This document shows positions 1 through 64,000 of a DNA stretch of 64,000 nt, in pieces. A program made the translations under genes and the position numbers. The stretch's first letter is position 1, and each line of letters begins with the position of its first letter. Under the pieces are notes generated by a model. The model did not search any database and had not been told where the DNA came from. It was given only the letters and a program-made list of their open reading frames with translations. Origin of the DNA: Archangium violaceum (GTDB taxonomy: Bacteria; Myxococcota; Myxococcia; Myxococcales; Myxococcaceae); assembly GCF_016859125.1 (NCBI RefSeq), contig NZ_CP069338.1:12403501-12467500 (forward strand), written 5' to 3'.

Positions 1-1014
1 TGGCCGGAGGACCTGGACTACGAGAACAAGCGCGTCGTCGTGATCGGCAGCGGCGCGACCGCCGTCACCCTCGTGCCCGAGATGGCCCGGAAGGCCGCGC
101 ACGTCACCATGCTGCAACGCTCGCCGACCTATGTCGTCTCCCGGCCGGCCGAGGACCGCATCGCCAATGCGTTGCGCCGCATCCTGCCGGCGAAGCTCGC
201 CTATGGAATCACGCGGTGGAAGAACGTGCTGCTCGGCCAGCTCTTCTACAAGCTGGCGCGGAAGATGCCCGAGCGGGTGAAGAAGCTCCTCATCAGCCAG
301 GTGCGCGAGCATCTCGGCCACGACTACGACGTCGGCACCCACTTCACGCCGCGCTACAACCCGTGGGATCAGCGTGTCTGCCTCGTTCCGGACGCCGACA
401 TGTTCGATGCGCTCAAGCGGGGCCGCGCCTCGGTCGTCACCGATCAGATCGAGACGTTCACGGAGAAGGGGCTCGCGCTCCGCTCCGGCCAGCAGCTCGA
501 GGCGGACATCGTCGTGACCGCCACGGGTCTCGAGCTGCAACTCCTGAGCGACGTCGAGTTCAGCATCGACGGCGAGCGGCGCGATCTGTCGAAGTGCCTC
601 AGCTACAAGGCCATGATGTTCAGTGACGTGCCGAACCTCGCCTACACGTTCGGCTACACCAACGCGTCGTGGACGCTGAAGGCGGACCTCACCAGCGAAT
701 ACGTCTGCCGGCTGCTCAACCACATGGAGCGGTACGGAGCCACGACCTGCATGCCGCGCCGGGATCCCTCGGTGGAGGAGCGGCCGTTCCTCGACTTCTC
801 GGCGGGCTACGTCCAGCGGGCGCTCGACCTGATGCCGAAGCAGGGCTCGAAGAGGCCGTGGCGGCTCTACCAGAACTACCTGCTCGATCTCTTCACGCTG
901 CGCTTCGGCAGGGTCGACGATGGCACGATGGAGTTCTCGCGCGCCCCCAAGCTCCTGACGGCGGGGGCCGAAGCACCCCAGCCCGAGGCGATGAGGACGC
1001 GCGAGGCCGTCTGA
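1..1014 (+). CDS. Flavin-containing monooxygenase, C-terminal part (cut by left edge)
   Basis: The reading frame is open from the first base, so the N-terminal FAD-binding part lies outside the window. What remains begins at the NADPH-binding Rossmann turn VVVIGSGATA (about residues 12-21), followed by TMLQRSPTYV and later the FMO-type VTATGLE segment. The product should be a soluble enzyme of the FMO / Baeyer-Villiger monooxygenase superfamily that uses NADPH and O2 to oxygenate a small organic substrate. The substrate cannot be read from the sequence. It is convergent with the next gene, with 10 bases between the stops. The family is clear; the exact reaction is not. Confidence 0.9.
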   Translation, partial: WPEDLDYENKRVVVIGSGATAVTLVPEMARKAAHVTMLQRSPTYVVSRPAEDRIANALRRILPAKLAYGITRWKNVLLGQLFYKLARKMPERVKKLLISQVREHLGHDYDVGTHFTPRYNPWDQRVCLVPDADMFDALKRGRASVVTDQIETFTEKGLALRSGQQLEADIVVTATGLELQLLSDVEFSIDGERRDLSKCLSYKAMMFSDVPNLAYTFGYTNASWTLKADLTSEYVCRLLNHMERYGATTCMPRRDPSVEERPFLDFSAGYVQRALDLMPKQGSKRPWRLYQNYLLDLFTLRFGRVDDGTMEFSRAPKLLTAGAEAPQPEAMRTREAV

Positions 1015-1024
1015 CGTTCGACGC

Positions 1025-1609
1025 CTAGCCCTTCTTGGCCGGGCTCACGGGCACGGAGACCTGCGTGTTCTCCCACGAGAAGTCCAGCGCGGTGCCCTTC
1101 TCGTTGAAGGCGATCGTGAGGGCCTCGTAGGTGTCCGCGATCTTCTTCGCCGGCACGTCCACGCGCAGGACGTCATTGTCCTTGTTGTACTTGTAGGCGC
1201 CCCACTGACCGACGTCCTTGCTGACGATGAAGGTCCACTTGTCGGCCTGGGGGATGGCGAAGAGCGCGTAGGTGCCGGCCGGGAGCCGCTTGCCCGCGAG
1301 CTCGATGTCGCCGGTCGTGGTGATTTCCGTGGCGGCGTTCGCGCCCAGGCGCCACACCTCGCCATAGGGCACCAGCTTGCCGAAGATGACGCGCTTCTGG
1401 CCCGACTTCGGATCCTGGATGCGGGGCGAGCCGTACGTCACCTTCACGTACGTGGTGTCGTCCAGCTTCTTCGCCGCCATCTGGAGCGGGCTGACGGGAG
1501 CCTTCGCGGGCGGAATGGTCTTCTGCGCCAGGGCGGGCGAGGCCACGAGGAAGAGGAGCGCGGCCAGGGAGGAGATGCTCAGGTGCGACATGAGTCGACG
1601 GTTCGTCAT
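1025..1609 (-). CDS. DUF2911 family secreted protein
   Basis: A 194-residue protein with an N-terminal signal peptide (charged start, then SLAALLFLVASPALAQ) and one DUF2911 domain (about residues 45-190). Family hallmarks are VKVTYGSPRI, GEVWRLGANAATEI, LPAGTYALFAIP and the late FSWENTQVSVPV. DUF2911 proteins are exported or periplasmic and of unknown function. I chose the ATG at 1609 over the longer open frame because GAGGG stands about 9 bases upstream and the signal peptide starts there. The open frame continuing to 1990 is uncharacteristic and lacks such a site. No operon partner is evident. Confidence 0.9.
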   Translation of the reverse strand: MTNRRLMSHLSISSLAALLFLVASPALAQKTIPPAKAPVSPLQMAAKKLDDTTYVKVTYGSPRIQDPKSGQKRVIFGKLVPYGEVWRLGANAATEITTTGDIELAGKRLPAGTYALFAIPQADKWTFIVSKDVGQWGAYKYNKDNDVLRVDVPAKKIADTYEALTIAFNEKGTALDFSWENTQVSVPVSPAKKG

Positions 1610-1701
1610 GGCTTGAAACCCTCGGTTGGAGACAACGGAAGCGGCGCCGGACCGTATCACCCGGGTCGGCGGGGGTGGATCCGCTTCTTCCGGCCTCCGG
1701 C

Positions 1702-2181
1702 CTACCGGACGAACACGGGCGCGGACAGTTCGACGGAGTACGGCACCGCCGTCTCGCCACCGGCACGAACGCGGACGAGGAAGGGACCTCCGTGCTCGGC
1801 CCGAAGCAGGTGCACCCCACCCGGTTGGCGCTGGAGGATGTCGCCGGGCGCGCTGAGCGGAAGTGGTGCGCCCTTGTCGTCGAGGAGCTCCACCTCCAAC
1901 GGCCCCCGGGAAGCATCCCAGCGCACGACCGCGCCGGCCGGGTTGCAGCAGTCCGCATGGGAGTGAATCCAATCCGCGTCCCCGGGGCACGCCACGCCCT
2001 CGAGCCTCAACGGCCCCTGGTTGAAGACGTGGTGGACGGGAGTGACGGCCAGCCCTTGCTCCAGCGTGTCGTCGTCCTCCCGCGCGTCGTCAGGGCAGGA
2101 CGGTCCGGTGGTTCTGGTTGCACGACAGGCCGCCCCCCCACACAGCGAGATCAGCATCAGCACGAGACCTGAAAACCTCAT
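1702..2181 (-). CDS. Hypothetical lipoprotein with CPGDADW motif
   Basis: A 159-residue protein with a hydrophobic N-terminus (LVLMLISLCGG) ending at a cysteine that could be lipidated, although the box GGAAC is a weak lipobox. The body contains CPGDADWI, a phrase seen in pre-peptidase C-terminal (PPC)-like beta domains of myxobacterial exported proteins, followed by a beta-rich segment ending PYSVELSAPVFV. The start at 2181 is supported by GGAGG about 8 bases upstream. It is probably an outer-membrane or periplasmic accessory protein. It follows a truncated gene (2215-2337) on the same strand. The export call is firmer than the domain call. Confidence 0.65.
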   Translation of the reverse strand: MRFSGLVLMLISLCGGAACRATRTTGPSCPDDAREDDDTLEQGLAVTPVHHVFNQGPLRLEGVACPGDADWIHSHADCCNPAGAVVRWDASRGPLEVELLDDKGAPLPLSAPGDILQRQPGGVHLLRAEHGGPFLVRVRAGGETAVPYSVELSAPVFVR

Positions 2182-2214
2182 CACGAACGCCTCCATCGGC
2201 AGCCGTCCGCCTTC

Positions 2215-2337
2215 TCAGCGGACGGTGATGGTGAGCTGATCCTCGTTCCGAGCGCCGGTCCAGTCCGTGACGGTGAGGCTCGCGCTGTAGCGGCCTCGCG
2301 TGCCGTAGCAATGCGTCCGAGGCGCGGCCGGGGGATT
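2215..2337 (-). pseudogene. C-terminal remnant of a PKD/Ig-like domain protein
   Basis: Forty codons end at a TGA at 2215-2217 and include YSASLTVTDWTGARNEDQ followed by LTITVR. This is the closing strand pattern of a PKD or similar beta-sandwich repeat. A TAG lies directly upstream at 2338-2340, and no start codon or further homologous domain can be read in any nearby frame. I therefore treat it as the tail of a secreted protein whose body has been deleted. It sits just upstream of the small lipoprotein on the same strand. Confidence 0.55.
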
Positions 2338-2493
2338 CTACGTCCTCGACCGAGCCCCACTCGGCCATCCTTCCCCCCTCGCGGACGTCCTCACGCGGAT
2401 GCGGTCCCTCCTCACAACCCGACTGGACGAGCTGCTCCCGTCACGGCGAGCCGCATCTCCTGCTGCCAGGAGGCGCGGTTTGTTCTTGGTGGC

Positions 2494-3555
2494 TCAGCGG
2501 GGATCGCCCAGGGGCAGTCGCACCGTGAAGGCCGAGCCCTGACCAGGGACCGACTCGACGACGACCGTGCCACCGTAGGCGTGGACGATGCGCTGCACGG
2601 TGGCCAACCCGATGCCACTGCCCGAGGCCTTCGAGCCCGGCGCCCTGTAGAAAGCCTCGAAGATGTGCGCGCACACCTCGGGTGACATGCCAGGCCCCGT
2701 GTCCCGGACGACCAGCTCGCACCTGTCTCCGGAGGCGTGCGCCAACACCTCGACCCGCCGGGTGGCGCGGCCCAGCATGAACTTGAACGCGTTGGACATG
2801 AGGTTGAGCAGCAAGACGTAGAGCAATCCCCGGGGAAGCGCCACGCACACGTTCTCCACGCCGTTGAGATCCAGCTCGGCCTGGATCTGCTCACGCAAGC
2901 CCTGGAGATCCTCCGCCACGTCCGCGACGACGAAGGGCACCGGAGTGAGCTCCGAGGTGGACACATACCCCGCGTTGGCCGTGCGCGAGAACGCGAGCAT
3001 GCCATCAAGCAGGTTGAAGGCCCGGCGGGTGGTGCGCTCCAGGCGCTCGCCCGCGCGCTTCATTCCCGCGTCGGGCGAGGTGCGCACCTGGGCACCAATC
3101 ATGGACAGGGGGGTGAGCAGGTTGTGCATGTCATGGGCGATGCGGCCCGCGAAGGCGTCGAGGTCCGCCCGGGCCCGGGCCGCCTTCAAGGTGCCCTCCA
3201 CCCGCGCGAGCAGCTCGCGCGCTTAGAACGGCTTGACCAGGTAGTCATAGGCTCCCGCCGCGAGTCCCTCCACCGTGGCCTCCTCGCCCGCGCGGGCCGA
3301 CAGGAGGATGACGGGGGTGCTGGCGGTGCGTGGGTCGGCCTTCAGCTCGGAGATCAACGCGAAGCCATCCAGCCCCGGCATCATCACGTCCGACAGCACC
3401 AGCTCCGGGCGCCGGAGCCGAATGGCCTCCAGGGCCCTCGTCCCGTCCGCGACGGCCTCGACCGTATAGCCGGCCTCTTCCAGCAGGCTCCGCAAGTAGC
3501 TGCGCATGCCCTCGTTGTCATCCACCAGCAGCACGCGTCCCCCCCGGCGACCCAT
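2494..3555 (-). pseudogene. Response regulator-histidine kinase hybrid broken by one in-frame stop
   Basis: Read from 3555, the frame starts with a receiver domain (GRVLLVDDNEGMRSYL, phospho-acceptor in LVLSDVMMPGLDG, then YDYLVKPF). TAA at 3223-3225 interrupts it. The same frame continues ARELLARVEGTLKAARARA and then a kinase core: H-box FAGRIAHDMHNLLTPLS, N-box NLMSNAFKFM, G1 DTGPGM, F-box IFEAFYRAPG and G2 GSGIGL. In related proteins the receiver end reads KPFSARELLARV without a break, so a TCA-to-TAA change explains the stop. The 5' end is also odd: the first methionine at 3555 overlaps the start of the opposite gene, leaving no promoter space. I read it as a decayed, probably 5'-truncated two-component protein. 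The kinase half could only be made by internal initiation, such as the GTG at 3201. Confidence 0.85.
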
Positions 3556-4624
3556 GACCAGGAATCCGCGCTTCCTGGTGACCATCAACAGCACGACAGC
3601 CGAGAGCGTGGCGGCGGCTGTGCGGGCGGGAATCAGCCGCGTGCGACGCCTCCCGGTGCCAGAGCTGGGGCGCCAGGCAGCCTCCTTCCTTGCGCGGGAC
3701 GCATTGCTGGACCCGCAGGAATGGAGTGGTGCGGCGCGCATGGCGGCACTAGGAGCTGCGGCACTTGAAGAGGTCCTTGGGAAGGTGGCGCCAGCGCTTC
3801 CACGGGGAACTGTCGAAGTTCCGGTACTGGTGGGGCTGCCCGAGGAGCGCCCGGGCTGGAAGTCGGCGGATGCCGCGAGAGTCGTCGCCGCACTTGCAGC
3901 CCTCGGGAGTGAGCGTCTCCGTCTGCGGGTGGAGCCACGACTGGCGGGCCACGCTTCGGCATTGGAGTGCTTGCAGGAGGCGATGAGGCGCGTGAGCCGT
4001 GCCGGAGGCACCTCACTGGCGATAGTGGGAGGCATCGACAGCTACCATGACATCCAGACGCTTGCGTGACTGAGAGAGCGCAACCAGTGGCTCGAGGCGG
4101 GGGCGCGTACCGGCTTCGCCCCTGGCGAGGCCGCCGCCTTCGTGGCGGTCATGGCCCCGCCGGATGCGCGCCGGTGGGGACTGGCACCCCACGCCACGGT
4201 ACGTGCCGTCGCCACGGCCCGTGAGGCACGACTCATCCACACCGATGACATCAACCTGGGCGAAGGGCTGACGGCTGCGGTAGGTGAGTCGCTCGCGCCA
4301 CTGAGCGGCACGCAAGCGCGGGTGGAGAACATCCACAGCGACATCAACGGCGAGCGTTACCGCTCCGAGGAGTGGGGCTTCGTGGCACTCAGGCTGGGAG
4401 CCGCGTTCCACGATGCCTCGGCCGTATTCACGCCCGTGAGCAGCTGCGGCGAGGTGGGCGCCGCATCGGGGGCGCTGAACCTCGTCCTGTGCGCGCAGGC
4501 CTGGCGGCGTCGGTACGCGCGCGGCCCCCGTGCGCTACTCTGGGGAAGCTCGGAAGCGGGGTTGAGAGCCGCGGCGCTACTGGAAGAGCCGCAGACCGGG
4601 AGTAGAGTCGGAGGAATCCAATGA
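3554..4624 (+). pseudogene. Ketosynthase/thiolase-like protein of a DUF4150 cassette, one in-frame stop
   Basis: The frame starts MTRNPRFLVTINSTTAESV and runs through GTSLAIVGGIDSYHDIQTLA to a TGA at 4067-4069. It then continues in the same frame as LRERNQWLEAGARTGFAPG and on to PVSSCGEVGAASGALNLVL before stopping at 4622-4624. The conserved blocks (AAAVRAGISR, GGIDSY, GEVGAASG) match the beta-ketoacyl-synthase/thiolase-fold proteins encoded next to DUF4150 PAAR-like toxins in type VI-associated loci. TGG-to-TGA (Trp) or CGA-to-TGA (Arg) would each give this stop. The stop overlaps the toxin start (ATGA), as expected of an operon. Without readthrough only a 171-residue N-terminal half would be made from this start. 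The role of the family, perhaps in toxin loading, is not established here. Confidence 0.8.
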
Positions 4625-5874
4625 CCAAGGTCACCGTCAATTTTCCAAAGACGCCCGTCACCAAGGGTAGCTCTGGCGTCGCAGCAGCCACGCTTCCCAA
4701 CGTCTGTAAAATGCCGGGTCCGCCAGCTCCTTTCGTCCCTACGCCACTACCGAATATTGGTAAGAGCGGCGACTCTCCTCAGGGCTACTCCAAGACGGTG
4801 ACCATTGACGGGAACGCCGTCGCCATCACCGGCGCCAGCTTCGGCAGCCAGGGCGACATGGCCAGCAAGGGAATGGGTGGAGGCCTCATCTCCAGCAATA
4901 CCCATGGCCCCACGAAATTTCTGGGCCCCGGCTCGATGAACGTCAAAATCGAGGGGAAGAACGTCCAGTTGCTGGGCGACCCCATGCTCAACAACTGCGG
5001 CCCCTCCGGCAGCCCCGCCAATGCCGCTACGATGACGGGCATCATCCAGGCCTCCGGAGTCATGGCAGTCATCTACGGTGACGACTTGCCGTGCGGACTC
5101 TGCGGGAACACGCACCCGCTGGAGGCAGGAGAGGAGACGCAGACGGCGATTTCTGCCGTGTTTGAGCGGGTGCAGCAAGCGCTCGACGCACAGAAGCAGC
5201 AGATTCTCCAGCGCAACAAGCTGGCCAAGGAGAAGAACCAGAAGGAAAAGCTTCTTGGTCAACTGGAAGACCGCAACACGGAGGAGAACCGGAGGAAAGG
5301 GAAGGGGCTAAACCCGAAGCAGCGAGAAGAACTGGCGGCATTGCCGGGTGAGATTGCGGCCCTCGGGGAACAGATTGATGCCCTTGACGGGTTCTTCAAG
5401 GCGAATGCCGTGCTTCGCCATGACTCAAACACAAATTCGCACACCAAGGGATATATGATTGGCGCCATGGTCTGTGTCTGTAAAAAAACAAAACTCGTGG
5501 CATGCTCTGGTCATGCGCCTCCGGGCTTCTTGGAGGCCACGAAAGACACGGGCTTTGAGTGCGTGAATTCACCTGTCGGCTCAGGGGCTCCGGAGGAAAA
5601 ATGGATGTGCGCCGCAAAGCAAATCATACAGAACCACGGAGGGCACAAGCCGAGGCAGCTTATCGAGCGCCTGTTTTATCCGGCAGTCGAGAGCATCAAG
5701 CCTGATAGGGGTCCGAGGATTAAGTTCAATGTTCGAGTGGAGGATTTGAACACAAAGAAGCTCTCCGAGCCAGAGGAGTGTGAACAGGTCTTCAAAAATG
5801 GTGAAGACGTGCCATCGTATTCCGAATGCCAGGCAAAGCTCCCTGCCATGTATTGCAAGGCGCATTGCGCCTAG
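4621..5874 (+). CDS. DUF4150 (PAAR-like) domain toxin with deaminase-like C-terminus
   Basis: A 417-residue protein. Residues 35-160 form a DUF4150/PAAR-like domain (TPLPNIGKSGD, KTVTIDGNAVAI, FLGPGSMNVKIEGKNV, LLGDPMLNNCG), the type that caps type VI secretion spikes. Residues 180-250 are charged and probably coiled coil (QQILQRNKLAKEKNQKEKL). The C-terminal 160 residues carry CSGHAPPGF, WMCAAKQIIQNHGG and YSECQAKLPAMYC. This cysteine pattern recalls the zinc motifs of deaminase-fold polymorphic toxins. The second motif would normally read P-S-C-x-x-C and has tyrosine at the first cysteine, so activity is doubtful. The toxin class is inference. The gene overlaps the ketosynthase upstream and is followed after 14 bases by an immunity gene. 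Base composition is more AT-rich than the flanks, suggesting transfer. Confidence 0.8.
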   Translation: MTKVTVNFPKTPVTKGSSGVAAATLPNVCKMPGPPAPFVPTPLPNIGKSGDSPQGYSKTVTIDGNAVAITGASFGSQGDMASKGMGGGLISSNTHGPTKFLGPGSMNVKIEGKNVQLLGDPMLNNCGPSGSPANAATMTGIIQASGVMAVIYGDDLPCGLCGNTHPLEAGEETQTAISAVFERVQQALDAQKQQILQRNKLAKEKNQKEKLLGQLEDRNTEENRRKGKGLNPKQREELAALPGEIAALGEQIDALDGFFKANAVLRHDSNTNSHTKGYMIGAMVCVCKKTKLVACSGHAPPGFLEATKDTGFECVNSPVGSGAPEEKWMCAAKQIIQNHGGHKPRQLIERLFYPAVESIKPDRGPRIKFNVRVEDLNTKKLSEPEECEQVFKNGEDVPSYSECQAKLPAMYCKAHCA

Positions 5875-5888
5875 ATTCTGGAGATTCA

Positions 5889-6614
5889 ATGGAAGCGTTT
5901 GTCGAGTTTGTTGAGAAATACCGCCCTGGATTCTCCGAGGAAATTTTTCCTGCGGATGAATACGACATAAGAGTCCTGGAGAAGCGCGCTGGCCCTCTTC
6001 CTGGTTTCTACCGTCGCTTCTTGGAGAAAATGGGAGCAAATATGGGTGGCCTTGAGCTTGCCGACGCCTCCCTTTCCATTGACGGAGCACTCGGCGCCTA
6101 CACCTTGGCTTGGCTTCAAGGTGGCCGGTACATTTTTTTTGCAGGAGACAATGGAGTTACTGGATGGCACTGGTTCCTTGATCGGGCAAGTCCCCATGGA
6201 GCCGATGATTGCTTGGTCGTCAATAGGCTGTTGGAAGAAAACTACCCTCCCCAGGGCAGCCACCCGATGTACGTGGGCCTGGAGGAATTCCTCTACTACG
6301 AGGCCTTCAAGGAGGTCCGAATGTCGCAACTGCCCTTCCGACGGAAATTCTCCACGCCTGAGGATGTCAAGGCCGCAGCTGGCTACCGCTCGGATTCAGT
6401 GACTGCGCTGGCCGAGGAGAAAGGCTTCAAGCGAATTCCCCCCGCTGAGCACTGCGCGCTTTTCGAGCGAGGAGACGCCGCGATTTCACTCTACCGGCAC
6501 CCAACACAGCCCACCTTCTCCTTCGTGGTTGGCTGCGAGGACGCAGCGGAGGCGGAGCGGCTAGCACGGGATTTCGAGATGAAAACGGGACTGAAGGGCA
6601 TCGTCACGAGGTAG
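5889..6614 (+). CDS. SUKH (SMI1/KNR4)-type immunity protein
   Basis: A 241-residue cytosolic protein beginning MEAFVEFVEKYRPGF, with the SUKH opening pattern IRVLEKRAGPLPGFYRRFLEKMG (given in part) and a later DDCLVVNRLLEE block. SUKH proteins bind and neutralise the toxin encoded just upstream. The start at 5889 was chosen because TGGAGA stands about 6 bases before it and it lies 14 bases after the toxin stop. The longer frame from 5826 would overlap the toxin. Like the toxin it is AT-richer than the surrounding genes. Partnership with the upstream toxin is inferred from position. Confidence 0.8.
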   Translation: MEAFVEFVEKYRPGFSEEIFPADEYDIRVLEKRAGPLPGFYRRFLEKMGANMGGLELADASLSIDGALGAYTLAWLQGGRYIFFAGDNGVTGWHWFLDRASPHGADDCLVVNRLLEENYPPQGSHPMYVGLEEFLYYEAFKEVRMSQLPFRRKFSTPEDVKAAAGYRSDSVTALAEEKGFKRIPPAEHCALFERGDAAISLYRHPTQPTFSFVVGCEDAAEAERLARDFEMKTGLKGIVTR

Positions 6615-7224
6615 GCGTTGTCATTAAGCCTTCCCACCGGCAAGGAGTACGCGGCCTGCGCTGCGCCGGCCGACGAGCGCCCGTCGGTGGCCGAGGCGGT
6701 GGAACTCGTCCGCAAGGCCGCGGCGGCGAGGAATGGGTGGAAGCGCATTCTCGCGCGGTATGCCCCAGCCTTTCGGGACGCGACTGGAAGCGTCCATGCG
6801 TTACTGCATCATGACGGGAGAAGTGGCGAGCCTTCGTTGCCATGCGACGCAAGTCGGAGGAGACTGTGCCTTCCTGCCTGGCGTGTCAGGACACGCTCTT
6901 CATGGCCCGGTGTGACCTTGAGGTGCAGAAGTGCGGATAACCTGGTCGAAGCTTCTTGAGGCCCCTGTGCCTATCCAAAATTTGGTCGCTGTGCCATGGG
7001 TGCGTCCAGGCTGCGTCAAAATTCGCGTCATGACGGGTGAGCGACGCGCCCAACGGGCCGTCGAGCCCTCCTGTCCTGCTCGATAGGGGTCGGAATTACG
7101 CCCGAACCAGACGTCTCAGCCCCTCTCTGCCTGCGTGTGGGCACACCACTCCCTCCCTCCGAAGGTAGGCAGGGTGGTGCGGCAGGCGCTGGTCCGTAAG
7201 GCCGTTGCTGGAGGGGCCGAGATT
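6615..7224. other. Gene-poor degenerate stretch between immunity gene and IS
   Basis: About 600 bases with no convincing gene. An open frame from 6618 (TTG) reads LPTGKEYAACAAPADERPS and then PSVAEAVELVRKAAAARNG, which looks like former coding sequence, but I do not recognise it and it runs into low-complexity sequence by 6830. A second short frame from 6796 (MRYCIMTGEVASLRCHATQV) is equally orphaned. I see no promoter, terminator or clear IS end. Confidence 0.4.
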
Positions 7225-8262
7225 CTATGCCGCTCGGCGCTCGTACCGGTGGTGGAGCCCGAAGACTTCCCGCAGCTCTATCACCTTGGCTCCGCGCTCC
7301 GGGCCCTGCACCTCACGCCTCTCGGGCGTATCCTTGCCGAGCGACAGGTGCGTCCGGCTCGCGTTGTAGTAGCGCTGGTACTCGCGAAGCAGGCGCCGAG
7401 CGTGGGCTTCGTTCAGGACGACGACATGGTCCAGCAGCTCTCGACGAATTGAGCCGATGACTCTCTCGGCATAGGGGTTCTGCCACGGACAACGTGCTGC
7501 ACTCAGTACCTCTTGAGCCCCCAGATGGGAGAGCGTGGCGCGAACACGTTCGGTGTAGAGCTTGTCCCTATCCCGGTGCAAGTACCTCGGAGCGCTGGCC
7601 CAGGGAAAGGCCTCTCGCAACTGCTGTTTCGTCCATTCCTCCGTCGGGTGCGCTGTCACGTTGAGGTGGAGGATTCGCCTGTCCCGGTGACTCACCACCA
7701 CGAATCCCAGTAGCACCCCAAACGTCGCCGTCGGAATGACAAAGAAGTCCATTCCCGCGGACTCCGCCAGATGCAAGCGCCTGAAGCTTCTCCATGAGGG
7801 CGATGGTTCCGGCGCTCCCCTTCCTCGTCTGCGCATGTACCGAGCGACCGTTGTCTGGCCTACTTCCATCCCCAGCTTCAACAACTCCCCGTGAATGCGC
7901 GGGGCACCCCATGTCGGGTTGGCTTCGGCCAGGCGCCGAATCAACGCGCGCAGTTCCGGAGTTGCCCGAGGCCGCCCCACCCGACTCCGGGACTTCCAGC
8001 GCCAGAAGAGCCGAAAGCCCATCCGATGCCACTTCACCACTGTCGCCGGCTGCACCAAGCACAGAGGCCTCCGCCAACCCTGCCAGAGGCGTTGGAGAAC
8101 CACCCAGAAGAGGCGGTCGCCCCGCGCAAGCCGCGGTGATGCGCGCTTCTCACGGAAGACGGCGAGTTGCTGACGAAGAGCCAGGTTCTCCAGCACCAGC
8201 TCCGAACGGCTCCGCAGGGCCGAGCGCATCGTCTCGACCAGCGCCTTCACGAAGACCCGCAT
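7225..8262 (-). CDS. Integrase-core (rve) IS transposase
   Basis: A 345-residue transposase, apparently intact. An N-terminal leucine-rich helix (RSRSELVLENLALRQQLAVF) is followed by a helix-turn-helix region and an rve-type DDE domain. The first Asp is in AGMDFFVIPTATFG, the second in YLHRDRDKLYTE and the Glu in NPYAERVIGSIRREL. Length and motif order match the integrase-core transposases of the IS3/IS481 group often annotated in myxobacteria. I could not identify terminal inverted repeats or a target duplication, so the element boundaries are open. It separates the first toxin cassette from the RidA unit. Confidence 0.85.
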   Translation of the reverse strand: MRVFVKALVETMRSALRSRSELVLENLALRQQLAVFREKRASPRLARGDRLFWVVLQRLWQGWRRPLCLVQPATVVKWHRMGFRLFWRWKSRSRVGRPRATPELRALIRRLAEANPTWGAPRIHGELLKLGMEVGQTTVARYMRRRGRGAPEPSPSWRSFRRLHLAESAGMDFFVIPTATFGVLLGFVVVSHRDRRILHLNVTAHPTEEWTKQQLREAFPWASAPRYLHRDRDKLYTERVRATLSHLGAQEVLSAARCPWQNPYAERVIGSIRRELLDHVVVLNEAHARRLLREYQRYYNASRTHLSLGKDTPERREVQGPERGAKVIELREVFGLHHRYERRAA

Positions 8263-8613
8263 CTCGCCATTCTTGCCGGCCGTAGCCAGCAGGCCAGAAT
8301 TCTGCCGTACCCCGTCACGAGCTGCATGGCCTCACAGAGACGCCTGCGAACGCTCACCCACCTTCAACCCTTCCATCCCCGGCATTCTTCGGACCCCCAT
8401 CTGGAGGACTGTGCATGCAATGACGCGTTCGCTGACGCACGCTCGTCACCGGACCCGAATATCCGGTAGCCACAGCGGCCGCGTGGGGCTGGCCCGCCAC
8501 CCTCGCGGACAACGGGCCCACGGAAGGCTCGTTCCGCGACCGCCGCGCGGTGGACGGGTGCGCGGCGGTGGCCTTCCCGGGGCGCCGTCAGGCCGTCGCG
8601 CCGGAAGGAACCG
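8263..8613. other. Intergenic region after transposase, no supportable gene
   Basis: Between the transposase start and the RidA gene stop there are 351 bases with scattered short frames only. A plus-strand stretch reading PATLADNGPTEGSFRDRRAV near 8490-8560 might be former coding sequence but is not recognisable. The outer end of the IS element should lie here, but I could not place it. Confidence 0.35.
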
Positions 8614-9168
8614 TCATTCCGCGCTGCCGCCAGGCGAGGGGCGGACGGCCACGGCGTCGACCTCGACGCGCACGCCCTCCGCGAACAGGCTCGACACGCC
8701 GATGAGCGCGCTGGCGGGAGGCCGCTCCATGGAGACGTAGCGGTCTCGCACCGCGCGAATCACGGGCAGCTCCGCCGGCTGGTAGTCGCGCACGTAGAGC
8801 GTGATGCGCACCAGGGACTCGGACCCCAGGCCCGCCGCGCGCAGCGTGTGATGCAGGGCGCGGAACGCCGCGTCCAGCTGGGCCTCGAGCCCACCGGTCT
8901 CCAGCGTGCCGTCCTCGCGCGTGGGGACGTGCCCGGACAGGAACACCGGCTGCCCGGCGCGTATCACCACGGCGGGCGAGATGCCGGGGATGCTCGGGCC
9001 CGGCGGGTGGATGAACTCCAGCATGTCCTGCCTCCTGTGTGCGCCCTGCGGCGCGGTGCAACCTGTCACGGCCACGGCCAGGAGCACCACCGCTCCGAAC
9101 CCCGGCCAGCTCCGTGTTCCGCCCGGCGCGCTCCTCCGCCCAGCGCCCTGCCCTCGCGCGGCGCTCAT
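8614..9168 (-). CDS. RidA/YjgF family protein with optional lipoprotein signal
   Basis: The C-terminal 136 residues, from MLEFIHPPGPSIPGISPAVV, form a complete RidA/YjgF-type domain, including VRITLYVRDYQ and the closing VRVEVDAVAV. RidA proteins deaminate reactive enamines or imines as small cytosolic trimers. Upstream in frame lies a hydrophobic segment ending AVAVTGC, which would make a lipoprotein. Two starts compete. The ATG at 9168 overlaps the upstream isochorismatase stop (ATGA). The ATG at 9024 has a textbook AGGAGG seven bases before it. Both forms may be made, one exported and one cytosolic. It forms an operon with the isochorismatase-like gene. Confidence 0.8.
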   Translation of the reverse strand: MSAARGQGAGRRSAPGGTRSWPGFGAVVLLAVAVTGCTAPQGAHRRQDMLEFIHPPGPSIPGISPAVVIRAGQPVFLSGHVPTREDGTLETGGLEAQLDAAFRALHHTLRAAGLGSESLVRITLYVRDYQPAELPVIRAVRDRYVSMERPPASALIGVSSLFAEGVRVEVDAVAVRPSPGGSAE

Positions 9169-9782
9169 GCCGCCCCCTGGAGGTGGGCCAGGAAGGCCGG
9201 GGTGGTGAGGGCCTCTCCGAAGTGGTGGACGACATGGGCAAGCACGTGCTCCCGCTGCGCCGCCGTGAAGGCCGCGCAGCCGTCGGACAGGAGCGTCACG
9301 GCATAGCCCAGGTCATGCGCCTGCCGGAGCGTGGACTCGATGCAGACGTGCAGCGCGAAGCCCGCCAGATAGAAGTGCGTGACTCCCTGGGCCCGCAGCA
9401 GCGCGTCCAGGTTGGAGTGCGCGAAGGCACTCGCGCCAATGCGCCCGGCGACGACGAGCTCCCCTTCCCGGGGCTCGAAGCCCTGCGCGAAGGCGGCGCC
9501 CGGCCCCTCCTTCTGCCAGGTGCCCGCGCGAGGGATGGCGCGGCGCAGGCCCATCAGTCCCGGGCCCAGCTCCGGGTAGCCCCGCTCGAACGGGCCGCAG
9601 GGGACGTGTACCACCCGGAGGCCCTGCCGCCGGGCCGCCTCCAGCGTCCGCTTCCCCGCCGCGATGGCTGCCTCCAACTGGGCCACGTCCTCGACGAGGC
9701 CGCGCAGCTTGCCGGCCGGGTGGAGCCACTCGTTCTGGAACTCCACCAGCACCAGCGCTTCCCGATTCCTCTCCACTTTCAT
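9165..9782 (-). CDS. Isochorismatase-family cysteine hydrolase
   Basis: A 205-residue soluble hydrolase with the isochorismatase/nicotinamidase fold. The nucleophile lies in YLAGFALHVCIESTLRQA. The usual acidic residue of the DxQNDF motif is Glu here (LVEFQNEW), and the usual catalytic Lys position carries Arg (VVAGRIGASAF). Either this is a known variant subfamily or the chemistry is altered. It heads a two-gene unit with RidA and sits downstream of a MerR-type regulator gene, with a TTGACGT-containing site just before its ATG. The substrate is probably a small amide or ester and cannot be named. Confidence 0.85.
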   Translation of the reverse strand: MKVERNREALVLVEFQNEWLHPAGKLRGLVEDVAQLEAAIAAGKRTLEAARRQGLRVVHVPCGPFERGYPELGPGLMGLRRAIPRAGTWQKEGPGAAFAQGFEPREGELVVAGRIGASAFAHSNLDALLRAQGVTHFYLAGFALHVCIESTLRQAHDLGYAVTLLSDGCAAFTAAQREHVLAHVVHHFGEALTTPAFLAHLQGAA

Positions 9783-9790
9783 CCTCCAAC

Positions 9791-9810
9791 GTCAACGTAA
9801 ACGTCAACTT
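9791..9810 (-). promoter_or_regulatory. TTGACGT-repeat site upstream of isochorismatase gene
   Basis: On the minus strand this reads AAGTTGACGTTTACGTTGAC, ending just before the short leader of the isochorismatase gene. It shares the core TTGACGTNNACGT with the palindrome in front of the merR-like gene (10273-10290). I infer a common binding site for that regulator. The position overlaps a plausible -35 hexamer (TTGACG). Confidence 0.5.
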
Positions 9811-9852
9811 AGGGCGTGCGGAAGGCCGCGGTCCGCTGCCGGCGCCCGCGCC

Positions 9853-10233
9853 CTACCCGCCCGCATTCGCCTTGCGCAGCAGCTCTTCCATCCGCTCGAT
9901 GTTGCTCAGGAGGTCCTTGCGGAAGCCCTTGAGCGCGGCCAGCTTCGAGTCCACCTCCTCCAGGTGCTTGTGGAGGATGGCGAGCACCTTCTCCTTGCCG
10001 CGGATGCCGGTGGGGTCCGAGAAGTAGAGGCCGATGACGCTCCGGATTTCCTCCAGGTCGAGCCCCAGCTTCTTGAGCGCGTCGATTTTTCGGAGCCGCT
10101 CGACGTCCTGCTGCGTGTAGCGGCGGAAGGCGCCGGGCGAACGGGGACTCTCCTCCATGAGTCCCATGGACTCATAGTAGCGGATGGTGCGCGGCGTGAC
10201 GCCCGCTTCCCTGGCCAGGTCTCCAATCCTCAT
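9853..10233 (-). CDS. MerR family transcriptional regulator
   Basis: A 126-residue MerR protein. The winged helix-turn-helix lies at residues 1-70 (MRIGDLAREAGVTPRTIRYY, GAFRRYTQQDVERLRKI) and a long dimerising coiled coil follows (KEKVLAILHKHLEEVDSKL). It has no cysteine cluster typical of metal-sensing MerR proteins, so the inducer is unknown. The start at 10233 has GAGGGTGAG immediately before it; the longer frame from 10638 is excluded. It lies upstream of, and on the same strand as, the isochorismatase/RidA unit and probably controls it and itself through the shared TTGACGT sites. Confidence 0.88.
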   Translation of the reverse strand: MRIGDLAREAGVTPRTIRYYESMGLMEESPRSPGAFRRYTQQDVERLRKIDALKKLGLDLEEIRSVIGLYFSDPTGIRGKEKVLAILHKHLEEVDSKLAALKGFRKDLLSNIERMEELLRKANAGG

Positions 10234-10272
10234 CTCACCCTCAAGCTGGGGCAGAGAATCCCACGTCTCAAC

Positions 10273-10290
10273 CTTGACGTCAACGTCAAG
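10273..10290. promoter_or_regulatory. Palindromic operator in front of the merR-like gene
   Basis: CTTGACGTCAACGTCAAG is an inverted repeat with 8-base arms around a CA centre, 40 bases upstream of the merR-like start. It contains TTGACG, a possible -35 element, so binding would overlap the promoter. Similar sequence precedes the isochorismatase gene (9791-9810). Autoregulation by the MerR protein is inferred. Confidence 0.6.
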
Positions 10291-10851
10291 TTTGAGCCCG
10301 CCGGCCGCGCCCGGAGGCCGGCCGCCTGCTCCGGCCTCGGCGCGTCGGGGGCACGGGCGGAGGAGCAGTGTCCTGGCCGGCGGTGCTCCTTCCACTCCAG
10401 CGGCGTGCGCCGCGCGACGGGCGCGCGGGAGAAGCCCGGCCCCTGGAATGGTGCTTCCGCGGTATGGCCACGCCGCAGCCGGTGCCCACGTACACGTTGC
10501 GCGCGTCCACGCTGATGCCGAAGGCGGAGGGCTTCTCGCGGTCCACCGGGCTGGCGCAGAAGCCGGACAGGGGGTGGCTGTGGCGGGGTGGAACCCGGTG
10601 GCGCCACCTGTGCCTACCCAAATTCGAGGGCTCACCATGCGCGCGTCAAAGCTGCGCCACGACGTGGCAAGCGGAGCGGGGGACCCGCGAAATGGGCCGG
10701 AGTGGTTGGAACTGGTCCTGAGCCACCCTCAGGCCCGCCGGTGGGGCAGCCCGCAGCCTGTGTGATATTCACACACCAACCTGCCCCAAGAGTGAAGCGG
10801 ACGCTCCATCAAGTCGCGAAATACTCGAACAGTTGTTACCGCGCACGCTTG

Positions 10852-10985
10852 TTGATGGAGATTTGGACCGGCTGGTTGATGGGCATCGACGAAGATGAGC
10901 GGGTCCGGAGCAGGCTGCTTGATGGACATCAACGAGGATGAGCGGACATGGAGCAGGCTCGGTGATGGAGCCATCATGTTGCATG
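10852..10985 (+). repeat. Imperfect direct repeats, 43-base period
   Basis: Units begin TTGATGG at 10852 (partial), 10876 and 10919, with TGATGG again at 10962. The two best units (10876-10918 and 10919-10961) share TTGATGG-CATC-ACGA-GATGAGCGG and GGAGCAGGCT at the same spacing. A 43-base period is not a multiple of three, so this is not a protein repeat. It sits in gene-free DNA between the MerR unit and an IS-type gene. Confidence 0.6.
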
Positions 10986-11227
10986 CGCGCGGGGAGGACA
11001 CGGCTGATGAGGGGCTGTGGCCAGGGCGAGTCCATCTGGTGCGCTGCTTCTGGCGTTGGGCTCGCACCGGCTTGGGGCCGACGGCCTCGGCGTATCGTTC
11101 AGGCCGTGGCACCGGCCGGTGCCGTCAGGCGCTCCCGCCAGCCAGGGGGCGGGCAGCGGCCGCAGACCGCGGAGCACGAGTCAGACTCCATGCCGTGAGG
11201 GTCGAGCGCATGTGCTGCCTCCGGTGA

Positions 11228-11257
11228 GGCCCTGTCGGCCCCAGGGCCGACAGGGCC
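11228..11257. terminator. Perfect 13-bp hairpin with CCAG loop
   Basis: GGCCCTGTCGGCC (11228-11240) pairs without mismatch with 11245-11257 around a four-base loop. There is no T-run on either side, so it is not a canonical intrinsic terminator. It lies about 100 bases beyond the 3' end of the zinc-ribbon gene at 11360-11995 and could be that gene's terminator, an IS end or a recombination structure. Confidence 0.45.
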
Positions 11258-11359
11258 TGGGGGCAGGGCATACCTCCAGCGTGCCCGGCCGGGAGCGGAC
11301 CGGGAAGGGGACTTGTCGGGTGGGTGAAGCTGTCGAGCCCTGGGCCTGGGGCCTGTCCC

Positions 11360-11995
11360 TCACTGAGCGCGCGCGGCGCCCATGAACGCCAGCACACTCA
11401 GCGGTGGGGAGGGAGCGGCGGGCGGGGCGTAGCCGGCCACGACGCTGGCGACGTGGGCGGCAGCCTGACGCGGGCGCCAGTGCGGCGGCCAGGGGCGCAT
11501 GGCGTGCACCTGTGCGAGCAGCTGCCCCTGGTGCACGGCCTGCAGCCAGCGCAGCGGCGTGCGCCAGCGCCCGGCTTCACTGGCGCCTGTGTGATTCCAG
11601 GGGTTGACCAGGCGGCGCACGGCTTCCAGCCCCATCCCCAGCAGCCCCCATAGCGCCAGGGCCCACGCCATGGCCGCCACCGAGTACAGCCGCCGCCACG
11701 TCACTTCCCAAGGCACCACCGTGCACGTGCCACCGCACGCCAGGCAGCGGTAGCGCCGCACCTGCACCACCCGCACCTGCGCCTGCTGCCCGGGTTGGGC
11801 AGGGCCTCGCACCTGACGGCTGCGCGTGCCATGCCCCTGCAACACCATGCCGCCCCCCACCGGCCGGCTGGCCGCTCCACACCTCGGGCATTGCCCCGGC
11901 CGTGCCGCTTCCACGCTCGGCAGGGCCTTTGCCCACCTGTCCACTCCCACCCGACTACGCACCAGCTGCTGACGGCCTGCTGTCTGCTTCTCCAT
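11360..11995 (-). CDS. Zinc-ribbon protein resembling IS-encoded DNA-binding proteins
   Basis: A 211-residue protein starting MEKQTAGRQQLVRSRVGVDR. A CPRCGAAS...RYRCLACGGTC pair of CxxC motifs (about residues 35-95) forms a zinc ribbon. A hydrophobic stretch (AAMAWALALWGLLGMG) and a C-terminal ALAFMGAAR-like end (VLAFMGAARAQ) follow. This layout matches short proteins encoded within some IS elements of myxobacteria that lack their own DDE domain. The start at 11995 has GAGGCG directly upstream; a longer low-complexity frame runs to 12082. It abuts the truncated ketosynthase fragment, so the element probably removed that gene's 5' part. The exact function is unknown. Confidence 0.55.
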   Translation of the reverse strand: MEKQTAGRQQLVRSRVGVDRWAKALPSVEAARPGQCPRCGAASRPVGGGMVLQGHGTRSRQVRGPAQPGQQAQVRVVQVRRYRCLACGGTCTVVPWEVTWRRLYSVAAMAWALALWGLLGMGLEAVRRLVNPWNHTGASEAGRWRTPLRWLQAVHQGQLLAQVHAMRPWPPHWRPRQAAAHVASVVAGYAPPAAPSPPLSVLAFMGAARAQ

Positions 11996-12236
11996 CGCCT
12001 CTGGCGGAGCCTGGGGCCTTGGCCTGTACCTGCCCCTGTTTCTCTTCCCCCTCCCTCGCCGGGCCGTCGGGGACGGCTTCATGCCGTTTCAGCTCCGCCC
12101 TCCTCGGCTCCTCCTACTTCGGCCGTCAGGCGCTGACCCGAACCTGTTGGGTGATGGGGCGCACCACGACCCGGGCCCCCTTTCCATCATCCAGTCGGTC
12201 CGATTCCGGGCCGATCTCCCCCATCTACGCTGCGCG

Positions 12237-12611
12237 GTAACACTCCGGGGCCTGGGCCTCGCCCAGGCCTGCCGCACGGCCTTTGCGGAAGGCAAGCTGG
12301 ACATGGCGGATGTAGACTTCCGTATCGCTGACGCTTCAGGAGAGGGCTATGGATTCAAGGAGCTTTCCCTGGCGCTCTCCAGGCTATTGAGGACGCGCAG
12401 AGAGACGATGCCACTGTGGCTTCCCGCAGAGTCCCTGGGCGAGATAGGCGCGGCTTCAGGCCTCGTGGCCCTGGCTTGGGCCTCCGTGGCCATGCGCCAC
12501 GGCTATGCGCCCGGGCCCCGGGCGCTCGTAACCACATCCGATGAAGCCGGAGGAAGAGCAGCGGCCGTCTTGCGCGGACCTGACACCTACACACCACGAG
12601 GGATGCCCTGA
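12237..12611 (+). pseudogene. C-terminal fragment of a second ketosynthase-like cassette gene
   Basis: The frame VTLRGLGLAQACRTAFAEGK ... GEIGAASGLVALAWASVAMR ... GPRALVTTSDEAGGRAAAVL aligns by eye with the C-terminal half of the ketosynthase-like gene at 3554-4624 (GEVGAASG, ARGPRALLWGSSEAGLRAAA). The N-terminal two thirds, including the GGIDSY region, is missing. The upstream boundary coincides with the zinc-ribbon IS-type gene. Its stop overlaps the next start (TGATG), preserving the cassette order. It is a remnant rather than a functional enzyme. Confidence 0.75.
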
Positions 12612-13793
12612 TGAAGGTATTTGCCAATGGCAATGAAGTCGCCTGTGCTGACGGGGACGGAAAGGTAGTGGCGGCCTTCCCAGACGTCTGCATGAGTCCT
12701 CCTCCCCCGCCAGCCGGGCCGGTGCCGGTGCCTTACCCGAATACTTCGTTCTCCCGGGACATGAAGCAGGGCACGAAGCGCGTAACGATTAATGGGAAGC
12801 CCGTCATGCTACGCGACCAATCGTTCTATGCCACCTCTCCTCTCGGGAACGAGGCGGCTACACGCAACTTTGGTGGCAGCCTAGTGACGCACACCATCAC
12901 CGGAAAGACATACTTCACCTCCTGGTCCATGGATGTGCTCATGGAAGGAAAAATGTCACCCGCCATATCGACCTCACCACCTCGAATCACGCAAGCTACC
13001 CGGGCTCTACCCCTCCGTACCCAAATCTTTCATCCAGTCAACTGCTGGCCCACCAGCGCATCAAGCTCAAGCAGTGCCCCTGCTGTGGAGAGCCGGGCTG
13101 CCCAGCAGCCTTCCGCGAAGGCGATGAGCCTCTGTCGCTCGAGGACTTCTACGGAGTGAATGAAAAGGACGAAAGGGGAAATCCCACGCCCAGAGCTAAA
13201 CGTCGCAGCGACATTTTGGCCACCATGCGCGCGATGAAGGAGAAAGAGTGCACCTGCGAAGGGCGAGTCTTCCCCACCCCGCCGTGCGACGTCTTTCGTG
13301 CTAAGGGTGTTGTTTCAACGGGCTCTATCGAAACTGCGTGGAAAGGCGAATTAGAGGACGCACGCACCGGCAAGCGTGTATCTATTTCCCTAGTCTATCA
13401 GGCGGAATTTCTTTCCAAGAATCCGGGCATCATCGAGCGATTTGTCGCCAGGAACCCTCGAGAGGAGCCACCACGCCGCAGCGGCGGATTCAAGAAAGTA
13501 GACCACCTCACCCCCAAGACTGCTGGAGGCTGCCCAATAAACCCAGGGAACCTTCAGCCGCATGACCTCCTATGCAAAGTCTGCAAGACCATCGACGACG
13601 TGTTCACTGCTTGGCAGGCGGACAAGCCTGAAGGGTTCCACGAGCGCTTCCGAAGCTCTGGTGCCAACAGGTCAAGGCTCAGAAGTATCTCCCCGCCATC
13701 TTGGATGAAGCCAAAAAAGCAATAGGCCTCACACGTCACGGACGCGAAAACCATGCCCCAAAGACGCCTGACATTCTACGAAAACAGACTTAA
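12611..13793 (+). pseudogene. Second DUF4150 (PAAR-like) toxin, two one-base frameshifts, nuclease-like C-terminus
   Basis: The first frame gives a DUF4150 domain (AAFPDVCMSPPPPPAGPVPV, GTKRVTINGKPVML, NFGGSLVTHTITGKTYF) up to DVLMEGK at 12952. There the normal continuation NVTRHIDLTTSNHAS lies in another frame, because a run of A has lost one base (GGAAAAATG). The new frame runs through KQCPCCGEPGCPAAF and the toxin part KVDHLTPKTAGGCPINPGN / LQPHDLLCKVCKTID, an HNH-like zinc nuclease pattern. Near 13645 a second one-base loss (CCC to CC) diverts the frame; its natural end LPKLWCQQVKAQKYL ... TPDILRKQT stops at 13791-13793. Expression would need both repairs. Real mutation versus assembly error cannot be decided here. 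Confidence 0.8.
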
Positions 13794-14631
13794 CCCCCAG
13801 AGAGACGGTTACTTTCCAGTCCCCACTCCCGCCAATCATCCAGAGCTGCTACGCAATGAGGATAGGAAGCTCTGGCTCCGCACTGAGGAAATCTTTGAAT
13901 TTCTCAAGGCTGGGCGCTTTGAGCACCTGCAGGAGATCTTGTCCATCTACCATTCCGCGAGAGATGGACTCCTTCGGGCCACCATTTGCACCCTTCTGGG
14001 GGACGCCGCCACCTTTGACTGTTTCCAGCAGATGCGCGAGGACCTCGAGAGAATGCAAAGGGCCGCGAGGGAGACGCGAACTCAGGATGCGATGTATGAC
14101 TATCGCGACATGGCTCTTGACTTCTGTGACGCATTCGCCACTTGGGGGCTTCTTGATGCCGTGCCTGTAATTGTAGACCACTACCTCACGCTTCGCAGCA
14201 ACAAGGTAACAGATATCCGACTGTTCCCGGCGCTATTATCAACGATAATGGAGCGAGAGGTGAGCATCATCTCAACGGAGCCGCCTGACGATGGCTTGGA
14301 GGAGTATTTGGGGCTCATCCTTCAACGCCATGAGGCTCTTTGCTCCCAATACGAAGGAGGAAATATTCTGCTATTCCAGGGTAAGCAGTCAGGCGTGAAG
14401 AGCTATGCCAACATTCTGGCGCACGATATGGACGAGGCGTGGCACTTGAAGCTCGAGCTTCGTCGCCGTTTTGAGGCATCAACTGGGATTGATTGTCACG
14501 ACATGTATGTAGATAAGGTCTTCCAGCCGCTCGCGGCGGCTCGGATTGCCGAGGCCTTGCTCAACAGCCCGGAGGCAGCGAAATACAAAGAGGGTGTTCG
14601 CTACTTCTTCGGCCACGAAATTCCGGATTGA
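13753..14631 (+). CDS. Probable immunity protein of the second DUF4150 cassette
   Basis: A 292-residue cytosolic, mostly helical protein starting MPQRRLTFYENRLNPQRDGY and ending with a conserved-looking block (RRRFEASTGIDC, then GVRYFFGHEIPD). Its place directly after the toxin, overlapping the repaired toxin end by about 40 bases, and its lower GC content point to immunity. From memory the C-terminal block resembles the Imm47-type immunity family, but I cannot confirm this. The gene is intact although its toxin is broken, the usual order of decay for such pairs. IS5-type sequence begins within 10 bases of its stop. Confidence 0.65.
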   Translation: MPQRRLTFYENRLNPQRDGYFPVPTPANHPELLRNEDRKLWLRTEEIFEFLKAGRFEHLQEILSIYHSARDGLLRATICTLLGDAATFDCFQQMREDLERMQRAARETRTQDAMYDYRDMALDFCDAFATWGLLDAVPVIVDHYLTLRSNKVTDIRLFPALLSTIMEREVSIISTEPPDDGLEEYLGLILQRHEALCSQYEGGNILLFQGKQSGVKSYANILAHDMDEAWHLKLELRRRFEASTGIDCHDMYVDKVFQPLAAARIAEALLNSPEAAKYKEGVRYFFGHEIPD

Positions 14632-14639
14632 AGCGCCTT

Positions 14640-15335
14640 TCAAAGCCAGTGCATGAGGGCATTGAAGAGAATGGTGCAACAGCCGAGTTGGAGGAGAGCG
14701 TAGTGGATGTCATCGCGCCGCTCATAGCGGATGGTGAGTCGGCGCATGCGGCGCAGCCATGCGCTCCGCCTTCCAGCGGTGACGTCCGAAGCGCTGGCAG
14801 GAGTCAATACCTCGGCGGGCGATGCGCGGCTGGATGTGACGCAGGCGCAGCCCTCGACGGATGAAGCGATGGTCATACGCCTTGTCGGCGTGAAGCCTGG
14901 CGGGGCGCTTGCGAGGGCGGCCCCGCGGACTCCTCACCGGGCGGATGCCGTCGAGCAGCGGCAGCGCTTCCTTGCAGTCGTTAACGTCGGCGGCCGTCAG
15001 CGACTGCGCCAGGGGCAGCCCCTGGCCGTCTACCACCAGGTGGTGCTTGGAGCCCTTCTTTCCCCTGTCCGTAGGATTCGGGCCGGTAAGAGGCCCCCCT
15101 TTTTTGCCGGCACGCTGAAGGAGTCCACAGCGGCACGGCTCCAGTCCAGGCAGCCCTTCTCTCCCAACTCGTCCGGCAACGTCTGCTGGAGGGCTTCCAG
15201 GACACCGGCCTGTGCCCATTCCCGCAGCCGTCGCCAGCACGCCACCCCACTGACACCAAATACCTCCTGGGGCAGCCACTCCCAGGGCAGGTCCGTCCGG
15301 AGGATGAAGAGGATGCCCCGCAGACAGGCACTCCC
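14640..15335 (-). pseudogene. IS5-family transposase remnant with -1 frameshift site
   Basis: Read on the minus strand, the protein starts mid-domain at CLRGILFILRTDLPWEWLPQ and continues WRRLREWAQAGVLEALQQTL ... DWSRAAVDSFSVPAKKGG. At 15105-15094 there is A6G6 (slippery A AAA AAG). The next part KGSKHHLVVDGQGLPLAQSL ... LHADKAYDHRFIRRGL is in the -1 frame, as in programmed IS5 frameshifting. A further break near 14765 shifts to the terminal AWLRRMRRLTIRYERR ... FNALMHWL. The N-terminal region is missing where IS91 sequence begins. The Asp residues (AAVDSF, ADKAYD) are recognisable, but the extra frameshift and missing 5' end mark a dead copy. Confidence 0.8.
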
Positions 15336-15612
15336 TCAAGCAGGTGCGGAGGAGGCGAGCGCGAGGCTTGAGGTAGCGGCCAGGAAGGAGCGGATGAAGG
15401 AGAGGACGCCGCGAGTGGATTGGGCAGAGTTGCTCAAAAGGACGTTCGACTTCGACGTGTTCGTCTGCTTGAGGTGTGGAGGCAGGCGGCGGGTGTTGGC
15501 GTACGTGAAGGGAGCAGGAGGGGTGAGAGCGATTCTGGAGCACCTGGGGTTGCCCACGGCGCGTGCGCACCTGGCCCCTGCGCGAGGGCCGCCCCAGCGC
15601 GCGTGGTGTTGA
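15336..15612 (+). pseudogene. C-terminal remnant of an IS91-family transposase (copy 1)
   Basis: The frame reads RVDWAELLKRTFDFDVFVCL, RCGGRRRVLAYVKG, GGVRAILEHLGLPT and LAPARGPP, then stops. This is the C-terminal signature of IS91-type rolling-circle transposases (WAELLRRTF...CPRCGGRRR). The catalytic tyrosine region is missing. Its 3' flank is duplicated at 21519-21837, so the shared segment includes the element's terminal sequence. It abuts the truncated IS5 copy, indicating nested or sequential insertions. Confidence 0.75.
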
Positions 15613-15752
15613 AGCTCAAGCCGCCACAGCCAGCCATGAGAGCCAGGCACCTGCCGCGCCCCTCCTGGGAATGCGGCTGGGCTGGGCAGGCGTGTGTCTG
15701 CTGGAGATGAATGGCTTCTGCGCCGGCTCGGCGTGCGGCTCATGGGCTCCCC
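15433..15752 (+). repeat. Dispersed direct repeat, copy 1 (IS91-type end)
   Basis: About 320 bases are repeated in the same orientation at 21519-21837. The copies differ mainly in the first 200 bases. They are nearly identical over the non-coding tail, which includes AAGCTCAAGCCGCCACAGCC and the terminal CTCGGCGTGCGGCTCATGGG. The repeat covers the end of the transposase gene plus the outer IS end. Confidence 0.85.
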
Positions 15753-15892
15753 CTCAGCGTCCCTCACCTCCCGCTCTGCTCCCGCCCTCTACGCCCAAGC
15801 GGGCTCCTGTCCTTCCTATGCTCCGCGCTGCCGACCTGCACACCGGCCACACGCCCTCAAGCTGCTGCATGCCGTTTCCTCTCCCTCCGAGT

Positions 15893-16160
15893 TTTGGTCT
15901 GGCCCGCCATGTCGTGCCGACCCTGAAGGTGACGGGGAGCAACATGGTACTTGGCGCTCCGGGCTACATGGCGCCGGAGCAGGTCTTCGGCCAATCCGAG
16001 ATTCCGCCCAGCGCCGACATCTTCTCCCTTGGCTGCGTGCTGTACGAATGCCTCATACGGCGCACGGGTGGAGTTGCTGGCGGACGGTTCTCTGGTGGTG
16101 ACGCTGGTTCCCGAGCGGGGCGCTGCCACGGACCAGGCTCCCGAAGCGCCTCGCGTCCTT
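15893..16160 (+). pseudogene. Fragment of a Ser/Thr protein kinase (PknK-like)
   Basis: From 15893 the frame reads FGLARHVVPTLKV, GAPGYMAPEQVFG and ADIFSLGCVLYECL, which are kinase subdomains VII (DFG-like), VIII (APE) and IX. At about 16064 the sense moves to another frame reading VELLADGSLVVTLVPERGAA, a phrase found after the kinase domain of large myxobacterial kinase-ATPase proteins. The catalytic HRD loop and N-lobe are absent and an internal deletion joins the two parts. It is a remnant lying between the IS91 end and the next secreted protein gene. Confidence 0.75.
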
Positions 16161-16167
16161 TCTCACC

Positions 16168-16734
16168 TTGGTTGTCGTGGGCCTGCTGCTGGCCGTTCCC
16201 CGCCCAGCGCGCGCCTACCCCCTCCTGCTGTGGACGAGCCCGTTCGCCCCGCCAGGCACCGGCATGGTCATCCCGTCCCTCTTCGTCTCGGGCGACGGAA
16301 AGACACTCAATCCCTATCTGTATGGCGCTGTTGGCCTGTCCGAGCGCTTCGACGTCATCGCCGGTACCTCGGGTGTCTTCGGGCTGAGCCCCGCGTCCGC
16401 CAGCTTCGGGCTGGTGGATGTCAGTGTTCGCTACCTCGCGACCCCCGAGCTGGCCCTCACGCCTCGCATCCACTACACGCCGGGGCAGTCCCTCGTGGTT
16501 TCTCCGGAACTGCACGCCACCCGGAGCTTCGGCAATCTGCTGCTGACGCTCAACGCTGGTGTACGCCCGATGCTGGACCTGAACGGGGGAGGGCTCACGT
16601 CGGCCACGGGCTTCGCCTGTCTCTCCGGCTCGTACTTCCTCTCTCTGCCGACGACCTCCGCCCCCTTCCAGTACGCCACGTCCGTCACCTACGCCATGTG
16701 GTACGCCGCCTCCTTCTCGCTGTGGGAGAAATGA
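16168..16734 (+). CDS. Hypothetical exported protein, beta-barrel-like
   Basis: A 188-residue protein with an N-terminal signal peptide (LTLVVVGLLLAVPRPARA, cleavage before YPLLLW). The body is rich in alternating hydrophobic strands with aromatic ends (LNPYLYGAVGLSERFDVIAG, SVRYLATPELALTPRIHYTP) and ends ATSVTYAMWYAASFSLW, suggesting a small outer-membrane barrel. No family is recognised. The start is uncertain: the TTG at 16168 is the first in frame, but the signal peptide reads naturally from a little further upstream (RLPKRLASFL), where no ATG or GTG exists. The original 5' end may therefore have been lost in the junction with the kinase fragment. Confidence 0.55.
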   Translation: MVVVGLLLAVPRPARAYPLLLWTSPFAPPGTGMVIPSLFVSGDGKTLNPYLYGAVGLSERFDVIAGTSGVFGLSPASASFGLVDVSVRYLATPELALTPRIHYTPGQSLVVSPELHATRSFGNLLLTLNAGVRPMLDLNGGGLTSATGFACLSGSYFLSLPTTSAPFQYATSVTYAMWYAASFSLWEK

Positions 16735-16779
16735 TCGAGACGACCAGCCGAAGACCTGGATGAGCTAGCTTGCCCACCC

Positions 16780-17868
16780 ATGCACGACACAAGCGTCATC
16801 GGACCCTTCTTGCGTGGCTTCTGCTTCTTGGTAGCGCTGGTGGCCGCGCAGCAAGCCGCGGCCAGGGAGGGGGACGGCATCCGGCACGTTCCCGCCTTCG
16901 ACCTTCCCCTCTCGCCTTACATAAGCCCAGAGGCTCAGGCCGCGGCGCGCGTGGAGATCGCCGAGGGCGATCCGCTCGCGCACATGAGCAACGAGGAGTT
17001 GGCCCGGAACATCCAGCAGATCCGCGCCAGCGTGGACATGTCGATCGCACCGCGCGTCGAGGCGCTTCGACAGCGCTACGGCGTGTCGCTCCGCCAGGAG
17101 AAGTGGAGCGGGGTACCGGTCACCATCGTGACGCCGAAGGTACCGGTCGCGCGCGGTTTGCTGATCGAACTGCACGGCGGCGGCTTCATCTTCGGCTCGG
17201 CGGGCACGCTCGGCATGCTGGAGGCAATTCCGGTCGCGGCCATGACGGGCATGAGGGTGGTGGCGGTGGATTACCGCCTGGGCCCGGAGCACCGATATCC
17301 CGCGGCGAGCGAGGATGTCGCCGCCGTGTATCGCGAGGCGCTCAAGCGCCATCGTCCGGGTGACATAGGCCTGTTCGGCTGCTCGTCGGGCGGGGTGTTG
17401 ACGGCGGAGGCGCTCGCCTGGTTCCAGAAGGAGAAGCTCCCCATGCCGGCGGCGGCGGGCGTGTTCTGCGCGAGCGCCGACGCGCGCTACGGGGGCGACG
17501 CGCGCTATGTGGTCGCGGCCGTGAACAATGCGCCGATGCCGAAGCCGGACGGCAGCCTTCCCATCATGGAGGAGCTCTACTACGGCCAGGCGGACCTCGC
17601 CGACCCGCTGATCTCGCCGCTCTTCTCGAAAGGCGTGCTGGCGAAGTTCCCTCCGACGCTCTTCATCACCGGCACGCGCGCGGCGGAGCTCAGTGCCGCC
17701 GCCCACACCCATTCGCGTCTGACCGCGCTCGGCGTGGAGGCCCGCCTCCACGTCTGGGACGGGATGGGCCATGCCTTCCATCTCAACACCGACCTGCCCG
17801 AGGCGCAGGAGGCGCTGGCGGTGATCTCCAGGTTCTTCAAGGCATATGTCGGGCGGGCGGGCCGATGA
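16780..17868 (+). CDS. Secreted alpha/beta hydrolase of the hormone-sensitive lipase group
   Basis: A 362-residue esterase or lipase. An N-terminal export signal (FCFLVALVAAQQAAA) precedes the catalytic domain. HSL-group hallmarks are the oxyanion motif ELHGGGFIFG (about residues 128-137), VDYRLGPEHRYPAA, the nucleophile elbow GCSSGG and the catalytic His in GMGHAFH. The acid residue lies in the region after LFITGTR. It hydrolyses carboxylic esters of unknown identity outside the cytoplasm. It stands alone: the next gene starts 216 bases downstream with its own ribosome-binding site. Confidence 0.88.
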   Translation: MHDTSVIGPFLRGFCFLVALVAAQQAAAREGDGIRHVPAFDLPLSPYISPEAQAAARVEIAEGDPLAHMSNEELARNIQQIRASVDMSIAPRVEALRQRYGVSLRQEKWSGVPVTIVTPKVPVARGLLIELHGGGFIFGSAGTLGMLEAIPVAAMTGMRVVAVDYRLGPEHRYPAASEDVAAVYREALKRHRPGDIGLFGCSSGGVLTAEALAWFQKEKLPMPAAAGVFCASADARYGGDARYVVAAVNNAPMPKPDGSLPIMEELYYGQADLADPLISPLFSKGVLAKFPPTLFITGTRAAELSAAAHTHSRLTALGVEARLHVWDGMGHAFHLNTDLPEAQEALAVISRFFKAYVGRAGR

Positions 17869-18084
17869 GACTGGCCACCCCGTGCTCCAGAGCTTCTTTC
17901 ACGACCCCTGACGGTTCACGGGCACCAAAGGCCGGTTCACTGCATCGGCGGAGCATCTCACGGCGCAGATGCGGCGCGTCCGGCGGGGATGTTCCATACA
18001 TCCAGGGCGCGGAGCGCTGGATGGCTTCGGAGCGCATGTCGTCCGGCGCACGACGCATAAACCCTGTTTTTTGAGGAGCAAGAA

Positions 18085-18855
18085 ATGCTGGAACTTCGCA
18101 AGGGGCTGATGTTGCTGTCGGTGGGGGCCGTGTCGCTGTGGGGCTGCGGTCCAGAGGAGGCGGTTGAGGAGTCCCCGGAGGCAGCGCCGCTGGCCGTCAG
18201 TGAGCAGGCGCTGAACAGCAGCGGCGCCTTCGACTGGAGCCAGGGCTGGGTTGCGACCCCGATGGGCTCCTCTGCGGATCGTGTCTGCTATCTGTCGCGG
18301 ATGACGGGCAACTTCGAGGGCGAGCTGGAGTATCTCCATGCGTTCGTGTCTGGTGGCTCCTGGTACCTGGCGGGCAGTTCCGCCCAAAAGGAGGTCTCCG
18401 GCTCGGCCCACTGCGCGTATACCTCCAGCGGCTCGTACTCGGGCGAATACTCCTGGAGCCAGGACCAGAGCTATCCGACGTACCTGGGGTCCGCCACTGG
18501 CAGGGTGTGCTTCCTGACGCGTGTGGCGGGCAAGTTCGAGGGCGCGGGCGAGTGGGTGCACGTCTACACCAGCGGCGGCTCCTGGTACCTCACCGGCAGC
18601 TCGGAGCAGCATGGGCTGTCAGCGAGCGCGCGCTGCGTGAATGTCTCGTCCTACAGCAACGAGTATTCCTGGTACCAGGGGCAGCTCTCCACGAACATGG
18701 GCACCACGTCCGCCCGCTCCTGCGCGCTGACGTTCGTGTCCGGCAGGTTCCAGGGCGGAGGCGAGCAGATCTCCATCTCCCAGAGTGACGGCTACTGGTT
18801 CCTGGGTGGCAGATCCGCCCAGAACAGCGTCCAGGCCCGCTCGCGCTGCTTCTGA
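18085..18855 (+). CDS. Lipoprotein with three tandem ~66-residue repeats
   Basis: A 256-residue protein. The signal peptide ends in a cysteine (GAVSLWGCG), indicating a lipoprotein. After an acidic linker come three repeats of about 66 residues, each following the plan W-x2-G...MGS-x-D-R-V-C-[YF]-L-[ST]-R...GKFEG-GE...SGGSWYL-GSS-x-Q...A-x-C, with two cysteines that could form a disulfide. The pattern suggests a surface beta-type binding domain. No enzymatic motif is visible. GAGGAGC precedes the ATG. A hairpin at 18865-18926 separates it from the convergent gene. Confidence 0.75.
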   Translation: MLELRKGLMLLSVGAVSLWGCGPEEAVEESPEAAPLAVSEQALNSSGAFDWSQGWVATPMGSSADRVCYLSRMTGNFEGELEYLHAFVSGGSWYLAGSSAQKEVSGSAHCAYTSSGSYSGEYSWSQDQSYPTYLGSATGRVCFLTRVAGKFEGAGEWVHVYTSGGSWYLTGSSEQHGLSASARCVNVSSYSNEYSWYQGQLSTNMGTTSARSCALTFVSGRFQGGGEQISISQSDGYWFLGGRSAQNSVQARSRCF

Positions 18856-18864
18856 GCCGCTGAA

Positions 18865-18926
18865 GGTGTCAAAGGACTCGTATTCGAGCTTACCCATTTT
18901 TTATCTCTTTCGAGTTCTTTGACACC
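18865..18926. terminator. Inverted repeat between convergent lipoprotein genes
   Basis: GGTGTCAAAGGACTCG (18865-18880) pairs with 18911-18926 with a single mismatch around a 30-base loop that contains a TTTTTT run. It lies exactly between two convergent stops, so a bidirectional terminator is the simplest reading. The long loop and internal T-run are unusual. Confidence 0.6.
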
Positions 18927-18956
18927 ATCTCGGGCTTCCTCCCTTGCAGAGGGCTC

Positions 18957-20510
18957 CTACCGGCACGTCCCGCCGCCCGGGCTCCGACACATGAGCCCAC
19001 TGCCGATGGCTTCCATGGGATGGAGGCCGAGCGCTTCACCTGACGAGAGCTCGAAGAGGAACAGCCGGGTCGTGTTCGTGGCACGGTCCGGCCCCAGGAT
19101 GATGAGGCGACCATCGTCGGTGGCATGCATGCCTTGAATCCAATCATCGTATCCCTGGAGTGGAAGCTCTTGCGGCGCTTCCGCCTGGCCCAGCCGGGCC
19201 GTCAGGATCTCCCCTGCCACATGCCGGGCGAAGTACCCCTGGTCACCCCGCACCGCCATGTGGCTCGCATGGAGCCGGGTGTCCAGCAGGCACGAGGCCT
19301 CACGCCGGGCCGCGGCTTCGAAGGAATCGAACTGGGCGAGTGCCCCCAGCAGAGAAGTATTCTTGCCGTCGTAGTCGAGCAGGAGCAGGAGCCCTTCCCG
19401 GTGGGTGGAGACGGCCTGACACGCGATGGGGGCAATGTCCACGCTACCATCCACGAGGGAGACGCGGGCCAGGCCTCGCTCGCGGATACAGGCGTAGGTG
19501 TAATCGCCCTGCCATGCCCATGAAGAGACGGAGGAGAGATTCGAGAGCTGGGCTGGCACGCCGGAGGAGCAGATCCGTCCGCTGTCGAGACCGAGCACGG
19601 TGGGCATGCCGCCGTTCAGGGTCAGGCAGTACGCCGACTCCGAGGCGAACTCAGCGCAAGCCGCGGGCAGCATGGGCTCCTGGCGGTCCGACACCGTGTG
19701 CGGAGGCCGCACCGCCCCTGGCTCGTCCACCTCGAAGCTGGCCGCCTCAGAGCAGCCGCGGAAAGACGTGAGTTCACGGCCCACGTGAGCCTCGACGGCA
19801 TCCACGAGCTGGGTCGTCGTATAGGCCGGCCACTCATAGCCAAAGGCGCCAAGATAGCTTCCCGTCTGCTCATGGCTGAGGATCTCCACGGGGATGCCCG
19901 CGGGGGCCGTGACGGTCTGCACATGGTATCCACTCACGACGATGCGCTCCACGGTGGCCCCCGGCTCGACCTGCACGGTCCATGAGGTTTCATTGTAGGC
20001 GGCCAGCACGAGCACCGAGGAACCAGAGCGCTTGACCCGCACCTGCACGCGCTGCTTACCATCCGTTCCCTCTACACCCTTATGAGCATAGATGATGTGG
20101 AGCTGCGGTCCCTCCCCGCTGCGGTGCTCGTAGTGGCTATAGCGCCCCTCCCCGCAGTCATGGACGCCGTCCGCGTTGCCACCTTCCGCTGTCCCCCGGG
20201 CCGCAAGTGGCGGGAGGCGGGTGCTGGGGTTGGACGAAGGGCACCACGCTCCGCCGGAACCTCCATCAGGTGCCGAGGCGCCTCCGTCCGGTGAACGAGC
20301 CCCACAGAAGGATTCCCCTGCATCAGGGGCAGGGCCGCCCGCATCCACCGGAGCGCCCGCATCCACCGGAGCGCCCGCATCCACCGGAGCGCCTGCGTCA
20401 GGAGAGGAAGAGCCTCCATCGGGTGGACGGGGTTGCACGACACAACCCGCGAATAACAGTCCACAGAGTAACAGCACGCGGAACGAATGAGACCTACGAC
20501 CAGCTTCCAT
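18957..20510 (-). CDS. Large lipoprotein with Asp-Ala-Gly repeat linker
   Basis: A 517-residue protein starting MEAGRRSHSFRVLLLCGLLF with lipobox FAGC. Residues 25-75 are a low-complexity linker of PDAGAPVDAGA-type repeats, which should extend the protein from the membrane. The remaining 430 residues include paired cysteines (GGAWCPSS, DCGEGRYSHY) and a C-terminal region resembling loose beta-propeller blades (AWQGDYTYACIRERGL, VAGEILTARLG, DDGRLIILGPDR). It is probably outer-surface, function unknown. The start at 20510 has GAGG six bases upstream; the frame extends further to 20564 without a better site. It is convergent with the three-repeat lipoprotein. Confidence 0.75.
   Translation of the reverse strand: MEAGRRSHSFRVLLLCGLLFAGCVVQPRPPDGGSSSPDAGAPVDAGAPVDAGAPVDAGGPAPDAGESFCGARSPDGGASAPDGGSGGAWCPSSNPSTRLPPLAARGTAEGGNADGVHDCGEGRYSHYEHRSGEGPQLHIIYAHKGVEGTDGKQRVQVRVKRSGSSVLVLAAYNETSWTVQVEPGATVERIVVSGYHVQTVTAPAGIPVEILSHEQTGSYLGAFGYEWPAYTTTQLVDAVEAHVGRELTSFRGCSEAASFEVDEPGAVRPPHTVSDRQEPMLPAACAEFASESAYCLTLNGGMPTVLGLDSGRICSSGVPAQLSNLSSVSSWAWQGDYTYACIRERGLARVSLVDGSVDIAPIACQAVSTHREGLLLLLDYDGKNTSLLGALAQFDSFEAAARREASCLLDTRLHASHMAVRGDQGYFARHVAGEILTARLGQAEAPQELPLQGYDDWIQGMHATDDGRLIILGPDRATNTTRLFLFELSSGEALGLHPMEAIGSGLMCRSPGGGTCR
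20340..20393 (-). repeat. 18-bp in-frame tandem repeat, three copies
   Basis: Three nearly identical 18-base units (GCATCCACCGGAGCGCCC on the plus strand) encode PVDAGA repeats in the linker of the lipoprotein at 18957-20510. Being a multiple of three, copy number can change without breaking the frame. Confidence 0.8.
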
Positions 20511-20719
20511 GGGTGCCTCGATGAGAGGACGGTGCAAGGCACCGACCTCTGTTGGGGTTTGCACCGTCTTCAGAAGCGCGCGTTTTGAAAGGTTACGACG
20601 GGAACCGTCACGATCGTGTCAAGCTTTACTCCTTCGCGAGCTGCCCGCGCCGGGCACTCCACAGCGCCAGGCTGATTCCCGTGGCCCCGAGGGCGAAAGG
20701 GTCGTGATCCTGTCTCCTC

Positions 20720-20908
20720 CCGCTCAATGACCCGGGCGCCTACACACAGGAGTCGCTCAGGGTCTTCCTGGATGGGGTGGAGCTTGCGCCGGGCGGGTCC
20801 ACGTGGAGCCTGACGAGCGAGGGATTGCGCTTCGCGGGCACCGCGTGCGAGCAGCTCCAGGAGGCCACGAGGGAGGATCCGGTGCGCCTCGAGGTGCGGT
20901 TGCGCTGA
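20720..20908 (+). pseudogene. C-terminal remnant of an exported myxobacterial protein
   Basis: The frame reads PLNDPGAYTQESLRVFLDGV, then ELAPGGSTWSLTSEGLRFAG and stops at 20906. Closing sections of this style (a DP...SLRVFLDG strand pair, then a short beta ending RLEVRLR) occur at the ends of myxobacterial surface proteins with von Willebrand-like domains. No start or upstream domain is present, so only the tail survives. Confidence 0.45.
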
Positions 20909-20978
20909 GACCTCAACTCCTCCACCGGCTGCTGCAAGCAACCCCAGGTGCTCGAAACTCCCTCGCTCCCCTTCCCCG

Positions 20979-21518
20979 CTACCTCAACAGCCGCGGCCAC
21001 CAGCGCCAGGCGCACTGATCCGCGGCGGGGATGGCCAGTTGGAGCTGCTGGATGACCGTCCCATCCAGGGCAATGCCGGGCCGACTGAGGCAAGTGCCCG
21101 CGCCGAAGGGCAGCGTGAGCTCGCCACAGTCCGTCCCATCACTGGAGAAGAGCCGGATGGACTCCCGGCAGCCAGAGCCCTCGACGAGCGTGGGCGGTGG
21201 CACCAGGGCGTAGGCCCGGCCATTGCGGATGCGGTACAGGTCGGAGCCGGGATGAGCCGCCAGCCACGCCGGGGCTGGAAGCGCCTCCGACTCCCCACCG
21301 GGGAACCACAGCACCCACTCCCCTTCGACACGAAGCGCCAATCCGCCCCCCACCAGCGGCTCGAGGACCAGGGAAGGCGCGTTCGCGGGAACCGGCACCG
21401 CGAAGGGCTCGGTGAGCGCATCTCCGTCTTGCCGCAGCCACTGCCCTACCCAGGTGTCGCGCCCGGGCTCCCGCAGCAGGAGGAGCACGCGCCCCCGCGT
21501 GTCGACCCCAGCGATGGC
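20979..21518 (-). pseudogene. 5'-truncated secreted protein gene cut by IS91-type sequence
   Basis: About 180 codons form good coding sequence: AGVDTRGRVLLLLREPG, LVLEPLVGGGLALRVEGEWV, LFSSDGTDCGELTLPFGAGT and ALDGTVIQQLQL, ending WPRLLR. The style is that of WD/NHL-like surface proteins. Going upstream, the sense stops exactly where the IS91-type repeat begins (about 21519). The signal peptide and N-terminal half are therefore missing, and a methionine further up lies inside IS DNA. Confidence 0.65.
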
Positions 21519-21697
21519 TGAAAAGGACGTTCGCCCTGGATGTGTTCGCGTGCTTGAGGTGTGGAGGCAGGCGGCGGGTGTTGGCGTACGTGAAGGGAGC
21601 AGGAGGGGTGAGAGCGATTGTGAAGAACCTGGGCCTGCCCACGGCAGGTGTGAGGCTGGCCCCGGCGCGCGGGCCCCTCCACGCCTCGTGGTGTTGA
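21519..21697 (+). pseudogene. C-terminal remnant of an IS91-family transposase (copy 2)
   Basis: The frame LKRTFALDVFACLRCGGRRR, VLAYVKGAGGVRAIVKNLGL and RLAPARGP matches copy 1 at 15336-15612 but begins later. It is shorter and has diverged at many codons, so the two are related elements rather than a recent duplication. It truncates the gene at 20979-21518. Confidence 0.75.
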
Positions 21698-21837
21698 AGC
21701 TCAAGCCGCCACAGCCAGCCAAGAGAGCCAGGCACCTGCCGCGCCCCTCCTGGGAATGCGGCTGGGCTGGGCTGGCGTGTGTCTGCTGGAGATGAAAGGC
21801 TTCTGCGCCGGCTCGGCGTGCGGCTCATGGGCTCCCC
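21519..21837 (+). repeat. Dispersed direct repeat, copy 2 (IS91-type end)
   Basis: Same-orientation counterpart of 15433-15752. The non-coding tail from the transposase stop to about 21837 is almost unchanged, while the coding part differs. Homologous recombination between the copies would remove about 6 kb, including the esterase and both lipoproteins. Confidence 0.85.
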
Positions 21838-22416
21838 GTCATGGAGGTCAGCCAGCCGCTCCGGGGGCGGGCCGGGGAAGCCTCGCGGCTCGTGCTCCTG
21901 AATCCGCGGGAGGAGGACGCCTCGTCCCCGCGCCTCGCATCGTAAGAGGCCCCTCAGACCCGCCGCACCTATTGGAGGCGGCGGGAATCGAAACCGCCGC
22001 CGAAAGTGCAAGTGATTGACGGTATCTCGCAAGGCAGGTCCGACAAACGCCATCCAACAAGACGTGTCAGGCAATTCGACACCTCGAGTTCCCCTCCCAA
22101 CGCGAGACAAATGGCAAGGCCCCATTGCGTCCACTTCGACATGGACGGCCTTCCTTTCTTGCCACAACGCGACAATCACCATCCCGGGAGCGCCTCGCGC
22201 CTTGATGCGCGCAACCGCCACCTCGTCAATGAGGTGAGGTCCTTCCCATGGGGACGGGGCATGAGTTCGAAGCCCGCCGTGCGGCGCGCGACCTTGATGC
22301 CCCCGGCAACCACTCCTCGCCGCTTCCCCGCCCCCTCGCCAACCCGCCTTCCTCGTTTCAACCGGGTCTTCGGGTGAAGTATATTTACGGATTTCTGCGG
22401 CCTTACGGTTATTCGC
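21838..22416. other. 580-bp intergenic region upstream of the kinase gene
   Basis: No intact gene. It contains a fragment like the 3' end of a tRNA or tmRNA at 21973-21997 (listed separately). The leader of the kinase gene has an AT-richer patch (22376-22400, AAGTATATTTACGG) that could hold its promoter. Short minus-strand frames here give no recognisable protein. Confidence 0.4.
21973..21997 (-). other. Fragment resembling a tmRNA/tRNA 3' end (possible att remnant)
   Basis: On the minus strand the sequence GCGGTTTCGATTCCCGC is followed by CGCCTCCA. This has the layout of a T-arm (TTCGATT loop between five-base strands, with one mismatch) plus the 3' acceptor strand, and CGCCTCCA is the kind of end seen in bacterial tmRNA. 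The rest of a tRNA or tmRNA cannot be found upstream. Such fragments are left by integrases that use the 3' end of an RNA gene as attachment site. No integrase gene is visible nearby, so this is an inference. Confidence 0.4.
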
Positions 22417-25400
22417 ATGACTCCGTGCCCTGACGAGAACGAGCTGCTGGAGTGGGAGCAGGGGCGCCTGTCCGCGGACGCCGTGGCCCGGCTCGAGGCC
22501 CACCTGGATGGGTGCGCGGCATGCAGCACGGTGGTGGCGGGACTCAGGAGTGGAGGGGCCCTGTCCGCGGAGGGCCTGGAGCCCCTGGCGCCGCTCGGTC
22601 CGCCGGGGCCCGGGGAGCGCGTGGGGCGCTACGTGCTGCTGCGCCGCGTGGGCGAGGGGGGCATGGGGGTCGTCTTCGCCGCGTATGACCCGGACCTGGC
22701 CCGGGAGGTGGCGCTCAAGCTGCTCAAGCCCGGGGCGGTGGCGGACGCGGAGGCGCGCGGGCGGCTGGTGCGCGAGGCCCAGGCGCTGGCCCGGCTGTCC
22801 CATCCGAACGTCGTCATCGTGCATGACGTGGGCCAGGACGACGACACCGTCTTCCTCGCCATGGAGCTGGTGCGAGGGCGGACGCTGCGCCACTGGCTCG
22901 CGGAGGCACCGCGGCCGTGGCGCGAGGTGCTCTCCCGCTTCCTCCTGGCGGGCCAGGGGCTGGCCGCAGCGCACGCGGTGGGGCTGGTGCACCGCGACTT
23001 CAAGCCGGACAACGTGCTGCTGGGCGACGACGGCCAGGTGCGCGTCACCGACTTCGGCCTCGCGCGCGCGGGGCCCACGCCCCTGGCCCCACCGGAGCCA
23101 TGGGCCGGGGAGGACCCCGCCCGGGAGACCCCTCCCCCACCGCGGGGAGGCGACACCCTCACCGGCGTCCGGCTGGGCACGCCCGCGTACATGTCCCCGG
23201 AGCAGTGGCGGGGCCTGCGCGCGGACGCGCGCAGCGACCAGTTCAGCTTCTGCGTCGCGCTGTACGAGGCCCTCTTCGGCCAGCGGCCCTTCGCGGGTGA
23301 CACGGTGGAGGAGCGAGCCCGGGCCCTGCGCGAGGGACGGGTGACGCCGCCGCCCCGCGGTTCGGGCGTGCCCGGCGCCGTACGAGACGCCGTGCTGCGG
23401 GGCCTGGCCGCCGAGCCGGCCTCGCGCCACCCTACCCTGGACGCGCTTCTCGCCCGGCTCGAGTCCGGCTCTCGCGCGCGCCGCTGGCGCTGGGCGGCGG
23501 CGCTGGCCATGGGCGTGGCGGCCAGCGCCGCCGCGGGCTTCGGCCTGGCACGGGGTGACGCCGCGCAGGTGTGCACCGGCTTCGAGGCCCGGCTGGAGGG
23601 CACCTGGGACGCGGCGCGCCGGGCCCGGCTGGAGCAGCGCTTCCGTCAGGACTCCCCGCCGGTGCGGGGGGACGCCTTCGAGTCCACCGCGCGGGCGCTG
23701 GACGCCTATGCCCAGGCGCTGGTGGCCCAGGAGCGGCAGTCCTGCGAGGACACACGCGTGCGGCAGGCGCAGTCCGAGCGGCTGATGGACCTGCGCGCCG
23801 CGTGCCTGGATGGCCGGCGCCAGGCATTGCACGACCTGGTGGAGCTGCTGGAGGGAGGCGAGCGGGAGGCACTCACGCGGGCGTCCGAAGCCGCGCGGCA
23901 GCTCCCCTCCCTGGCCGCGTGCGCGGACCGGGACGCGCTCGCCCGCGTGGACCCACTGCCGGAAGCCCCCGAGGCCCGGCGGGAGCTGGCGGCGCTGCGC
24001 CGGGAGCTGGACGGGCTGCGCGTGCGGGGCTCGGCCGGGTTCCATGCGCGCGTACTCCCCCGGCTGGAAGAGGTGGTGGCGGCACTGAGGGAGCTGGGGC
24101 ACCGGCCCACGCTGGCGTGGGCCCTGCTCCTGTTGGGCGAGCTGCGGGGCACCTCCGGGAGCTTCGCCGAGGCGCGCGAGGTGCTGGAGGAGGCGGTGCG
24201 CGTGGCGGAGGCCGGGCACGACGACGAGACGGCCGCGCGCGCGTGGAATCGCCTCCTCTATACGGAAGTCCAGGGCATGGGCCTGGCGAAGGAGGCCCAG
24301 CGCACCGCGCGCATGGCGGAGGCGGCCCTGGAACGGCTGGGGCCCGAGGCCTCCCTGGAGGTGGCCGCGGAGCTGCGCCGCGTCCGCAGCAGCCTCAGCT
24401 ACCGGCAGGGCGAGTACGCACGCGCCCTCACGGACGCCAGCGAGGCCCTGTCCCTGCTGGAGCGGGCGCGAGGGCCCCAGGACGTGGCGCTCGCGGATGT
24501 CCTGACCGGCATGGGCATGGCCCTCAACGCGCTGGGACGCTACGCGGAGGCGGAGCGGCACTATACGCGCGCCCTCGCGCTGGTGGAGGCGGTGTACGGC
24601 CATGAGAACCCGCTGCGCGCGGCGCACCTCAGCAACGTGGCCACCGCGCTGCGGCTCCAGGGAAAGGTGGCCGAGGCGGTGGCGCGCTACGGCGAGGCGC
24701 TCGCGCTGGCCGAGCGCGTCCTCGGAGCGGAGCACTCCAGCACCAGCGTGATCCGGGTGAACCTGGGCGACGCGCTCTCGCGACAGGGTCAGCTGGCGGA
24801 GGCGCTGCCCCACTACGAGCGCGCCCTGGCCAGCCTGCGCAAGGGCGGAGACAGCGAGCAGCCGCGGGTGGCCAACGTGCTGTTGAGCCTGGGCAATGCC
24901 TTGGTGGACCTGGGACAGCTTCCACGGGCGGAGGCGGCCTACCGCGAGGCGCTCGCGCTCCAGGAGGCGCGGCTCGGCCCCCGGCACCCGGACGTGGCCC
25001 TGTCGCGCAACAACCTGGGCTCGGTGGCGATGGACGCGGGCCGCCTGCGCGACGCGCGCGCCCACTTCGAGGCGGCACGCGCGCTGTGGGAGGCCACGCT
25101 CGGCCCCGGACACCCGAAGGTGGCCAGCGCGCTCTACAACCTGGGGCACGTGGAGCTGCGCCTGGGCAGGGTGCGCCCGGCGCTCGTCCACCTGCGGCGG
25201 GCGTTGGAGGTGCGCGAGCAGTCGCTCGGGGTGGAGCACCCCCGGGTGGCGCAGACGCTCGCACTGCTGGGAGAGGCACTGGTGGAGGGTGGCCAACTGC
25301 GCGAGGCCCGCGAGCCACTGGAGCGGGCGGTGGCGCTCTCCAAGCGGGTGGAACTGGCCCCGCCCGAGCTGGCCCGGGCACACTTCGCGCTCGCCCGCGT

Positions 25401-25542
25401 CCTCTGGCAGTCGCACGAGGAGCGGCCCCGGGCGCTCGCCCTGGCTCGGGAGGCCCAGGAGGCCTACGCACGGAGCGCGCCCGCCTACACGCCCCGTGCG
25501 CGCGAGGTGCGGTCCTGGCTGTCCGCCCACGGCTCCCCCTGA
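22417..25542 (+). CDS. Receptor-like Ser/Thr protein kinase with zinc finger and TPR repeats
   Basis: A 1041-residue protein. Residues 1-45 form an anti-sigma-like zinc finger (ARLEAHLDGCAAC). The kinase domain spans about 68-335: GEGGMGVVFAAYD, ALKLLKPG, catalytic loop VHRDFKPDNVLL, VTDFGLAR and GTPAYMSPEQ, all intact. One membrane segment (RWRWAAALAMGVAASAAAGF) follows, then about eight 42-residue kinesin-light-chain-type TPRs (for example ALNALGRYAEAERHYTRALA). The kinase would be cytosolic with the TPR part across the membrane. It is followed after 59 bases by a sigma factor gene, a pairing that suggests phosphorylation or zinc-finger control of transcription. No strong ribosome-binding site precedes the ATG. 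The antisense strand has a very long but spurious open frame. Confidence 0.93.
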   Translation: MTPCPDENELLEWEQGRLSADAVARLEAHLDGCAACSTVVAGLRSGGALSAEGLEPLAPLGPPGPGERVGRYVLLRRVGEGGMGVVFAAYDPDLAREVALKLLKPGAVADAEARGRLVREAQALARLSHPNVVIVHDVGQDDDTVFLAMELVRGRTLRHWLAEAPRPWREVLSRFLLAGQGLAAAHAVGLVHRDFKPDNVLLGDDGQVRVTDFGLARAGPTPLAPPEPWAGEDPARETPPPPRGGDTLTGVRLGTPAYMSPEQWRGLRADARSDQFSFCVALYEALFGQRPFAGDTVEERARALREGRVTPPPRGSGVPGAVRDAVLRGLAAEPASRHPTLDALLARLESGSRARRWRWAAALAMGVAASAAAGFGLARGDAAQVCTGFEARLEGTWDAARRARLEQRFRQDSPPVRGDAFESTARALDAYAQALVAQERQSCEDTRVRQAQSERLMDLRAACLDGRRQALHDLVELLEGGEREALTRASEAARQLPSLAACADRDALARVDPLPEAPEARRELAALRRELDGLRVRGSAGFHARVLPRLEEVVAALRELGHRPTLAWALLLLGELRGTSGSFAEAREVLEEAVRVAEAGHDDETAARAWNRLLYTEVQGMGLAKEAQRTARMAEAALERLGPEASLEVAAELRRVRSSLSYRQGEYARALTDASEALSLLERARGPQDVALADVLTGMGMALNALGRYAEAERHYTRALALVEAVYGHENPLRAAHLSNVATALRLQGKVAEAVARYGEALALAERVLGAEHSSTSVIRVNLGDALSRQGQLAEALPHYERALASLRKGGDSEQPRVANVLLSLGNALVDLGQLPRAEAAYREALALQEARLGPRHPDVALSRNNLGSVAMDAGRLRDARAHFEAARALWEATLGPGHPKVASALYNLGHVELRLGRVRPALVHLRRALEVREQSLGVEHPRVAQTLALLGEALVEGGQLREAREPLERAVALSKRVELAPPELARAHFALARVLWQSHEERPRALALAREAQEAYARSAPAYTPRAREVRSWLSAHGSP

Positions 25543-25601
25543 GCCGGGGCGCCGTGGCTCATTCCCGCCCGCGTGGGTGGGCTTGTCGGTGGAGGTGATG
25601 C

Positions 25602-26483
25602 GTGACGTCCGAGCAGACCGAGTCCTTCCTGTCGCGGGCGCCGCACGCGCTCGTCCCGGCGCTGCGGGCGCTTCCCGGCCTGGAGGAAGCGCTCGCGGGG
25701 CTGGTGCGGGAGGCGCGCGAGGCATGGCCGGAGGTGGGCATGGACGCGGGGGCCTTCCTCGCGTACGTGGCGGAGCGGCTGCCCTCCACGGGCGAGGCCC
25801 TCGAGGTGCTCGCGAGCCTGCGCGCGGAGGATTTCTTCCTCGCCTTCGCCTGCGTGCGGGGGGAGGCGCGGGCGCTCGAGGCGCTCGACACACACGTGCT
25901 GTCCCAGGTGGGGACGTGGCTACCGCGCGAGCAGCCCGCCCTCGTGGACGAGCTGCGGCAGCTGTTGCGCCAGCGGCTGCTGGTCCCGGTGGACGGGGCC
26001 CCCCCCAAGCTGGCCTCCTACTCCGGGCGCGGTCCCCTGGGACAGTGGGTGCGGGCCGTGGCGCTGCGGCTCCACATCGACCGGCAGCGCGCCGCGCCGC
26101 GCGAGCTGCCCATGGAGAATGCGCCGGTGGCGCTGGCGGAGCGGCTGGGCGCGGACCCCGAGCTGGCCTTCATCCGCGAGCGGCACCAGGAGGACTTCCG
26201 CGTGGCCTTCCGCGCCGCGCTGGGCCGGCTGGAGGCCCGGGAGCGCAACCTGCTCCGGCTGCACCACGTGCACGGCCTGTCCATGGACGCGGTGAGCGCC
26301 ACGTACCAGGCACCCCGCTCCACCGTGGCGCGCTGGATTGCCCGCGCCCGCGAGCGGCTGCTGGCGCTCACCCGCGAGGAGCTGACGGCGCGGCTGGGGC
26401 TGACAACCGATGAGCTGGACAGCCTGCTGCGCCTGGTGCGCAGCCAGCTCGACGTCAGCCTGCGTCAACTCATGGCGGACTGA
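25602..26483 (+). CDS. Sigma-70 family RNA polymerase sigma factor, myxobacterial type
   Basis: A 293-residue protein with GTG start and an ideal GGAGGTGAT site six bases upstream. The N-terminal half is helical and atypical. Sigma region 2 appears around LASYSGRGPLGQWVRAVALR and region 4 around RLEARERNLLRLHHVHGLSM ... APRSTVARWIARARERLL. This spread-out arrangement resembles the sigma family described as restricted to Myxococcales (often given as gmx1). It directly follows the zinc-finger/kinase gene and is probably its regulatory target. No separate anti-sigma gene is seen, so the zinc finger of the kinase may serve. Confidence 0.85.
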   Translation: MTSEQTESFLSRAPHALVPALRALPGLEEALAGLVREAREAWPEVGMDAGAFLAYVAERLPSTGEALEVLASLRAEDFFLAFACVRGEARALEALDTHVLSQVGTWLPREQPALVDELRQLLRQRLLVPVDGAPPKLASYSGRGPLGQWVRAVALRLHIDRQRAAPRELPMENAPVALAERLGADPELAFIRERHQEDFRVAFRAALGRLEARERNLLRLHHVHGLSMDAVSATYQAPRSTVARWIARARERLLALTREELTARLGLTTDELDSLLRLVRSQLDVSLRQLMAD

Positions 26484-26620
26484 TTCTTTTCGGCTCCGCG
26501 TGGGACGCCCGCCACCTTTCTCCGTCCTTGAAAGAATGCGTCCGTCGTTCCAACCGAGGGAGGGCATCGGGAGGCGCGCCACGGAGGGGTGAACACGTTC
26601 GTGTTGGACGTGTTCGCCCC

Positions 26621-27598
26621 TCACGCCTCGGCGCAGGTGACGACGATCTTCCCCCGTGCGCGACCGCTTTCGAGATGGCGAACGGCTTCGCGGCCTTCGC
26701 TCAGCGGGTACTTCCTGTCGATGATCGGCATGACCTTGCCGGCCTCGATGAGCTCCTTCAAGACCTCCAGGTCCTCCTTGCGAGCCACCGAGGCCAACAT
26801 TCGAAGCTTGTGGCTCACGAACGGTGCGAGCATGAGCGCCCTGAGTTGACGGTCGATACCTCCGAACCACCGCCCTCCTCCTTCTCCTCCAACGATCACG
26901 AGGGTCCCCCTGGGAGTGAGCGCACGACGGAGAAGAGACAGCTCACGGTTCCCCGCGGTGTCGAGGATGAGCTCATAACGCTGCCCCATCTCCGCGAAGT
27001 CCTGACGCGTGTAGTCGATGACATCGTCCGCCCCGAGCGAGCGGACCAGCTCCACCTTCGAGGTGCTGCACACGCCAGTGACATGCGCTCCGAACGCCTT
27101 GGCCAGCTGCACCGCGAACAATCCCACGCCGCCGGCCGCGCCGATGATCAAGACCTTCTGCCCCGGGCGTACCTTCCCCTGGTCGCGCAGCGCCTGCAGG
27201 GCGGTGATGGCGGAGGTGGGGACGGCCGCGGCCTGCTCGAACGTGAGGTTGGACGGCTTGTGCAGGAGCCTGTCCTCCCGAGCACACGCGTACTCGGCGA
27301 GAGCGCCGTCGCAGGTGCCGAACACCTCGTCGCCCGGCTGGAACCGCGTCACGCCCTTGCCGACCGCCTCGACGCGCCCCGAGACGTCCATCCCGCGAAC
27401 GGACATTCTCGGACCACGCAATCCAAAGCCGAGGCGCAGCAGGTACGGCATTCCGGTCATCAGGTGCCAGTCACCGATGTGGAGAGAGGCCGCGTGGACG
27501 CGCAGGAGCACCTGGCGCTCCCCGACCACGGGCTTGTCGATGTCTCGGAGATGCAGAACGTCGGACGAGCCATACGTGTCCTGGACGATTGCCTTCAT
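26621..27598 (-). CDS. NAD(P)-dependent medium-chain oxidoreductase (quinone reductase type)
   Basis: A 325-residue medium-chain dehydrogenase/reductase. The N-terminal GroES-like domain has SVRGMDVSGRVEAVGKGVT and FQPGDEVFG but lacks the structural-zinc cysteine cluster. The nucleotide-binding domain has GAAGGVGLFAVQLAKAFGA and a long FVSHKLRMLASVARKEDLEV tail typical of the zinc-free quinone reductase group. It is the last gene of a three-gene overlapping operon (membrane protein, XRE regulator, oxidoreductase), its ATG overlapping the regulator stop. It probably reduces an enone or quinone; the substrate is unknown. Confidence 0.88.
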   Translation of the reverse strand: MKAIVQDTYGSSDVLHLRDIDKPVVGERQVLLRVHAASLHIGDWHLMTGMPYLLRLGFGLRGPRMSVRGMDVSGRVEAVGKGVTRFQPGDEVFGTCDGALAEYACAREDRLLHKPSNLTFEQAAAVPTSAITALQALRDQGKVRPGQKVLIIGAAGGVGLFAVQLAKAFGAHVTGVCSTSKVELVRSLGADDVIDYTRQDFAEMGQRYELILDTAGNRELSLLRRALTPRGTLVIVGGEGGGRWFGGIDRQLRALMLAPFVSHKLRMLASVARKEDLEVLKELIEAGKVMPIIDRKYPLSEGREAVRHLESGRARGKIVVTCAEA

Positions 27599-27825
27599 GG
27601 TTCCTGCCCTTCACTGTCGGAGTATTGGAACACCTGTTCGAGCGGGACCTTGAATACCCGCGCGATCTGGAACGCCATCTCGAGCGAAGGCGAGTAGCGG
27701 CCTTGTTCGATGGCGATGATGGTCTGCCGGGTCACGCCGATACGCTGCGCCAGCTCGGACTGGGTCATCTCCCCGTGTGCGAATCGGAGCGCGCGCAGGG
27801 TGTTCGTGATGTGGGTTCGCTTCAC
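27595..27825 (-). CDS. XRE-type helix-turn-helix regulator
   Basis: A 76-residue protein consisting almost only of an HTH_3 domain (LRALRFAHGEMTQSELAQRI, GVTRQTIIAIEQGRYSP), the compact form that controls its own small operon. The GTG at 27825 was chosen because it overlaps the upstream membrane-protein stop (GTGA); a further GTG at 27828 is possible. Its stop overlaps the oxidoreductase start. This pairing of a small XRE protein with a four-helix membrane protein is common and resembles a sensor-repressor pair. Confidence 0.9.
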   Translation of the reverse strand: MKRTHITNTLRALRFAHGEMTQSELAQRIGVTRQTIIAIEQGRYSPSLEMAFQIARVFKVPLEQVFQYSDSEGQEP

Positions 27826-28250
27826 CACGGATGAAAGCCCAGGCGGTAGGCCACGATCTTCGTCGCGGACCCGAGGAGCGATGACAGGACGAACGCCAGG
27901 TAGATCGCATTGGCGATCCAGAAGTGATTCAGCTCGGCCATCGCCATGACGAGCGCCGCCACTCCGCCAATGATGACGAAGGATTGGCCGACGTACTCGC
28001 CGAACCGATTGATTTCCCTGTCGCGCTGGTCCTTCTGGCCCGCCTCCTTCGGAGAGACGATCGTGACCGCGATGTGAAGCACGATCGACGCCACGATCGC
28101 GGAGCCGATGTTCCACAGCAACGTCGCGACGTACGCGACCTCGGTGAGCGGAGTGTTCTCGGAGCGCCCCACGATGATGAAGACGTACGCCGAGTACGCG
28201 ACGAGCGTGACCACCGCCATGATCCACGCGCGCTTCTCTTCGGATGTCAT
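27822..28250 (-). CDS. Four-helix inner-membrane protein paired with XRE regulator
   Basis: About 142 residues starting MTSEEKRAWIMAVVTLVAYS. Four hydrophobic segments can be read: AVVTLVAYSAYVFIIV, LLWNIGSAIVASIVLHIAVT, SFVIIGGVAALVMAMAEL and ANAIYLAFVLSSLLGSA. The family has no assigned function, but such proteins are regularly encoded with a compact XRE regulator. The start at 28250 follows a G-rich stretch; a GTG at 28277 (MDFFRMGAG) is possible. It is the first gene of the operon, and a palindrome at 28300-28314 lies just upstream. Confidence 0.75.
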   Translation of the reverse strand: MTSEEKRAWIMAVVTLVAYSAYVFIIVGRSENTPLTEVAYVATLLWNIGSAIVASIVLHIAVTIVSPKEAGQKDQRDREINRFGEYVGQSFVIIGGVAALVMAMAELNHFWIANAIYLAFVLSSLLGSATKIVAYRLGFHPW

Positions 28251-28299
28251 GCCCGCCCCCATGCGGAAGAAATCCACGGGTCCAAGACGTAATGTATCT

Positions 28300-28314
28300 T
28301 TGACATGACGTCAA
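28300..28314. promoter_or_regulatory. TTGAC-N5-GTCAA palindrome upstream of the XRE operon
   Basis: TTGACATGACGTCAA is an inverted repeat 50 bases before the first gene of the operon, within a direct repeat of ATCTTTGAC. It contains TTGACG on the minus strand, a possible -35 element. Binding by the operon's own XRE protein is inferred. Confidence 0.5.
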
Positions 28315-28326
28315 GAATCTTTGACT

Positions 28327-28350
28327 CAGACTCGACTTTCGCCATTTTTC
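28327..28350 (+). repeat. Solo copy of the IS4-type terminal sequence
   Basis: TCAGACTCGACTTTCGCCAT and the following TTTT match the outer ends of the IS4-type element (28655 and 30136) although no second end belongs to it. It matches the right end of the element better than the left end does (shared TCAGACTCG), so it may mark the original left end or an excised older copy. Confidence 0.7.
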
Positions 28351-28484
28351 ACTACAGTTGAAAATCAACTACCTGGGCTGAGAGGTGCGCTTGCGGTAGT
28401 GGCAGAGCCTGGCAATAGCTTGGTGACGGCGTCGCCAAAAGCTCCAGTGGAGCGAGAATGTGATTGGGTGCGTGCACCGGACCA

Positions 28485-28588
28485 TGTGGAACACCGATTC
28501 CGGGGCAAGTGGAACACTGATTCCGGAGCAAGTGGAACGCCCATTCCGGCCATGTGGAACACCGATTCCGGGCAAGTGGAACACACCC
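28485..28588 (+). repeat. Five short direct repeats (GTGGAACAC-type), IS21-like end
   Basis: GTGGAACACCGATTCCGG-type units begin at 28485, 28509, 28532, 28554 and, incomplete, at 28577, with periods of 22-24 bases. Multiple short repeats of this kind are characteristic of IS21-family ends, where the transposase binds. No istA or istB gene is adjacent, so only an end remains. The units lack constant-length unique spacers, so this is not a CRISPR array. Confidence 0.6.
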
Positions 28589-28654
28589 GGGAGGTAGGCA
28601 CCGGGATGGGCGACACAGTGGAGCGTTGACGGTGCTGGACGAGCCGCCGCCTCT

Positions 28655-30136
28655 GACTCGACTTTCGCCATTTTGGGCCGGCCGAGCCGCTCGGTTCATG
28701 CGGATTTCGGCTGAGGCCGTGAAGTGGGCTCATTTAAACTGGCGAGAAGAAGATGTGGGTTCACCCAGTCCGTGGAAGCAAGCGTGCGCTGGGCCAGGCG
28801 AAGAATGTCGGCGAAGCTGACGGTGTGTTTGGTGCGGTACCAGGGACGGATGGGCAGTCCCATCTGAGAGGTGTCCAACCCCACCTCCATGTGCCAGAGC
28901 ACCAGGAGGGTGTAGCACATGGCCACCCAAGGTGCCGTTCGCAGCACCGCCAGGGGAGAACGCGCTCGCGAGGAGGAGAAGCCCAGCAGTTGCTTGAGGT
29001 CGCGGAAGAGCACCTCGATGCCCCAACAGCGGGCATAGCATTCAATGACCTGACGAGCGGTGCGGCTCGCGTCGGTGCAGAAGAAGACGCGCAGGGGCAG
29101 TTCCCCACGAAGTTCCTTGACGATGACGATTTTGAGCAGTGTTTTCCCAGAGGGACGAGACCAGCGTGCCACCAATTCCTTGTACTGCACCTGCGTCGGC
29201 TTGCCGTACAGGGTGAGCGTCATGGACAGCCAGGGGAGTTTTTTGTCCCGGGCAAGCTTCTCGGGTTTGGGCAGGGGGATGTCCTTGGTCAGCGGGCGTC
29301 CTGTGACCGGCGAGCGGCACTTGCGCATACGCGGACGGTGCAGCGAAGCATCCGCGCGCATGGCCCCCACGAAGACAACACCCTGTGGTAGGTGGCGCAG
29401 TACCTCCCGGCAGGCATAGGCGGAGTCAGCCACCAACTCCATCGGCTTGTCAGGTAACCAGCGCGACACCTGCTCTACCAACAGGCGCGCCAACTGCGTC
29501 TTCGTCAGGTGGTTGTCCCCGCTTTTCTGGCAGTCGGCCTGGGTCCGGTACAGACGCATGAGGACGGGCAGGGCCCAGAGCCTCGCGGAGAAAGGGACGG
29601 GGACGAGCACGGTCAGTACGACCCAGACATGGCCGAAGGCGAGCACGCCCCTGCGTCGTGTCGAGCGCACCGGGTCGAGGTGCACCCCCAGGCCGAAGAC
29701 CTTGGGCCCCTTGTGGGTGCTCAAGGTGTCGTCGAGTGCCAGGAGCAAAGGCCCCGGCGTGAGTGCCACCAGCCTCAGCAAGAGCAGGCGACCCACCTGG
29801 TCGAGGCTCCAGCGAGCTCGCGAGAAGAAGCGGTGGAAGGCCGCGTGGTGGTGCACACCGGACACGCCCGCGTTCACCAGGGACTCGGTGACGGCGTGCA
29901 CCCCCCGGGTGCTCACCCAGCCAGCAAACAGGGTGAGGAAGCGGCAGAACGAGGGCTGCGTGAAAACGGGACGCAGGAGCAGAAGTAACGGCAGCAGCGT
30001 GTTGATGGAAGGGGCGGTCATCGTGTACTGGACGGGAGAAGTCTTGGTCGACCTCACAACCCGTCCGGTAGCCGTCTCTTCCCTTCTGCTCCGTCGCTCC
30101 CTTGCTCGCCCTCCTCAAAATGGCGAAAGTCGAGTC
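28655..30136 (-). mobile_element. IS4-type insertion element
   Basis: The element is bounded by inverted repeats: GACTCGACTTTCGCCATTTT from 28655, and its exact complement ending at 30136. It carries one intact transposase gene on the minus strand. No target duplication is visible. At its right end it interrupts a nucleoside hydrolase gene, whose frame runs directly into the terminal repeat. Confidence 0.8.
28696..30021 (-). CDS. IS4/IS701-type DDE transposase
   Basis: A 441-residue transposase starting MTAPSINTLLPLLLLLRPVF. The DDE triad is readable: first Asp in LLLALDDTLSTHKGPKVFG, second in ELVADSAYACREV and Glu in the YARCWGIEVLFRDLKQLLGF block, which fits the Y-R-E-K signature of IS4-type enzymes. 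The gene is intact and fills the element between the terminal repeats, so it may still be active. A longer frame begins at 30057. Confidence 0.9.
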   Translation of the reverse strand: MTAPSINTLLPLLLLLRPVFTQPSFCRFLTLFAGWVSTRGVHAVTESLVNAGVSGVHHHAAFHRFFSRARWSLDQVGRLLLLRLVALTPGPLLLALDDTLSTHKGPKVFGLGVHLDPVRSTRRRGVLAFGHVWVVLTVLVPVPFSARLWALPVLMRLYRTQADCQKSGDNHLTKTQLARLLVEQVSRWLPDKPMELVADSAYACREVLRHLPQGVVFVGAMRADASLHRPRMRKCRSPVTGRPLTKDIPLPKPEKLARDKKLPWLSMTLTLYGKPTQVQYKELVARWSRPSGKTLLKIVIVKELRGELPLRVFFCTDASRTARQVIECYARCWGIEVLFRDLKQLLGFSSSRARSPLAVLRTAPWVAMCYTLLVLWHMEVGLDTSQMGLPIRPWYRTKHTVSFADILRLAQRTLASTDWVNPHLLLASLNEPTSRPQPKSA

Positions 30137-30560
30137 TGACGAGGCCAGGGCCACCTCGGCCAGCAACTCCGGGGCCGTCTTCTGCGTGGACTCGGTGCTG
30201 GCGGTGCACTCGGAGAAGATGCTGGAGAGGATACGGTCCACGTTGTCCATCAGCCTGAGAGGAAAGGCATTGGGCGTGGAGGGCGTGGCATGCATCGGCC
30301 ACGGGAATGTCATTCAGTCCGCAGGCCTCGAGCACGCAGCGCACGTGGCGCAGGGCCTTGCCCGGGTAGCCGGCACCACTGTTGGTGACGGCGACCGCGG
30401 CGAGCCGCAGACTGCCGCGTTTGTGCTCCTGGCACAGGTACGCGAGCGAGACGATGTCGTCATAGTCCGAGTCCACGTCCGCGATGACGGGCACGGGAGT
30501 AGAACCGCAGGAGGTGAGCAGCAGCAGTGTGACGAGCGCAGCGGACTGACGATGGATGTC
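30137..30560 (-). pseudogene. Nucleoside hydrolase lipoprotein, disrupted by IS4-type element
   Basis: The minus-strand frame reads ALVTLLLLTSCGSTPVPVIA followed by the calcium-binding nucleoside hydrolase motif DVDSDYDDIVSLAYL and LAAVAVTNSGAGYPGKALRH. The leader TSC suggests a lipoprotein. Near 30300 the sense passes to another frame (TPSTPNAFPLRLMDNVDRIL ... LAEVALASSDSTFAIL), so at least one base has been lost. The reading then enters the IS terminal repeat at 30136 and the C-terminal half is absent from the other side of the element. No clear start codon remains. Confidence 0.7.
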
Positions 30561-30620
30561 GAAGAGCTCACTCTGGATGCTTGAGACATCCTCGAAAGAA
30601 GGTGTCGAGGCAATGAGCTT

Positions 30621-31148
30621 TCACGAGCGAGATGTCTTCAGTTCTCGTTCGTAGAGCTGGTCGAGCCGTTCGTACGCTTCCCGAAGGACGCGGTCGAACT
30701 CTCCCCGGGTGAGATTCACTTCACGAACCGTGTCTCCTCCCTGGGGCCTGCCGAAGACCAGCCGCGCCGTCGACGCCGCGTCCACGAGGAAGACCCGCCA
30801 GGAATCGAAGACATCCACATGCTGCGGGCAGACGTAGAACCGCGCCCACATCTCGTCCATGGCCCGCTGCTCGTCCGGCGATGGCTCGCTTCCGTGGAGC
30901 GCCGCGTTCAAACGCCGGAACAATTCCGCCCCGGGGAGCGCCGCCAGTTCGGGATGCTCCCGCTTGCCTGAGTCCTTGACGATGGACGTGAGGCGGAAGA
31001 GCACGACGTTCAGGGTGGTCCCGGATTCGTAGTCTCCTACGCGCTCGCCACCCACCCAATAGCAGAATCGACCCAACAGCCATTCCCGCTCGTGGTGCTC
31101 ATCGAGCTCGAACTCGACGGCGAAACGCGATGGATCTCCGATGATCAT
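30621..31148 (-). CDS. Imm42-like immunity protein
   Basis: A 175-residue cytosolic protein starting MIIGDPSRFAVEFELDE. The opening IIGDPxxFA, then RFCYWVGGERVGDYESGTTL, follows the pattern of the Imm42 immunity family as I remember it (FGDPxKFAI...GxFxYxINGE...TL). It starts six bases after the stop of the Hint-domain toxin on the same strand, the normal toxin-immunity order, so it should protect the producer from that toxin. Confidence 0.75.
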   Translation of the reverse strand: MIIGDPSRFAVEFELDEHHEREWLLGRFCYWVGGERVGDYESGTTLNVVLFRLTSIVKDSGKREHPELAALPGAELFRRLNAALHGSEPSPDEQRAMDEMWARFYVCPQHVDVFDSWRVFLVDAASTARLVFGRPQGGDTVREVNLTRGEFDRVLREAYERLDQLYERELKTSRS

Positions 31149-31154
31149 GTTGGG

Positions 31155-32300
31155 TCATTGCCCCAGTTGCCGCACGATGGCGCCTGGAAGCTCGGAGGGT
31201 TTGAAGATTCCATTGAAGTGCACGCCGCCCGTATTGTCCGAAGAGAAGCGGTAGATCTCCCCCTTCTCGTTCTTGCCGAAATAGACCCCCATGTCGGTTC
31301 GGACCGACCTGTCATAGACCTCCCTGGCATCCGCGGGCTCCGGCGTCTTGCGGACGTTGAAGTTGGGGCTCCTGGGGTCATGCGCGGAACTGGGCCTGTA
31401 CTCGGGCTTCACTCGCGCGGCGACGGCATCGGGGTGATACGGACTGTCCTTCAGCGCCGGAGAGAGCGTCTGACCCGGCCCGCACGTGTTGTGCACGAGC
31501 ACCGCGGGGGTGTCGGAGTCCGGCGCGGAGATGAGGTAGTTGTGCGTGCCCTCCACCTCGAGGTTGTGAACGATGAACCCGCCATGGCGTTTGGAGGACG
31601 CCACAACGCGAGCAAGCGAGCCATCCGACGTGTGGAGCACGGTGCCCGGTTCGAGCTCGCCCATGTCCACGTACTCGCCGCGTGCCGGAACGAAGAAGGG
31701 ATGCTCGGGCGTGCCGGAGATGACACTCTCGCCACCCGCGTCCTCGTAGTGAACGGACAGGTCGATGAGTGTGTCCGCCGGGCGGGTATAGGTTCGGGCG
31801 ACGCGGCTGAGGGTATGACCGGTGTTGGCGTACTCCAACCCCCCCGTCGCGGCCAGACGCGTCCGGAAGATCCGACCCTGGAAGACGAAGTTCTCTCCAG
31901 GTCGCACCGCCGTCAGGCCGCAGTGCCGCGTCTGGGCCCCCAGCACCCGGACGATGTCCGTGTCCGAGGGATCGCGCAGGTGGGGTCCTCGCGAGAAGGC
32001 GCGATCCGCCTCCGCCAGGAGGCGCACGTCCACATCCTTCACCCACTCGAGGATCCGCGCACCGGTTCGCACGCGCAGCAGCCGCCCCTCGTGGAGGACT
32101 TCGCCTCCGGCCGGGACTTCACGCAGGCGCACCTCTCGCCATTCGGCCTGGAGGGTATCGAACACCCGCACCCTGTCGTCCGGACCCGGGACGCGCACCT
32201 GGGACGAGGAGTCGTCCGCACGCACGTCCGCGTTGTCTGGTGCACCGAGGCAGCCCGTGGTGAGGAACAGGGCGAACAGAAGGAATCGAAGAGTCGTCAT
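31155..32300 (-). CDS. Secreted polymorphic toxin with Hint/pretoxin domain
   Basis: A 381-residue protein. The lipoprotein-type signal MTTLRFLLFALFLTTGC is followed by about 100 residues of unknown type. A Hint-like pretoxin region (about 140-275) has ISGTPEHPFFVPARGEYVDM, ELEPGTVLHTSDG, HNLEVEGTHNYLIS and the closing AVLVHNTC. I see no classical N-terminal CFxxGT splice motif. The last 100 residues (PNFNVRKTPEPADAREVYDR ... IYRFSSDNTGGVHFNG ... IVRQLGQ) form the toxin tip, family unassigned. The Hint domain probably releases the tip by self-cleavage at VHN-TC. GGAG stands upstream of the ATG. The immunity gene follows after six bases. Confidence 0.8.
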   Translation of the reverse strand: MTTLRFLLFALFLTTGCLGAPDNADVRADDSSSQVRVPGPDDRVRVFDTLQAEWREVRLREVPAGGEVLHEGRLLRVRTGARILEWVKDVDVRLLAEADRAFSRGPHLRDPSDTDIVRVLGAQTRHCGLTAVRPGENFVFQGRIFRTRLAATGGLEYANTGHTLSRVARTYTRPADTLIDLSVHYEDAGGESVISGTPEHPFFVPARGEYVDMGELEPGTVLHTSDGSLARVVASSKRHGGFIVHNLEVEGTHNYLISAPDSDTPAVLVHNTCGPGQTLSPALKDSPYHPDAVAARVKPEYRPSSAHDPRSPNFNVRKTPEPADAREVYDRSVRTDMGVYFGKNEKGEIYRFSSDNTGGVHFNGIFKPSELPGAIVRQLGQ

Positions 32301-32385
32301 GGTCGGATGAACTCCAGACGCAGCATAGCGGCATGCGCCCAAGGCCCACCATGAAAGGATTCACAATCCCGGTCCACCCTCCCTC

Positions 32386-32475
32386 TCACTCTCCCAACCC
32401 CTGAGACTCCACGAGCATCCAGCCGGACTTCACACGACTGGCGCAGGCAGTGAGCACATAGTGCATGTCCTCCAG
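32386..32475 (-). pseudogene. DUF4262 protein, C-terminal piece beyond the IS630 element
   Basis: On the minus strand, directly outside the left end of the IS630 element, the frame reads LEDMHYVLTACASRVKSGWM then LVESQGLGE and stops at 32386-32388. This continues the DUF4262 protein whose N-terminal part lies at 33682-33840 on the far side of the element. With the IS removed, the two halves join as ILFGL / stop / LEDMHYVL, so one codon at the junction is also affected. Confidence 0.7.
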
Positions 32476-33685
32476 CTAGTGGAGTGTCCGACAAGTTTTT
32501 CAACATAGTCGAGACCAGCGGGTAAGTTGGGTGGATGAGGAGACGACCGCCGCATCTGCTCCACCTTTCGCCTGGGGAAGTGGCCTACCTCAAGACGCTG
32601 GTGGAGGACGGACGTACCGAGCAGCGCGTCGCGCGCCGAGCGCGCGTGCTGCTGGCCATGAGCGACCCGGACATCGTCGTGTCGGAGCTGGCCGACAGAC
32701 TCGAATTGGAGCGCACCTCCATTTGGAACTTGTGCCGTCGCTACGAAGCGTACGGTGTCGATGTGGTGCTGGATGCACCCCGCTCCGGCCGTCCGCGGGA
32801 GCTTTCCCCCCCTGCAGCGAGTGGAGGTAGAGCAGTTGGCGTGTTGTGAGCCGGCGGGCGTCGGCTTGGAGATGACGCACTGGTCCACCCGGAGCCTGGC
32901 CCTGGTGGCACGTCAGCGGGGCATTGCGCCCACCATCTCGCACTCCACGGTGGCGCTCATCCTGCACACGCTGACTTGCAGCCGCACCGCACGCGTTACT
33001 GGAAGACGCCCACCCTGGACGACACCTTCCGTCACAAAGCGGCCCAGGTGCTGTGGTGCTACGAGCAGGCGCAGCAGTTGGCTCAGAGGGACGAAGTGGT
33101 GTTGTGCATGGACGAGAAGCCCAACATCCAGGTGCTGCACGGCGAGCAACCCGCGCGGCCCATGCGGCCTGGCCTCATCGAGCGCCGGGAGTTCGAGTAC
33201 GTACGGCGCGGCACGGTGAACCTCCTGGCCAAGCTGGTGTGCACTCCGGCCGCATGCGCAGCTGGAACTTGGAGAGAAACAACGGGGACTGCCTACGAGG
33301 CGTACTGCCGCAGCTGCTTGGGGACCATCGCGACGCCAGGCGCATCCACCTCATCTGGGACAACGCACCCAGTCACACCGCCAGGCAGACGCACGACTTC
33401 CTTCGCACCCACTATCCGCACGTCCGGGTGATTTTCACTCCAGCTCATGCCTCCTGGCTCAATCAGGCGGAGCTGCTGCTACGCGCCTTCTCCGAGCGCT
33501 ACCTGCAACGAGGGGACTGGGCCGGCCGTGACGAGCTCATCGAGCACCTCGATGCCAGCTGGCCCGAGTACAACCGCCTCTACGCCCACCCCTTCACCTG
33601 GTCCTGGACTCGCGCCAAGATGCACTCGTGGGTGGACCGCCACCTGTCCTGACTATGTTGAAAAACTTGTCGGACACCCCACTAG
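32476..33685 (+). mobile_element. IS630-family insertion element with 35-bp inverted repeats
   Basis: The ends 32476-32510 and 33651-33685 are inverted repeats of 35 bases differing at one position (outer part CTAGTGGAGTGTCCGACAAG on the left). The sequence CTAG at both outer edges fits the TA target of IS630/mariner elements. The element is 1,210 bases long, carries a frameshifted transposase and splits a DUF4262 gene. Confidence 0.88.
32535..33652 (+). pseudogene. IS630 transposase with three frame breaks
   Basis: Piece one reads LHLSPGEVAYLKTLVEDGRT ... RYEAYGVDVVLDAPRSGRPR. After a C7 run near 32808 the sense moves to another frame (EQLACCEPAGVGLEMTHWST, RGIAPTISHSTVALILHT). Near 32970 it changes again (LQPHRTRYWKTPTLDDTF ... 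EVVLCMDEKPNIQVLHG, with the first catalytic Asp). Near 33245 it changes once more (RIHLIWDNAPSHTARQTHDF ... FTPAHASWLNQAELLLRAFS, with the second Asp and Glu). The DDE residues survive but three frame changes make it non-functional as read. The inverted repeats are still good substrates for a related transposase. Confidence 0.8.
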
Positions 33686-33840
33686 AGCCCGAAGAGGATC
33701 CGCTCCGCGTGCCCGTAGTTGCGGAACAGTCCAATCATATAGGCGAACGCGGGCTCCTCCTCATCCTCGGGGATGAGCTGGACGGCCCACCCGGTGTCCC
33801 GGATGCGCCGCGCGATGAACTCGTCGGATTCATCGATCAT
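33682..33840 (-). pseudogene. DUF4262 protein, N-terminal piece
   Basis: From the ATG at 33840 the frame reads MIDESDEFIARRIRDTGWAV, QLIPEDEEEPAFAYMIGLFR and NYGHAERILFGL, the first half of a DUF4262 domain (GWAV...P.FAYTIGL...HPE...FGL). It ends at a TAG formed at the IS630 junction. The remainder is at 32386-32475. DUF4262 proteins are small cytosolic proteins of unknown function often found near toxin/immunity loci. A longer frame to 34038 gives unrelated sequence. Confidence 0.75.
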
Positions 33841-34113
33841 CGTCCAGGGTTGGGAGACGCTCCCCCGCTCCGTCCGATGGCCGTGGCACATGCCCGAGAG
33901 AGAGTTGAGGGAGGGGTCTTCCGCCACGACGCGCGCGCCACCGCACCGCCGGAAGAGCGTGCTGTCGGTGCCCTTCGGCGGCCATGACAGGACCATGACG
34001 AAAAAATGGCCGTCTCTCGGCCATGGCGCGTCCGCCACACTTTAGGGTGAACGGCATGTGGACGGGCATCACGGGGCCCGACTCCACACGCTCAAGGAGG
34101 GGCGCCTCACACC

Positions 34114-34782
34114 ATGCAATTCACGATCGCCGGAATCTGGGAGCACACGGGCCTGTTCGCCCGCTGCATCATCTTCGCGCTGGGTGCGATGTCGATCACC
34201 TCACTGGTTGTCATTGTCGAGCGCATGGTGGTGTATCGGAAGAGCCGCTCCGAGTCGCGCAGCTTCGCATCCAGGATGGGGGCCATCCTGGCGAAGGACG
34301 ACCTCGACACGGCGGCCAACACCCAATCAGGCAAGGACGTGGGGCACCTGGGCAGGGTCATCAACTCAGGCCTGACTGCCTACCGGGTGTCGTCCTCCAA
34401 CCAGGACGTGGCGGTGGAGTCCGTGGCGCGAGCCCTCGAGCGCCAGGCCCAGCGTGAAGTGCAGAGCCTCAAGCGCGGCCTGGGTGTGCTGGCCACGGTG
34501 GGCTCCACGGCCCCGTTCGTGGGTCTGCTCGGCACCACGATGGGCATCGTGAACGCCTTCCAGCTCATGTCGGCCGCGGGCTCCGGGGGTCTGACCACCA
34601 TCTCGTCCGGTATCGCCGAGGCGCTCATCACCACCGCGTTCGGCCTGCTGGTGGCCATCCCCGCGGTGATGGCCTACAACTTCCTGCAGGGCTGGGTGGA
34701 CGCGCGCTCGGTGGACATCTCCGAGTCCTCCAACGAGTTCCTGGACATGGTGGCCCGGCGCGTCGGCGGCTCGCACTCCTGA
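34114..34782 (+). CDS. exbB: ExbB/TolQ/MotA-type proton channel protein
   Basis: A 222-residue inner-membrane protein with three expected segments: FARCIIFALGAMSITSLVVI near the N-terminus, GLGVLATVGSTAPFVGLLGT and AEALITTAFGLLVAIPAVMA. The GSTAPFVGLLGTxxGI block is diagnostic of the MotA/TolQ/ExbB family. It would form the proton channel with the two ExbD proteins encoded next and power an outer-membrane process. An AAGGAGG site precedes the ATG. No tonB gene is visible in the window, so the transducer is encoded elsewhere or the motor serves another machine, such as the Agl-type gliding motor, which has the same one-plus-two composition. Confidence 0.92.
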   Translation: MQFTIAGIWEHTGLFARCIIFALGAMSITSLVVIVERMVVYRKSRSESRSFASRMGAILAKDDLDTAANTQSGKDVGHLGRVINSGLTAYRVSSSNQDVAVESVARALERQAQREVQSLKRGLGVLATVGSTAPFVGLLGTTMGIVNAFQLMSAAGSGGLTTISSGIAEALITTAFGLLVAIPAVMAYNFLQGWVDARSVDISESSNEFLDMVARRVGGSHS

Positions 34783-34813
34783 GTCCAACCCTTCCAGAAA
34801 CCCAGGTGCACTC

Positions 34814-35239
34814 ATGGGAATGTCAGTCGGGGGCCCTTCCGGGGGCCCCAAGGCCGAAATCAACGTCACCCCGCTGGTGGACGTGGTGCTCGTGCTGCTC
34901 ATCATCTTCATGGTCATCACCCCCATGCTCCAGCGTGGCAAGAGCGTGGAGCTGCCCAAGGCAAGGGAGATCGAAAAGAAGACGGACGGCAAGGACAACG
35001 CGCTCATCCTGTCGGTGACACCCGACAAGAAGCTCTATCTGGACAACGATCCACTGGACGAGAAGGCCCTGGAGAACCGGCTGCGCGGGGAGCTCGCCAA
35101 GGACCCCGCCCGCAGAATCCTGCTCAAGGCGGACAACTCGCTGCGGGTGGCCGACGTGCGCAAGGTGATGGAGGTGGCGCGCAAGGCCAAGGCCAGACGC
35201 GTGTCCCTGGGGGTCGAACAGCAGAAGGACCAACCATGA
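34814..35239 (+). CDS. exbD: ExbD/TolR family protein (first)
   Basis: A 141-residue protein with a short cytosolic N-terminus, one membrane helix containing the proton-carrying Asp (EINVTPLVDVVLVLLIIFMV) and a periplasmic domain (LILSVTPDKKLYLDNDPL, RILLKADNSLRVADVRKVME). It follows exbB after 31 bases and overlaps the second exbD by four bases, so the three are co-translated parts of one complex. The gene name is by family only. Confidence 0.93.
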   Translation: MGMSVGGPSGGPKAEINVTPLVDVVLVLLIIFMVITPMLQRGKSVELPKAREIEKKTDGKDNALILSVTPDKKLYLDNDPLDEKALENRLRGELAKDPARRILLKADNSLRVADVRKVMEVARKAKARRVSLGVEQQKDQP

Positions 35240-35700
35240 CCCATAACAAGACTCGTAGATCCTGGGTCAGACCCGCCTCGGCGCCCAACTCGGAAATCAA
35301 TGTCACCCCGCTGGTGGACGTGGTGCTCGTGCTCCTCATCATCTTCATGGTGGTGACGCCGCTGATGGAGAAGGACATCGAGGTGCGCGTGCCGGAGACC
35401 GAGGTGGAGGAGAACCCGCCACCCGACCCGAACGACACGCAGATCGTGGTGCGGGTTGCCGGCTCTGGGGACTACTCCATCAACACGGAGAAGATCGCGG
35501 CGGCCGACTACGTCACGCGCCTCACCCAGATGCTCGACACCCGGAAGCAGGACGACCGCGTCGTCTTCTTCGTGGCGGATGACGAGGCGAGCTACGGCAA
35601 GCTGGTGGCCGCGCTGGATGGGGCCAAGGCGGCCGGCGCGAAGGTGCTCGGCTTCGCGCCGGACAAGCCCGAGGGAACAGCGCCCACTCCACCGCCCTAG
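35236..35700 (+). CDS. exbD: ExbD/TolR family protein (second)
   Basis: A 154-residue paralogue of the preceding protein. It has the same membrane helix with Asp (EINVTPLVDVVLVLLIIFMV), followed by a different periplasmic part (VRVPETEVEENPPPDPNDTQ, RVVFFVADDEASYGKLVAAL). Two different ExbD proteins per ExbB suggest a hetero-dimeric stator core. Its ATG overlaps the upstream stop. The C-terminus is proline- and threonine-rich (GTAPTPPP). Confidence 0.93.
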   Translation: MTHNKTRRSWVRPASAPNSEINVTPLVDVVLVLLIIFMVVTPLMEKDIEVRVPETEVEENPPPDPNDTQIVVRVAGSGDYSINTEKIAAADYVTRLTQMLDTRKQDDRVVFFVADDEASYGKLVAALDGAKAAGAKVLGFAPDKPEGTAPTPPP

Positions 35701-35843
35701 GTCGCGTCGAGCGGCTCGCGCGCCATGGACTGGGTGACGGCTGGGGACACGAAGAAGAACTCCCCGAACGCGTCTCCCACCGACAGGCCTTCGAGCGAGA
35801 GGCGGGCGTGCTCCCGACTCACCCGCCCCGCCGGACTACGGCC

Positions 35844-36284
35844 CTACCCCTTTCGTACCGCCGCCGCGAACTCCTCCGGAGACGGGCTTTCGGGCCAGCT
35901 CGGCACGCCGTCGGGAATGGTCACCCAGGGCTGCTTCCGTTTCACCCAGATGTGCGCGACGGGGTCGAGCAGGTGGCTGTCCGCGAGCGTCCCCGCCCGC
36001 ACCACCACCATGCCCGGCACGGCCATGTTGGTGTTGTAGATGCGCGTGTGGCAGACGCCGCACACCCGCTGGCACGACGTATGACCGCCGGGCCCCTCGT
36101 GCGCGTAGAGGACCACGGGGCCTGTCACGGCGATGACAGCCTCGGGCAGCATCGCGTGCAGAGCGAACGCGCTTCCACTCCACGTCTGGCAATCGAGGCA
36201 GTGGCAGGCGTAGGTCGCGGGCAGCGCATCGAGCGCCAATGTATAGTTCACGGCTCCGCAGCGACATCCGCCCATGATCGTCAT
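35844..36284 (-). CDS. GFA (CENP-V) family zinc-binding protein
   Basis: A 146-residue protein with the GFA-family cysteine pattern: GGCRCGAVNYTL, ACHCLDCQTWSGSAF and RVCGVCHTRIYN. The family is named for a glutathione-dependent formaldehyde-activating enzyme, but most members have no proven activity. The start at 36284 has GGAGA nine bases upstream; the longer frame to 36317 is less likely. It is a single gene, convergent with the exbBD operon. Confidence 0.9.
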   Translation of the reverse strand: MTIMGGCRCGAVNYTLALDALPATYACHCLDCQTWSGSAFALHAMLPEAVIAVTGPVVLYAHEGPGGHTSCQRVCGVCHTRIYNTNMAVPGMVVVRAGTLADSHLLDPVAHIWVKRKQPWVTIPDGVPSWPESPSPEEFAAAVRKG

Positions 36285-36327
36285 GCCAGGGTCTCCAAAA
36301 GGGGAGGGAGGAGCCATCTAGCGCAGG

Positions 36328-39300
36328 CTATTCCCGCGGACGCAAGACTCGACGCATCCAGCGCCGCCATCTGTCCCCGGCTCGCGGGACATAGGCCCGG
36401 TCGGCGGAAAGCGAGAGGGCCACCTCGGTGCCCCATTCGGCGCCGCTCAGGATGTCCAGGCGCGCCCCCACCTTCTCCGCCCGCTCGCGCATGCCACGAA
36501 GTCCCCAGTGACCGGCCCGGCCAGCGCCGAGGATCGACGAATCGATCCCACTCCCATTGTCGCGGAAGCGCAGGCGCAGCTCGTCCACGCCGTACGAAAT
36601 CCCGGCTTCGATCTCGCTCGCCTCCGCGTGTTGGAAGGAATTGAAGAGTGCCTCGCGGCCGATGCGGTAGAGCTCGTCGGCGACGAGTGGATCCAACGCT
36701 CTCGCCGCTCCCTCGACGCGGACGTGAAAGGCCGGGACTCGAGTCTCGCCGAACTCTCTCACGAGCGCCGTGAACGCGTGGGCGAGGTCCGACATGTCGC
36801 CACGCGACGCGCGCAACTCCCGCACCCGATCGCGCCCCTCGACGAGCACGTCATCCGCGCGGTCGAGCGACCGTTCGATTCCCTCGCGGAGCTCGCCCCG
36901 CGGCAGACGCGAGGAGACGGCCTGGATGTGCAGTATCAGCCCCTGGATGCCCTGCAAGAGCGTGTCGTGAAGCTCGCGGGCGATCCGCTCGCGCTCGGCA
37001 TGGCGTTCCTCCAGGCGCTGGCGCACGCGCGCCGTCATCTGCCGCAGGCGGAGCACGTACAGCAGCCACAACAGGCCCGACGCGGCGAGCACACAGAGTG
37101 CCAGGAACCACCGGGTCTCGAAGAACGTGGGCTCTATCGCGAACGAGACCGACGCGCCCTGCTCGTTCCACACACCGTCGTCGTTGGCGGCGATGACACG
37201 GAAGCGGTAGTGGCCCGGCCCGAGGTTCGTATAGAAGGCCTCACGCCGTGTTCCCGGGTCCTGCCAGCCGTCGTCCACGCCCTCGAGGCGGTAACGGAAG
37301 GCGACACGTTCGGGTACGGCGAGACTGAGCGCGCTGTAGTCGATCTTCAGGCCGCGCGTGCGCGGCGGCAGCCGGAGGCCTGCCCGCGGCGCATAGCGCC
37401 GGTCGCCGACGGTGATGGAGCGAATCACGACGGACGGTGGCAGGGGGTTGCGATGGATACGTTCCGGATCGATCCACGCGAGTCCGTCCGTCGCGGCGAA
37501 CCAGAGTTTCCCATCCGTACCTTCGACCAACGTCGGCAGGGGACGAATCTGCTGCGCGGCGCCCGGCATGCCGTCCAGCATGTCGAAGAGCTCGAAGGGC
37601 ATCCGGAAGTCCGGCTCGGCGAGCGCCCGGTGGAGGTCGTTCGCCGAGATACGCACGGCGCCCGCGTTGCCGTTCACCCAGAGCGTCCCATCCCGCGTCC
37701 GCAACAGGCCCGTGACACCGGTGAGCACGTCCGGCCGCGTGGCGGAGAGCGGACGGAAGCGCCGGCCGTCGAAGGCGGCCATTCCCAGCTCACCGCCCAC
37801 GAGCGTGTCCAGGCCCGGGAGGATCGCGCTCACGGTCCCTGTCCGCAATCCGTCGGACTCGGAAAACACCCTCGCCCTGGAACCCTCCACGATGGCCAGC
37901 GTGTTCTGGCCGTACCCCAACCACATGCGCCCCTGCTCGTCCGTCACGGCGCGGATGGGATGCAGCTCCGGCAGGTCGGCGATACCACCGCGCGGCGTCC
38001 ACGTGTCACCATCCAGCCTGTAGATGGTCGACGCACGAAAGGACATCCACAGTCGCCCGGCACCGTCGCGCGTGATGGCCTGCACCTTGGCGCCCTCCTC
38101 CTTCTTCGGAATGGCCAGGGGTGTGAACTTCCCGTCGGCGAAGCGCCATGAGCCTTCCCGGCCGCCCAGCAGCAAGCTGCCGTCGGTATCGCGGTAGGCC
38201 GCCGTCACTTCGGAGGAAAAGCCGGGCACGGGGCTCGGGCGCGGCTCCAGCCGCCACCAGCGATCGGTCATGCCGCTATGGGTCGCCGTCCCGGCCCACA
38301 TCGCGCCGGCTTCACCGGGCAGCAGCGCGAAGTACACCAGAGGCTCGGGAAACCGGACGGTCGTGACGTCATTGCGCCGGAAACGGTCGAGCCCGAGTTT
38401 CGTCCCCACCCAGATATCGCCTTCTCGATCCTCCAGCAGGCTCATCGTGGAATCGGACGACAGACCGTTCACCGTCGAGAACGTGTCACCGGAGAAGGTC
38501 CGCTGGTGGAAGGATGACTCGGAGGCGTAGGGGTTCTCGACGCGGCAGAGGGCACTGGGACAAGCGACCATCCACAGAGTTCCCTCGCGGTCGAAGAGCC
38601 GCGATTGCGAGTTCCATGACGTGGTTTCGGAGAATGCGGCCGACCGCGGCGGCACGTCGGGACCGTGAAGCGGACTGAACCCCCTGTCGTCGTACTTCCA
38701 AAGAGTCCCGTCGTTCGTGCGATACAAGGAGGCGCCTGGCCGTGCGTCGGTTTCGACGCGTTCGAAGCGCCGCGCACCGACGCGAAGCACATAGACGCCG
38801 TCGTCGGTGGCGGCCCACAGGGTATTCATCCGGTCAAGAGCGAGCGAGGTGCCGCCGGGTATCGAGAAACCCCACCGCGCGTCGGCCAACTGCCAGACGC
38901 CCTGCTCGAGCACGTAGAGGCCCTTGGCGGTCACCGCCCAGATCCGCCCGTCGCCATCCTCCTCGAACCCCTCGATCGGCACGCCCCGAGGAAGGCCTTC
39001 CTTGGAGCCATGGTGGGTCACCACGCCGCCCTCGAGGACGCTGGCGCCACCGTAGGAGTAGCTCACCCACAATCCACCCGACCGGGAGGCGAACAGAACG
39101 CTGACGGAGCGCGACGCCGTGCTTTCCTCCGGCAGCAGGTCGTATCGCTCGAAAACGACCCCGTCGAAGCGCCAGAGCCCCGCGGACGTGCCCAGCCAGA
39201 GCCAACCGTCCTTGGTCTGCGCCATGCCCCAGATACCCGCGGGCGCGCCGTCCTTGAGCGTCCACGAGGTATGATGAAAGTCCTTGATGGAGCGGGCCGG

Positions 39301-39465
39301 CTCCGCCGCGTGTGCGCCGCCGAACGCGCAGCACATCAGCAAGCCGATGCCCGTGATGACTCCCAGCCACCTCGCGGTCGCCCCGTGAACGAAAGTCCGC
39401 CCGTCGGCGGGTTCTGGAGCTGGCGCGACGCTCGATTCGCGTGACGTCATACCGGTGGTCTTCAC
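36328..39465 (-). CDS. Sensor histidine kinase with Reg_prop beta-propellers and Y_Y_Y domain
   Basis: A 1045-residue protein. The signal/anchor (WLGVITGIGLLMCCAFGGAH, near residue 35) is followed by about 650 residues of propeller repeats (TKDGWLWLGTSAGLWRFDGV, DGRIWAVTAKGLYVL). Next are a Y_Y_Y domain (FRYRLEGVDDGWQDPGTRRE), one membrane helix (RWFLALCVLAASGLLWLLYV), HisKA_3 (ERERIARELHDTLLQGIQGL, His in ELHDTLLQ) and a HATPase (ALFNSFQHAEAS, DNGSGI, GHWGLRGMRERAE). It senses an extracellular cue and should phosphorylate a LuxR-type regulator, but none is encoded nearby, so it is an orphan. The start is a GTG at 39465 or the ATG at 39450. Confidence 0.92.
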   Translation of the reverse strand: MKTTGMTSRESSVAPAPEPADGRTFVHGATARWLGVITGIGLLMCCAFGGAHAAEPARSIKDFHHTSWTLKDGAPAGIWGMAQTKDGWLWLGTSAGLWRFDGVVFERYDLLPEESTASRSVSVLFASRSGGLWVSYSYGGASVLEGGVVTHHGSKEGLPRGVPIEGFEEDGDGRIWAVTAKGLYVLEQGVWQLADARWGFSIPGGTSLALDRMNTLWAATDDGVYVLRVGARRFERVETDARPGASLYRTNDGTLWKYDDRGFSPLHGPDVPPRSAAFSETTSWNSQSRLFDREGTLWMVACPSALCRVENPYASESSFHQRTFSGDTFSTVNGLSSDSTMSLLEDREGDIWVGTKLGLDRFRRNDVTTVRFPEPLVYFALLPGEAGAMWAGTATHSGMTDRWWRLEPRPSPVPGFSSEVTAAYRDTDGSLLLGGREGSWRFADGKFTPLAIPKKEEGAKVQAITRDGAGRLWMSFRASTIYRLDGDTWTPRGGIADLPELHPIRAVTDEQGRMWLGYGQNTLAIVEGSRARVFSESDGLRTGTVSAILPGLDTLVGGELGMAAFDGRRFRPLSATRPDVLTGVTGLLRTRDGTLWVNGNAGAVRISANDLHRALAEPDFRMPFELFDMLDGMPGAAQQIRPLPTLVEGTDGKLWFAATDGLAWIDPERIHRNPLPPSVVIRSITVGDRRYAPRAGLRLPPRTRGLKIDYSALSLAVPERVAFRYRLEGVDDGWQDPGTRREAFYTNLGPGHYRFRVIAANDDGVWNEQGASVSFAIEPTFFETRWFLALCVLAASGLLWLLYVLRLRQMTARVRQRLEERHAERERIARELHDTLLQGIQGLILHIQAVSSRLPRGELREGIERSLDRADDVLVEGRDRVRELRASRGDMSDLAHAFTALVREFGETRVPAFHVRVEGAARALDPLVADELYRIGREALFNSFQHAEASEIEAGISYGVDELRLRFRDNGSGIDSSILGAGRAGHWGLRGMRERAEKVGARLDILSGAEWGTEVALSLSADRAYVPRAGDRWRRWMRRVLRPRE

Positions 39466-39629
39466 GGAGCGGAAGCTACACGCTCACAGCGCGGAAGACC
39501 CAGGTGAAACCCGGAGTCTCGCGCGACGGCCTCAACCCGAGGCAGCGCGACCAGGTCCTCGCGCGCACGAAGCTGACGCGCTCCCTGGACCGGGTGGACG
39601 CGGCCACGCGGGGCCCGGCCGCCGGTCAC

Positions 39630-40076
39630 CTACTCCTTCTTGGGGATGATGGAGATGGAGCCATCACGCTCGAGGATGGCGTAGCGGATCTGCTCCATCC
39701 GCTCGAGCCCCTGGGAGCTGCGCGCCTGGTCCAGGATGTCCTCCTTCGACACGCCTGCCCTGTTGACCCGCTCCTCGATGAGGTGGCCATTCTCCACGAT
39801 GAGCAGTGGCACTCCGTCCAGCACGCGGGCGGCGGTGGGAAACCGCGACTCCAGCCGGGAGAGGGCGAGGTGCACGCCAACGAGGGTGCTCACCAGCACC
39901 AACACATTGACGAGGGAATAGTCCTGGCCGATGAGGCCGAGCTGTGTCGCCTGGCCGATGATGAGCACCAGCACGAAGTCGAAGGTGCTGATCTGCGCCA
40001 GGGTGCGCTTCCCCGTCATGCGGATGAGCACCATCATGATGAGGTAGATGACCAGGGCGCGGATGACGGAGTTCAT
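39630..40076 (-). CDS. DUF421 (YetF/YcaP-like) membrane protein
   Basis: A 148-residue protein with three N-terminal membrane segments (VIRALVIYLIMMVLIRMTGK, FVLVLIIGQATQLGLIG, LVNVLVLVSTLVGVHLALSR) and a C-terminal cytosolic domain (PLLIVENGHLIEERVNRAGV, LERMEQIRYAILERDGSISI). The KRTLAQISTFDFVLVLIIG block is the DUF421 signature. The function is unknown. GGAGA precedes the ATG at 40076. It lies 10 bases downstream of the next gene's stop, forming a two-gene unit with it. Confidence 0.9.
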   Translation of the reverse strand: MNSVIRALVIYLIMMVLIRMTGKRTLAQISTFDFVLVLIIGQATQLGLIGQDYSLVNVLVLVSTLVGVHLALSRLESRFPTAARVLDGVPLLIVENGHLIEERVNRAGVSKEDILDQARSSQGLERMEQIRYAILERDGSISIIPKKE

Positions 40077-40086
40077 CGGTCTCCAT

Positions 40087-40599
40087 TCAGGGATGGACGA
40101 ACTGCCAGAACGAGAGCTCCGGGCCACCCACCACTCCGGTGCGGCCCCTCCGGAGGCCGGGCTTCAGCGGGATGACGTAGAAGCTGACGGCCGTCGCCCG
40201 CTCGCGCGGCGGGGCGCGGAAGACGAACACCAGCCGGTCGGCTTCGGCCCGCTCCTCTTCTGGGAGGGGCACGATGCGCTGCACCTGGAACGTCTCCAGG
40301 TACTTGCGCTCGAACCACACCTCGACCCGGCCTTCGGCCGCGTCCGGCTGGAGGTGGAGGCGCAGGAGGGAGGGGGCGAGGATGCGCTCGAAACGCTCGT
40401 ATTCCAGCGCCAGAGGGCCCTGCAGGAGCACCGTGTGGCTGAGGGGCCCGTTTCCGAACACGCCCAGCAACGCCGCGATGAGCAGCAGTGCGATGAACAC
40501 CCAGACGACGCGCTCCAAGCGCCAGACGCGCTGCTGGAACTCGATTTCGTCTTTCAGTTCGAGTCCGGGCGACTCGAACTTCTCCATCTTCTTCGCCAT
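40087..40599 (-). CDS. Single-pass membrane protein co-transcribed with DUF421 gene
   Basis: A 170-residue protein starting MAKKMEKFESPGLELKDEIE. One membrane helix (RVVWVFIALLLIAALLGVFG) is followed by a periplasmic beta-type domain (RVEVWFERKYLETFQVQRIV, ATAVSFYVIPLKPGLRRGRT). The family is unrecognised. The tight spacing before the DUF421 gene suggests that the two proteins act together. GAGGGG stands directly before the ATG at 40599; the frame upstream to 40668 is weaker. Confidence 0.75.
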   Translation of the reverse strand: MAKKMEKFESPGLELKDEIEFQQRVWRLERVVWVFIALLLIAALLGVFGNGPLSHTVLLQGPLALEYERFERILAPSLLRLHLQPDAAEGRVEVWFERKYLETFQVQRIVPLPEEERAEADRLVFVFRAPPRERATAVSFYVIPLKPGLRRGRTGVVGGPELSFWQFVHP

Positions 40600-40864
40600 G
40601 GCCCCTCGAGAGGTGAAGACCCCATCAGTACCCACGGAGGCTCCGCGCGAGAAAGCACCTGGAGCCATGATGGACGAGGGCCTGTCACACGAAGGACAGA
40701 CGCCTTCCGAGACGCGCCTCCAGGGGACGGGAAAGGGTTGTTTCCGGAACGGACGCGCTGCCCCGGCCGGGCGGGGTCATGGCAGGGTGCCTCCTTCTGG
40801 ACGTCCGCGGGTGGGTACAGCCCATGCACGCCGATACCTGGTGGTGCAACGACCCGGGGAGGGA

Positions 40865-43351
40865 ATGATGAAGCATTGGGGTACATGGGCGAGACGGTGC
40901 GTGGGTGGACTCGCGGCGCTGGTGGCACTGACCCACTGTGGGGGGCTGGAGGCGGGCGGGCAGACTTCCGAGGAGGGGAGGCCCGAGGAGCCGGGCACCC
41001 GGCGGCAGGAGGCGACCACGCGCCTGTCCTTCCCGGCGAGCCTCGACGCGCGCGTGGAGGCTGCGTCTCCCACGCGCAACTTCGGCCGTGAGCGCAAGCT
41101 GGTGGCGGACCAGTCACCCCAGAGCGAGAGTTTCCTGCGCTTCCACGTCAGCGGGGTGACGGGCCTGGTGACGCGGGCGGTGCTGCGGCTGTACGCGCTC
41201 GACGGCACCTCGCGAGGACCCCTGCTCTACCTCTCCTCGGGAGGCTGGACGGAGGAAGGCATCACCTGGAACAACCGGCCCTACCCGCCCCTCAGCGGTG
41301 TGCTGGATGAGCCGGGAGCCATCTCCAGCGGCAGGTGGGTGGAGTACGACGTGACGGAGGTGGTGAGCGGCAACCGCCCGTACGACTTCGCCCTGGTGTC
41401 CCTGTCGGGCAATGGGGCCGACTTCGCCTCGCGCGAGCACGACCGGGAGGAACTGCGGCCCCAGCTCGTGCTCACCGTGGACTCCTCCTGCATGCCACGG
41501 GCGGACACGCAGACGGTCCTCATCTCGCCCACCCGTGACGGGTACGCCTCCCAGAGCCAGCCCACGCGCCACTTCTCGGACGCGCCGGAGCTGCGGGTGG
41601 ACGCCGCGCCCGAGCGGCTGGAGACGTTCCTCGAGTTCAACTTCAGCCTTCCCCCCGAGTGGTATTTGAGCGAGGCGATGCTGCGGCTGTACGCCACCGA
41701 CTACACCCCGGACGGCCCGCTGCTCTACCGCGCCAGCGATGACTGGCAGGTGGGCCTCTTCGACTGGAACACCCGGCCCGCCCTCGTCAGCGGTCCGCTG
41801 GGAGACCTTGGCCTCATCGAGCCCGGCACCTGGGTGGAGTACGACGTGTCGGGCACCGTGACGAGCGGCGGCGGCTATGGCTTCGGCCTCCTGCCCGGCT
41901 CCACCAACGGGGTGGACTTCGTCTCGATGGACTCGAGCGAGGTGGCGCTGCGCCCGCGGCTGCGCCTCACCCTGGAGTCGGAGCGCTACTGCACCTACCA
42001 GGGGACGGGTGGGCTCACCGGGTGGACGCGGCACTACGGCGGCCTGGGCCCCGAGCGGCTCCACGCCCTGGCCTCCGACGCCCAGGGAGGTTTCGTGGCC
42101 GCGGGCCACTTCGGCAACGCGCCCTTCCCGAACGGCACGGGCTTCGCCCTCGCGCGCTACACCGCGGACGGGACGCCTTCGTGGACCCGCCAGGTGACCA
42201 CCGGTGACGTGCAGGTGCGCGCTCTCACCATGACGCCCCTGGGCAACATCCTCGTGGTGGGCAGCTACAGCGGCTCGCCAGACCTCGGCACGGGCCCGCT
42301 GCCCGCCGTCCCCCCAGTGGATGAGTACACGCTGCTCCGCGCGCTCTTCGTCGCGAAGTTCTCCCCCACCGGACAGACGGAGTGGGCCCATGGCTTCGTC
42401 GCCACCTCCGTCCGCCCGTCCGAGGACTCGCTCATCTACTGGCCGGTGACACCCGAGGCCGTGGCCACTGACGCCAATGGCAGCCTCATCGTCGCCGGTG
42501 GCTTCCATGGCGAGGTGGACTTCGGAGGGGGGCCGCTCTTCGCGGGCACCCGCAGCATCTCGTCGTCTCCGGCCGCCGGTGGCTTCCTCGCGAAGTTCTC
42601 CTGGGACGGCCAGCACCTCTGGTCCAAGGCCTTCGAGGCGGGCAGCCTGCCCGCCCGGGCGCGGGCCGTGTCCACGGATGGCGGCGGCAACGTCTTCGTG
42701 GGCGGCAGCGTGAGCGGCAACGCCGACCTCGGGGATGGGCCGGTGGGGACGGCCGCGCCCTTCATCGCGAGGTACGACGCCGCCGGGACGCTCGTGTGGA
42801 AGCGGCTCTGGCCTGGCGTCTCCGGGGAGATCGTGGGAGTCCAGCCGTTGGGCCCGGCGGACGTGGCCTTCATCGCCAACCTCCGGGGGAGCTTCACCTT
42901 CGGGGGATTGCCGTACACCGGGGGCCGTGTGGATGAGCCGCACCTGCCGAGCGGCTTCTTCGGCGCGCTGAGCACCTGGGGCGCGGACGAGTGGCTGCGC
43001 CCCCTGGGCAGCACCACGGTCCGGCAGCTCGTCACGGGGAGCGATGGGACGGCCACGTTCACGGGCCACGGCGACGAGTACGACCTGGGCGGCGGTCCCC
43101 TGGGAATCGACACCACCCTCGGGCCCACGCCCTTCGTGGCGCGCCACACGTCGTCGGGCATGCACCTCTGGTCCCGCGCCTTCGACAGGAACATGGAGGG
43201 CATCGGAACCTGGCCCACGCTCCATCTGGCGCAGCAGCCGGGGGGCTCCGTGGTGGTGGGCAGTGACTTCACCACGCCCGTCATGCTGGAGGAGCGCACC
43301 TTCACACCGCGCGGCTCCGCCGACCTGCTCTACTTCCAGTTAACGCCGTAG
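40865..43351 (+). CDS. Large lipoprotein with two DNRLRE domains and a propeller-like C-terminus
   Basis: An 828-residue protein. The signal peptide (CVGGLAALVALTHC) ends at a cysteine. Two DNRLRE-type beta domains follow at about residues 50-210 and 215-375, each with TRLSFPASLDARVEAA / QTVLISPTRDGYASQS openings, an EGITWNNRP or LFDWNTRP block and WVEYDVTEVVSG-type ends. The last 450 residues are repeats of the style AVSTDGGGNVFVGGSVSGNA, DLGGGPLG and FIARYDAAGTLVWKR, as in secreted myxobacterial propeller proteins. It is probably a surface adhesin or binding protein. Two adjacent ATGs (40865 and 40868) follow a GGGAGGG site. The frame extends upstream to 40274, but that part is antisense to other genes. 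Confidence 0.85.
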   Translation: MMKHWGTWARRCVGGLAALVALTHCGGLEAGGQTSEEGRPEEPGTRRQEATTRLSFPASLDARVEAASPTRNFGRERKLVADQSPQSESFLRFHVSGVTGLVTRAVLRLYALDGTSRGPLLYLSSGGWTEEGITWNNRPYPPLSGVLDEPGAISSGRWVEYDVTEVVSGNRPYDFALVSLSGNGADFASREHDREELRPQLVLTVDSSCMPRADTQTVLISPTRDGYASQSQPTRHFSDAPELRVDAAPERLETFLEFNFSLPPEWYLSEAMLRLYATDYTPDGPLLYRASDDWQVGLFDWNTRPALVSGPLGDLGLIEPGTWVEYDVSGTVTSGGGYGFGLLPGSTNGVDFVSMDSSEVALRPRLRLTLESERYCTYQGTGGLTGWTRHYGGLGPERLHALASDAQGGFVAAGHFGNAPFPNGTGFALARYTADGTPSWTRQVTTGDVQVRALTMTPLGNILVVGSYSGSPDLGTGPLPAVPPVDEYTLLRALFVAKFSPTGQTEWAHGFVATSVRPSEDSLIYWPVTPEAVATDANGSLIVAGGFHGEVDFGGGPLFAGTRSISSSPAAGGFLAKFSWDGQHLWSKAFEAGSLPARARAVSTDGGGNVFVGGSVSGNADLGDGPVGTAAPFIARYDAAGTLVWKRLWPGVSGEIVGVQPLGPADVAFIANLRGSFTFGGLPYTGGRVDEPHLPSGFFGALSTWGADEWLRPLGSTTVRQLVTGSDGTATFTGHGDEYDLGGGPLGIDTTLGPTPFVARHTSSGMHLWSRAFDRNMEGIGTWPTLHLAQQPGGSVVVGSDFTTPVMLEERTFTPRGSADLLYFQLTP

Positions 43352-43521
43352 GGCCCGCGCTCGCGGGAGGAGGGGGACGGAGGCGCATGCCGGCATGCCT
43401 CCGTCCCCGAGCGCCGCGAATGTGCCGCGGGGAACGGTCACCCCGTACCGGCGGGTGATTGTGGCGGGAGGCGGGCGCTCCCATTCCTCGGCGGATGTCT
43501 TCTTGCAATGGAGTCGTGACG

Positions 43522-43947
43522 ATGCGCATCCGTGAGCCCGCCGCCGCCCTGACCCTGCTCGTCCTGTGTGGGGGCTGTGCCAACCCGTTCAAGCAGATCT
43601 ACCCTGGCATGACGAGGCAGCAGGTCCTCGAGAAGATGGAGCGGGCCCCCTCGAGCACGGAGCTCTTCGAGGACGCCTACTCCGCCTGGTATTACGGTGA
43701 GGACCAATGCCTCCTCTTCCGGGAAGAGGTCGTCGTCGCCAAGCAGCAGACGGAGGTGACCACGAACGTGAAGACGCCCATCGGCTCGTTGCGCGAGGAG
43801 ATCAAACCCCAGTGTCTCCCGCCGGGCGTCACACGCCCGCCACGGGTGGAGCGGGAGGTCGACGTGCGCTTCCCCCGTGGGGTTGGAGCCAGGGGGCGGC
43901 AGACGCAGGAGGAGGAGAAGCCCCAGGACGGCCAGGAGCGGAATTGA
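43522..43947 (+). CDS. Small lipoprotein, SmpA/OmlA-like start
   Basis: A 141-residue lipoprotein with signal MRIREPAAALTLLVLCGGC and a mature start CANPFKQIYPGMTRQQVLEK that follows the SmpA/OmlA pattern (PGMTxxQVxxxMG). The C-terminal half is charged and rich in Glu and Gln (RGRQTQEEEKPQDGQERN). SmpA-like domains often assist outer-membrane assembly, but here the similarity is limited to the first 40 residues. GGAG lies seven bases before the ATG. Confidence 0.75.
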   Translation: MRIREPAAALTLLVLCGGCANPFKQIYPGMTRQQVLEKMERAPSSTELFEDAYSAWYYGEDQCLLFREEVVVAKQQTEVTTNVKTPIGSLREEIKPQCLPPGVTRPPRVEREVDVRFPRGVGARGRQTQEEEKPQDGQERN

Positions 43948-43985
43948 TGGCCGGGCGGGTGGCTGGGAATACGTTCGCCATCCCC

Positions 43986-44030
43986 TTCATGGCGGTTGAT
44001 GCTGGGAAGCTCCATGCTTCACGCCATGAA
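43986..44030 (+). promoter_or_regulatory. LysR-type control region with GAAGC-N5-GCTTC palindrome (site 1)
   Basis: The segment overlaps the start of the LysR gene and contains GAAGCTCCATGCTTC (44006-44020). A second segment with 35 of 45 identical bases lies at 45576-45620, in the same orientation and with the palindrome conserved. This suggests autoregulation by the LysR protein. The inferred translation start (44026) lies just after the palindrome. Confidence 0.55.
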
Positions 44031-44946
44031 TGTCTCCGCGTTCGACCTGAACCATGCGCGTGCGCTCCACTTCCTGCTCGAGGAGGCCCACGTCGCCCGG
44101 GCCGCGAAGAAGCTGGGAATCACGCCCGCGGCGGCGAGCAACGCGCTGCGACGTCTGCGGAGTGACTTCGATGACGAGCTGCTGGTCCGGGCGGGGCGAA
44201 CGCTGGTGAGGACCCCGCGTGGAGAGCAGCTGAGGGGCCCGGCGCGAGAGGTCCTGGCCGCGGCGGAGCGCCTCTTCGAAGAGAGCGCGCCTTTCGAGCC
44301 CGACCGCTACGCTGGCGAGTTCGTCCTCACCACGTCGGACCGGGTGGCCGAAGCCCTCCTACCAGTACTCGATGGTCTGATGACGGCACGCGCCCCGCGC
44401 GCGAGCCTCACGGTACGGACGGTGACGGTCGACGTCGCGACCTTCCTGAGAGACCAGGGTGGCCTTGCCGTCACACCCGACACCGCTCGAGAGCGGGGAC
44501 TTTCGACGGAGCCGTTGTACCTGGAGGATTTCGTCTGCGTGCTCCGCAAGGGACATCCCCTGCTGAAGGGCGCGTGGACGATTCAGCGATTCGCGGCCGC
44601 CGAGCATCTCCTCGTCACGCCCCAGGCGCAGTCGCGCCGGAGCGCCGTGGACGACCTGCTCGAAGCGCGGGGGCTCGCCCGGCGGATCACACGTGTCGTG
44701 ACCTCGTTCGCGCTGGCGACGCCCCTGCTCATCGCCTCGGACCGCATCACGGTCCTTCCGCGCGGCTTCGCCCTTGCTCGAACCCGGGAGCTGGAGCTCG
44801 TCGTGCGAGCCCTTCCCTTCGAGCTGCCCTCCATCAAGATGGAGCTGGCGTGGCATCCAGGGCACGAGCGGGATCCGAAGCACCTCTGGTTCCGGGGAGT
44901 CCTACGGGACGCCGTGCGCGCCGCGGGGCTCCAGCCCTCCAGGTGA
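44026..44946 (+). CDS. LysR family transcriptional regulator
   Basis: A 306-residue LysR protein. The winged helix-turn-helix lies at residues 5-65 (HFLLEEAHVARAAKKLGITP, AAASNALRRLRSDFDDELLV, RTPRGEQL) and the effector-binding domain at 90-300 (GEFVLTTSDRVAEALLPVLD ... LLIASDRITVLPRGFALAR). The ATG at 44026 is chosen because the helix-turn-helix spacing fits and a palindrome sits just upstream; ATGs at 44014 and 43996 are possible. It is convergent with the AtaL-like gene, which has a similar palindrome upstream and is a plausible target. Confidence 0.9.
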   Translation: MNVSAFDLNHARALHFLLEEAHVARAAKKLGITPAAASNALRRLRSDFDDELLVRAGRTLVRTPRGEQLRGPAREVLAAAERLFEESAPFEPDRYAGEFVLTTSDRVAEALLPVLDGLMTARAPRASLTVRTVTVDVATFLRDQGGLAVTPDTARERGLSTEPLYLEDFVCVLRKGHPLLKGAWTIQRFAAAEHLLVTPQAQSRRSAVDDLLEARGLARRITRVVTSFALATPLLIASDRITVLPRGFALARTRELELVVRALPFELPSIKMELAWHPGHERDPKHLWFRGVLRDAVRAAGLQPSR

Positions 44947-44995
44947 ACCCAGCCGGCCCACCCCTCCACGTGGCCCCGGCCGTCCACCGCGGCCG

Positions 44996-45472
44996 TCAGA
45001 GCCGGCCTTCCTGGACGAGCGCCCGGGTCCGCGCCAGGGTCGAGAGCAGGGCCCGCTTGTAGCCGCGCTCCTCGCTGTCCATCATGGCCTGCTCCAGCCG
45101 CTCCTTCTCGCCCCCCGGTTCCGCGTTCCTCAAGCCCAGCAGGCAGTAGAACTTCAGGTACAGAGAGCCATCGTCGCCCTGCAACACCTCGTTGACGATC
45201 ACGCCCTCGCGAGGCCCCTTGAACTGGTGGAAGGACACCTTGGTCTGGGGCTCGAAGGTGATGATCTCCGACACATCGTCGCCCAGGATGGTGGCCTCGC
45301 GGATGATGAACGCCTCACCGTCGACGACCACGTCGCACTTCGTACAGGCGCCGGGCGGCAGGAACAGCCGCGCGTCACGCGCCTTGAGCACGAGGCCCTT
45401 CCAGAGCTGCTCGCGGGTGAGTGGGCGCTCGCCAGCGGGGTTCACGGGCACCATCGCGGTTGAATAGATCAT
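44996..45472 (-). CDS. AtaL-like (DUF1857, SRPBCC) protein
   Basis: A 158-residue protein with the family opening MIYSTAMVPVNPAGERPLTR then EQLWKGLVLKARDARLFLPP and the later FEPQTKVSFHQFKGPREGVI. DUF1857/AtaL-like proteins have the SRPBCC ligand-binding fold and are cytosolic; the function is not settled. AAGGA lies about ten bases before the ATG at 45472. The gene is convergent with the LysR gene, and a LysR-type palindrome lies 120 bases upstream. Confidence 0.85.
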   Translation of the reverse strand: MIYSTAMVPVNPAGERPLTREQLWKGLVLKARDARLFLPPGACTKCDVVVDGEAFIIREATILGDDVSEIITFEPQTKVSFHQFKGPREGVIVNEVLQGDDGSLYLKFYCLLGLRNAEPGGEKERLEQAMMDSEERGYKRALLSTLARTRALVQEGRL

Positions 45473-45575
45473 GGTCGATGTTCCTTGTTCCGAAGGAGTG
45501 AGCCGGCTGCCTGGGTGCCGGCAGGCGCTGACGCCATCCAGCATCCATGGGTCATGGATAGGGCAGCCCTGCCAT

Positions 45576-45620
45576 TCACGGAACTTGATTCTGGGAAGCC
45601 CTGTGCTTCACATCATGAAG
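45576..45620 (+). promoter_or_regulatory. Second LysR-type control region (site 2)
   Basis: It shares 35 of 45 bases with 43986-44030, including GAAGC-N5-GCTTC (45596-45610) and CATGAA. The likeness continues for about 20 bases beyond the ATG (ATGAAGGCCCTGGCGCTCGA here). It may therefore be either an operator for the gene at 44996-45472 or the 5' end of a lost LysR paralogue whose remainder has been replaced by the esterase fragment. Confidence 0.5.
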
Positions 45621-45714
45621 GCCCTGGCGCTCGACCCGAGTATAAGAGGGAATGGGGCCCCTCGGGACATGTTGGTCGAAGCACGGCTGAGGATCCACGG
45701 ATGGAAGTACGGCC

Positions 45715-46083
45715 ATGAGCGCTCTGGTCTTCCGCTGGCCCGCGCGGCAGCTCGCGGCGGCACACCACGGACGCACACACGTCTACGAGTTCGGGTGGCG
45801 CGCCCCTGCCCGCGGAGGCAGGCTGGGCGCGTGCCATGGACTCGAGCTGCCCATCGTCTTCGACACGCTGAAGTGCACGACCGGTCCGGAGGGGCTCACC
45901 GGGACCGCACCGCCGCAGGCACTCGCCGATCGCATCCACCGGCTCCGGGTGGATTTCGCGACCGACGGGACGCTGCCCTGGCCAGAACATGATGCCGCCA
46001 CGCGGCAGGTGTGCGCGCTGGAGACGGGCACGACGTTCACGGCGCAAGACATGCCGGCCGCGCGATATCTTCCCAGGGCATGA
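45715..46083 (+). pseudogene. C-terminal fragment of a type-B carboxylesterase
   Basis: The frame reads LVFRWPARQLAAAHHGRTHV, YEFGWRAPARGGRLGACHGL, ELPIVFDTL and LADRIHRLRVDFATDGTLPW. This is the last quarter of a type-B carboxylesterase, with the catalytic His in GACHGLELP. The nucleophile and N-terminal three quarters are absent. Upstream lies the LysR-type control region rather than esterase sequence, so a deletion joined them. The stop overlaps the DUF952 start (ATGA). Confidence 0.7.
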
Positions 46084-46436
46084 ACGCCCCCATCTATACG
46101 CTCGTCAGAGGCGACGACTGGCGAGCCGCCAGGACGATTGGCGCCTATCACGGCTCGGCCGACGACATGCGCGACGGCTTCCTGCACCTGTCCACGGCCG
46201 AGCAGGTACGTGAAAGCGCGCGCAGGCACCGCTCGGGGGAACGTGACCTGTGGCTGGTGGCCGTCGACCCGGCGGCACTCGGCCCCGCCCTGCGTTGGGA
46301 GCCGGCCTCGGGCGGCCGCCGCCCGGGACTGTTCCCGCACCTGTACGGCCCACTGCCCATGTCGGCCGTGTTGTCGGAGGTTCCCCTGCCGCTGGGCGAA
46401 GACGGGCTGCATGTCTTCCCCCCTGAGGTTCCGTGA
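46080..46436 (+). CDS. DUF952 family protein
   Basis: A 118-residue cytosolic protein starting MNAPIYTLVRGDDWRAARTI, with the family phrases GSADDMRDGFLHLSTAEQVR, DLWLVAVDPAALGPALRWEP, FPHLYGPLPMSAVLSEVPLP and a GLHVFP end. DUF952 proteins have no established function. It overlaps the esterase remnant by four bases, so it was probably its operon partner. A strong hairpin terminator follows at 46494. Confidence 0.88.
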   Translation: MNAPIYTLVRGDDWRAARTIGAYHGSADDMRDGFLHLSTAEQVRESARRHRSGERDLWLVAVDPAALGPALRWEPASGGRRPGLFPHLYGPLPMSAVLSEVPLPLGEDGLHVFPPEVP

Positions 46437-46493
46437 GTCCAAGCCACATGGGCGGATTCACCGCGCTGCATCCGGGCTACCCGCTGGCGTAAG

Positions 46494-46523
46494 AAAACGC
46501 ACGCCGGGCTCGGCGTGCGTTTT
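46494..46523. terminator. Perfect 12-bp stem intrinsic terminator, bidirectional
   Basis: AAAACGCACGCC pairs perfectly with 46512-46523 around the loop GGGCTC, giving A-rich and T-rich flanks in both directions. It separates the DUF952 gene from the convergent pectate lyase gene. The upstream sequence (GGFTALHPGYPLA in translation) and this terminator style look like Xanthomonas- or Lysobacter-type DNA rather than myxobacterial DNA. Confidence 0.8.
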
Positions 46524-46560
46524 GGGCTATCGGGGCGAGGACTTGCCCCGCTTCATGGAT

Positions 46561-47985
46561 CTACTCTCGCTCGAAGGCACCGAGATCGGGGGCCGAACCG
46601 AGATACGGCAGGCCCGCATTCACGCCGGCGTTGATCAGCTTGCTGCCGGATACGAGGCGGAACAGCGAGGTATCCGGCAGGGAGCCGTCGGCATTCCGGG
46701 TGCGTCGCGCCAGGTTCACGTCAACGCTCAGGAAGTCGCCGGTGCTGGCCGCGGGGCCGCCATCCCAGGAATTGGACTTCGCATCGGCATTGCAGATGTC
46801 TTGCGAACCCGACAAGGACACGTTGTTGCGGAAATAGTGTTTCTCGCCGGAGGCAACCGGGTTACAGAAGCCGTAATTGATCCTGTTCTTGTAGGACGTG
46901 TTGCTGATCAGGGTAACACCGCCGGCGTTGTTGTTCTGGTCGAAGCCCTTGCCGGGATGGCCGAAGGCAACGGACTGGGTGATGCGGTTGTGCTGCACGG
47001 CACCATTGCCGCCCAGCTTGAAGCCGTTGCCGTTGCCGGCGAAGCCACCGTAGCCCCAGACATCAACACCGTTGTTGAAGGCCCAGCTCTTTTCGATGGT
47101 TACGGTTTCGGTGCTGTCGAAAGTGTCCCAGCCATCATCCGAGTTTTCCCACGCGCGGCAACCGTAGAAGAAATTGCCCGGGCCCTGGGTCTGCTTGGAG
47201 GCGAAACCGTCCGCCATGCTGCCGAGTTTCTTCGGGTCATAGTTGCGGTAGGAGTCGGAGTTGATCACGGTGGTGTAGGAGCCACCCTTGTTGATCTCCA
47301 GTCCGCTGTTGCGGTTGTTGTAGAAGGCGCAGTTCTCGAAGGTGTTGTGCGCCCCGGTGACATAGGCGCCCTGATAGCCGGCACGGGTGATCTCGATGCC
47401 CTTGAAGTACCAGTAGCTGCCGGTGAGATAGAAGCCGTAGGAGTCCTGAACCCAGCTCTGGTCCGGGAAGGAGAAGTCGAACACAGCCTTGCCGCAGTTG
47501 GCGGCCACCATGTAGATCCGGGCACTGGCACTACCGGATTTCGACAGGGTGATGGTGTTCTTCGCGCCTGCCGAGTAGGGCACGGTGTAGGTGCCGGGTT
47601 GCAGCAGGATCATCTGCCCCGCGCGGACCGCCGAGAGTGCGGAACTGAAGCTCATCGGCGAGGAGAAGCTGGTGCCGCTGCCCGTGCCGGGCGCCGTCGG
47701 CGTCACGTAGTAGACCTTCGATGCAACGAGATTGCTGGTCTCCGTTCCACATCCAGTCACATAAGGATCGCTGCTGGCACTGATGTTTGATGTGGCCGTA
47801 CTGGAGCTGCTGCTCGACGACGAAGAGCTGCTCGACCTGGCCGAAATGGAGGCGCTGATGGACGCGACTACACTGGAGCTGTTGCTGACACGATGGGTGT
47901 AGCCGGAGGAATGGCCTGACGCAGCGTGCGCGTTGGCCGCCAGCAGCAAGGCAGCAAAGCCGCCGATAAACAGTTTGCTATGCAT
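46561..47985 (-). CDS. Secreted pectate lyase-like protein (PL9-type) with poly-serine linker
   Basis: A 474-residue exported protein. The signal peptide is MHSKLFIGGFAALLLAANAH. A serine-rich linker (about residues 30-70, with a run of 12 Ser) precedes a right-handed beta-helix domain: MILLQPGTYTVPYSAGAKNT, GSYWYFKGIEITRAGYQGAY, NRNSGLEINKGGSYTTVINS, ADGFASKQTQGPGNFFYGCR, GYGGFAGNGNGFKLGGNGAV. The repeat style fits polysaccharide lyase family 9, which cleaves pectate with calcium. Poly-Ser linkers are typical of Cellvibrio- and Xanthomonas-type secreted enzymes. The GC content and codon use are visibly lower than in the neighbours, pointing to horizontal acquisition with its terminator. Confidence 0.85.
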   Translation of the reverse strand: MHSKLFIGGFAALLLAANAHAASGHSSGYTHRVSNSSSVVASISASISARSSSSSSSSSSSSTATSNISASSDPYVTGCGTETSNLVASKVYYVTPTAPGTGSGTSFSSPMSFSSALSAVRAGQMILLQPGTYTVPYSAGAKNTITLSKSGSASARIYMVAANCGKAVFDFSFPDQSWVQDSYGFYLTGSYWYFKGIEITRAGYQGAYVTGAHNTFENCAFYNNRNSGLEINKGGSYTTVINSDSYRNYDPKKLGSMADGFASKQTQGPGNFFYGCRAWENSDDGWDTFDSTETVTIEKSWAFNNGVDVWGYGGFAGNGNGFKLGGNGAVQHNRITQSVAFGHPGKGFDQNNNAGGVTLISNTSYKNRINYGFCNPVASGEKHYFRNNVSLSGSQDICNADAKSNSWDGGPAASTGDFLSVDVNLARRTRNADGSLPDTSLFRLVSGSKLINAGVNAGLPYLGSAPDLGAFERE

Positions 47986-48108
47986 CTTGTCTTCTCATTT
48001 TCTTATTGTCTTGTCGAACTCTGCAATGCACACCGGAACGCCGTAACATTACGACCAACGTTGGAGCATAGGAAGGATGGAATGCCTGTTGAGGGGTGGC
48101 GGGCTGGA

Positions 48109-48345
48109 GTGGGCCTGCCCCGATTTTGTGGACCCCCTGTTCAGTGCAGCATGTCGCGCAAGGACAATTGCTGGGACAACGCCAGGGTGGAGAGATTCCT
48201 CAGTTGCTTGAAGCTGGAGCTCGTCTACACCACCGACCTCACCACACACGAGCAGGCCCTCTTCGAGTACATCGAGGTCTTCTACAACCGCCAGAGGCGA
48301 CGCTCATCGCTGGGCTATGTCAGTCCGGTGGATTCTGAGCTTGCG
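48109..48345 (+). pseudogene. IS3-family remnant: end sequence joined to transposase C-terminus
   Basis: TGGGCCTGCCCCGATTTTGT at 48110 has the look of an IS3 end. Shortly after it the frame reads CSMSRKDNCWDNARVERFLS, LFEYIEVFYNRQRRRSSLGY and SPVDSE, which is the C-terminal part of an IS3 OrfB with the catalytic Glu (ARVERF). Nearly all of the element between them is missing. It lies at the upstream border of the foreign pectate lyase region. Confidence 0.65.
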
Positions 48346-48597
48346 ACCCTACCCCGGACGTCGGCATCTCAATCCCACTGTCCACGTAGCGGGGGCAAGC
48401 CCATTTACGAGGCCATCGGCACGGCGGTAGCAGGAAGCGCAGGACAGGCCCCTTCCTCCTGGAGCATCCAGACAGGACTACCCTGGCGGGATGGTGGCCC
48501 CGCCCGGTACGCCACACATTCCCCTCACAGGCGAATTCACCCGGAAGGGGCTGGCCGCTCAAGGCCCGCTCCTCCCCACTACAGAGAGGAGAAGAGA

Positions 48598-49065
48598 ATG
48601 CGGATGAGACTTGGACTGGTAGCCGCGGCAGGCCTTCTTGCAAGCCCCCTTGCTTTCGCGCAGCAGAGCTCCAGCCAGCAGCAGGCTGCTCAACAGCCGC
48701 CCGCTGCGCAGCAGACACCTGCCCGGGAAGGCACCGGAGGTGCTGGTGCCAAAGGAGCCGAGGGCCAGGGGATGGGGGGTGGCCAGGACACGCAGGGCGA
48801 GCGGGGGATGATGGGCCACGACGGGATGATGGGCGGAATGATGATGGGCGAGGGCATGGGCGGCAGTGGCATGGGTTGCCAGCACATGGGCCAGATGGCC
48901 GACGTCCAGGTGGAGCAAACCCAGGACGGCGCCATCCTGCGCCTCACCACCAAGGACCCGAGCAAGGTGGCCCAGGTGCAGCAGCACGCGCAGATGATGG
49001 CCAACTGCATGGGCGGTGGCACCGAGGGCAAGCGCCAGCCGGCGGCGAAGCCCCGCCGGCAGTAG
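48598..49065 (+). CDS. Secreted methionine/glycine-rich protein, probable metal binder
   Basis: A 155-residue exported protein. The signal peptide MRMRLGLVAAAGLLASPLAF ends at AQ, then a Gln-rich segment follows. The central region is packed with Met, Gly and His (RGMMGHDGMMGGMMMGEGMG, GMGCQHMGQMADVQ), a composition typical of periplasmic copper-binding proteins. The C-terminus is basic. GAGGAGAAG stands before the ATG. A second small exported protein gene follows. The metal role is inferred from composition only. Confidence 0.6.
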   Translation: MRMRLGLVAAAGLLASPLAFAQQSSSQQQAAQQPPAAQQTPAREGTGGAGAKGAEGQGMGGGQDTQGERGMMGHDGMMGGMMMGEGMGGSGMGCQHMGQMADVQVEQTQDGAILRLTTKDPSKVAQVQQHAQMMANCMGGGTEGKRQPAAKPRRQ

Positions 49066-49223
49066 CCACGAAGGTGCGCAGCGTCCACGACACCAGGAGG
49101 GCAGCACCCGCCAGTCACGGAAGGCGGTGCTGCCCTCGATTCATGAAATGGCCCCGGACCGCACGGGCTCTTCCCTACTCCCCAGGCGATGAAGCCTGGA
49201 GGACAACCGAAAAGGGACACCTC

Positions 49224-49445
49224 ATGAAGAAGCTCGGTGGAATGCTGGTTGCTGGTGGACTCCTCCTCTGCTCGGCCGCCTTCGCGCAGGCCAAGCCTGC
49301 TGTGCCCGCCGCGGAGAAGAGCGGTGCGGGAGAAACAGCGCAACTGCTGCAAGAAGATGCAGGGGCACAGCACGCCGTCTGGCGCAGAGCAGGTGCGCTG
49401 ACGCACATGCTCGCCGGACTCCCCCGCGGCGTCCCGGCGCAGTGA
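49224..49445 (+). CDS. Small exported protein, possibly frameshifted
   Basis: A 73-residue product with a clear signal peptide (MKKLGGMLVAGGLLLCSAAF, cleavage after AQA). After about residue 33 the sense may leave this frame: the alternative frame reads KQRNCCKKMQGHSTPSGAEQ, with a cysteine pair and lysines as expected of a small metal-binding protein, whereas the given frame turns low-complexity. It follows the Met-rich protein gene in the same direction, so the two may form a metal-response pair. Confidence 0.45.
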   Translation: MKKLGGMLVAGGLLLCSAAFAQAKPAVPAAEKSGAGETAQLLQEDAGAQHAVWRRAGALTHMLAGLPRGVPAQ

Positions 49446-50108
49446 GGGCACGCGGACAGGCCGGCGATGGACGAGGCGGAAGGGATGCCCTCCTCCCTGC
49501 TGCCCAGCCCTCGGGAACAGAGGGTCCGGACTTTGATTCTCAAGCCACACATTGATTCCCGAGACGGGCATCATCAACTTTCACCCGTCGACGAAGAAGC
49601 CCTGCAGCACCCGCACTCCCGACAGAGCCTCATGTCCTTTCGCGCCTTCACTCTGATGCTGGTCCGGTGCACGCACGCATGAGATAGCCACACTTGTAGG
49701 TGCCCACGGCCATCATCACCTCATTCCTGTGTCCCTCCGTGGGGCATCACCAGCACACGGGGAAGGACCAAATCAGGAGAGGAGACGAAGACATGGCACA
49801 GGTGGAGACGCAGAAGCCCTCGATTCAACCCTTCCTTCCCGTTGGCGGCTCTCAGCTGACTAGAGTGGGCGCGGGAAGGCTTCCGCAATCCCAACCACCG
49901 AGCCCGTAGCGCTGCCAGAAGTTGAAGGGCATCTCGACGACGGCAAACTCGAGGGCCCGGTCTGGCCCCAGGATATCGAAGCGGGTGCCCTCACTCTCCA
50001 TCGGCGGGTGAAGGCGGGGTCGACGGAGCCCAGGAGCAGCCCCGCCTGGCCCGCGCCAACCAGGACGCATGGATCCGAGAGGCCACCCGGCGCGGCCCCG
50101 ATCAGCGG
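49446..50108. other. 660-bp region with remnants only
   Basis: A short frame at 49793 with a good ribosome-binding site (GGAGAGGAG) reads MAQVETQKPSIQPFLPVGGS and stops after 37 residues, so it may be the front of a lost gene. On the minus strand near 49890-50000 the frame RFDILGPDRALEFAVVEMPF then NFWQRYG looks like an internal piece of an S28-type peptidase. I see no intact gene, terminator or IS end. Confidence 0.4.
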
Positions 50109-51020
50109 TCAGGTCTTCTTCGCGCCCGGGGTGCCGTTCTGGAACAGCCGCTTCGACATGAAATCCACGAAGGCTTTCACCTTGGGCGAGGGATGCCGGC
50201 TCGACGGCCACAGGATCCGAAATGTGCCGACGTCGTGGATGTAGTCGTCGAGCACGGTGACGAGTGTGCCTTCGTCCAGTTGACGGCGAACGGTGAAGAG
50301 CGGCAGGCAGGCGATGCCGAAGCCTTGTTCCGCCATGTAGATCAACGGCTCCAGCGTGCTCGTCACGGCGGTCGTGGGAAGGTCGACCTCGACGTCGGTG
50401 CGCCCCCGGCGAAGCGGCCAGCGCTCCAGCTTGCCGGTCGAGGGATATTTATGGTGCAGGCAGGCGTGGGCGCTCAAGTCCTCCGGCTTTCGCGGAACCC
50501 CCTTCCGCGCGAAGTAACCTGGAGACCCCACCACCCGGTGGGAGAACGTCCCGAGGGTACGGGTCATCAATCGGGAGTCACTGCTCTCTCCCGTGCGCAC
50601 CACCGCGTCGAATCCTTCGTCGATCACATCCACGAGCCGATCCGTGAAGTCGAGGTCCAGCTCGACCTCGGGATGGGTCCGCATGAAATCGCCAATCGCC
50701 GGCATCAGCAGCATGCCGACCAGCGGCAGACTGACACGGAGCTTGCCGCGCGGCGCGGCGGTGGTCTGTGACAGCTCGAGCTCCGCCGCTTCGATCTCGC
50801 AGAAGATACGCCGACACCGGTCGAGGAACAGGGAGCCTTCGGGCGTCAGCGTGATGCTACGCGTGCTGCGGTGGAACAGACGCACGCCGAGCTTCTCTTC
50901 CAGCCTCGCAATGGCCTTGCCGATCGCCGACGACGAGACGCCCAACTGCCGCCCCGCGACCGTGAAACTACGGGCCTCCGCCGCCTGAACAAAGGCGCTC
51001 AGTGCGCCAAGGCTGTCCAT
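50109..51020 (-). CDS. LysR family regulator divergent from MFS exporter
   Basis: A 303-residue LysR protein starting MDSLGALSAFVQAAEARSFT. The helix-turn-helix is VAGRQLGVSSSAIGKAIARL, followed by the family phrase EEKLGVRLFHRSTRSITLTP; the effector domain has GKLRVSLPLVGMLLMPAIGD and GFGIACLPLFTVRRQLDEGT. This is the common LysR subgroup that is divergent from the transport or oxidoreductase gene it controls. A GTG at 51029 is an alternative start. Two overlapping palindromes lie in the gap to the MFS gene. Confidence 0.93.
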   Translation of the reverse strand: MDSLGALSAFVQAAEARSFTVAGRQLGVSSSAIGKAIARLEEKLGVRLFHRSTRSITLTPEGSLFLDRCRRIFCEIEAAELELSQTTAAPRGKLRVSLPLVGMLLMPAIGDFMRTHPEVELDLDFTDRLVDVIDEGFDAVVRTGESSDSRLMTRTLGTFSHRVVGSPGYFARKGVPRKPEDLSAHACLHHKYPSTGKLERWPLRRGRTDVEVDLPTTAVTSTLEPLIYMAEQGFGIACLPLFTVRRQLDEGTLVTVLDDYIHDVGTFRILWPSSRHPSPKVKAFVDFMSKRLFQNGTPGAKKT

Positions 51021-51037
51021 TCCTGTCACCCACCATT

Positions 51038-51065
51038 TCGGACATCCATGTCCGATGTATTCGGA
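51038..51065. promoter_or_regulatory. Two overlapping palindromes between LysR and MFS genes
   Basis: TCGGACATCCATGTCCGA (51038-51055) is an inverted repeat with eight-base arms and fits the T-N11-A form of LysR sites. TCCGATGTATTCGGA (51051-51065) is a second repeat sharing its left arm with the first. The arrangement resembles a regulatory plus an activation site in a divergent promoter. Confidence 0.65.
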
Positions 51066-51132
51066 ACCGTAGCCCGTTTTTCGCCCATGAGGGGGAACTT
51101 AAGTTCCTCCCGAACACCCCCTCGGACGGCCC

Positions 51133-52359
51133 ATGCTCTCCATCAAGACAGCGAACGACACCTGCGCAGCCCAACCCCAAATCAAGACGGCTCCGGATTC
51201 CGATCGTCTTCCCCTGTCCGGACTCCTCGCCCTGGCGACGGCCGGATTCATCACCATCCTCACCGAAGCCCTTCCGGCGGGGCTGCTACCGCGGATGAGC
51301 GAGGACCTCGCCGTTTCCGAGTCCCTCATCGGGCAACTCGTCACCCTCTATGCCATCGGCTCACTGGTCGCGGCGATCCCGCTGACCGCCGCGACACGCG
51401 GATGGCGGCGGCGCCCGTTATTGCTGACGGCCATAGGCGGGTTCGCCGTCGTCAACACCCTCACGGCGGTTTCGACCCACTACGGGCTCACCCTTGGCGC
51501 GCGGTTCTTCGCCGGCGTCTTCGCCGGATTGCTGTGGGCGCTGCTGGCTGGCTACGCCAGCCGGATGGCCCCGGACCAGTTGAGAGGCCGCGCGATTGCC
51601 ATCGCGATGGTCGGCACCCCGCTCGCGCTCTCCCTGGGTGTTCCCGCCGGCACCTTCCTCGGCGCCGCCCTCGGCTGGCGGTACACGTTCAAGCTCATGA
51701 GCATCCTCACCCTGTTCCTGATCGGCTGGGTGCTCTGGAAGGTTCCCGATTTCCCCGGGCAGGCGACCGACAAGCGACTGCCCATCTCCAAGGTATTCGC
51801 CATTCCTGGCGTGAAGGCGGTGCTCTTCGTCACGCTCGCCTTCGTGCTCGCCCACAATGTCCTCTACACATACATCGCGCCGTTCCTCGTCCCCGCGGGC
51901 ATCGCGGAAGACATCGACATCGTCTTGTTCATCTTCGGCGTAGCAGCGCTCGCCGGTATCTGGCTCATTGGGATGCTGATCGACCGCTGGCTGCGTGAGC
52001 TGGTGCTGCTCAGCACAGCGCTCTTCATTCTGGGGTCCATCGCGCTTGGCGTCTGGGGAAGCGTGCCCGGCGTGCTCTATGCGGGGGTCACCCTGTGGGG
52101 ACTTGCCTTCGGCGGCGCCGCGACCTTGTTCCAGACAGCCTCCGCCAACGCGGCGGGTGAGGCCGCGGACGTTGCTCAGTCGATGATCGTCACCGCGTGG
52201 AACATCGCCATCGCCGGTGGCGGCCTGTTGGGCGGCGTCCTCCTCGAAACGCTCGGCGTCGCCTCCTTCCCCTGGGCTCTGGTCATCCTGCTGCTCCCAA
52301 CGCTGCTGGTCGCCTGGCGCTCCAGTCGTCACGGCTTTCCACCGGCGCCACCCCGATGA
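51133..52359 (+). CDS. MFS exporter (DHA1/AraJ-like)
   Basis: A 408-residue inner-membrane protein with about 12 hydrophobic segments (for example LLALATAGFITILTEALPAG, LIGQLVTLYAIGSLVAAIPL, LFVTLAFVLAHNVLYTYIAP). The AAIPLTAATRGWRRRPLLL loop between helices 2 and 3 is the MFS motif A region. The GLLPRMSEDLAVSESLIGQL opening fits the sugar-efflux/drug-export DHA1 subgroup. It is transcribed away from the LysR gene, which presumably controls it. The substrate is unknown. Confidence 0.92.
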   Translation: MLSIKTANDTCAAQPQIKTAPDSDRLPLSGLLALATAGFITILTEALPAGLLPRMSEDLAVSESLIGQLVTLYAIGSLVAAIPLTAATRGWRRRPLLLTAIGGFAVVNTLTAVSTHYGLTLGARFFAGVFAGLLWALLAGYASRMAPDQLRGRAIAIAMVGTPLALSLGVPAGTFLGAALGWRYTFKLMSILTLFLIGWVLWKVPDFPGQATDKRLPISKVFAIPGVKAVLFVTLAFVLAHNVLYTYIAPFLVPAGIAEDIDIVLFIFGVAALAGIWLIGMLIDRWLRELVLLSTALFILGSIALGVWGSVPGVLYAGVTLWGLAFGGAATLFQTASANAAGEAADVAQSMIVTAWNIAIAGGGLLGGVLLETLGVASFPWALVILLLPTLLVAWRSSRHGFPPAPPR

Positions 52360-52401
52360 GGGACGCCAGGCCCTCCGCGAATCCACGCTTCGCGAGCCCG
52401 G

Positions 52402-53592
52402 CTACCGGCTCGGGGCGTCGATGGGAGCGCGAGGCATGAATCGTTCGCGCGGCTTCCCGTCCACCGTCATGAGCCGCTCCGTCGGCAGTTTCAGGAGCAG
52501 GCCGGAGTGGGTGAGGTTGTAATCGTAGATGGCGCCAGGCAGCCCCGCCATGGGCTCGCCAACGACGTCCGCTCCGATCGCGGCGAAGCCGATGGCCAGC
52601 CCCTCTCCCATGCTCCCGGTCCAGCGCCCGACGCGAATCAGGAGGGGACCCGGATGGTGCTTGCCTTTCCTCGGCAGCACCTGCTCCACCCATTGGCGGG
52701 GGATACCGGTCCGCCGCTCCTCCTCGGGAAGGTTGTGCACCTGATAGGCGGTTGGCTTCGTCACGAACCAGCCCATGATCGCCCGGGCAACCACCGTATT
52801 GCCGCCGCCCGGCGTTTCACTGAGATCGATGATCACCCGCTGCTCCGGCCGCGCCTGCTCCATCGCCGCGTCGAAGGCCCTGATGGTCTCGTCATTGCCG
52901 AGCGAGTCATTGATCTTGATCAGAAGGTCGGTGCCCGAGGTGCTGGCCGAGACGAGGGGGTGATTGGCCGTCACCGTATAGAGATTGGGCAGGACCATCC
53001 GTTGTGGCTTGCCCCGGCCATGCTGAATCGAGAGGTTCCGCGGCCGGTCCCGTTTCCCCGCCGCCAGGACACGAGCGGCGAAGCCCGCCCTCTCCTCGGT
53101 CGAGGCCATGCCGAGCTCCGCCCAGAAAGCCTCGACCGCTCGCGCTATCGGCATGCCCTCGATCGCGGTCAGCCGGTCTCCCGCCTTGATCCCCGCGCGC
53201 TCGGCGGGTGAGTTCCGCCGCACGGCCTCCACCCTGAAGTCAGGTCCGCGCTTCTCGATCCACAGATCGGAATAGCTTGGAACGAGCGCCCAGCTGTCGG
53301 GAAAGGAGCTGCCGGTGATGGCGTGATGATCCGCGAGGGTGAGCAGTGCTCGCTCGGCGAAGCGAAGCAGCGAGCGCTTGTCGCTGACCTGCTCCGCCTC
53401 GGCACGGAGCTTCGCGGACAGGGGCATCCGCCCATCCGAGAAACGGTCCAGGTAGGCGTAATGCTCATTGATCAGTTTCTCGATCGACCGCGCGTCCTCG
53501 CGAAAGCCCTCGGGTTCATCGGCATGGCCCAGGGAGCCGGACAGCAGGATGCAAAGGAAAAGAACCAGCGGTCGTTTCAACGCGTCTCTCAT
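52402..53592 (-). CDS. Exported S41-type (C-terminal processing) peptidase with PDZ region
   Basis: A 396-residue protein with signal peptide MRDALKRPLVLFLCILLSGS (cleavage near GHA-DE). A PDZ-like region includes VRRNSPAERAGIKAGDRLTA and IEGMPIARAVEAFW. The S41 catalytic domain has RVIIDLSETPGGGNTVVARA and the nucleophile region GRWTGSMGEGLAIGFAAIGA, then GEPMAGL. The usual catalytic lysine is not obvious, so activity is likely but not certain. GGAGG lies nine bases before the ATG at 53592; the longer frame upstream is excluded. Confidence 0.82.
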   Translation of the reverse strand: MRDALKRPLVLFLCILLSGSLGHADEPEGFREDARSIEKLINEHYAYLDRFSDGRMPLSAKLRAEAEQVSDKRSLLRFAERALLTLADHHAITGSSFPDSWALVPSYSDLWIEKRGPDFRVEAVRRNSPAERAGIKAGDRLTAIEGMPIARAVEAFWAELGMASTEERAGFAARVLAAGKRDRPRNLSIQHGRGKPQRMVLPNLYTVTANHPLVSASTSGTDLLIKINDSLGNDETIRAFDAAMEQARPEQRVIIDLSETPGGGNTVVARAIMGWFVTKPTAYQVHNLPEEERRTGIPRQWVEQVLPRKGKHHPGPLLIRVGRWTGSMGEGLAIGFAAIGADVVGEPMAGLPGAIYDYNLTHSGLLLKLPTERLMTVDGKPRERFMPRAPIDAPSR

Positions 53593-53702
53593 CAATCCGA
53601 ACCTCCGCGAATGAGTCTTCCCCAGCACATGGAGGGGCTCGCAGTCCACCCCCCATCCCGGCTAGCCTCCCCTCCGCTGCTGTCTCGACCGAGGGGGCTT
53701 CG

Positions 53703-55967
53703 ATGGTCGTCATACCTTCCACATTGGACGCGGTCACCGTTCATGCCGAGGGCGCGCTCTGCACACGCCTGGCCGCGGTGCCGTCCGACAACGGCCGACT
53801 TCCCAGACAGGTGCGCATCGAAGGCCTACCTCCAGGACTCCGCACCGGCTCGCTCCGGGCCTCCGTGCTGAAGGGCCCCCACACGCTCCGGGTACTGGAC
53901 ATCCGGCCCGTCTTCGACGTGCAACTGCCCCCGGAGACGGACATCCCCACCGCGCAGCGCGCCCTGGAAGAGGCCCAGGAGAAACTCTCGGGCATCGCCT
54001 CCGAGATGGAGCGCGTGCAGCGGGACATCGCGGCCCTCCAGAAGCTCAAGCCCGCCTTCCCTCCCTACAAGAAGGATGTGCTCCAGGAGCCTCGCGAGTC
54101 GGCCCTCACGGCCATCCTCTCGCTCGCGAGCTTCGTCGACTCCGAGCTCACCACCCTTCTGGCACGGCAGATCGAAGTGGAGCGCCAGCACCGCGACGCC
54201 ATGGAAGAGGTGGAGCTGCGCCGACGCCGGATGGAAGAGGGTTCGTCCGCGATGCGCGGTCAGCGCGCTCAGCTCTACCGGGCGGCCATCCTCACGCTCT
54301 CGGAGGTGGACGGGACTCACGAGGGCGCACAGCTCGCGCTCGAGTACGCGGTGCACGGAGCCCGCTGGGTGCCAGGATACGACCTGCGGCTGCCTCGGAC
54401 GCTCGACGGAGGCACGCTGCGCATGCGCGCCTCCATCATCCAGCGCTCCGGTGAGGACTGGAGCAACGTGCGGGTGTCCCTGTCCACCGCCCAGTTGGAG
54501 CGGCGCGCCGATGTGCCGGAGCTGAAGGCCCTTCGCATCGGCCGGCGCCAGCCCCCCCCGGCCCGCTCGGGTTGGCGCGAGCCACCGCCCGGACTCGACG
54601 AGCTGTTCGCGGGCTACGACACCGTACGCCCCGCGAGTCCGCCGCGCCCCCAGGCCGGGTCCCCACCTCCCGAGCCCACTGCGCAACCGCAGGCCGTCAT
54701 GGAGGAGCCCGCGCGCCCCTCACGGCCCTCACTCCCCGCCTTCGCCCCTCCGCCTCCGCCGCGCGCATCCCAGTCCATGCCCGCCCTGGCCGCGCCCGCC
54801 GCTCCCATGTCCGCGGCCAGGCCCACCGGCTCCTTCCGCTCCCCGGGAGGCGCTCCGCCCGTCCCTGCTCCAAGCGCGCCACCTCCAGCGTCCAAGAGGA
54901 GCGCGAACATGATGAGGAGTGGTGACCTCTCGACGTCCGGGGAGATGATGAGGAAGCCCTCCCCGAAGGAGGAGGCACCGGAGTCCGAAGCCATGGGCCT
55001 GGACGGTGCGATGTCGTTCGGCGAAGGCGGTGGTGGTGCTTACGGAAGCCAGCCGTCCGAGATGGCCGAGGCGCTGGAGCCGGCGAGCGACCTGCTCGAC
55101 TACGGCAGCCTGGAGCTGGGCGCCGCGGACCAGCCCGCACAGCGCGGGCGCTTGCGGCCCCAGCCCAAGGGCATGCCCCGGGAGCAGCTCATGTTGATGG
55201 GCGTCCACGTGCGCGTGGATGTCCTGGCGCTCGTGGCCCAGTACGAGCGCACGGCGGACTCCGTGCGGCACGTGGCGCTCCCGGCCTGGTCCGTGCCCCC
55301 CCGCAGGTCCACGCCGCACTTCGACTACCGCTTCGACGTGGAGACGCGCGTCGATGTGCCCTCGGACGGTGTGTGGCACACCGTGCCCGTGTTCTCCGCG
55401 CCGGTGGGACTGAGTGCCAGGTACGTCTGCGTGCCCTCGATGGAGCCGCGCGCCTTCCGCACCGTGAGGGTGGAGAACCGTACACCGCACGCGCTGCTCG
55501 CGGGCCCCGTGGACATCACACTCGGCGACGAGTTCCTGATGACGTCGCCCCTGCCCACGCTCGCGCCCGGCGCCACGCAGCAGCTGGGCCTGGGCGTCGA
55601 GGAGTCCATCAAGGTGTCGCGCAACACGCGCTTCGACGAGGCCTCCGGCGGCGTGTTCGGCGGCTCCAACGTGCTCACCCACCACGTCTGCGTCGAGCTG
55701 GCCAACCGGACGCAGCAACGTGTCACCGTGGAGGTGCTGGAGCGCGTGCCGGCCGTGCCCTCGGCGGAGAAGGACATCAAGGTGGAGGAGTCCGAGGTGA
55801 AACCCGCCTGGAGCAAGCGCACGCTCCTGCCCGGCGAGATGCCCGTGGAGGGCGAGCGGGCCTGGATGGTGACGCTGCAGCCGGGTGAGACGCAGACGCT
55901 GAACGCGACGTGGGCCGTACGGATTCCCTCGAGCAAGATGCTCGTGGGCGGCAACCGGAGGACGTGA
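53703..55967 (+). CDS. DUF4140/DUF4139 protein with proline-rich insert
   Basis: A 754-residue protein of the mucoidy-inhibitor-A-like group. An N-terminal DUF4140 (VTVHAEGALCTRLAAVP, VRIEGLPPGLRTGSLRASVL) is followed by a long coiled coil (about 80-190, AQEKLSGIASEMERVQRDIA). The first part of DUF4139 (LALEYAVHGARWVPGYDLRL, EDWSNVRVSLSTAQ) is interrupted by a 200-residue Pro/Ala/Ser-rich disordered insert (about 290-490). Its end is RTVRVENRTPHALLAGPVDI, LGLGVEESIKVSRN and MVTLQPGETQTLNATWAVRI. No signal peptide is seen. It overlaps its paralogue by one base, and the two are presumably partners. Function unknown. Confidence 0.87.
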   Translation: MVVIPSTLDAVTVHAEGALCTRLAAVPSDNGRLPRQVRIEGLPPGLRTGSLRASVLKGPHTLRVLDIRPVFDVQLPPETDIPTAQRALEEAQEKLSGIASEMERVQRDIAALQKLKPAFPPYKKDVLQEPRESALTAILSLASFVDSELTTLLARQIEVERQHRDAMEEVELRRRRMEEGSSAMRGQRAQLYRAAILTLSEVDGTHEGAQLALEYAVHGARWVPGYDLRLPRTLDGGTLRMRASIIQRSGEDWSNVRVSLSTAQLERRADVPELKALRIGRRQPPPARSGWREPPPGLDELFAGYDTVRPASPPRPQAGSPPPEPTAQPQAVMEEPARPSRPSLPAFAPPPPPRASQSMPALAAPAAPMSAARPTGSFRSPGGAPPVPAPSAPPPASKRSANMMRSGDLSTSGEMMRKPSPKEEAPESEAMGLDGAMSFGEGGGGAYGSQPSEMAEALEPASDLLDYGSLELGAADQPAQRGRLRPQPKGMPREQLMLMGVHVRVDVLALVAQYERTADSVRHVALPAWSVPPRRSTPHFDYRFDVETRVDVPSDGVWHTVPVFSAPVGLSARYVCVPSMEPRAFRTVRVENRTPHALLAGPVDITLGDEFLMTSPLPTLAPGATQQLGLGVEESIKVSRNTRFDEASGGVFGGSNVLTHHVCVELANRTQQRVTVEVLERVPAVPSAEKDIKVEESEVKPAWSKRTLLPGEMPVEGERAWMVTLQPGETQTLNATWAVRIPSSKMLVGGNRRT

Positions 55968-57520
55968 TGAGTACCCCCATCCATCTGCCCGTCGTCAAGG
56001 TGACCGTCCTCGAGGACCGCGCGCTGGTGGAGCGCCGCGGAGACGTGGTGCTGCCCGCGGGGCCCCAGCGGCTGTGCGTGGAGGGGCTCTCGCCGCTCGC
56101 GGTGGACCGCTCGCTCCAGGCCCAGCTCACCGGAGGCACCGTGGCCCAGGCCCGCGTGAGCCGCGCGTGGAAGGAAAAGCCCCGCGAGGACGCGCGCGAA
56201 CAGAAGACTGAGCTGCGCCGCCGCGTCGAGGAGCTCGAGACGGAGTTGAAGCGCGCGCAGGCGGACGCGCAGCGGCTGCAATCCCGCCAGGAGGTGGTGA
56301 ATGTGGCACGCGAGGACGTGCTGCGCGCCATCGCCGAGCTCTCGGGCGTCGGCCGGGCGAAGCCGGAGTCCTGGCACGAGCAGCTGGAGACCGTACGCAA
56401 GGAGTCCGCCTCCACGGAGGAGGCCCTCCGGCGGGCGCGCAAGCACGTGGAGGCGACGTGGAAGCGGCTGGTGGAGGCCCGGGCGGTGCTCGCCCAGAGC
56501 GAGCAGCCGGAGCAACGGCTCGTCACCTCCGCGGAGCTGGACGCGAATCTCCCGCAAGGGGGAACCGTGTCGCTGCGCGTGACGTACCTGGTGCCCTGTG
56601 CCGTGTGGCGGCCGGCGTACCGCGCCACGCTCGCCCCGGCCGAGAACGGCGAGGCGGTGACGCTCGAATGCGAGGCCGTGGTGTGGCAGCGCACCGAGGA
56701 GGAGTGGAAGGACGTGGAGCTGCTGTTCTCCACGGCCCGCCCCACCCTGGGCGCCTCGCCACCCCGGCTCGTGGAGGACTGGCTGCGGCTGCGCGACAAG
56801 AGCGAGCAGGAGAAGCACTCGGTGGAGGTGTCCATCCGCGAGGAGGTCATCCAGACCCTCGGCGAGGGCGGTGCCACCCCGTCCGAGTCCATGCCGGGCC
56901 TGGACGACGGCGGCGAGGCGCTGACGCTGCGGGCCTCCCACCGCGTCACCGTGCCGAGCGATGGCGCGCCCCACCGCGTGCCGCTGTTCCAGTTCACCGC
57001 CCCGGCGACGTCCGAGCTCATCGGTCAGCCGGAGCACTCGCCGCTGGTGCACCGGGTGGCGCGCTTCGACAACCGGGGCCCGTCGGTGCTGCTGGCCGGC
57101 CCGGTGGACCTGGTCCGCTCGAGCGGCTACGTGGGCCGGGCCCAGCTCAAGTTCACGGGCCTGGGCGAGAAGCTCAAGCTGGGCTTCGGCAGCGAGGACA
57201 CCCTCCGCATCGCGCGCCTGGTGGACTCGAAGCAGGACACCCAGCGCCTCACCGGCAGGCGGACCCAGACCCACCAGGTGAAGCTGTTCCTCTCCAACAC
57301 CGGCACCCGCGCGGAGAAGGTGGTTCTCGAGGAGCGCATGCCCGTGTCCGAGGTCGAGGCCGTGGAGGTGAAGCTGCTCCAGGACCAGACGAAGCCCGCC
57401 CCCGCGAAGGTGAGCGAGGACGGCATCGTGCGCTTCGAACTGGGTGCCCCACCCCGCTCACAACAGGAGCTGGCCTTCGCCTACTCGGTGGCCAGTTCCT
57501 CCAAGGTGGCCGGGCTCTAA
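55967..57520 (+). CDS. Second DUF4140/DUF4139 protein
   Basis: A 517-residue paralogue of the preceding gene, starting MSTPIHLPVVKVTVLEDRAL. It has the same order: DUF4140 (VERRGDVVLPAGPQRLCVEG), coiled coil (about 75-190, KTELRRRVEELETELKRAQA) and DUF4139 (VTYLVPCAVWRPAYRATLAP, EWKDVELLFSTARP, VARFDNRGPSVLLAGPVDLV, LKLGFGSEDTLRIAR). It lacks the proline-rich insert and most of the C-terminal strand of the first. The start overlaps the upstream stop (TGATG), so the two proteins are made together and may pair through their coiled coils. Confidence 0.87.
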   Translation: MSTPIHLPVVKVTVLEDRALVERRGDVVLPAGPQRLCVEGLSPLAVDRSLQAQLTGGTVAQARVSRAWKEKPREDAREQKTELRRRVEELETELKRAQADAQRLQSRQEVVNVAREDVLRAIAELSGVGRAKPESWHEQLETVRKESASTEEALRRARKHVEATWKRLVEARAVLAQSEQPEQRLVTSAELDANLPQGGTVSLRVTYLVPCAVWRPAYRATLAPAENGEAVTLECEAVVWQRTEEEWKDVELLFSTARPTLGASPPRLVEDWLRLRDKSEQEKHSVEVSIREEVIQTLGEGGATPSESMPGLDDGGEALTLRASHRVTVPSDGAPHRVPLFQFTAPATSELIGQPEHSPLVHRVARFDNRGPSVLLAGPVDLVRSSGYVGRAQLKFTGLGEKLKLGFGSEDTLRIARLVDSKQDTQRLTGRRTQTHQVKLFLSNTGTRAEKVVLEERMPVSEVEAVEVKLLQDQTKPAPAKVSEDGIVRFELGAPPRSQQELAFAYSVASSSKVAGL

Positions 57521-57629
57521 TCCCCTTCGGGTAGGTCCGCGAAGGAGCGCCCCTGGGAACATGCGCCGACAACCGCGGCCATTTCCCCTCTCCCCTCGGG
57601 AGAGGGAGCCTGTCGCTTTCCTGAAGGGC

Positions 57630-58541
57630 TCAGGACTCCGCCTCCGCCCCGGGCAGCAGCCGGCCGATGACGTGCGGCTGGCCGTCCTCGGACTTCACGC
57701 GGTAGGCGACACCACCGCCGCCCAGCGCCGTCGTCTGGAACACCACGCGAGAGGGCAACAGCAGCGGACGGCGGAACTCCGAGGCGAGGGTGAGCGCGGG
57801 CGCCTCGGCCGCCTCGCCCATCTCCGCCACGCAGCGGCCCACCGTCCACATGCCGTGCGCGATGGCGCGCGGGAAACCGAAGGGAATGGCCGTGAGGGCG
57901 TTCAGGTGGATGGGGTTGTAGTCCCCGGAAGCACGCGCGTAGCGCCGGCCCGTGTCCTCCGACACCGACCAACGCGCGGGGCGGCTGTGGGCGAAGAGCA
58001 CGTCCTCCTCCGTGGCGATGGACGTGGCCCCCGCGGGACGCTCCCCCCGCGCGCGCTTGTCCGTGCCACGCAGACGGCGCAGCATGGTGGTGACGGCGCT
58101 CCACACGAGCACCCCGTCCTGCTCCACGCGGGTGTGCAGGTCCACTTCACACCCCTGGCGGGCCTCGCGCTGGCCCTCCACCCATACGTGCACGGACAGC
58201 GAGGCGTCCTCCGTCAGCCGACGGTACTGACGGATGTGGTTGCGCACGTGGATCATGCCCAGCAGCCGATACGGAAACTCGGGGCGGTTGAGCAGCGAGA
58301 GGTGAAGCGGTGCGGCCAGTACCTGGGGATAGGTCAGCGGCAGGTGACCGTCCGCCGGGAAGTCGCACACCTCCCGGTAGCGTGCGAGTTGCCGCGGGTC
58401 CGGAGTGAGGTGGCGGACGCGTACCTCGAGACGGGGGACATCACTGGGGCGAGCGGAGCGGCGGGCCACGGCGGCGCGTAACAATTCCATCGCGAGCGGC
58501 GCGGGCTCGGAGAGCTCGAAGACATGCGAAGAGGCAGACAC
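57630..58541 (-). CDS. MaoC-type (R)-specific enoyl-CoA hydratase
   Basis: A 303-residue double-hotdog protein. The C-terminal half has the hydratase 2 motif RYARASGDYNPIHLNALTAI followed by GFPRAIAHGMWTVGRCVAEM, giving the catalytic Asp/His pair (D in SGDYNPIH). The N-terminal half is a degenerate hotdog (LTYPQVLAAPLHLSLLNRPE, VHVWVEGQREARQGCEVDLH). It hydrates or dehydrates enoyl-CoA thioesters in the cytosol. It lies 32 bases downstream of the zinc dehydrogenase and behind the aib genes, so it may supply the dehydration of an HMG-CoA-related intermediate or another CoA step. That link is inferred from position. Confidence 0.87.
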   Translation of the reverse strand: MSASSHVFELSEPAPLAMELLRAAVARRSARPSDVPRLEVRVRHLTPDPRQLARYREVCDFPADGHLPLTYPQVLAAPLHLSLLNRPEFPYRLLGMIHVRNHIRQYRRLTEDASLSVHVWVEGQREARQGCEVDLHTRVEQDGVLVWSAVTTMLRRLRGTDKRARGERPAGATSIATEEDVLFAHSRPARWSVSEDTGRRYARASGDYNPIHLNALTAIPFGFPRAIAHGMWTVGRCVAEMGEAAEAPALTLASEFRRPLLLPSRVVFQTTALGGGGVAYRVKSEDGQPHVIGRLLPGAEAES

Positions 58542-58573
58542 GGGCGTAGCTCCTGTAAGAAACCGGGTGGATC

Positions 58574-59635
58574 TCAGATTCCCGGGCGCAGGATCAGACG
58601 GATGGGATTCCCTTCCTTCTTGATGAGCCGCTCCACCCCCAGCGGGGCATCCCGCAGAGGAAGGACGTCCGAGATGGAGCCGGAGAAATCCAGACGACGG
58701 AAGCGGGAGAGGGACACCAACTGGTGCAGGTGCCGTGGGTAGGAGCCGTAATGGCCGCGCACCTGCTGCATGGCGTAGCAGAAGGGCACATCCAGGCCGA
58801 GCGACAGCGGGGCTCCCGCGAGCCCCACGAGCACCAGCCGGCCCATGGGCCCGAGCACCGACCGGGCCTGCTCCCGCACCTGCTGCACCCCCGCGAGATC
58901 GAGGGCGACATCGAGACCACGGCGGCCCGTCAGCGATTTGATCTGCTCGCGGAAATCCGGCTGCCGGGGATCCAACGCGGCGTCCGCGCCGAGCTTCAGC
59001 GCGCGCTCCCGCGCACCGGGCAGCGGATCAATGGCGATGATGGGGGCCGCACCGAAGGCCCGGCAGAGCTGCACCGCGTGCGCGCCGAGGCCACCCACTC
59101 CCCAGATACCCACCGCCTCGGCGGGCTTGAGCTGGGCCGTCTCCACGATGGCGGCGTATGGCGTGGACACCGCGTCGGGGAGGATGGCCGCCTGCTCCGA
59201 GGACAGCTCATCCGGGACGGCCACCAGCGTGTCGAAGCGCGCCAGCGCGTATTCCGCCCAACCGCCGTCGTAGTCCACGCCGCGGGTCAGTGGCTTGACG
59301 CACGGGCCGAGGCGGCCCACGCAGGACGGACACCCGCCGCAGCTCTGTCCCGCCTGCAACAACACTCGCATGCCCAACTGCCACAGGGGAGGCACCGCCG
59401 AGCCCAGCTTCTCGATCACCCCGGACACCTCGTGCCCCAGCGTGACCTTCGTGAGACCCTCGCGGGGCTCCAGGCGCAGCGTGCCGTCGATGATGTGGAT
59501 GTCGGACAGGCAGATGCCCGCGGCGGCGACCTTGATGCGCACCTCATCCGGACCGGGCTCCGGAATGGCCACCGTCTCCATTCCAAACTTCCCCGTCGTG
59601 AGGTCGAAACGCCCTGCGAGCATCGTGGATGGCAT
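58574..59635 (-). CDS. Zinc-dependent alcohol dehydrogenase (MDR family)
   Basis: A 353-residue medium-chain dehydrogenase with all zinc ligands: catalytic GICLSDIHI (Cys), LGHEVSG (His, Glu), and the structural set in CGGCPSCVGRLGPC. The cofactor site is GIWGVGGLGAHAVQLCRAFG. It oxidises or reduces an alcohol or aldehyde with NAD(P). It lies 131 bases downstream of mvaS behind a promoter-like segment, so it may be transcribed both from the aib operon and on its own. Its sequence differs clearly from AibC, so it is not a recent duplicate. Confidence 0.88.
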   Translation of the reverse strand: MPSTMLAGRFDLTTGKFGMETVAIPEPGPDEVRIKVAAAGICLSDIHIIDGTLRLEPREGLTKVTLGHEVSGVIEKLGSAVPPLWQLGMRVLLQAGQSCGGCPSCVGRLGPCVKPLTRGVDYDGGWAEYALARFDTLVAVPDELSSEQAAILPDAVSTPYAAIVETAQLKPAEAVGIWGVGGLGAHAVQLCRAFGAAPIIAIDPLPGARERALKLGADAALDPRQPDFREQIKSLTGRRGLDVALDLAGVQQVREQARSVLGPMGRLVLVGLAGAPLSLGLDVPFCYAMQQVRGHYGSYPRHLHQLVSLSRFRRLDFSGSISDVLPLRDAPLGVERLIKKEGNPIRLILRPGI

Positions 59636-59676
59636 GACTTCCTCCGTTCAAGTGCCTGACGCACCAACAGTGGCTG

Positions 59677-59708
59677 ATAGGCCTATAAGCCCCATGCGAC
59701 GCTGTCAA
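59677..59708 (-). promoter_or_regulatory. Promoter with palindromic operator before the zinc dehydrogenase
   Basis: On the minus strand a consensus TTGACA (59708-59703) is followed after 15 bases by TATAGG. The latter lies inside the perfect palindrome ATAGGCCTAT (59677-59686). The geometry suggests a regulated promoter where a dimeric repressor covers the -10 region. AibR (TetR type) is a candidate. The transcript would start about 35 bases before the dehydrogenase ATG. Confidence 0.6.
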
Positions 59709-59766
59709 CATGGGGCTCGGGTTTCCATCGAGCCATTGATGGGTTTACGGCACTTGGGCCGGATGC

Positions 59767-61020
59767 TCAGCCCGCGGCGTAGATGCGGCGGAAGTCGCGA
59801 ATCTCCGCGAGGCGGAACTCGCCCGGCGCCGGGGTCAGCTGCTCCGGCGCGTCCGAGGCGAGCCGCATGATGCGCTCGTACTCCTCCACCGTGACGCGCT
59901 CCCGCTTCGCGAGCACCGACTCCACGTCCGCCTGGGCCATCCGCTGGGCGGCCTTCTCGCCCACCACGCCGGAGTAGAACTCCGCGGCGCAGCCACTGCC
60001 GTAGGACAGCAGGCCGATCCGCTTGCCGGCCAGCGCGGCGCCCTCGCCGTTCATCAGACCCGCGAGCGCCAGGTACAGCGAGGCGGTGTACACGTTGCCG
60101 ATGCGGGCGTTGAGCCCCAGGGACGACGCCACCTGCGCATCGTAGCTGGCGGTGGACTTCGCGGCCTCCTCGCGCGCCGCCGGAGTGCTGGCCGCGGCGT
60201 TCGGCGCGTCCTCCAGGTCACACAGCCGCAGCTGCGTGTGGGCCTTGCGCGCCATCTTGCAGAAGGGCACGTGGTACAGGATGCGCGCGAGCTGCTCGCC
60301 CGGGAGCGAGTCGCCCCAACGTACCACCTCGTGTGCCAGCGCGCGCTCGCGCCAGCCGCGGTACGCACCCGACAGCGCATCCAGATAGCAGCTGATGGAG
60401 TAGTGCCCGTCCACCACCGCCTCCCGCCGGCCGAGCGGCCGCCAGAAGTCGTACACGTCCATGGTGCAGACACCGTTCAGCCCGATGTCGAGCGCGAGCA
60501 GATCCGGCTGCTCCGACACGAGCAGGGCCACCGCTCCGCCACCCTGGGTGGGCTCGCCCGCGGTGTTGAGTCCATAGCGCGCGATGTCCGAGCACACGAC
60601 GATGGCCGAGCGGCCCGCGCCCGCGCCGGAGGCGATCCACTCCACGGCCGCCATCAACCCCGCGGTGCCGCCGTAGCACGCGTGTTGCGTGTCGTAGGTG
60701 CGCATCGTCTTGGGCAGCTTCAGCAGACCCTGGACGTGCGAGGCCACGGGCTTCGAGTGGTCCACGCCCGTCTCGGTACCCACCACCAGCATGCCCACGC
60801 GCGAGGTGTCCACCCCGTTGCTCTGGATGAGCCGCGCCGCGGCCGTCGCGGCGAGCGAGACGGAGTCCTCACCCGGATCCGCCACCGCCATCTCCTTCGC
60901 GCCCAGGCCCGACGTGTACTTGGCGGGATCCACGCCGCGCGCCCGGGCGAGGTCCTCGATGTCCACATAGCGGCGGGGCACCGCGATGGCCAGCGCTTCG
61001 ATTCCAACCTGCTTCTTCAT
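59767..61020 (-). CDS. mvaS: 3-hydroxy-3-methylglutaryl-CoA synthase
   Basis: A 417-residue HMG-CoA synthase. The acetyl-binding Cys lies in YDTQHACYGGTAGLMAAVEW, the catalytic Glu in VADPGEDSVSLAATAA and the His in ILYHVPFCKMARKAH. The N-terminal KKQVGIEALAIAVPRRYVDI and late SYGSGCAAEFYSG complete the family pattern. It condenses acetyl-CoA with acetoacetyl-CoA. Its position behind aibC matches the M. xanthus operon, where MvaS starts the alternative route to isovaleryl-CoA. The spacing to aibC is 24 bases. Confidence 0.93.
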   Translation of the reverse strand: MKKQVGIEALAIAVPRRYVDIEDLARARGVDPAKYTSGLGAKEMAVADPGEDSVSLAATAAARLIQSNGVDTSRVGMLVVGTETGVDHSKPVASHVQGLLKLPKTMRTYDTQHACYGGTAGLMAAVEWIASGAGAGRSAIVVCSDIARYGLNTAGEPTQGGGAVALLVSEQPDLLALDIGLNGVCTMDVYDFWRPLGRREAVVDGHYSISCYLDALSGAYRGWRERALAHEVVRWGDSLPGEQLARILYHVPFCKMARKAHTQLRLCDLEDAPNAAASTPAAREEAAKSTASYDAQVASSLGLNARIGNVYTASLYLALAGLMNGEGAALAGKRIGLLSYGSGCAAEFYSGVVGEKAAQRMAQADVESVLAKRERVTVEEYERIMRLASDAPEQLTPAPGEFRLAEIRDFRRIYAAG

Positions 61021-61044
61021 AGAATTGCTCCTCGCGCGGTGCGC

Positions 61045-62085
61045 TTACTGCAGCTCGGGGGGAACCAACACCAACCGGCCCGCGATCTCGCGGTTCTCCA
61101 GACGGAAGTGCGCCCGTCCGGCATCGGCCAGAGGGACTTCCTCCGACACGAAGGGACGGATCTTCCCATCGGCCGTCAGCCGGAGCGACTCGTCCAGCTC
61201 GTCACGCGTGGTGGCGTAGGCCCCGAGGATCTCCAGCTCCTTGACGATGACCAGGCCCGGGTTGAGGTCCACCTTGCCCGACTCCAGGTTGCCCACCACC
61301 ACCACCCGGCCGCCCGGCGCCATCGCCTTCAGCGTCTGGCCGAAGGTGGCGCTGCCGACGATCTCGATGGCCACGTTGACGCCCTCGCCACCCGTGCGCT
61401 TGCGCGCCTCGGCGGCGAAGTCCAGCCCGCGCGAGACGATGACCTCGTCCGCCCCCGCCTCACGCAGGGCCTGCACCTTCGCCTCACCGGACGTCACCGC
61501 GATGACGCGCGCTCCGTCCAGCTTCGCCAGCTGCACCGCCGCGAGCCCCACGCCACCGCTGGCCCCGGTGATGAGCACCGACTCGCCATCCCGCACGCGT
61601 CCGCGCGTCCTCACCGTGTGGACGGCGGTGCCCAGCGTGCAGCACACCGTGGCCGCCACCGGCCAGGGCAGGTTCGCCGGCACCCGGCCCAGCCCCGCCA
61701 CCGGCGCCGTCATGTACTGCGCGTAGCCGCCGGAGATCTCCTCTCCGAAGAAGCGGTTGTCCTTCTTGCACAGGCTGTTGCGGCCGCTCTTGCACAGGGC
61801 GCACTCGCCGCACGAGAGCCGCTGCAGCGTGGCCACGCGGTCTCCCACCTTCCATCCCGGCGTGTCCGGACCCACCTCCACCACCTCGCCAGCGGCCTCG
61901 TGGCCGAGGATGGCGGGCACGTGGGTACGCGGCAGGTTTCCCCGGCGGTTGATGACGTCGTGGTAGCAGACGCCGCAAGCGTGGACGCGAATGAGCACCT
62001 CGCCGCGACCCGGACGGGGATCGGGCACGGACTCCATCTTCAGGTTGCTCGCTTCACCAAACTGACGCAGAACGACAGCCTTCAT
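61045..62085 (-). CDS. aibC: AibC-type zinc medium-chain reductase, dimethylacrylyl-CoA to isovaleryl-CoA
   Basis: A 346-residue zinc-containing MDR protein. The catalytic zinc region is CGVCYHDVINRRG / LGHEAAGEVVEVG, the structural zinc cluster CGECALCKSGRNSLC and the cofactor motif ITGASGGVGLAAVQLAKLDG. In M. xanthus AibC reduces 3,3-dimethylacrylyl-CoA (3-methylcrotonyl-CoA) to isovaleryl-CoA. The function is assigned here from the operon order aibR-aibA-aibB-aibC-mvaS, since MDR sequence alone would not give it. It follows aibB after 30 bases. Confidence 0.88.
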   Translation of the reverse strand: MKAVVLRQFGEASNLKMESVPDPRPGRGEVLIRVHACGVCYHDVINRRGNLPRTHVPAILGHEAAGEVVEVGPDTPGWKVGDRVATLQRLSCGECALCKSGRNSLCKKDNRFFGEEISGGYAQYMTAPVAGLGRVPANLPWPVAATVCCTLGTAVHTVRTRGRVRDGESVLITGASGGVGLAAVQLAKLDGARVIAVTSGEAKVQALREAGADEVIVSRGLDFAAEARKRTGGEGVNVAIEIVGSATFGQTLKAMAPGGRVVVVGNLESGKVDLNPGLVIVKELEILGAYATTRDELDESLRLTADGKIRPFVSEEVPLADAGRAHFRLENREIAGRLVLVPPELQ

Positions 62086-62115
62086 CCGGGTACTCCTGAC
62101 AGGAAAGACGGTGGC

Positions 62116-62856
62116 TCACGCCCCCACGAGCTGGTCGCGGAGGCAGCGGGAATCGATCGTCCGGATCGCCGACACGGTGCGTGCATCCGGAAGCGAGGTG
62201 ACGGGCAGCGCCTCGTCCGCGTGGAACGAGAAGCCGGTGCGCTCGCGAATGGCGTCGAGCGAGGCCCAGGGGTGACGCGAGAGGAGCCGGGCTCCACCCG
62301 CCCCGAGCTCGAAGACACCGAGGTCGGAGATGAGCTTGACCGGACGGCGATCATCCCGCGTGGTCACCACCTGCACCTCGGGCACGAGGTTGCGGCGCGA
62401 CTGGCGAGGCACCACCAGCACCGGCCGACGCACCCACTGCCGCAGCGTGGCCGCACCCGCCACACCGGGGAACTTGGTGCGCGGACGCTCCAGGCTCCCC
62501 GAGGCCGTCATGTTCGTCTGTCCCCGGGCATCCACCTCGGCGGCGCCGAAGAAGACGGTGTCCACCCTGCCCCGCCGGGCATGGTCGAAGAGGTCCGGAA
62601 TGGTGACCTCCGCCGAGCGCCCCTCCAGGTAGCCGAGGTCCTCGGACGAGGGGAGCAACGAGGGCAGGTCCGGATCCAACGAGCCGACACACGCCAGGTA
62701 CGTCAGCGAGGGCGCGTGCGTGGCCCGGGCCACGGCGATGGCGAGGATGGCCAGCGGCGAGGCGACCCCGGTGGCCACCACGCCCCCATCGTCGATCTCC
62801 TGGGCGAGCAGCGAGACCACGACCTCCGCGGGCGTCACGGACGATTCCACGTTCAT
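62116..62856 (-). CDS. aibB: AibB-type subunit of 3-methylglutaconyl-CoA decarboxylase
   Basis: A 246-residue protein of the CoA-transferase family I beta-subunit fold (glutaconate CoA-transferase B-like): TPAEVVVSLLAQEIDDGGVV, VDTVFFGAAEVDARGQTNMT, VPEVQVVTTRDDRRPVKLIS. The position that carries the catalytic Glu in transferases is occupied by Cys (residue 56, in SLTYLACVGSLDP). This agrees with the cysteine described for M. xanthus AibB, and such a swap converts a transferase into a decarboxylase. It acts as a complex with AibA. Its ATG overlaps the aibA stop. Confidence 0.9.
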   Translation of the reverse strand: MNVESSVTPAEVVVSLLAQEIDDGGVVATGVASPLAILAIAVARATHAPSLTYLACVGSLDPDLPSLLPSSEDLGYLEGRSAEVTIPDLFDHARRGRVDTVFFGAAEVDARGQTNMTASGSLERPRTKFPGVAGAATLRQWVRRPVLVVPRQSRRNLVPEVQVVTTRDDRRPVKLISDLGVFELGAGGARLLSRHPWASLDAIRERTGFSFHADEALPVTSLPDARTVSAIRTIDSRCLRDQLVGA

Positions 62857-63656
62857 GCCGCGCTCCGGGTCCGCCGCAGCAGGGAGTCGAGGAACTCCGC
62901 CTCGCGCCCGGCCTCGGCCAGCGAGAGGTAGTCCGCGAGCATCGCGTCGTCATGCGGGTACAGCCCGACGCAACCGGTGGGCAGCGCCCCACCGCGCGAG
63001 AGCGCGACGCGCTCCACCTGGAAGCCGGGGATCGTCACCCGGGGGAGCCGGGTCACACGCTCCTCGGCCGTCGCCAACACCCGGCGAGCGGCGCCCGCCA
63101 CCAGCAGATCCGTCGTGGGGTCCTCGATGTAGAGGTTGCCCCGCTCGTCCGCCGCGCGCGCGTGGATGAGCGCCACGTCCGGATAGACGGCCGGCTCGAC
63201 CGGCACCCGCTTCCCCGTGAAGGGATCCACCACCACCTGGAGCGGCTCGGCATCGGCCAGCTCGGACACGTCCGCGTCGGGCGCCGGAATGAAGGGCAGC
63301 CCCATGGACGCCGCGCGCAGCCGCTGCACCACGCGGTACCCGTCATGCTCGCGCCAGACGATGCTCCCCTGCTCGATGGCCCGCTTGAGGCAGGGCATGG
63401 GACGCACCCGGCCCTCCAGGTTCAGCGCGCCGAAGGGCAGCTCCACCCGCGACAGACAGCCCCCGGCCACCAGGAACTCGGCGGGCAGCGGGTTGGGCAG
63501 CGAGATGAGCTGGAGGTTCTTGCGGCCCTGGGCGATCAGCTCCAGCACCAACGCCATGGGCGCGCGGCCCAGCATGAAGCCCCCGGTGGCCAGCGAGGCC
63601 CCGTCGGGGATGGACGCCACCAGCTCCGATACCGAGCCCCAGCGACCGGACTTCAT
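62853..63656 (-). CDS. aibA: AibA-type subunit of 3-methylglutaconyl-CoA decarboxylase
   Basis: A 267-residue CoA-transferase family I alpha-subunit-like protein starting MKSGRWGSVSELVASIPDGA. The CoA-binding region is SLATGGFMLGRAPMALVLEL; later landmarks are VELPFGALNLEGRVRPMPCL and PDVALIHARAADERGNLYIE. With AibB it decarboxylates 3-methylglutaconyl-CoA to 3,3-dimethylacrylyl-CoA. Both ends overlap the neighbours by four bases (ATGA), so aibR, aibA and aibB are translationally coupled. A longer frame to 63827 lies inside aibR and is excluded. Confidence 0.9.
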   Translation of the reverse strand: MKSGRWGSVSELVASIPDGASLATGGFMLGRAPMALVLELIAQGRKNLQLISLPNPLPAEFLVAGGCLSRVELPFGALNLEGRVRPMPCLKRAIEQGSIVWREHDGYRVVQRLRAASMGLPFIPAPDADVSELADAEPLQVVVDPFTGKRVPVEPAVYPDVALIHARAADERGNLYIEDPTTDLLVAGAARRVLATAEERVTRLPRVTIPGFQVERVALSRGGALPTGCVGLYPHDDAMLADYLSLAEAGREAEFLDSLLRRTRSAA

Positions 63657-64000
63657 GACTCCCCTCCCGCCACCTTGGGAGGAACGATGGACAACACGGG
63701 AGAACCCGTCGCGCCCGCGGCGGCCACCACCGGAGACACCAGACCGGTGAAGAGCAGATCCACCATCTCGTTGGCGACCTGCTCGGCCGACAGCCGCCCG
63801 TCGGGCTGGAACCACTTGTAGATCCACAGCACCATGCCGAGGAACGAGAACGCGGCCACCGTGGGCTGCACGGGGCGGATGCGCTCCATGCGCACGGCCT
63901 CGGAGAACGCGTCCTCGAGGAACCGGACGTAGTTCTTCTTGCGGCTGTCGATGAAGGCCCGGGCCTCGCCGGTGAGCGTGGCGTGCTCGTGGAGGATGAT
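63653..64000 (-). CDS. aibR: TetR family regulator AibR, C-terminal part (cut by right edge)
   Basis: The frame is open to the right edge, giving 115 residues of the C-terminal effector-binding half: HEHATLTGEARAFIDSRKKN, YVRFLEDAFSEAVRMERIRP, FSFLGMVLWIYKWFQPDGRL, SAEQVANEMVDLLFTGLVSP. The F.G...W...W.......s..e.a..l..l...Gl pattern is typical of TetR regulators of acyl-CoA metabolism. In M. xanthus AibR represses the operon and responds to isovaleryl-CoA. The DNA-binding domain and operator are outside the window. The stop overlaps the aibA start. Confidence 0.87.
   Translation of the reverse strand: MILHEHATLTGEARAFIDSRKKNYVRFLEDAFSEAVRMERIRPVQPTVAAFSFLGMVLWIYKWFQPDGRLSAEQVANEMVDLLFTGLVSPVVAAAGATGSPVLSIVPPKVAGGES

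Follow-up and report, generated by a model that had tools for sequence, protein, structure and literature searches.

ECF43 sigma factors, represented by EcfP and EcfK with their kinases PknT and PknS, are encoded beside a transmembrane Ser/Thr kinase gene with no separate anti-sigma gene, and passages of two papers describe them as typically lacking the DAED acidic residues and as activated by phosphorylation (PMC8999054, PMC13147305). The same passages describe SigH/RshA with PknB of Mycobacterium tuberculosis, where a zinc anti-sigma factor is the target of the kinase, whose action frees the sigma factor. Class I zinc anti-sigma domains, such as those of ChrR, RsiW and RslA, combine an H-x3-C-x2-C motif with an upstream ligand in a three-helix unit, and their genes lie beside a sigma gene.

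The locus described here lies in a 64-kb window, the whole stretch of DNA that was analysed, and consists of two genes on the + strand with 59 bases between them. The first (22417..25542) encodes a 1041-residue finger-kinase with a zinc finger, a Hanks-type kinase, a hydrophobic segment and TPRs; the second (25602..26483) encodes a 293-residue sigma factor of the family TIGR03001 Sig-70_gmx1 (hereafter gmx1) and has a GTG start with a GGAGG, recognized by eye, just upstream. The first-pass annotation had placed a finger at the kinase N terminus and a sigma gene directly next to it, and the open reading frames, Pfam and the TIGR03001 match bear this out. Its observation that no separate anti-sigma gene accompanies the pair also stands, as regards zinc fingers, for the window among the matches listed (150 of 367 candidates scored), and the stronger matches to a profile of 40 fingers likewise gave no other zinc finger there. 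A promoter scan at the locus found none, and neither of two terminator-like sites there falls between the kinase and sigma genes. The two are fused in one frame at none of 140 loci. At the window locus, finger and kinase form one protein, unlike SigH/RshA/PknB, which are three separate proteins. The finger-kinase/gmx1 arrangement was not found in the papers searched, the main classification paper lying outside that search, and no functional paper on the gmx1 family surfaced in literature searches.

The kinase domain (residues 72-301; 22630..23319, +; Pkinase, E = 3e-35, Pfam) contains K101, H192, D194, N199, D212 and G214, all invariant in a 25-row alignment. With these catalytic residues intact, the protein classifies as a Hanks-type Ser/Thr kinase and is predicted to be active; its model resembles PknA/PknB. 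The hydrophobic segment (about residues 356-377; 23482..23547, +; borders by eye) is a probable membrane anchor, and such a segment, with hydropathy of at least 1.6 after the kinase domain, is found in 94 of 129 relatives, the window locus among them. The TPR core (residues 693-935; 24493..25221, +; TPR_12, E = 2e-76, Pfam) may continue in further repeats beyond these borders. Finger-kinases carry more than one kind of sensor part, TPRs being one of them (30/44); nSTAND1-FGE or a pilus-N domain can occupy the C-terminal part instead.

The zinc finger of the kinase

The finger spans residues 1-48 (22417..22560, +; zf-HC2, alignment) and its ligands are spaced C4-x24-H29-x3-C33-x2-C36, thus presenting both the Hx3Cx2C motif and the upstream Cys/His ligand of class I zinc anti-sigma domains. 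Taken alone, the Pfam match is marginal, at 22.3 bits against a cut-off of 22.2, and this excess of only 0.1 bit is what could be said for finger-like cysteines arising by chance beside an accidental gene order. We consider that explanation extremely improbable, because the finger scores 63 bits against the profile of 40 such fingers (its own sequence among the 40) and because the fourth ligand, a Cys or His at H-25 that was not a selection criterion, is found in 126 of 129 relatives; the invariance of H29, C33 and C36 follows from the census itself, which required HxxxCxxC. The fourth-ligand result and the pairing at 129 of 140 loci, described below, together contradict chance.

When the finger profile was compared with the PDB, the six best matches were all anti-sigma or sigma-partner proteins, among them 3hug_B (E = 7e-8), DdvA (1e-5), ChrR (~1e-3) and, at 3e-4, a CHAT protein that bears this finger too. 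The chain 3hug_B is labelled 'probable conserved membrane protein', shares its PDB entry with a sigma factor, and is presumably RslA. The anti-sigma factor DdvA (PDB 8rlz; 8rot) offers a parallel, a finger heading a large protein, but with CHAT where the window protein has a kinase. Entry 8rot, labelled 'CHAT domain-containing protein', has 991 residues and the same finger letters; it is probably DdvA itself, and probably from Myxococcus.

In the predicted model, the finger forms three helices (residues 7-14, 20-32 and 34-48), with a mean pLDDT of 84-90 over residues 1-40 that falls to 61 over residues 41-50. It is followed by a linker (about residues 49-66; 22561..22614, +) with neither helix nor strand, in which residues 48-50 and 52-55 have a pLDDT below 50. 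Besides being fused to a kinase, the finger differs here from class I domains: passages of PMC7406223 have known anti-sigma domains covering σ2 with helix 4, whereas helix 4 is absent after the finger in our predicted model, whose confidence is partly low in this stretch. No Ser/Thr is conserved at 45% or more within residues 1-58, which take in the finger and the early linker, the linker part being unaligned.

Gene pairing and finger-sigma co-divergence

In many myxobacteria, gmx1 sigma genes usually have a finger-kinase gene next door. Genomes of 19 relatives hold 2 to 11 gmx1 copies, and all six in the window's own genome lie beside finger-kinases. Seven finger-kinases were seen there among at least 154 kinases, six of them beside gmx1, and nine of 13 other over-cut-off fingers lie beside ECF-like sigma genes. 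The wider census counted only kinases within 2.5 kb that contain HxxxCxxC, and a locus with the finger in another frame than the kinase was scored as a miss. On this basis, 15 genomes hold 98 gmx1 genes, 93 of them accompanied by a finger-kinase, and other genomes hold 42, of which 36 are so accompanied (129/140 loci overall); adjacency is kept through about 27 changes of arrangement among 140 pairs. Conservation of the pair, proposed as a check in the first-pass annotation, is therefore found, and one half of the case that would speak against its reading, a pair that is not conserved, falls away.

The exceptions are of several kinds. At two loci a kinase lies next to the sigma gene but a finger was not detected in it, and four have kept the sigma factor with the kinase absent. 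Of 80 gmx1 genes in a named set, 53 have a finger-kinase partner, the misses comprising two kinase-less clades (13 and 3 loci), three contig-end cuts and eight single cases. Counted over 10 genomes, 55 of 64 strong finger matches have a gmx1 gene at most 6 kb away and 54 of 58 gmx1 genes have a strong finger match within that distance; finger-profile matches below 43 bits were retrieved only in part, and five of the 19 relatives were left out of retrieval. At least 10 finger-kinases have no gmx1 gene within 6 kb. In each of three genomes, a gmx1 with no kinase beside it occurs together with an unlinked finger-kinase whose family is found beside the most similar sigma factors in other genomes. 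Although these look like relocated partners, the kinase and sigma trees are not mirror images of each other, and one further genome has a linked and an unlinked member.

Co-divergence was analyzed by mirror-tree on 182 linked pairs thinned to 140 by shared 4-mers. Separately, rows of three loci were set aside, L182 in A1 and A2, and L235 and L274 in A5. Sigma distances correlate with finger distances at r = 0.70 versus 0.60 for the kinase domain, and the finger correlation stands at 0.54 once the kinase is removed; for 20 kinase windows of finger length, the corresponding maxima are 0.62 and 0.30. Variation is greater in the finger than in the kinase domain, and this alone can raise a distance correlation. 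Along the sigma factor, the finger tracks residues 143-217 best. Mutual information gave no finger-sigma excess, the finger contributing a share of 0.05-0.135 of the top 20-400 pairs against 0.139 expected, and a profile comparison of finger and sigma factor found nothing.

These data bear on whether the finger serves the kinase itself, in metal or redox sensing or in dimerisation, with the sigma gene a neighbour through a common regulon. Finger-kinases without a nearby gmx1, the lack of a mutual-information excess and the missing helix 4 in the model are what such a role would lead one to expect. Nevertheless, the finger tracks the sigma factor better than the kinase does, and six of the seven finger-kinases seen in the own genome sit beside gmx1, making a finger devoted to the kinase improbable in our judgment.

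Proposed control of the gmx1 sigma factor

The sigma factor matches TIGR03001 with 284 bits against a curated cut-off of 154.6 (NCBIfam). In a fold search with its model, ECF sigma factors topped the list, none at E ≤ 0.001. Alignment with solved ECF sigma factors places the acidic pair D116-E117 and Q120 in region 2.2 (25947..25961, +). Among 182 kinase-linked relatives, Asp or Glu occupies position 116 in 159 and position 117 in 181, and Q120 is kept in 175; Ser or Thr is found at position 116 in 12. In ECF43, by contrast, the DAED residues of region 2.2 are typically replaced by uncharged residues and a conserved Thr. According to passages of PMC8999054, a DAED-like motif is likewise retained in STPK-linked groups other than ECF43, so that the acidic pair distinguishes gmx1 from ECF43 alone. 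Among the other STPK-linked ECF groups are 59, 61, 62, 217 and 283.

If the finger were a docking site only, the kinase could phosphorylate the sigma factor and directly activate or silence it, as in EcfP/PknT and EcfK/PknS. Candidate phosphosites would be S227 or S240 in region 4 (residues 201-253; 26202..26360, +; Sigma70_r4_2, Pfam): 84% of kinase-linked gmx1 factors have Ser/Thr at the first position and 80% at the second, and both are replaced in the two kinase-less clades (13/13 and 3/3). Passages of PMC8999054 and PMC13147305 describe ECF groups linked to kinases, several of which retain the acidic motif, and the catalytic residues of the kinase are invariant in the 25 aligned sequences. 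However, the S227/S240 contrast comes from two clades and both residues lie inside the helix-turn-helix, and the σ2-σ4 linker, another place of phosphorylation in EcfK, lacks any position at which Ser/Thr reaches 60%. Given also that gmx1 keeps acidic residues that ECF43 lacks and that the finger resembles anti-sigma fingers, we regard docking alone as unlikely, if still worth weighing. Sites in the C-terminal tail (S274, S281 and S286) were rejected as kinase-specific phosphosites because they are conserved in the larger kinase-less clade too.

We read the finger instead as a sigma-gripping module. The pairing and the anti-sigma-like tip of the kinase suggest that one protein both grips the sigma factor and signals to it. 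The finger would be a shortened class-I-type anti-sigma module that binds and inhibits its partner gmx1 factor and keeps it at the receptor, the likeliest place of contact lying around region 4 and the σ2-σ4 linker. A signal sensed by the variable C-terminal part (TPRs, nSTAND1-FGE or pilus-N domain) would cause the kinase to fire, and phosphorylation of the sigma factor or of the finger-kinase itself, at a site of either protein, may loosen the grip. The freed sigma factor, its acidic core-binding pair intact, would then join RNA polymerase. We give this account, in which the N-terminal finger holds the gmx1 factor at the receptor until kinase action loosens it, an even chance of being right.

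The first-pass annotation had likewise proposed that one protein senses through its TPRs, holds the sigma factor and releases it on phosphorylation. The conserved pair, the likeness to anti-sigma fingers and the co-divergence of finger and sigma factor agree with the holding part of this proposal. Phosphorylation-driven release is inferred, and the proposed sensing by TPRs is qualified by the presence of other sensor parts in the family. Against the account of grip and release stand the helix 4 missing from the model, the absence of a finger Ser/Thr conserved at 45% or more, the lack of a mutual-information excess, and gmx1 factors without a kinase, including a conserved clade. More tentatively, and at somewhat less than an even chance, these proteins may form a class of their own in sigma control, in which the receptor kinase doubles as its anti-sigma factor. 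A single polypeptide would then sense, grip the sigma factor through a shortened zinc module and let go by kinase action, its sensor parts being exchangeable.

If this is true, partners would be assigned to gmx1, a multi-copy myxobacterial sigma family, and a direct tie to transcription would be established for kinases from a genome rich in them, with at least 154. Sequestration by an anti-sigma factor and regulation of a sigma factor by a kinase, both known logics, would be joined in one protein, and the many paralogous finger-kinase/gmx1 pairs offer a natural test set for partner specificity.

Conservation of the gene pair

The kinase gene (22417–25542, + strand) encodes zf-HC2, Pkinase and TPR domains by Pfam/NCBIfam, and the sigma gene (25602–26483, + strand) matches TIGR03001 by the same libraries, which bears out the first-pass annotation of a zinc-finger kinase with a sigma gene next to it. 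The finger has the pattern C4-x24-H29-x3-C33-x2-C36. The window lies at 12.40–12.47 Mb of a 12.68-Mb single-contig genome and, among named records, its sigma factor is closest to Archangium (91% sigma identity). Downstream, we take an ORF at 28696–30057 (− strand) to resemble a DDE transposase by eye.

TIGR03001 sigma factors (gmx1) score over cut-off in 108 of the 195 genomes of the phylum. Our census covered every gmx1 place at E ≤ 1e-30 in 14 of 19 relatives (92 places; genomes G061, G062, G065, G076, G087, G092, G093, G094, G096, G119, G121, G122, G127 and G136) and six in the window's own genome, 98 in all, together with 42 of 181 places from more distant or fragmented genomes, chosen by flank length. 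A finger-kinase, counted as a kinase within 2.5 kb of gmx1 with HxxxCxxC ahead of its kinase domain, is present at 129/140 loci (93/98 and 36/42). The misses are L048, L150, L154, L156 and L164 in the first group, L154 having a finger-kinase 5.4 kb off, and L176, L178, L181, L183, L185 and L206 in the second; at L176 the finger is in a different frame from the kinase, and at L206 no finger was found in the kinase adjoining gmx1. Cys or His fills the H-25 ligand position, which was no criterion for selection, in 126 of the 129.

A named set, scanned with relatives of the window sigma (80 of 163 confirmed loci kept), has a finger-kinase at 53/80 loci. Sixteen of its 27 misses form two clades without finger-kinases, O1 (13 loci) and O2 (3), each monophyletic with support 1.0. 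O1 loci with full flanks (such as L214, L254, L255 and L258) have no kinase; at some others the flank is short on one side. At L210, L247 and L268 the adjoining kinase frame reaches the contig end, leaving any finger out of view. The remaining eight are L221, L245, L249 (finger-kinase 2.7 kb off), L252, L266, L281 (adjoining kinase without finger), L282 and L287. The pairing is real and conserved, with kinase-less clades beside it.

Presence of the pairing changes nine times among 164 sequences on the sigma tree, and its arrangement about 27 times across 140 linked sequences (parsimony, midpoint root); some of the latter changes may be partner swaps, not rearrangements.

Three loci or groups deserve separate mention. 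O1 gmx1 genes, which occur in MAGs, adjoin two genes, one for an AAA ATPase resembling ClpX and one for an FHIPEP protein of flagellar/type III export; these neighbours were grouped by clustering, with domains confirmed in one locus each (loci include L229:4794–6206 and L231:6897–7658). L248, from a record that carries the name Comamonas sp. KCTC 72670, bears gmx1 with a finger-kinase; a label error or contaminating contig is possible. At L159 (G119, about 6.72 Mb) an incomplete gmx1 copy interrupted by an internal TGA, probably a decaying duplicate, is flanked by two similar finger-kinases.

Specificity of the association

Queried with the window sigma, its own genome gives eight matches, of which six, at E 7e-38 or better, are clear copies of gmx1. 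A zf-HC2 scan, in which 150 of 367 candidates were scored, gives at least 26 matches at E ≤ 1 and at least 19 over cut-off. Of the 26 listed, seven lie in kinase frames, and six of these seven adjoin the six gmx1 genes. Gaps range from 84 to 741 bases, and the pairs take three arrangements: upstream on the same strand, downstream on the same strand, and divergent. Among the matches listed, an ECF-like sigma gene adjoins 9/13 other over-cut-off fingers. Genome-wide, a kinase search with 150 of its 186 candidates scored yields at least 154 matches at E ≤ 1e-10.

In the reverse direction, a profile built from 40 kinase fingers (A4) was run against 10 genomes, where 55 of 64 strong matches (43 bits or more) lie within 6 kb of gmx1 and 54 of 58 gmx1 genes have one. 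Kinase status was read for seven of the nine strong matches outside that range: six are finger-kinases (a gmx1 lies 6.8 kb from one of these), and the seventh is not a kinase by the kinase profile. Four further unlinked finger-kinases stood among those weaker matches inspected, so there are at least ten. No gmx1 was found in the 12–13 kb surrounding finger-kinases L289, L290, L291, L292, L293, L295, L296, L297 and L303.

Resemblance and co-divergence of the finger

The finger profile has nine matches among PDB sequences up to E 10. The best is 3hug_B (E 6.9e-8), a sigma-factor partner named 'probable conserved membrane protein', which we take to be RslA. It is followed by DdvA (8rlz, E 1e-5), 8rot (E 2.6e-4), a CHAT-domain protein bearing the same finger, two ChrR entries (2z2s and 2q1z, E about 1e-3) and RsiW (E 0.31), then three weaker unrelated matches. 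The matches to 3hug_B, DdvA and ChrR uphold the description of the finger as anti-sigma-like. The AlphaFold model of the window finger has three helices (7–14, 20–32 and 34–48) and no helix in the linker between finger and kinase, whereas anti-sigma domains, in the part of PMC7406223 that describes them, contact sigma-4 through helix 1 and sigma-2 through helix 4. The finger therefore looks like a shortened form of the domain.

Across 140 pairs thinned from 182, pairwise sigma distances correlate with the finger (0.70) and the kinase domain (0.60), with partial correlations of 0.54 and 0.35, respectively. The highest partial correlation in 999 permutations of the finger was 0.08. Twenty finger-length windows of the kinase domain reach at most 0.62 with sigma and at most 0.30 once the rest of the kinase is removed. 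The finger best tracks sigma residues 143–217 (partial 0.22–0.29). Mutual information (95 effective sequences) does not support finger-sigma contacts: the finger-column share of the top 20, 50, 100, 200 and 400 pairs is 0.05, 0.08, 0.09, 0.13 and 0.135, against an expected 0.139.

Sigma surface, sensors and the proposed switch

In region 2.2 of kinase-linked sigma factors, Asp or Glu occupies position 116 in 159/182 and 117 in 181/182, and Gln 120 is present in 175/182; positions 116/117 line up with the acidic segment in ECF sigmas of solved structure, sigma-E (1or7) among them. According to parts of PMC8999054 and PMC13147305, ECF43 factors have typically lost these residues and regain the charge by phosphorylation, whereas gmx1 retains the pair. 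Since other STPK-linked ECF groups retain them too, in those same parts, the pair rules out the ECF43 scheme only. An intact core-binding face would mean that sigma must be held, which fits the putative grip by the finger. Ser or Thr stands at sigma 227 in 84% and at 240 in 80% of 179 linked sequences and at neither in clades O1 and O2; both are candidate phosphosites, by a contrast drawn from two clades only. Finger-kinase residues 1–58 hold no well-conserved Ser/Thr (best 43%, position 19; linker positions unaligned).

In 44 finger-kinases drawn at random from 107 non-redundant ones, Pkinase occurs in all 44, TPR_12 in 30, and nSTAND1, FGE-sulfatase and T2SS-T3SS_pil_N in five each; zf-HC2 reaches E ≤ 0.001 in 27. 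As judged from this variable content, the constant part is the finger plus kinase, and the TPRs are one of several putative sensors. A hydrophobic segment follows the kinase domain in 94/129. L045:1996–5880 and L101:1900–5777 are finger-kinases of about 1300 residues with an nSTAND1 NTPase and FGE-sulfatase, and without a clear membrane segment.

Among the papers listed, no title or abstract opening mentions TIGR03001 or a kinase with an anti-sigma finger; a body-text mention of TIGR03001, or a prior note in the main ECF classification, is possible. The natural reading of the pair, that of the first-pass annotation, is that one protein would grip the sigma factor through putative binding and let it go by a putative, phosphorylation-driven release.
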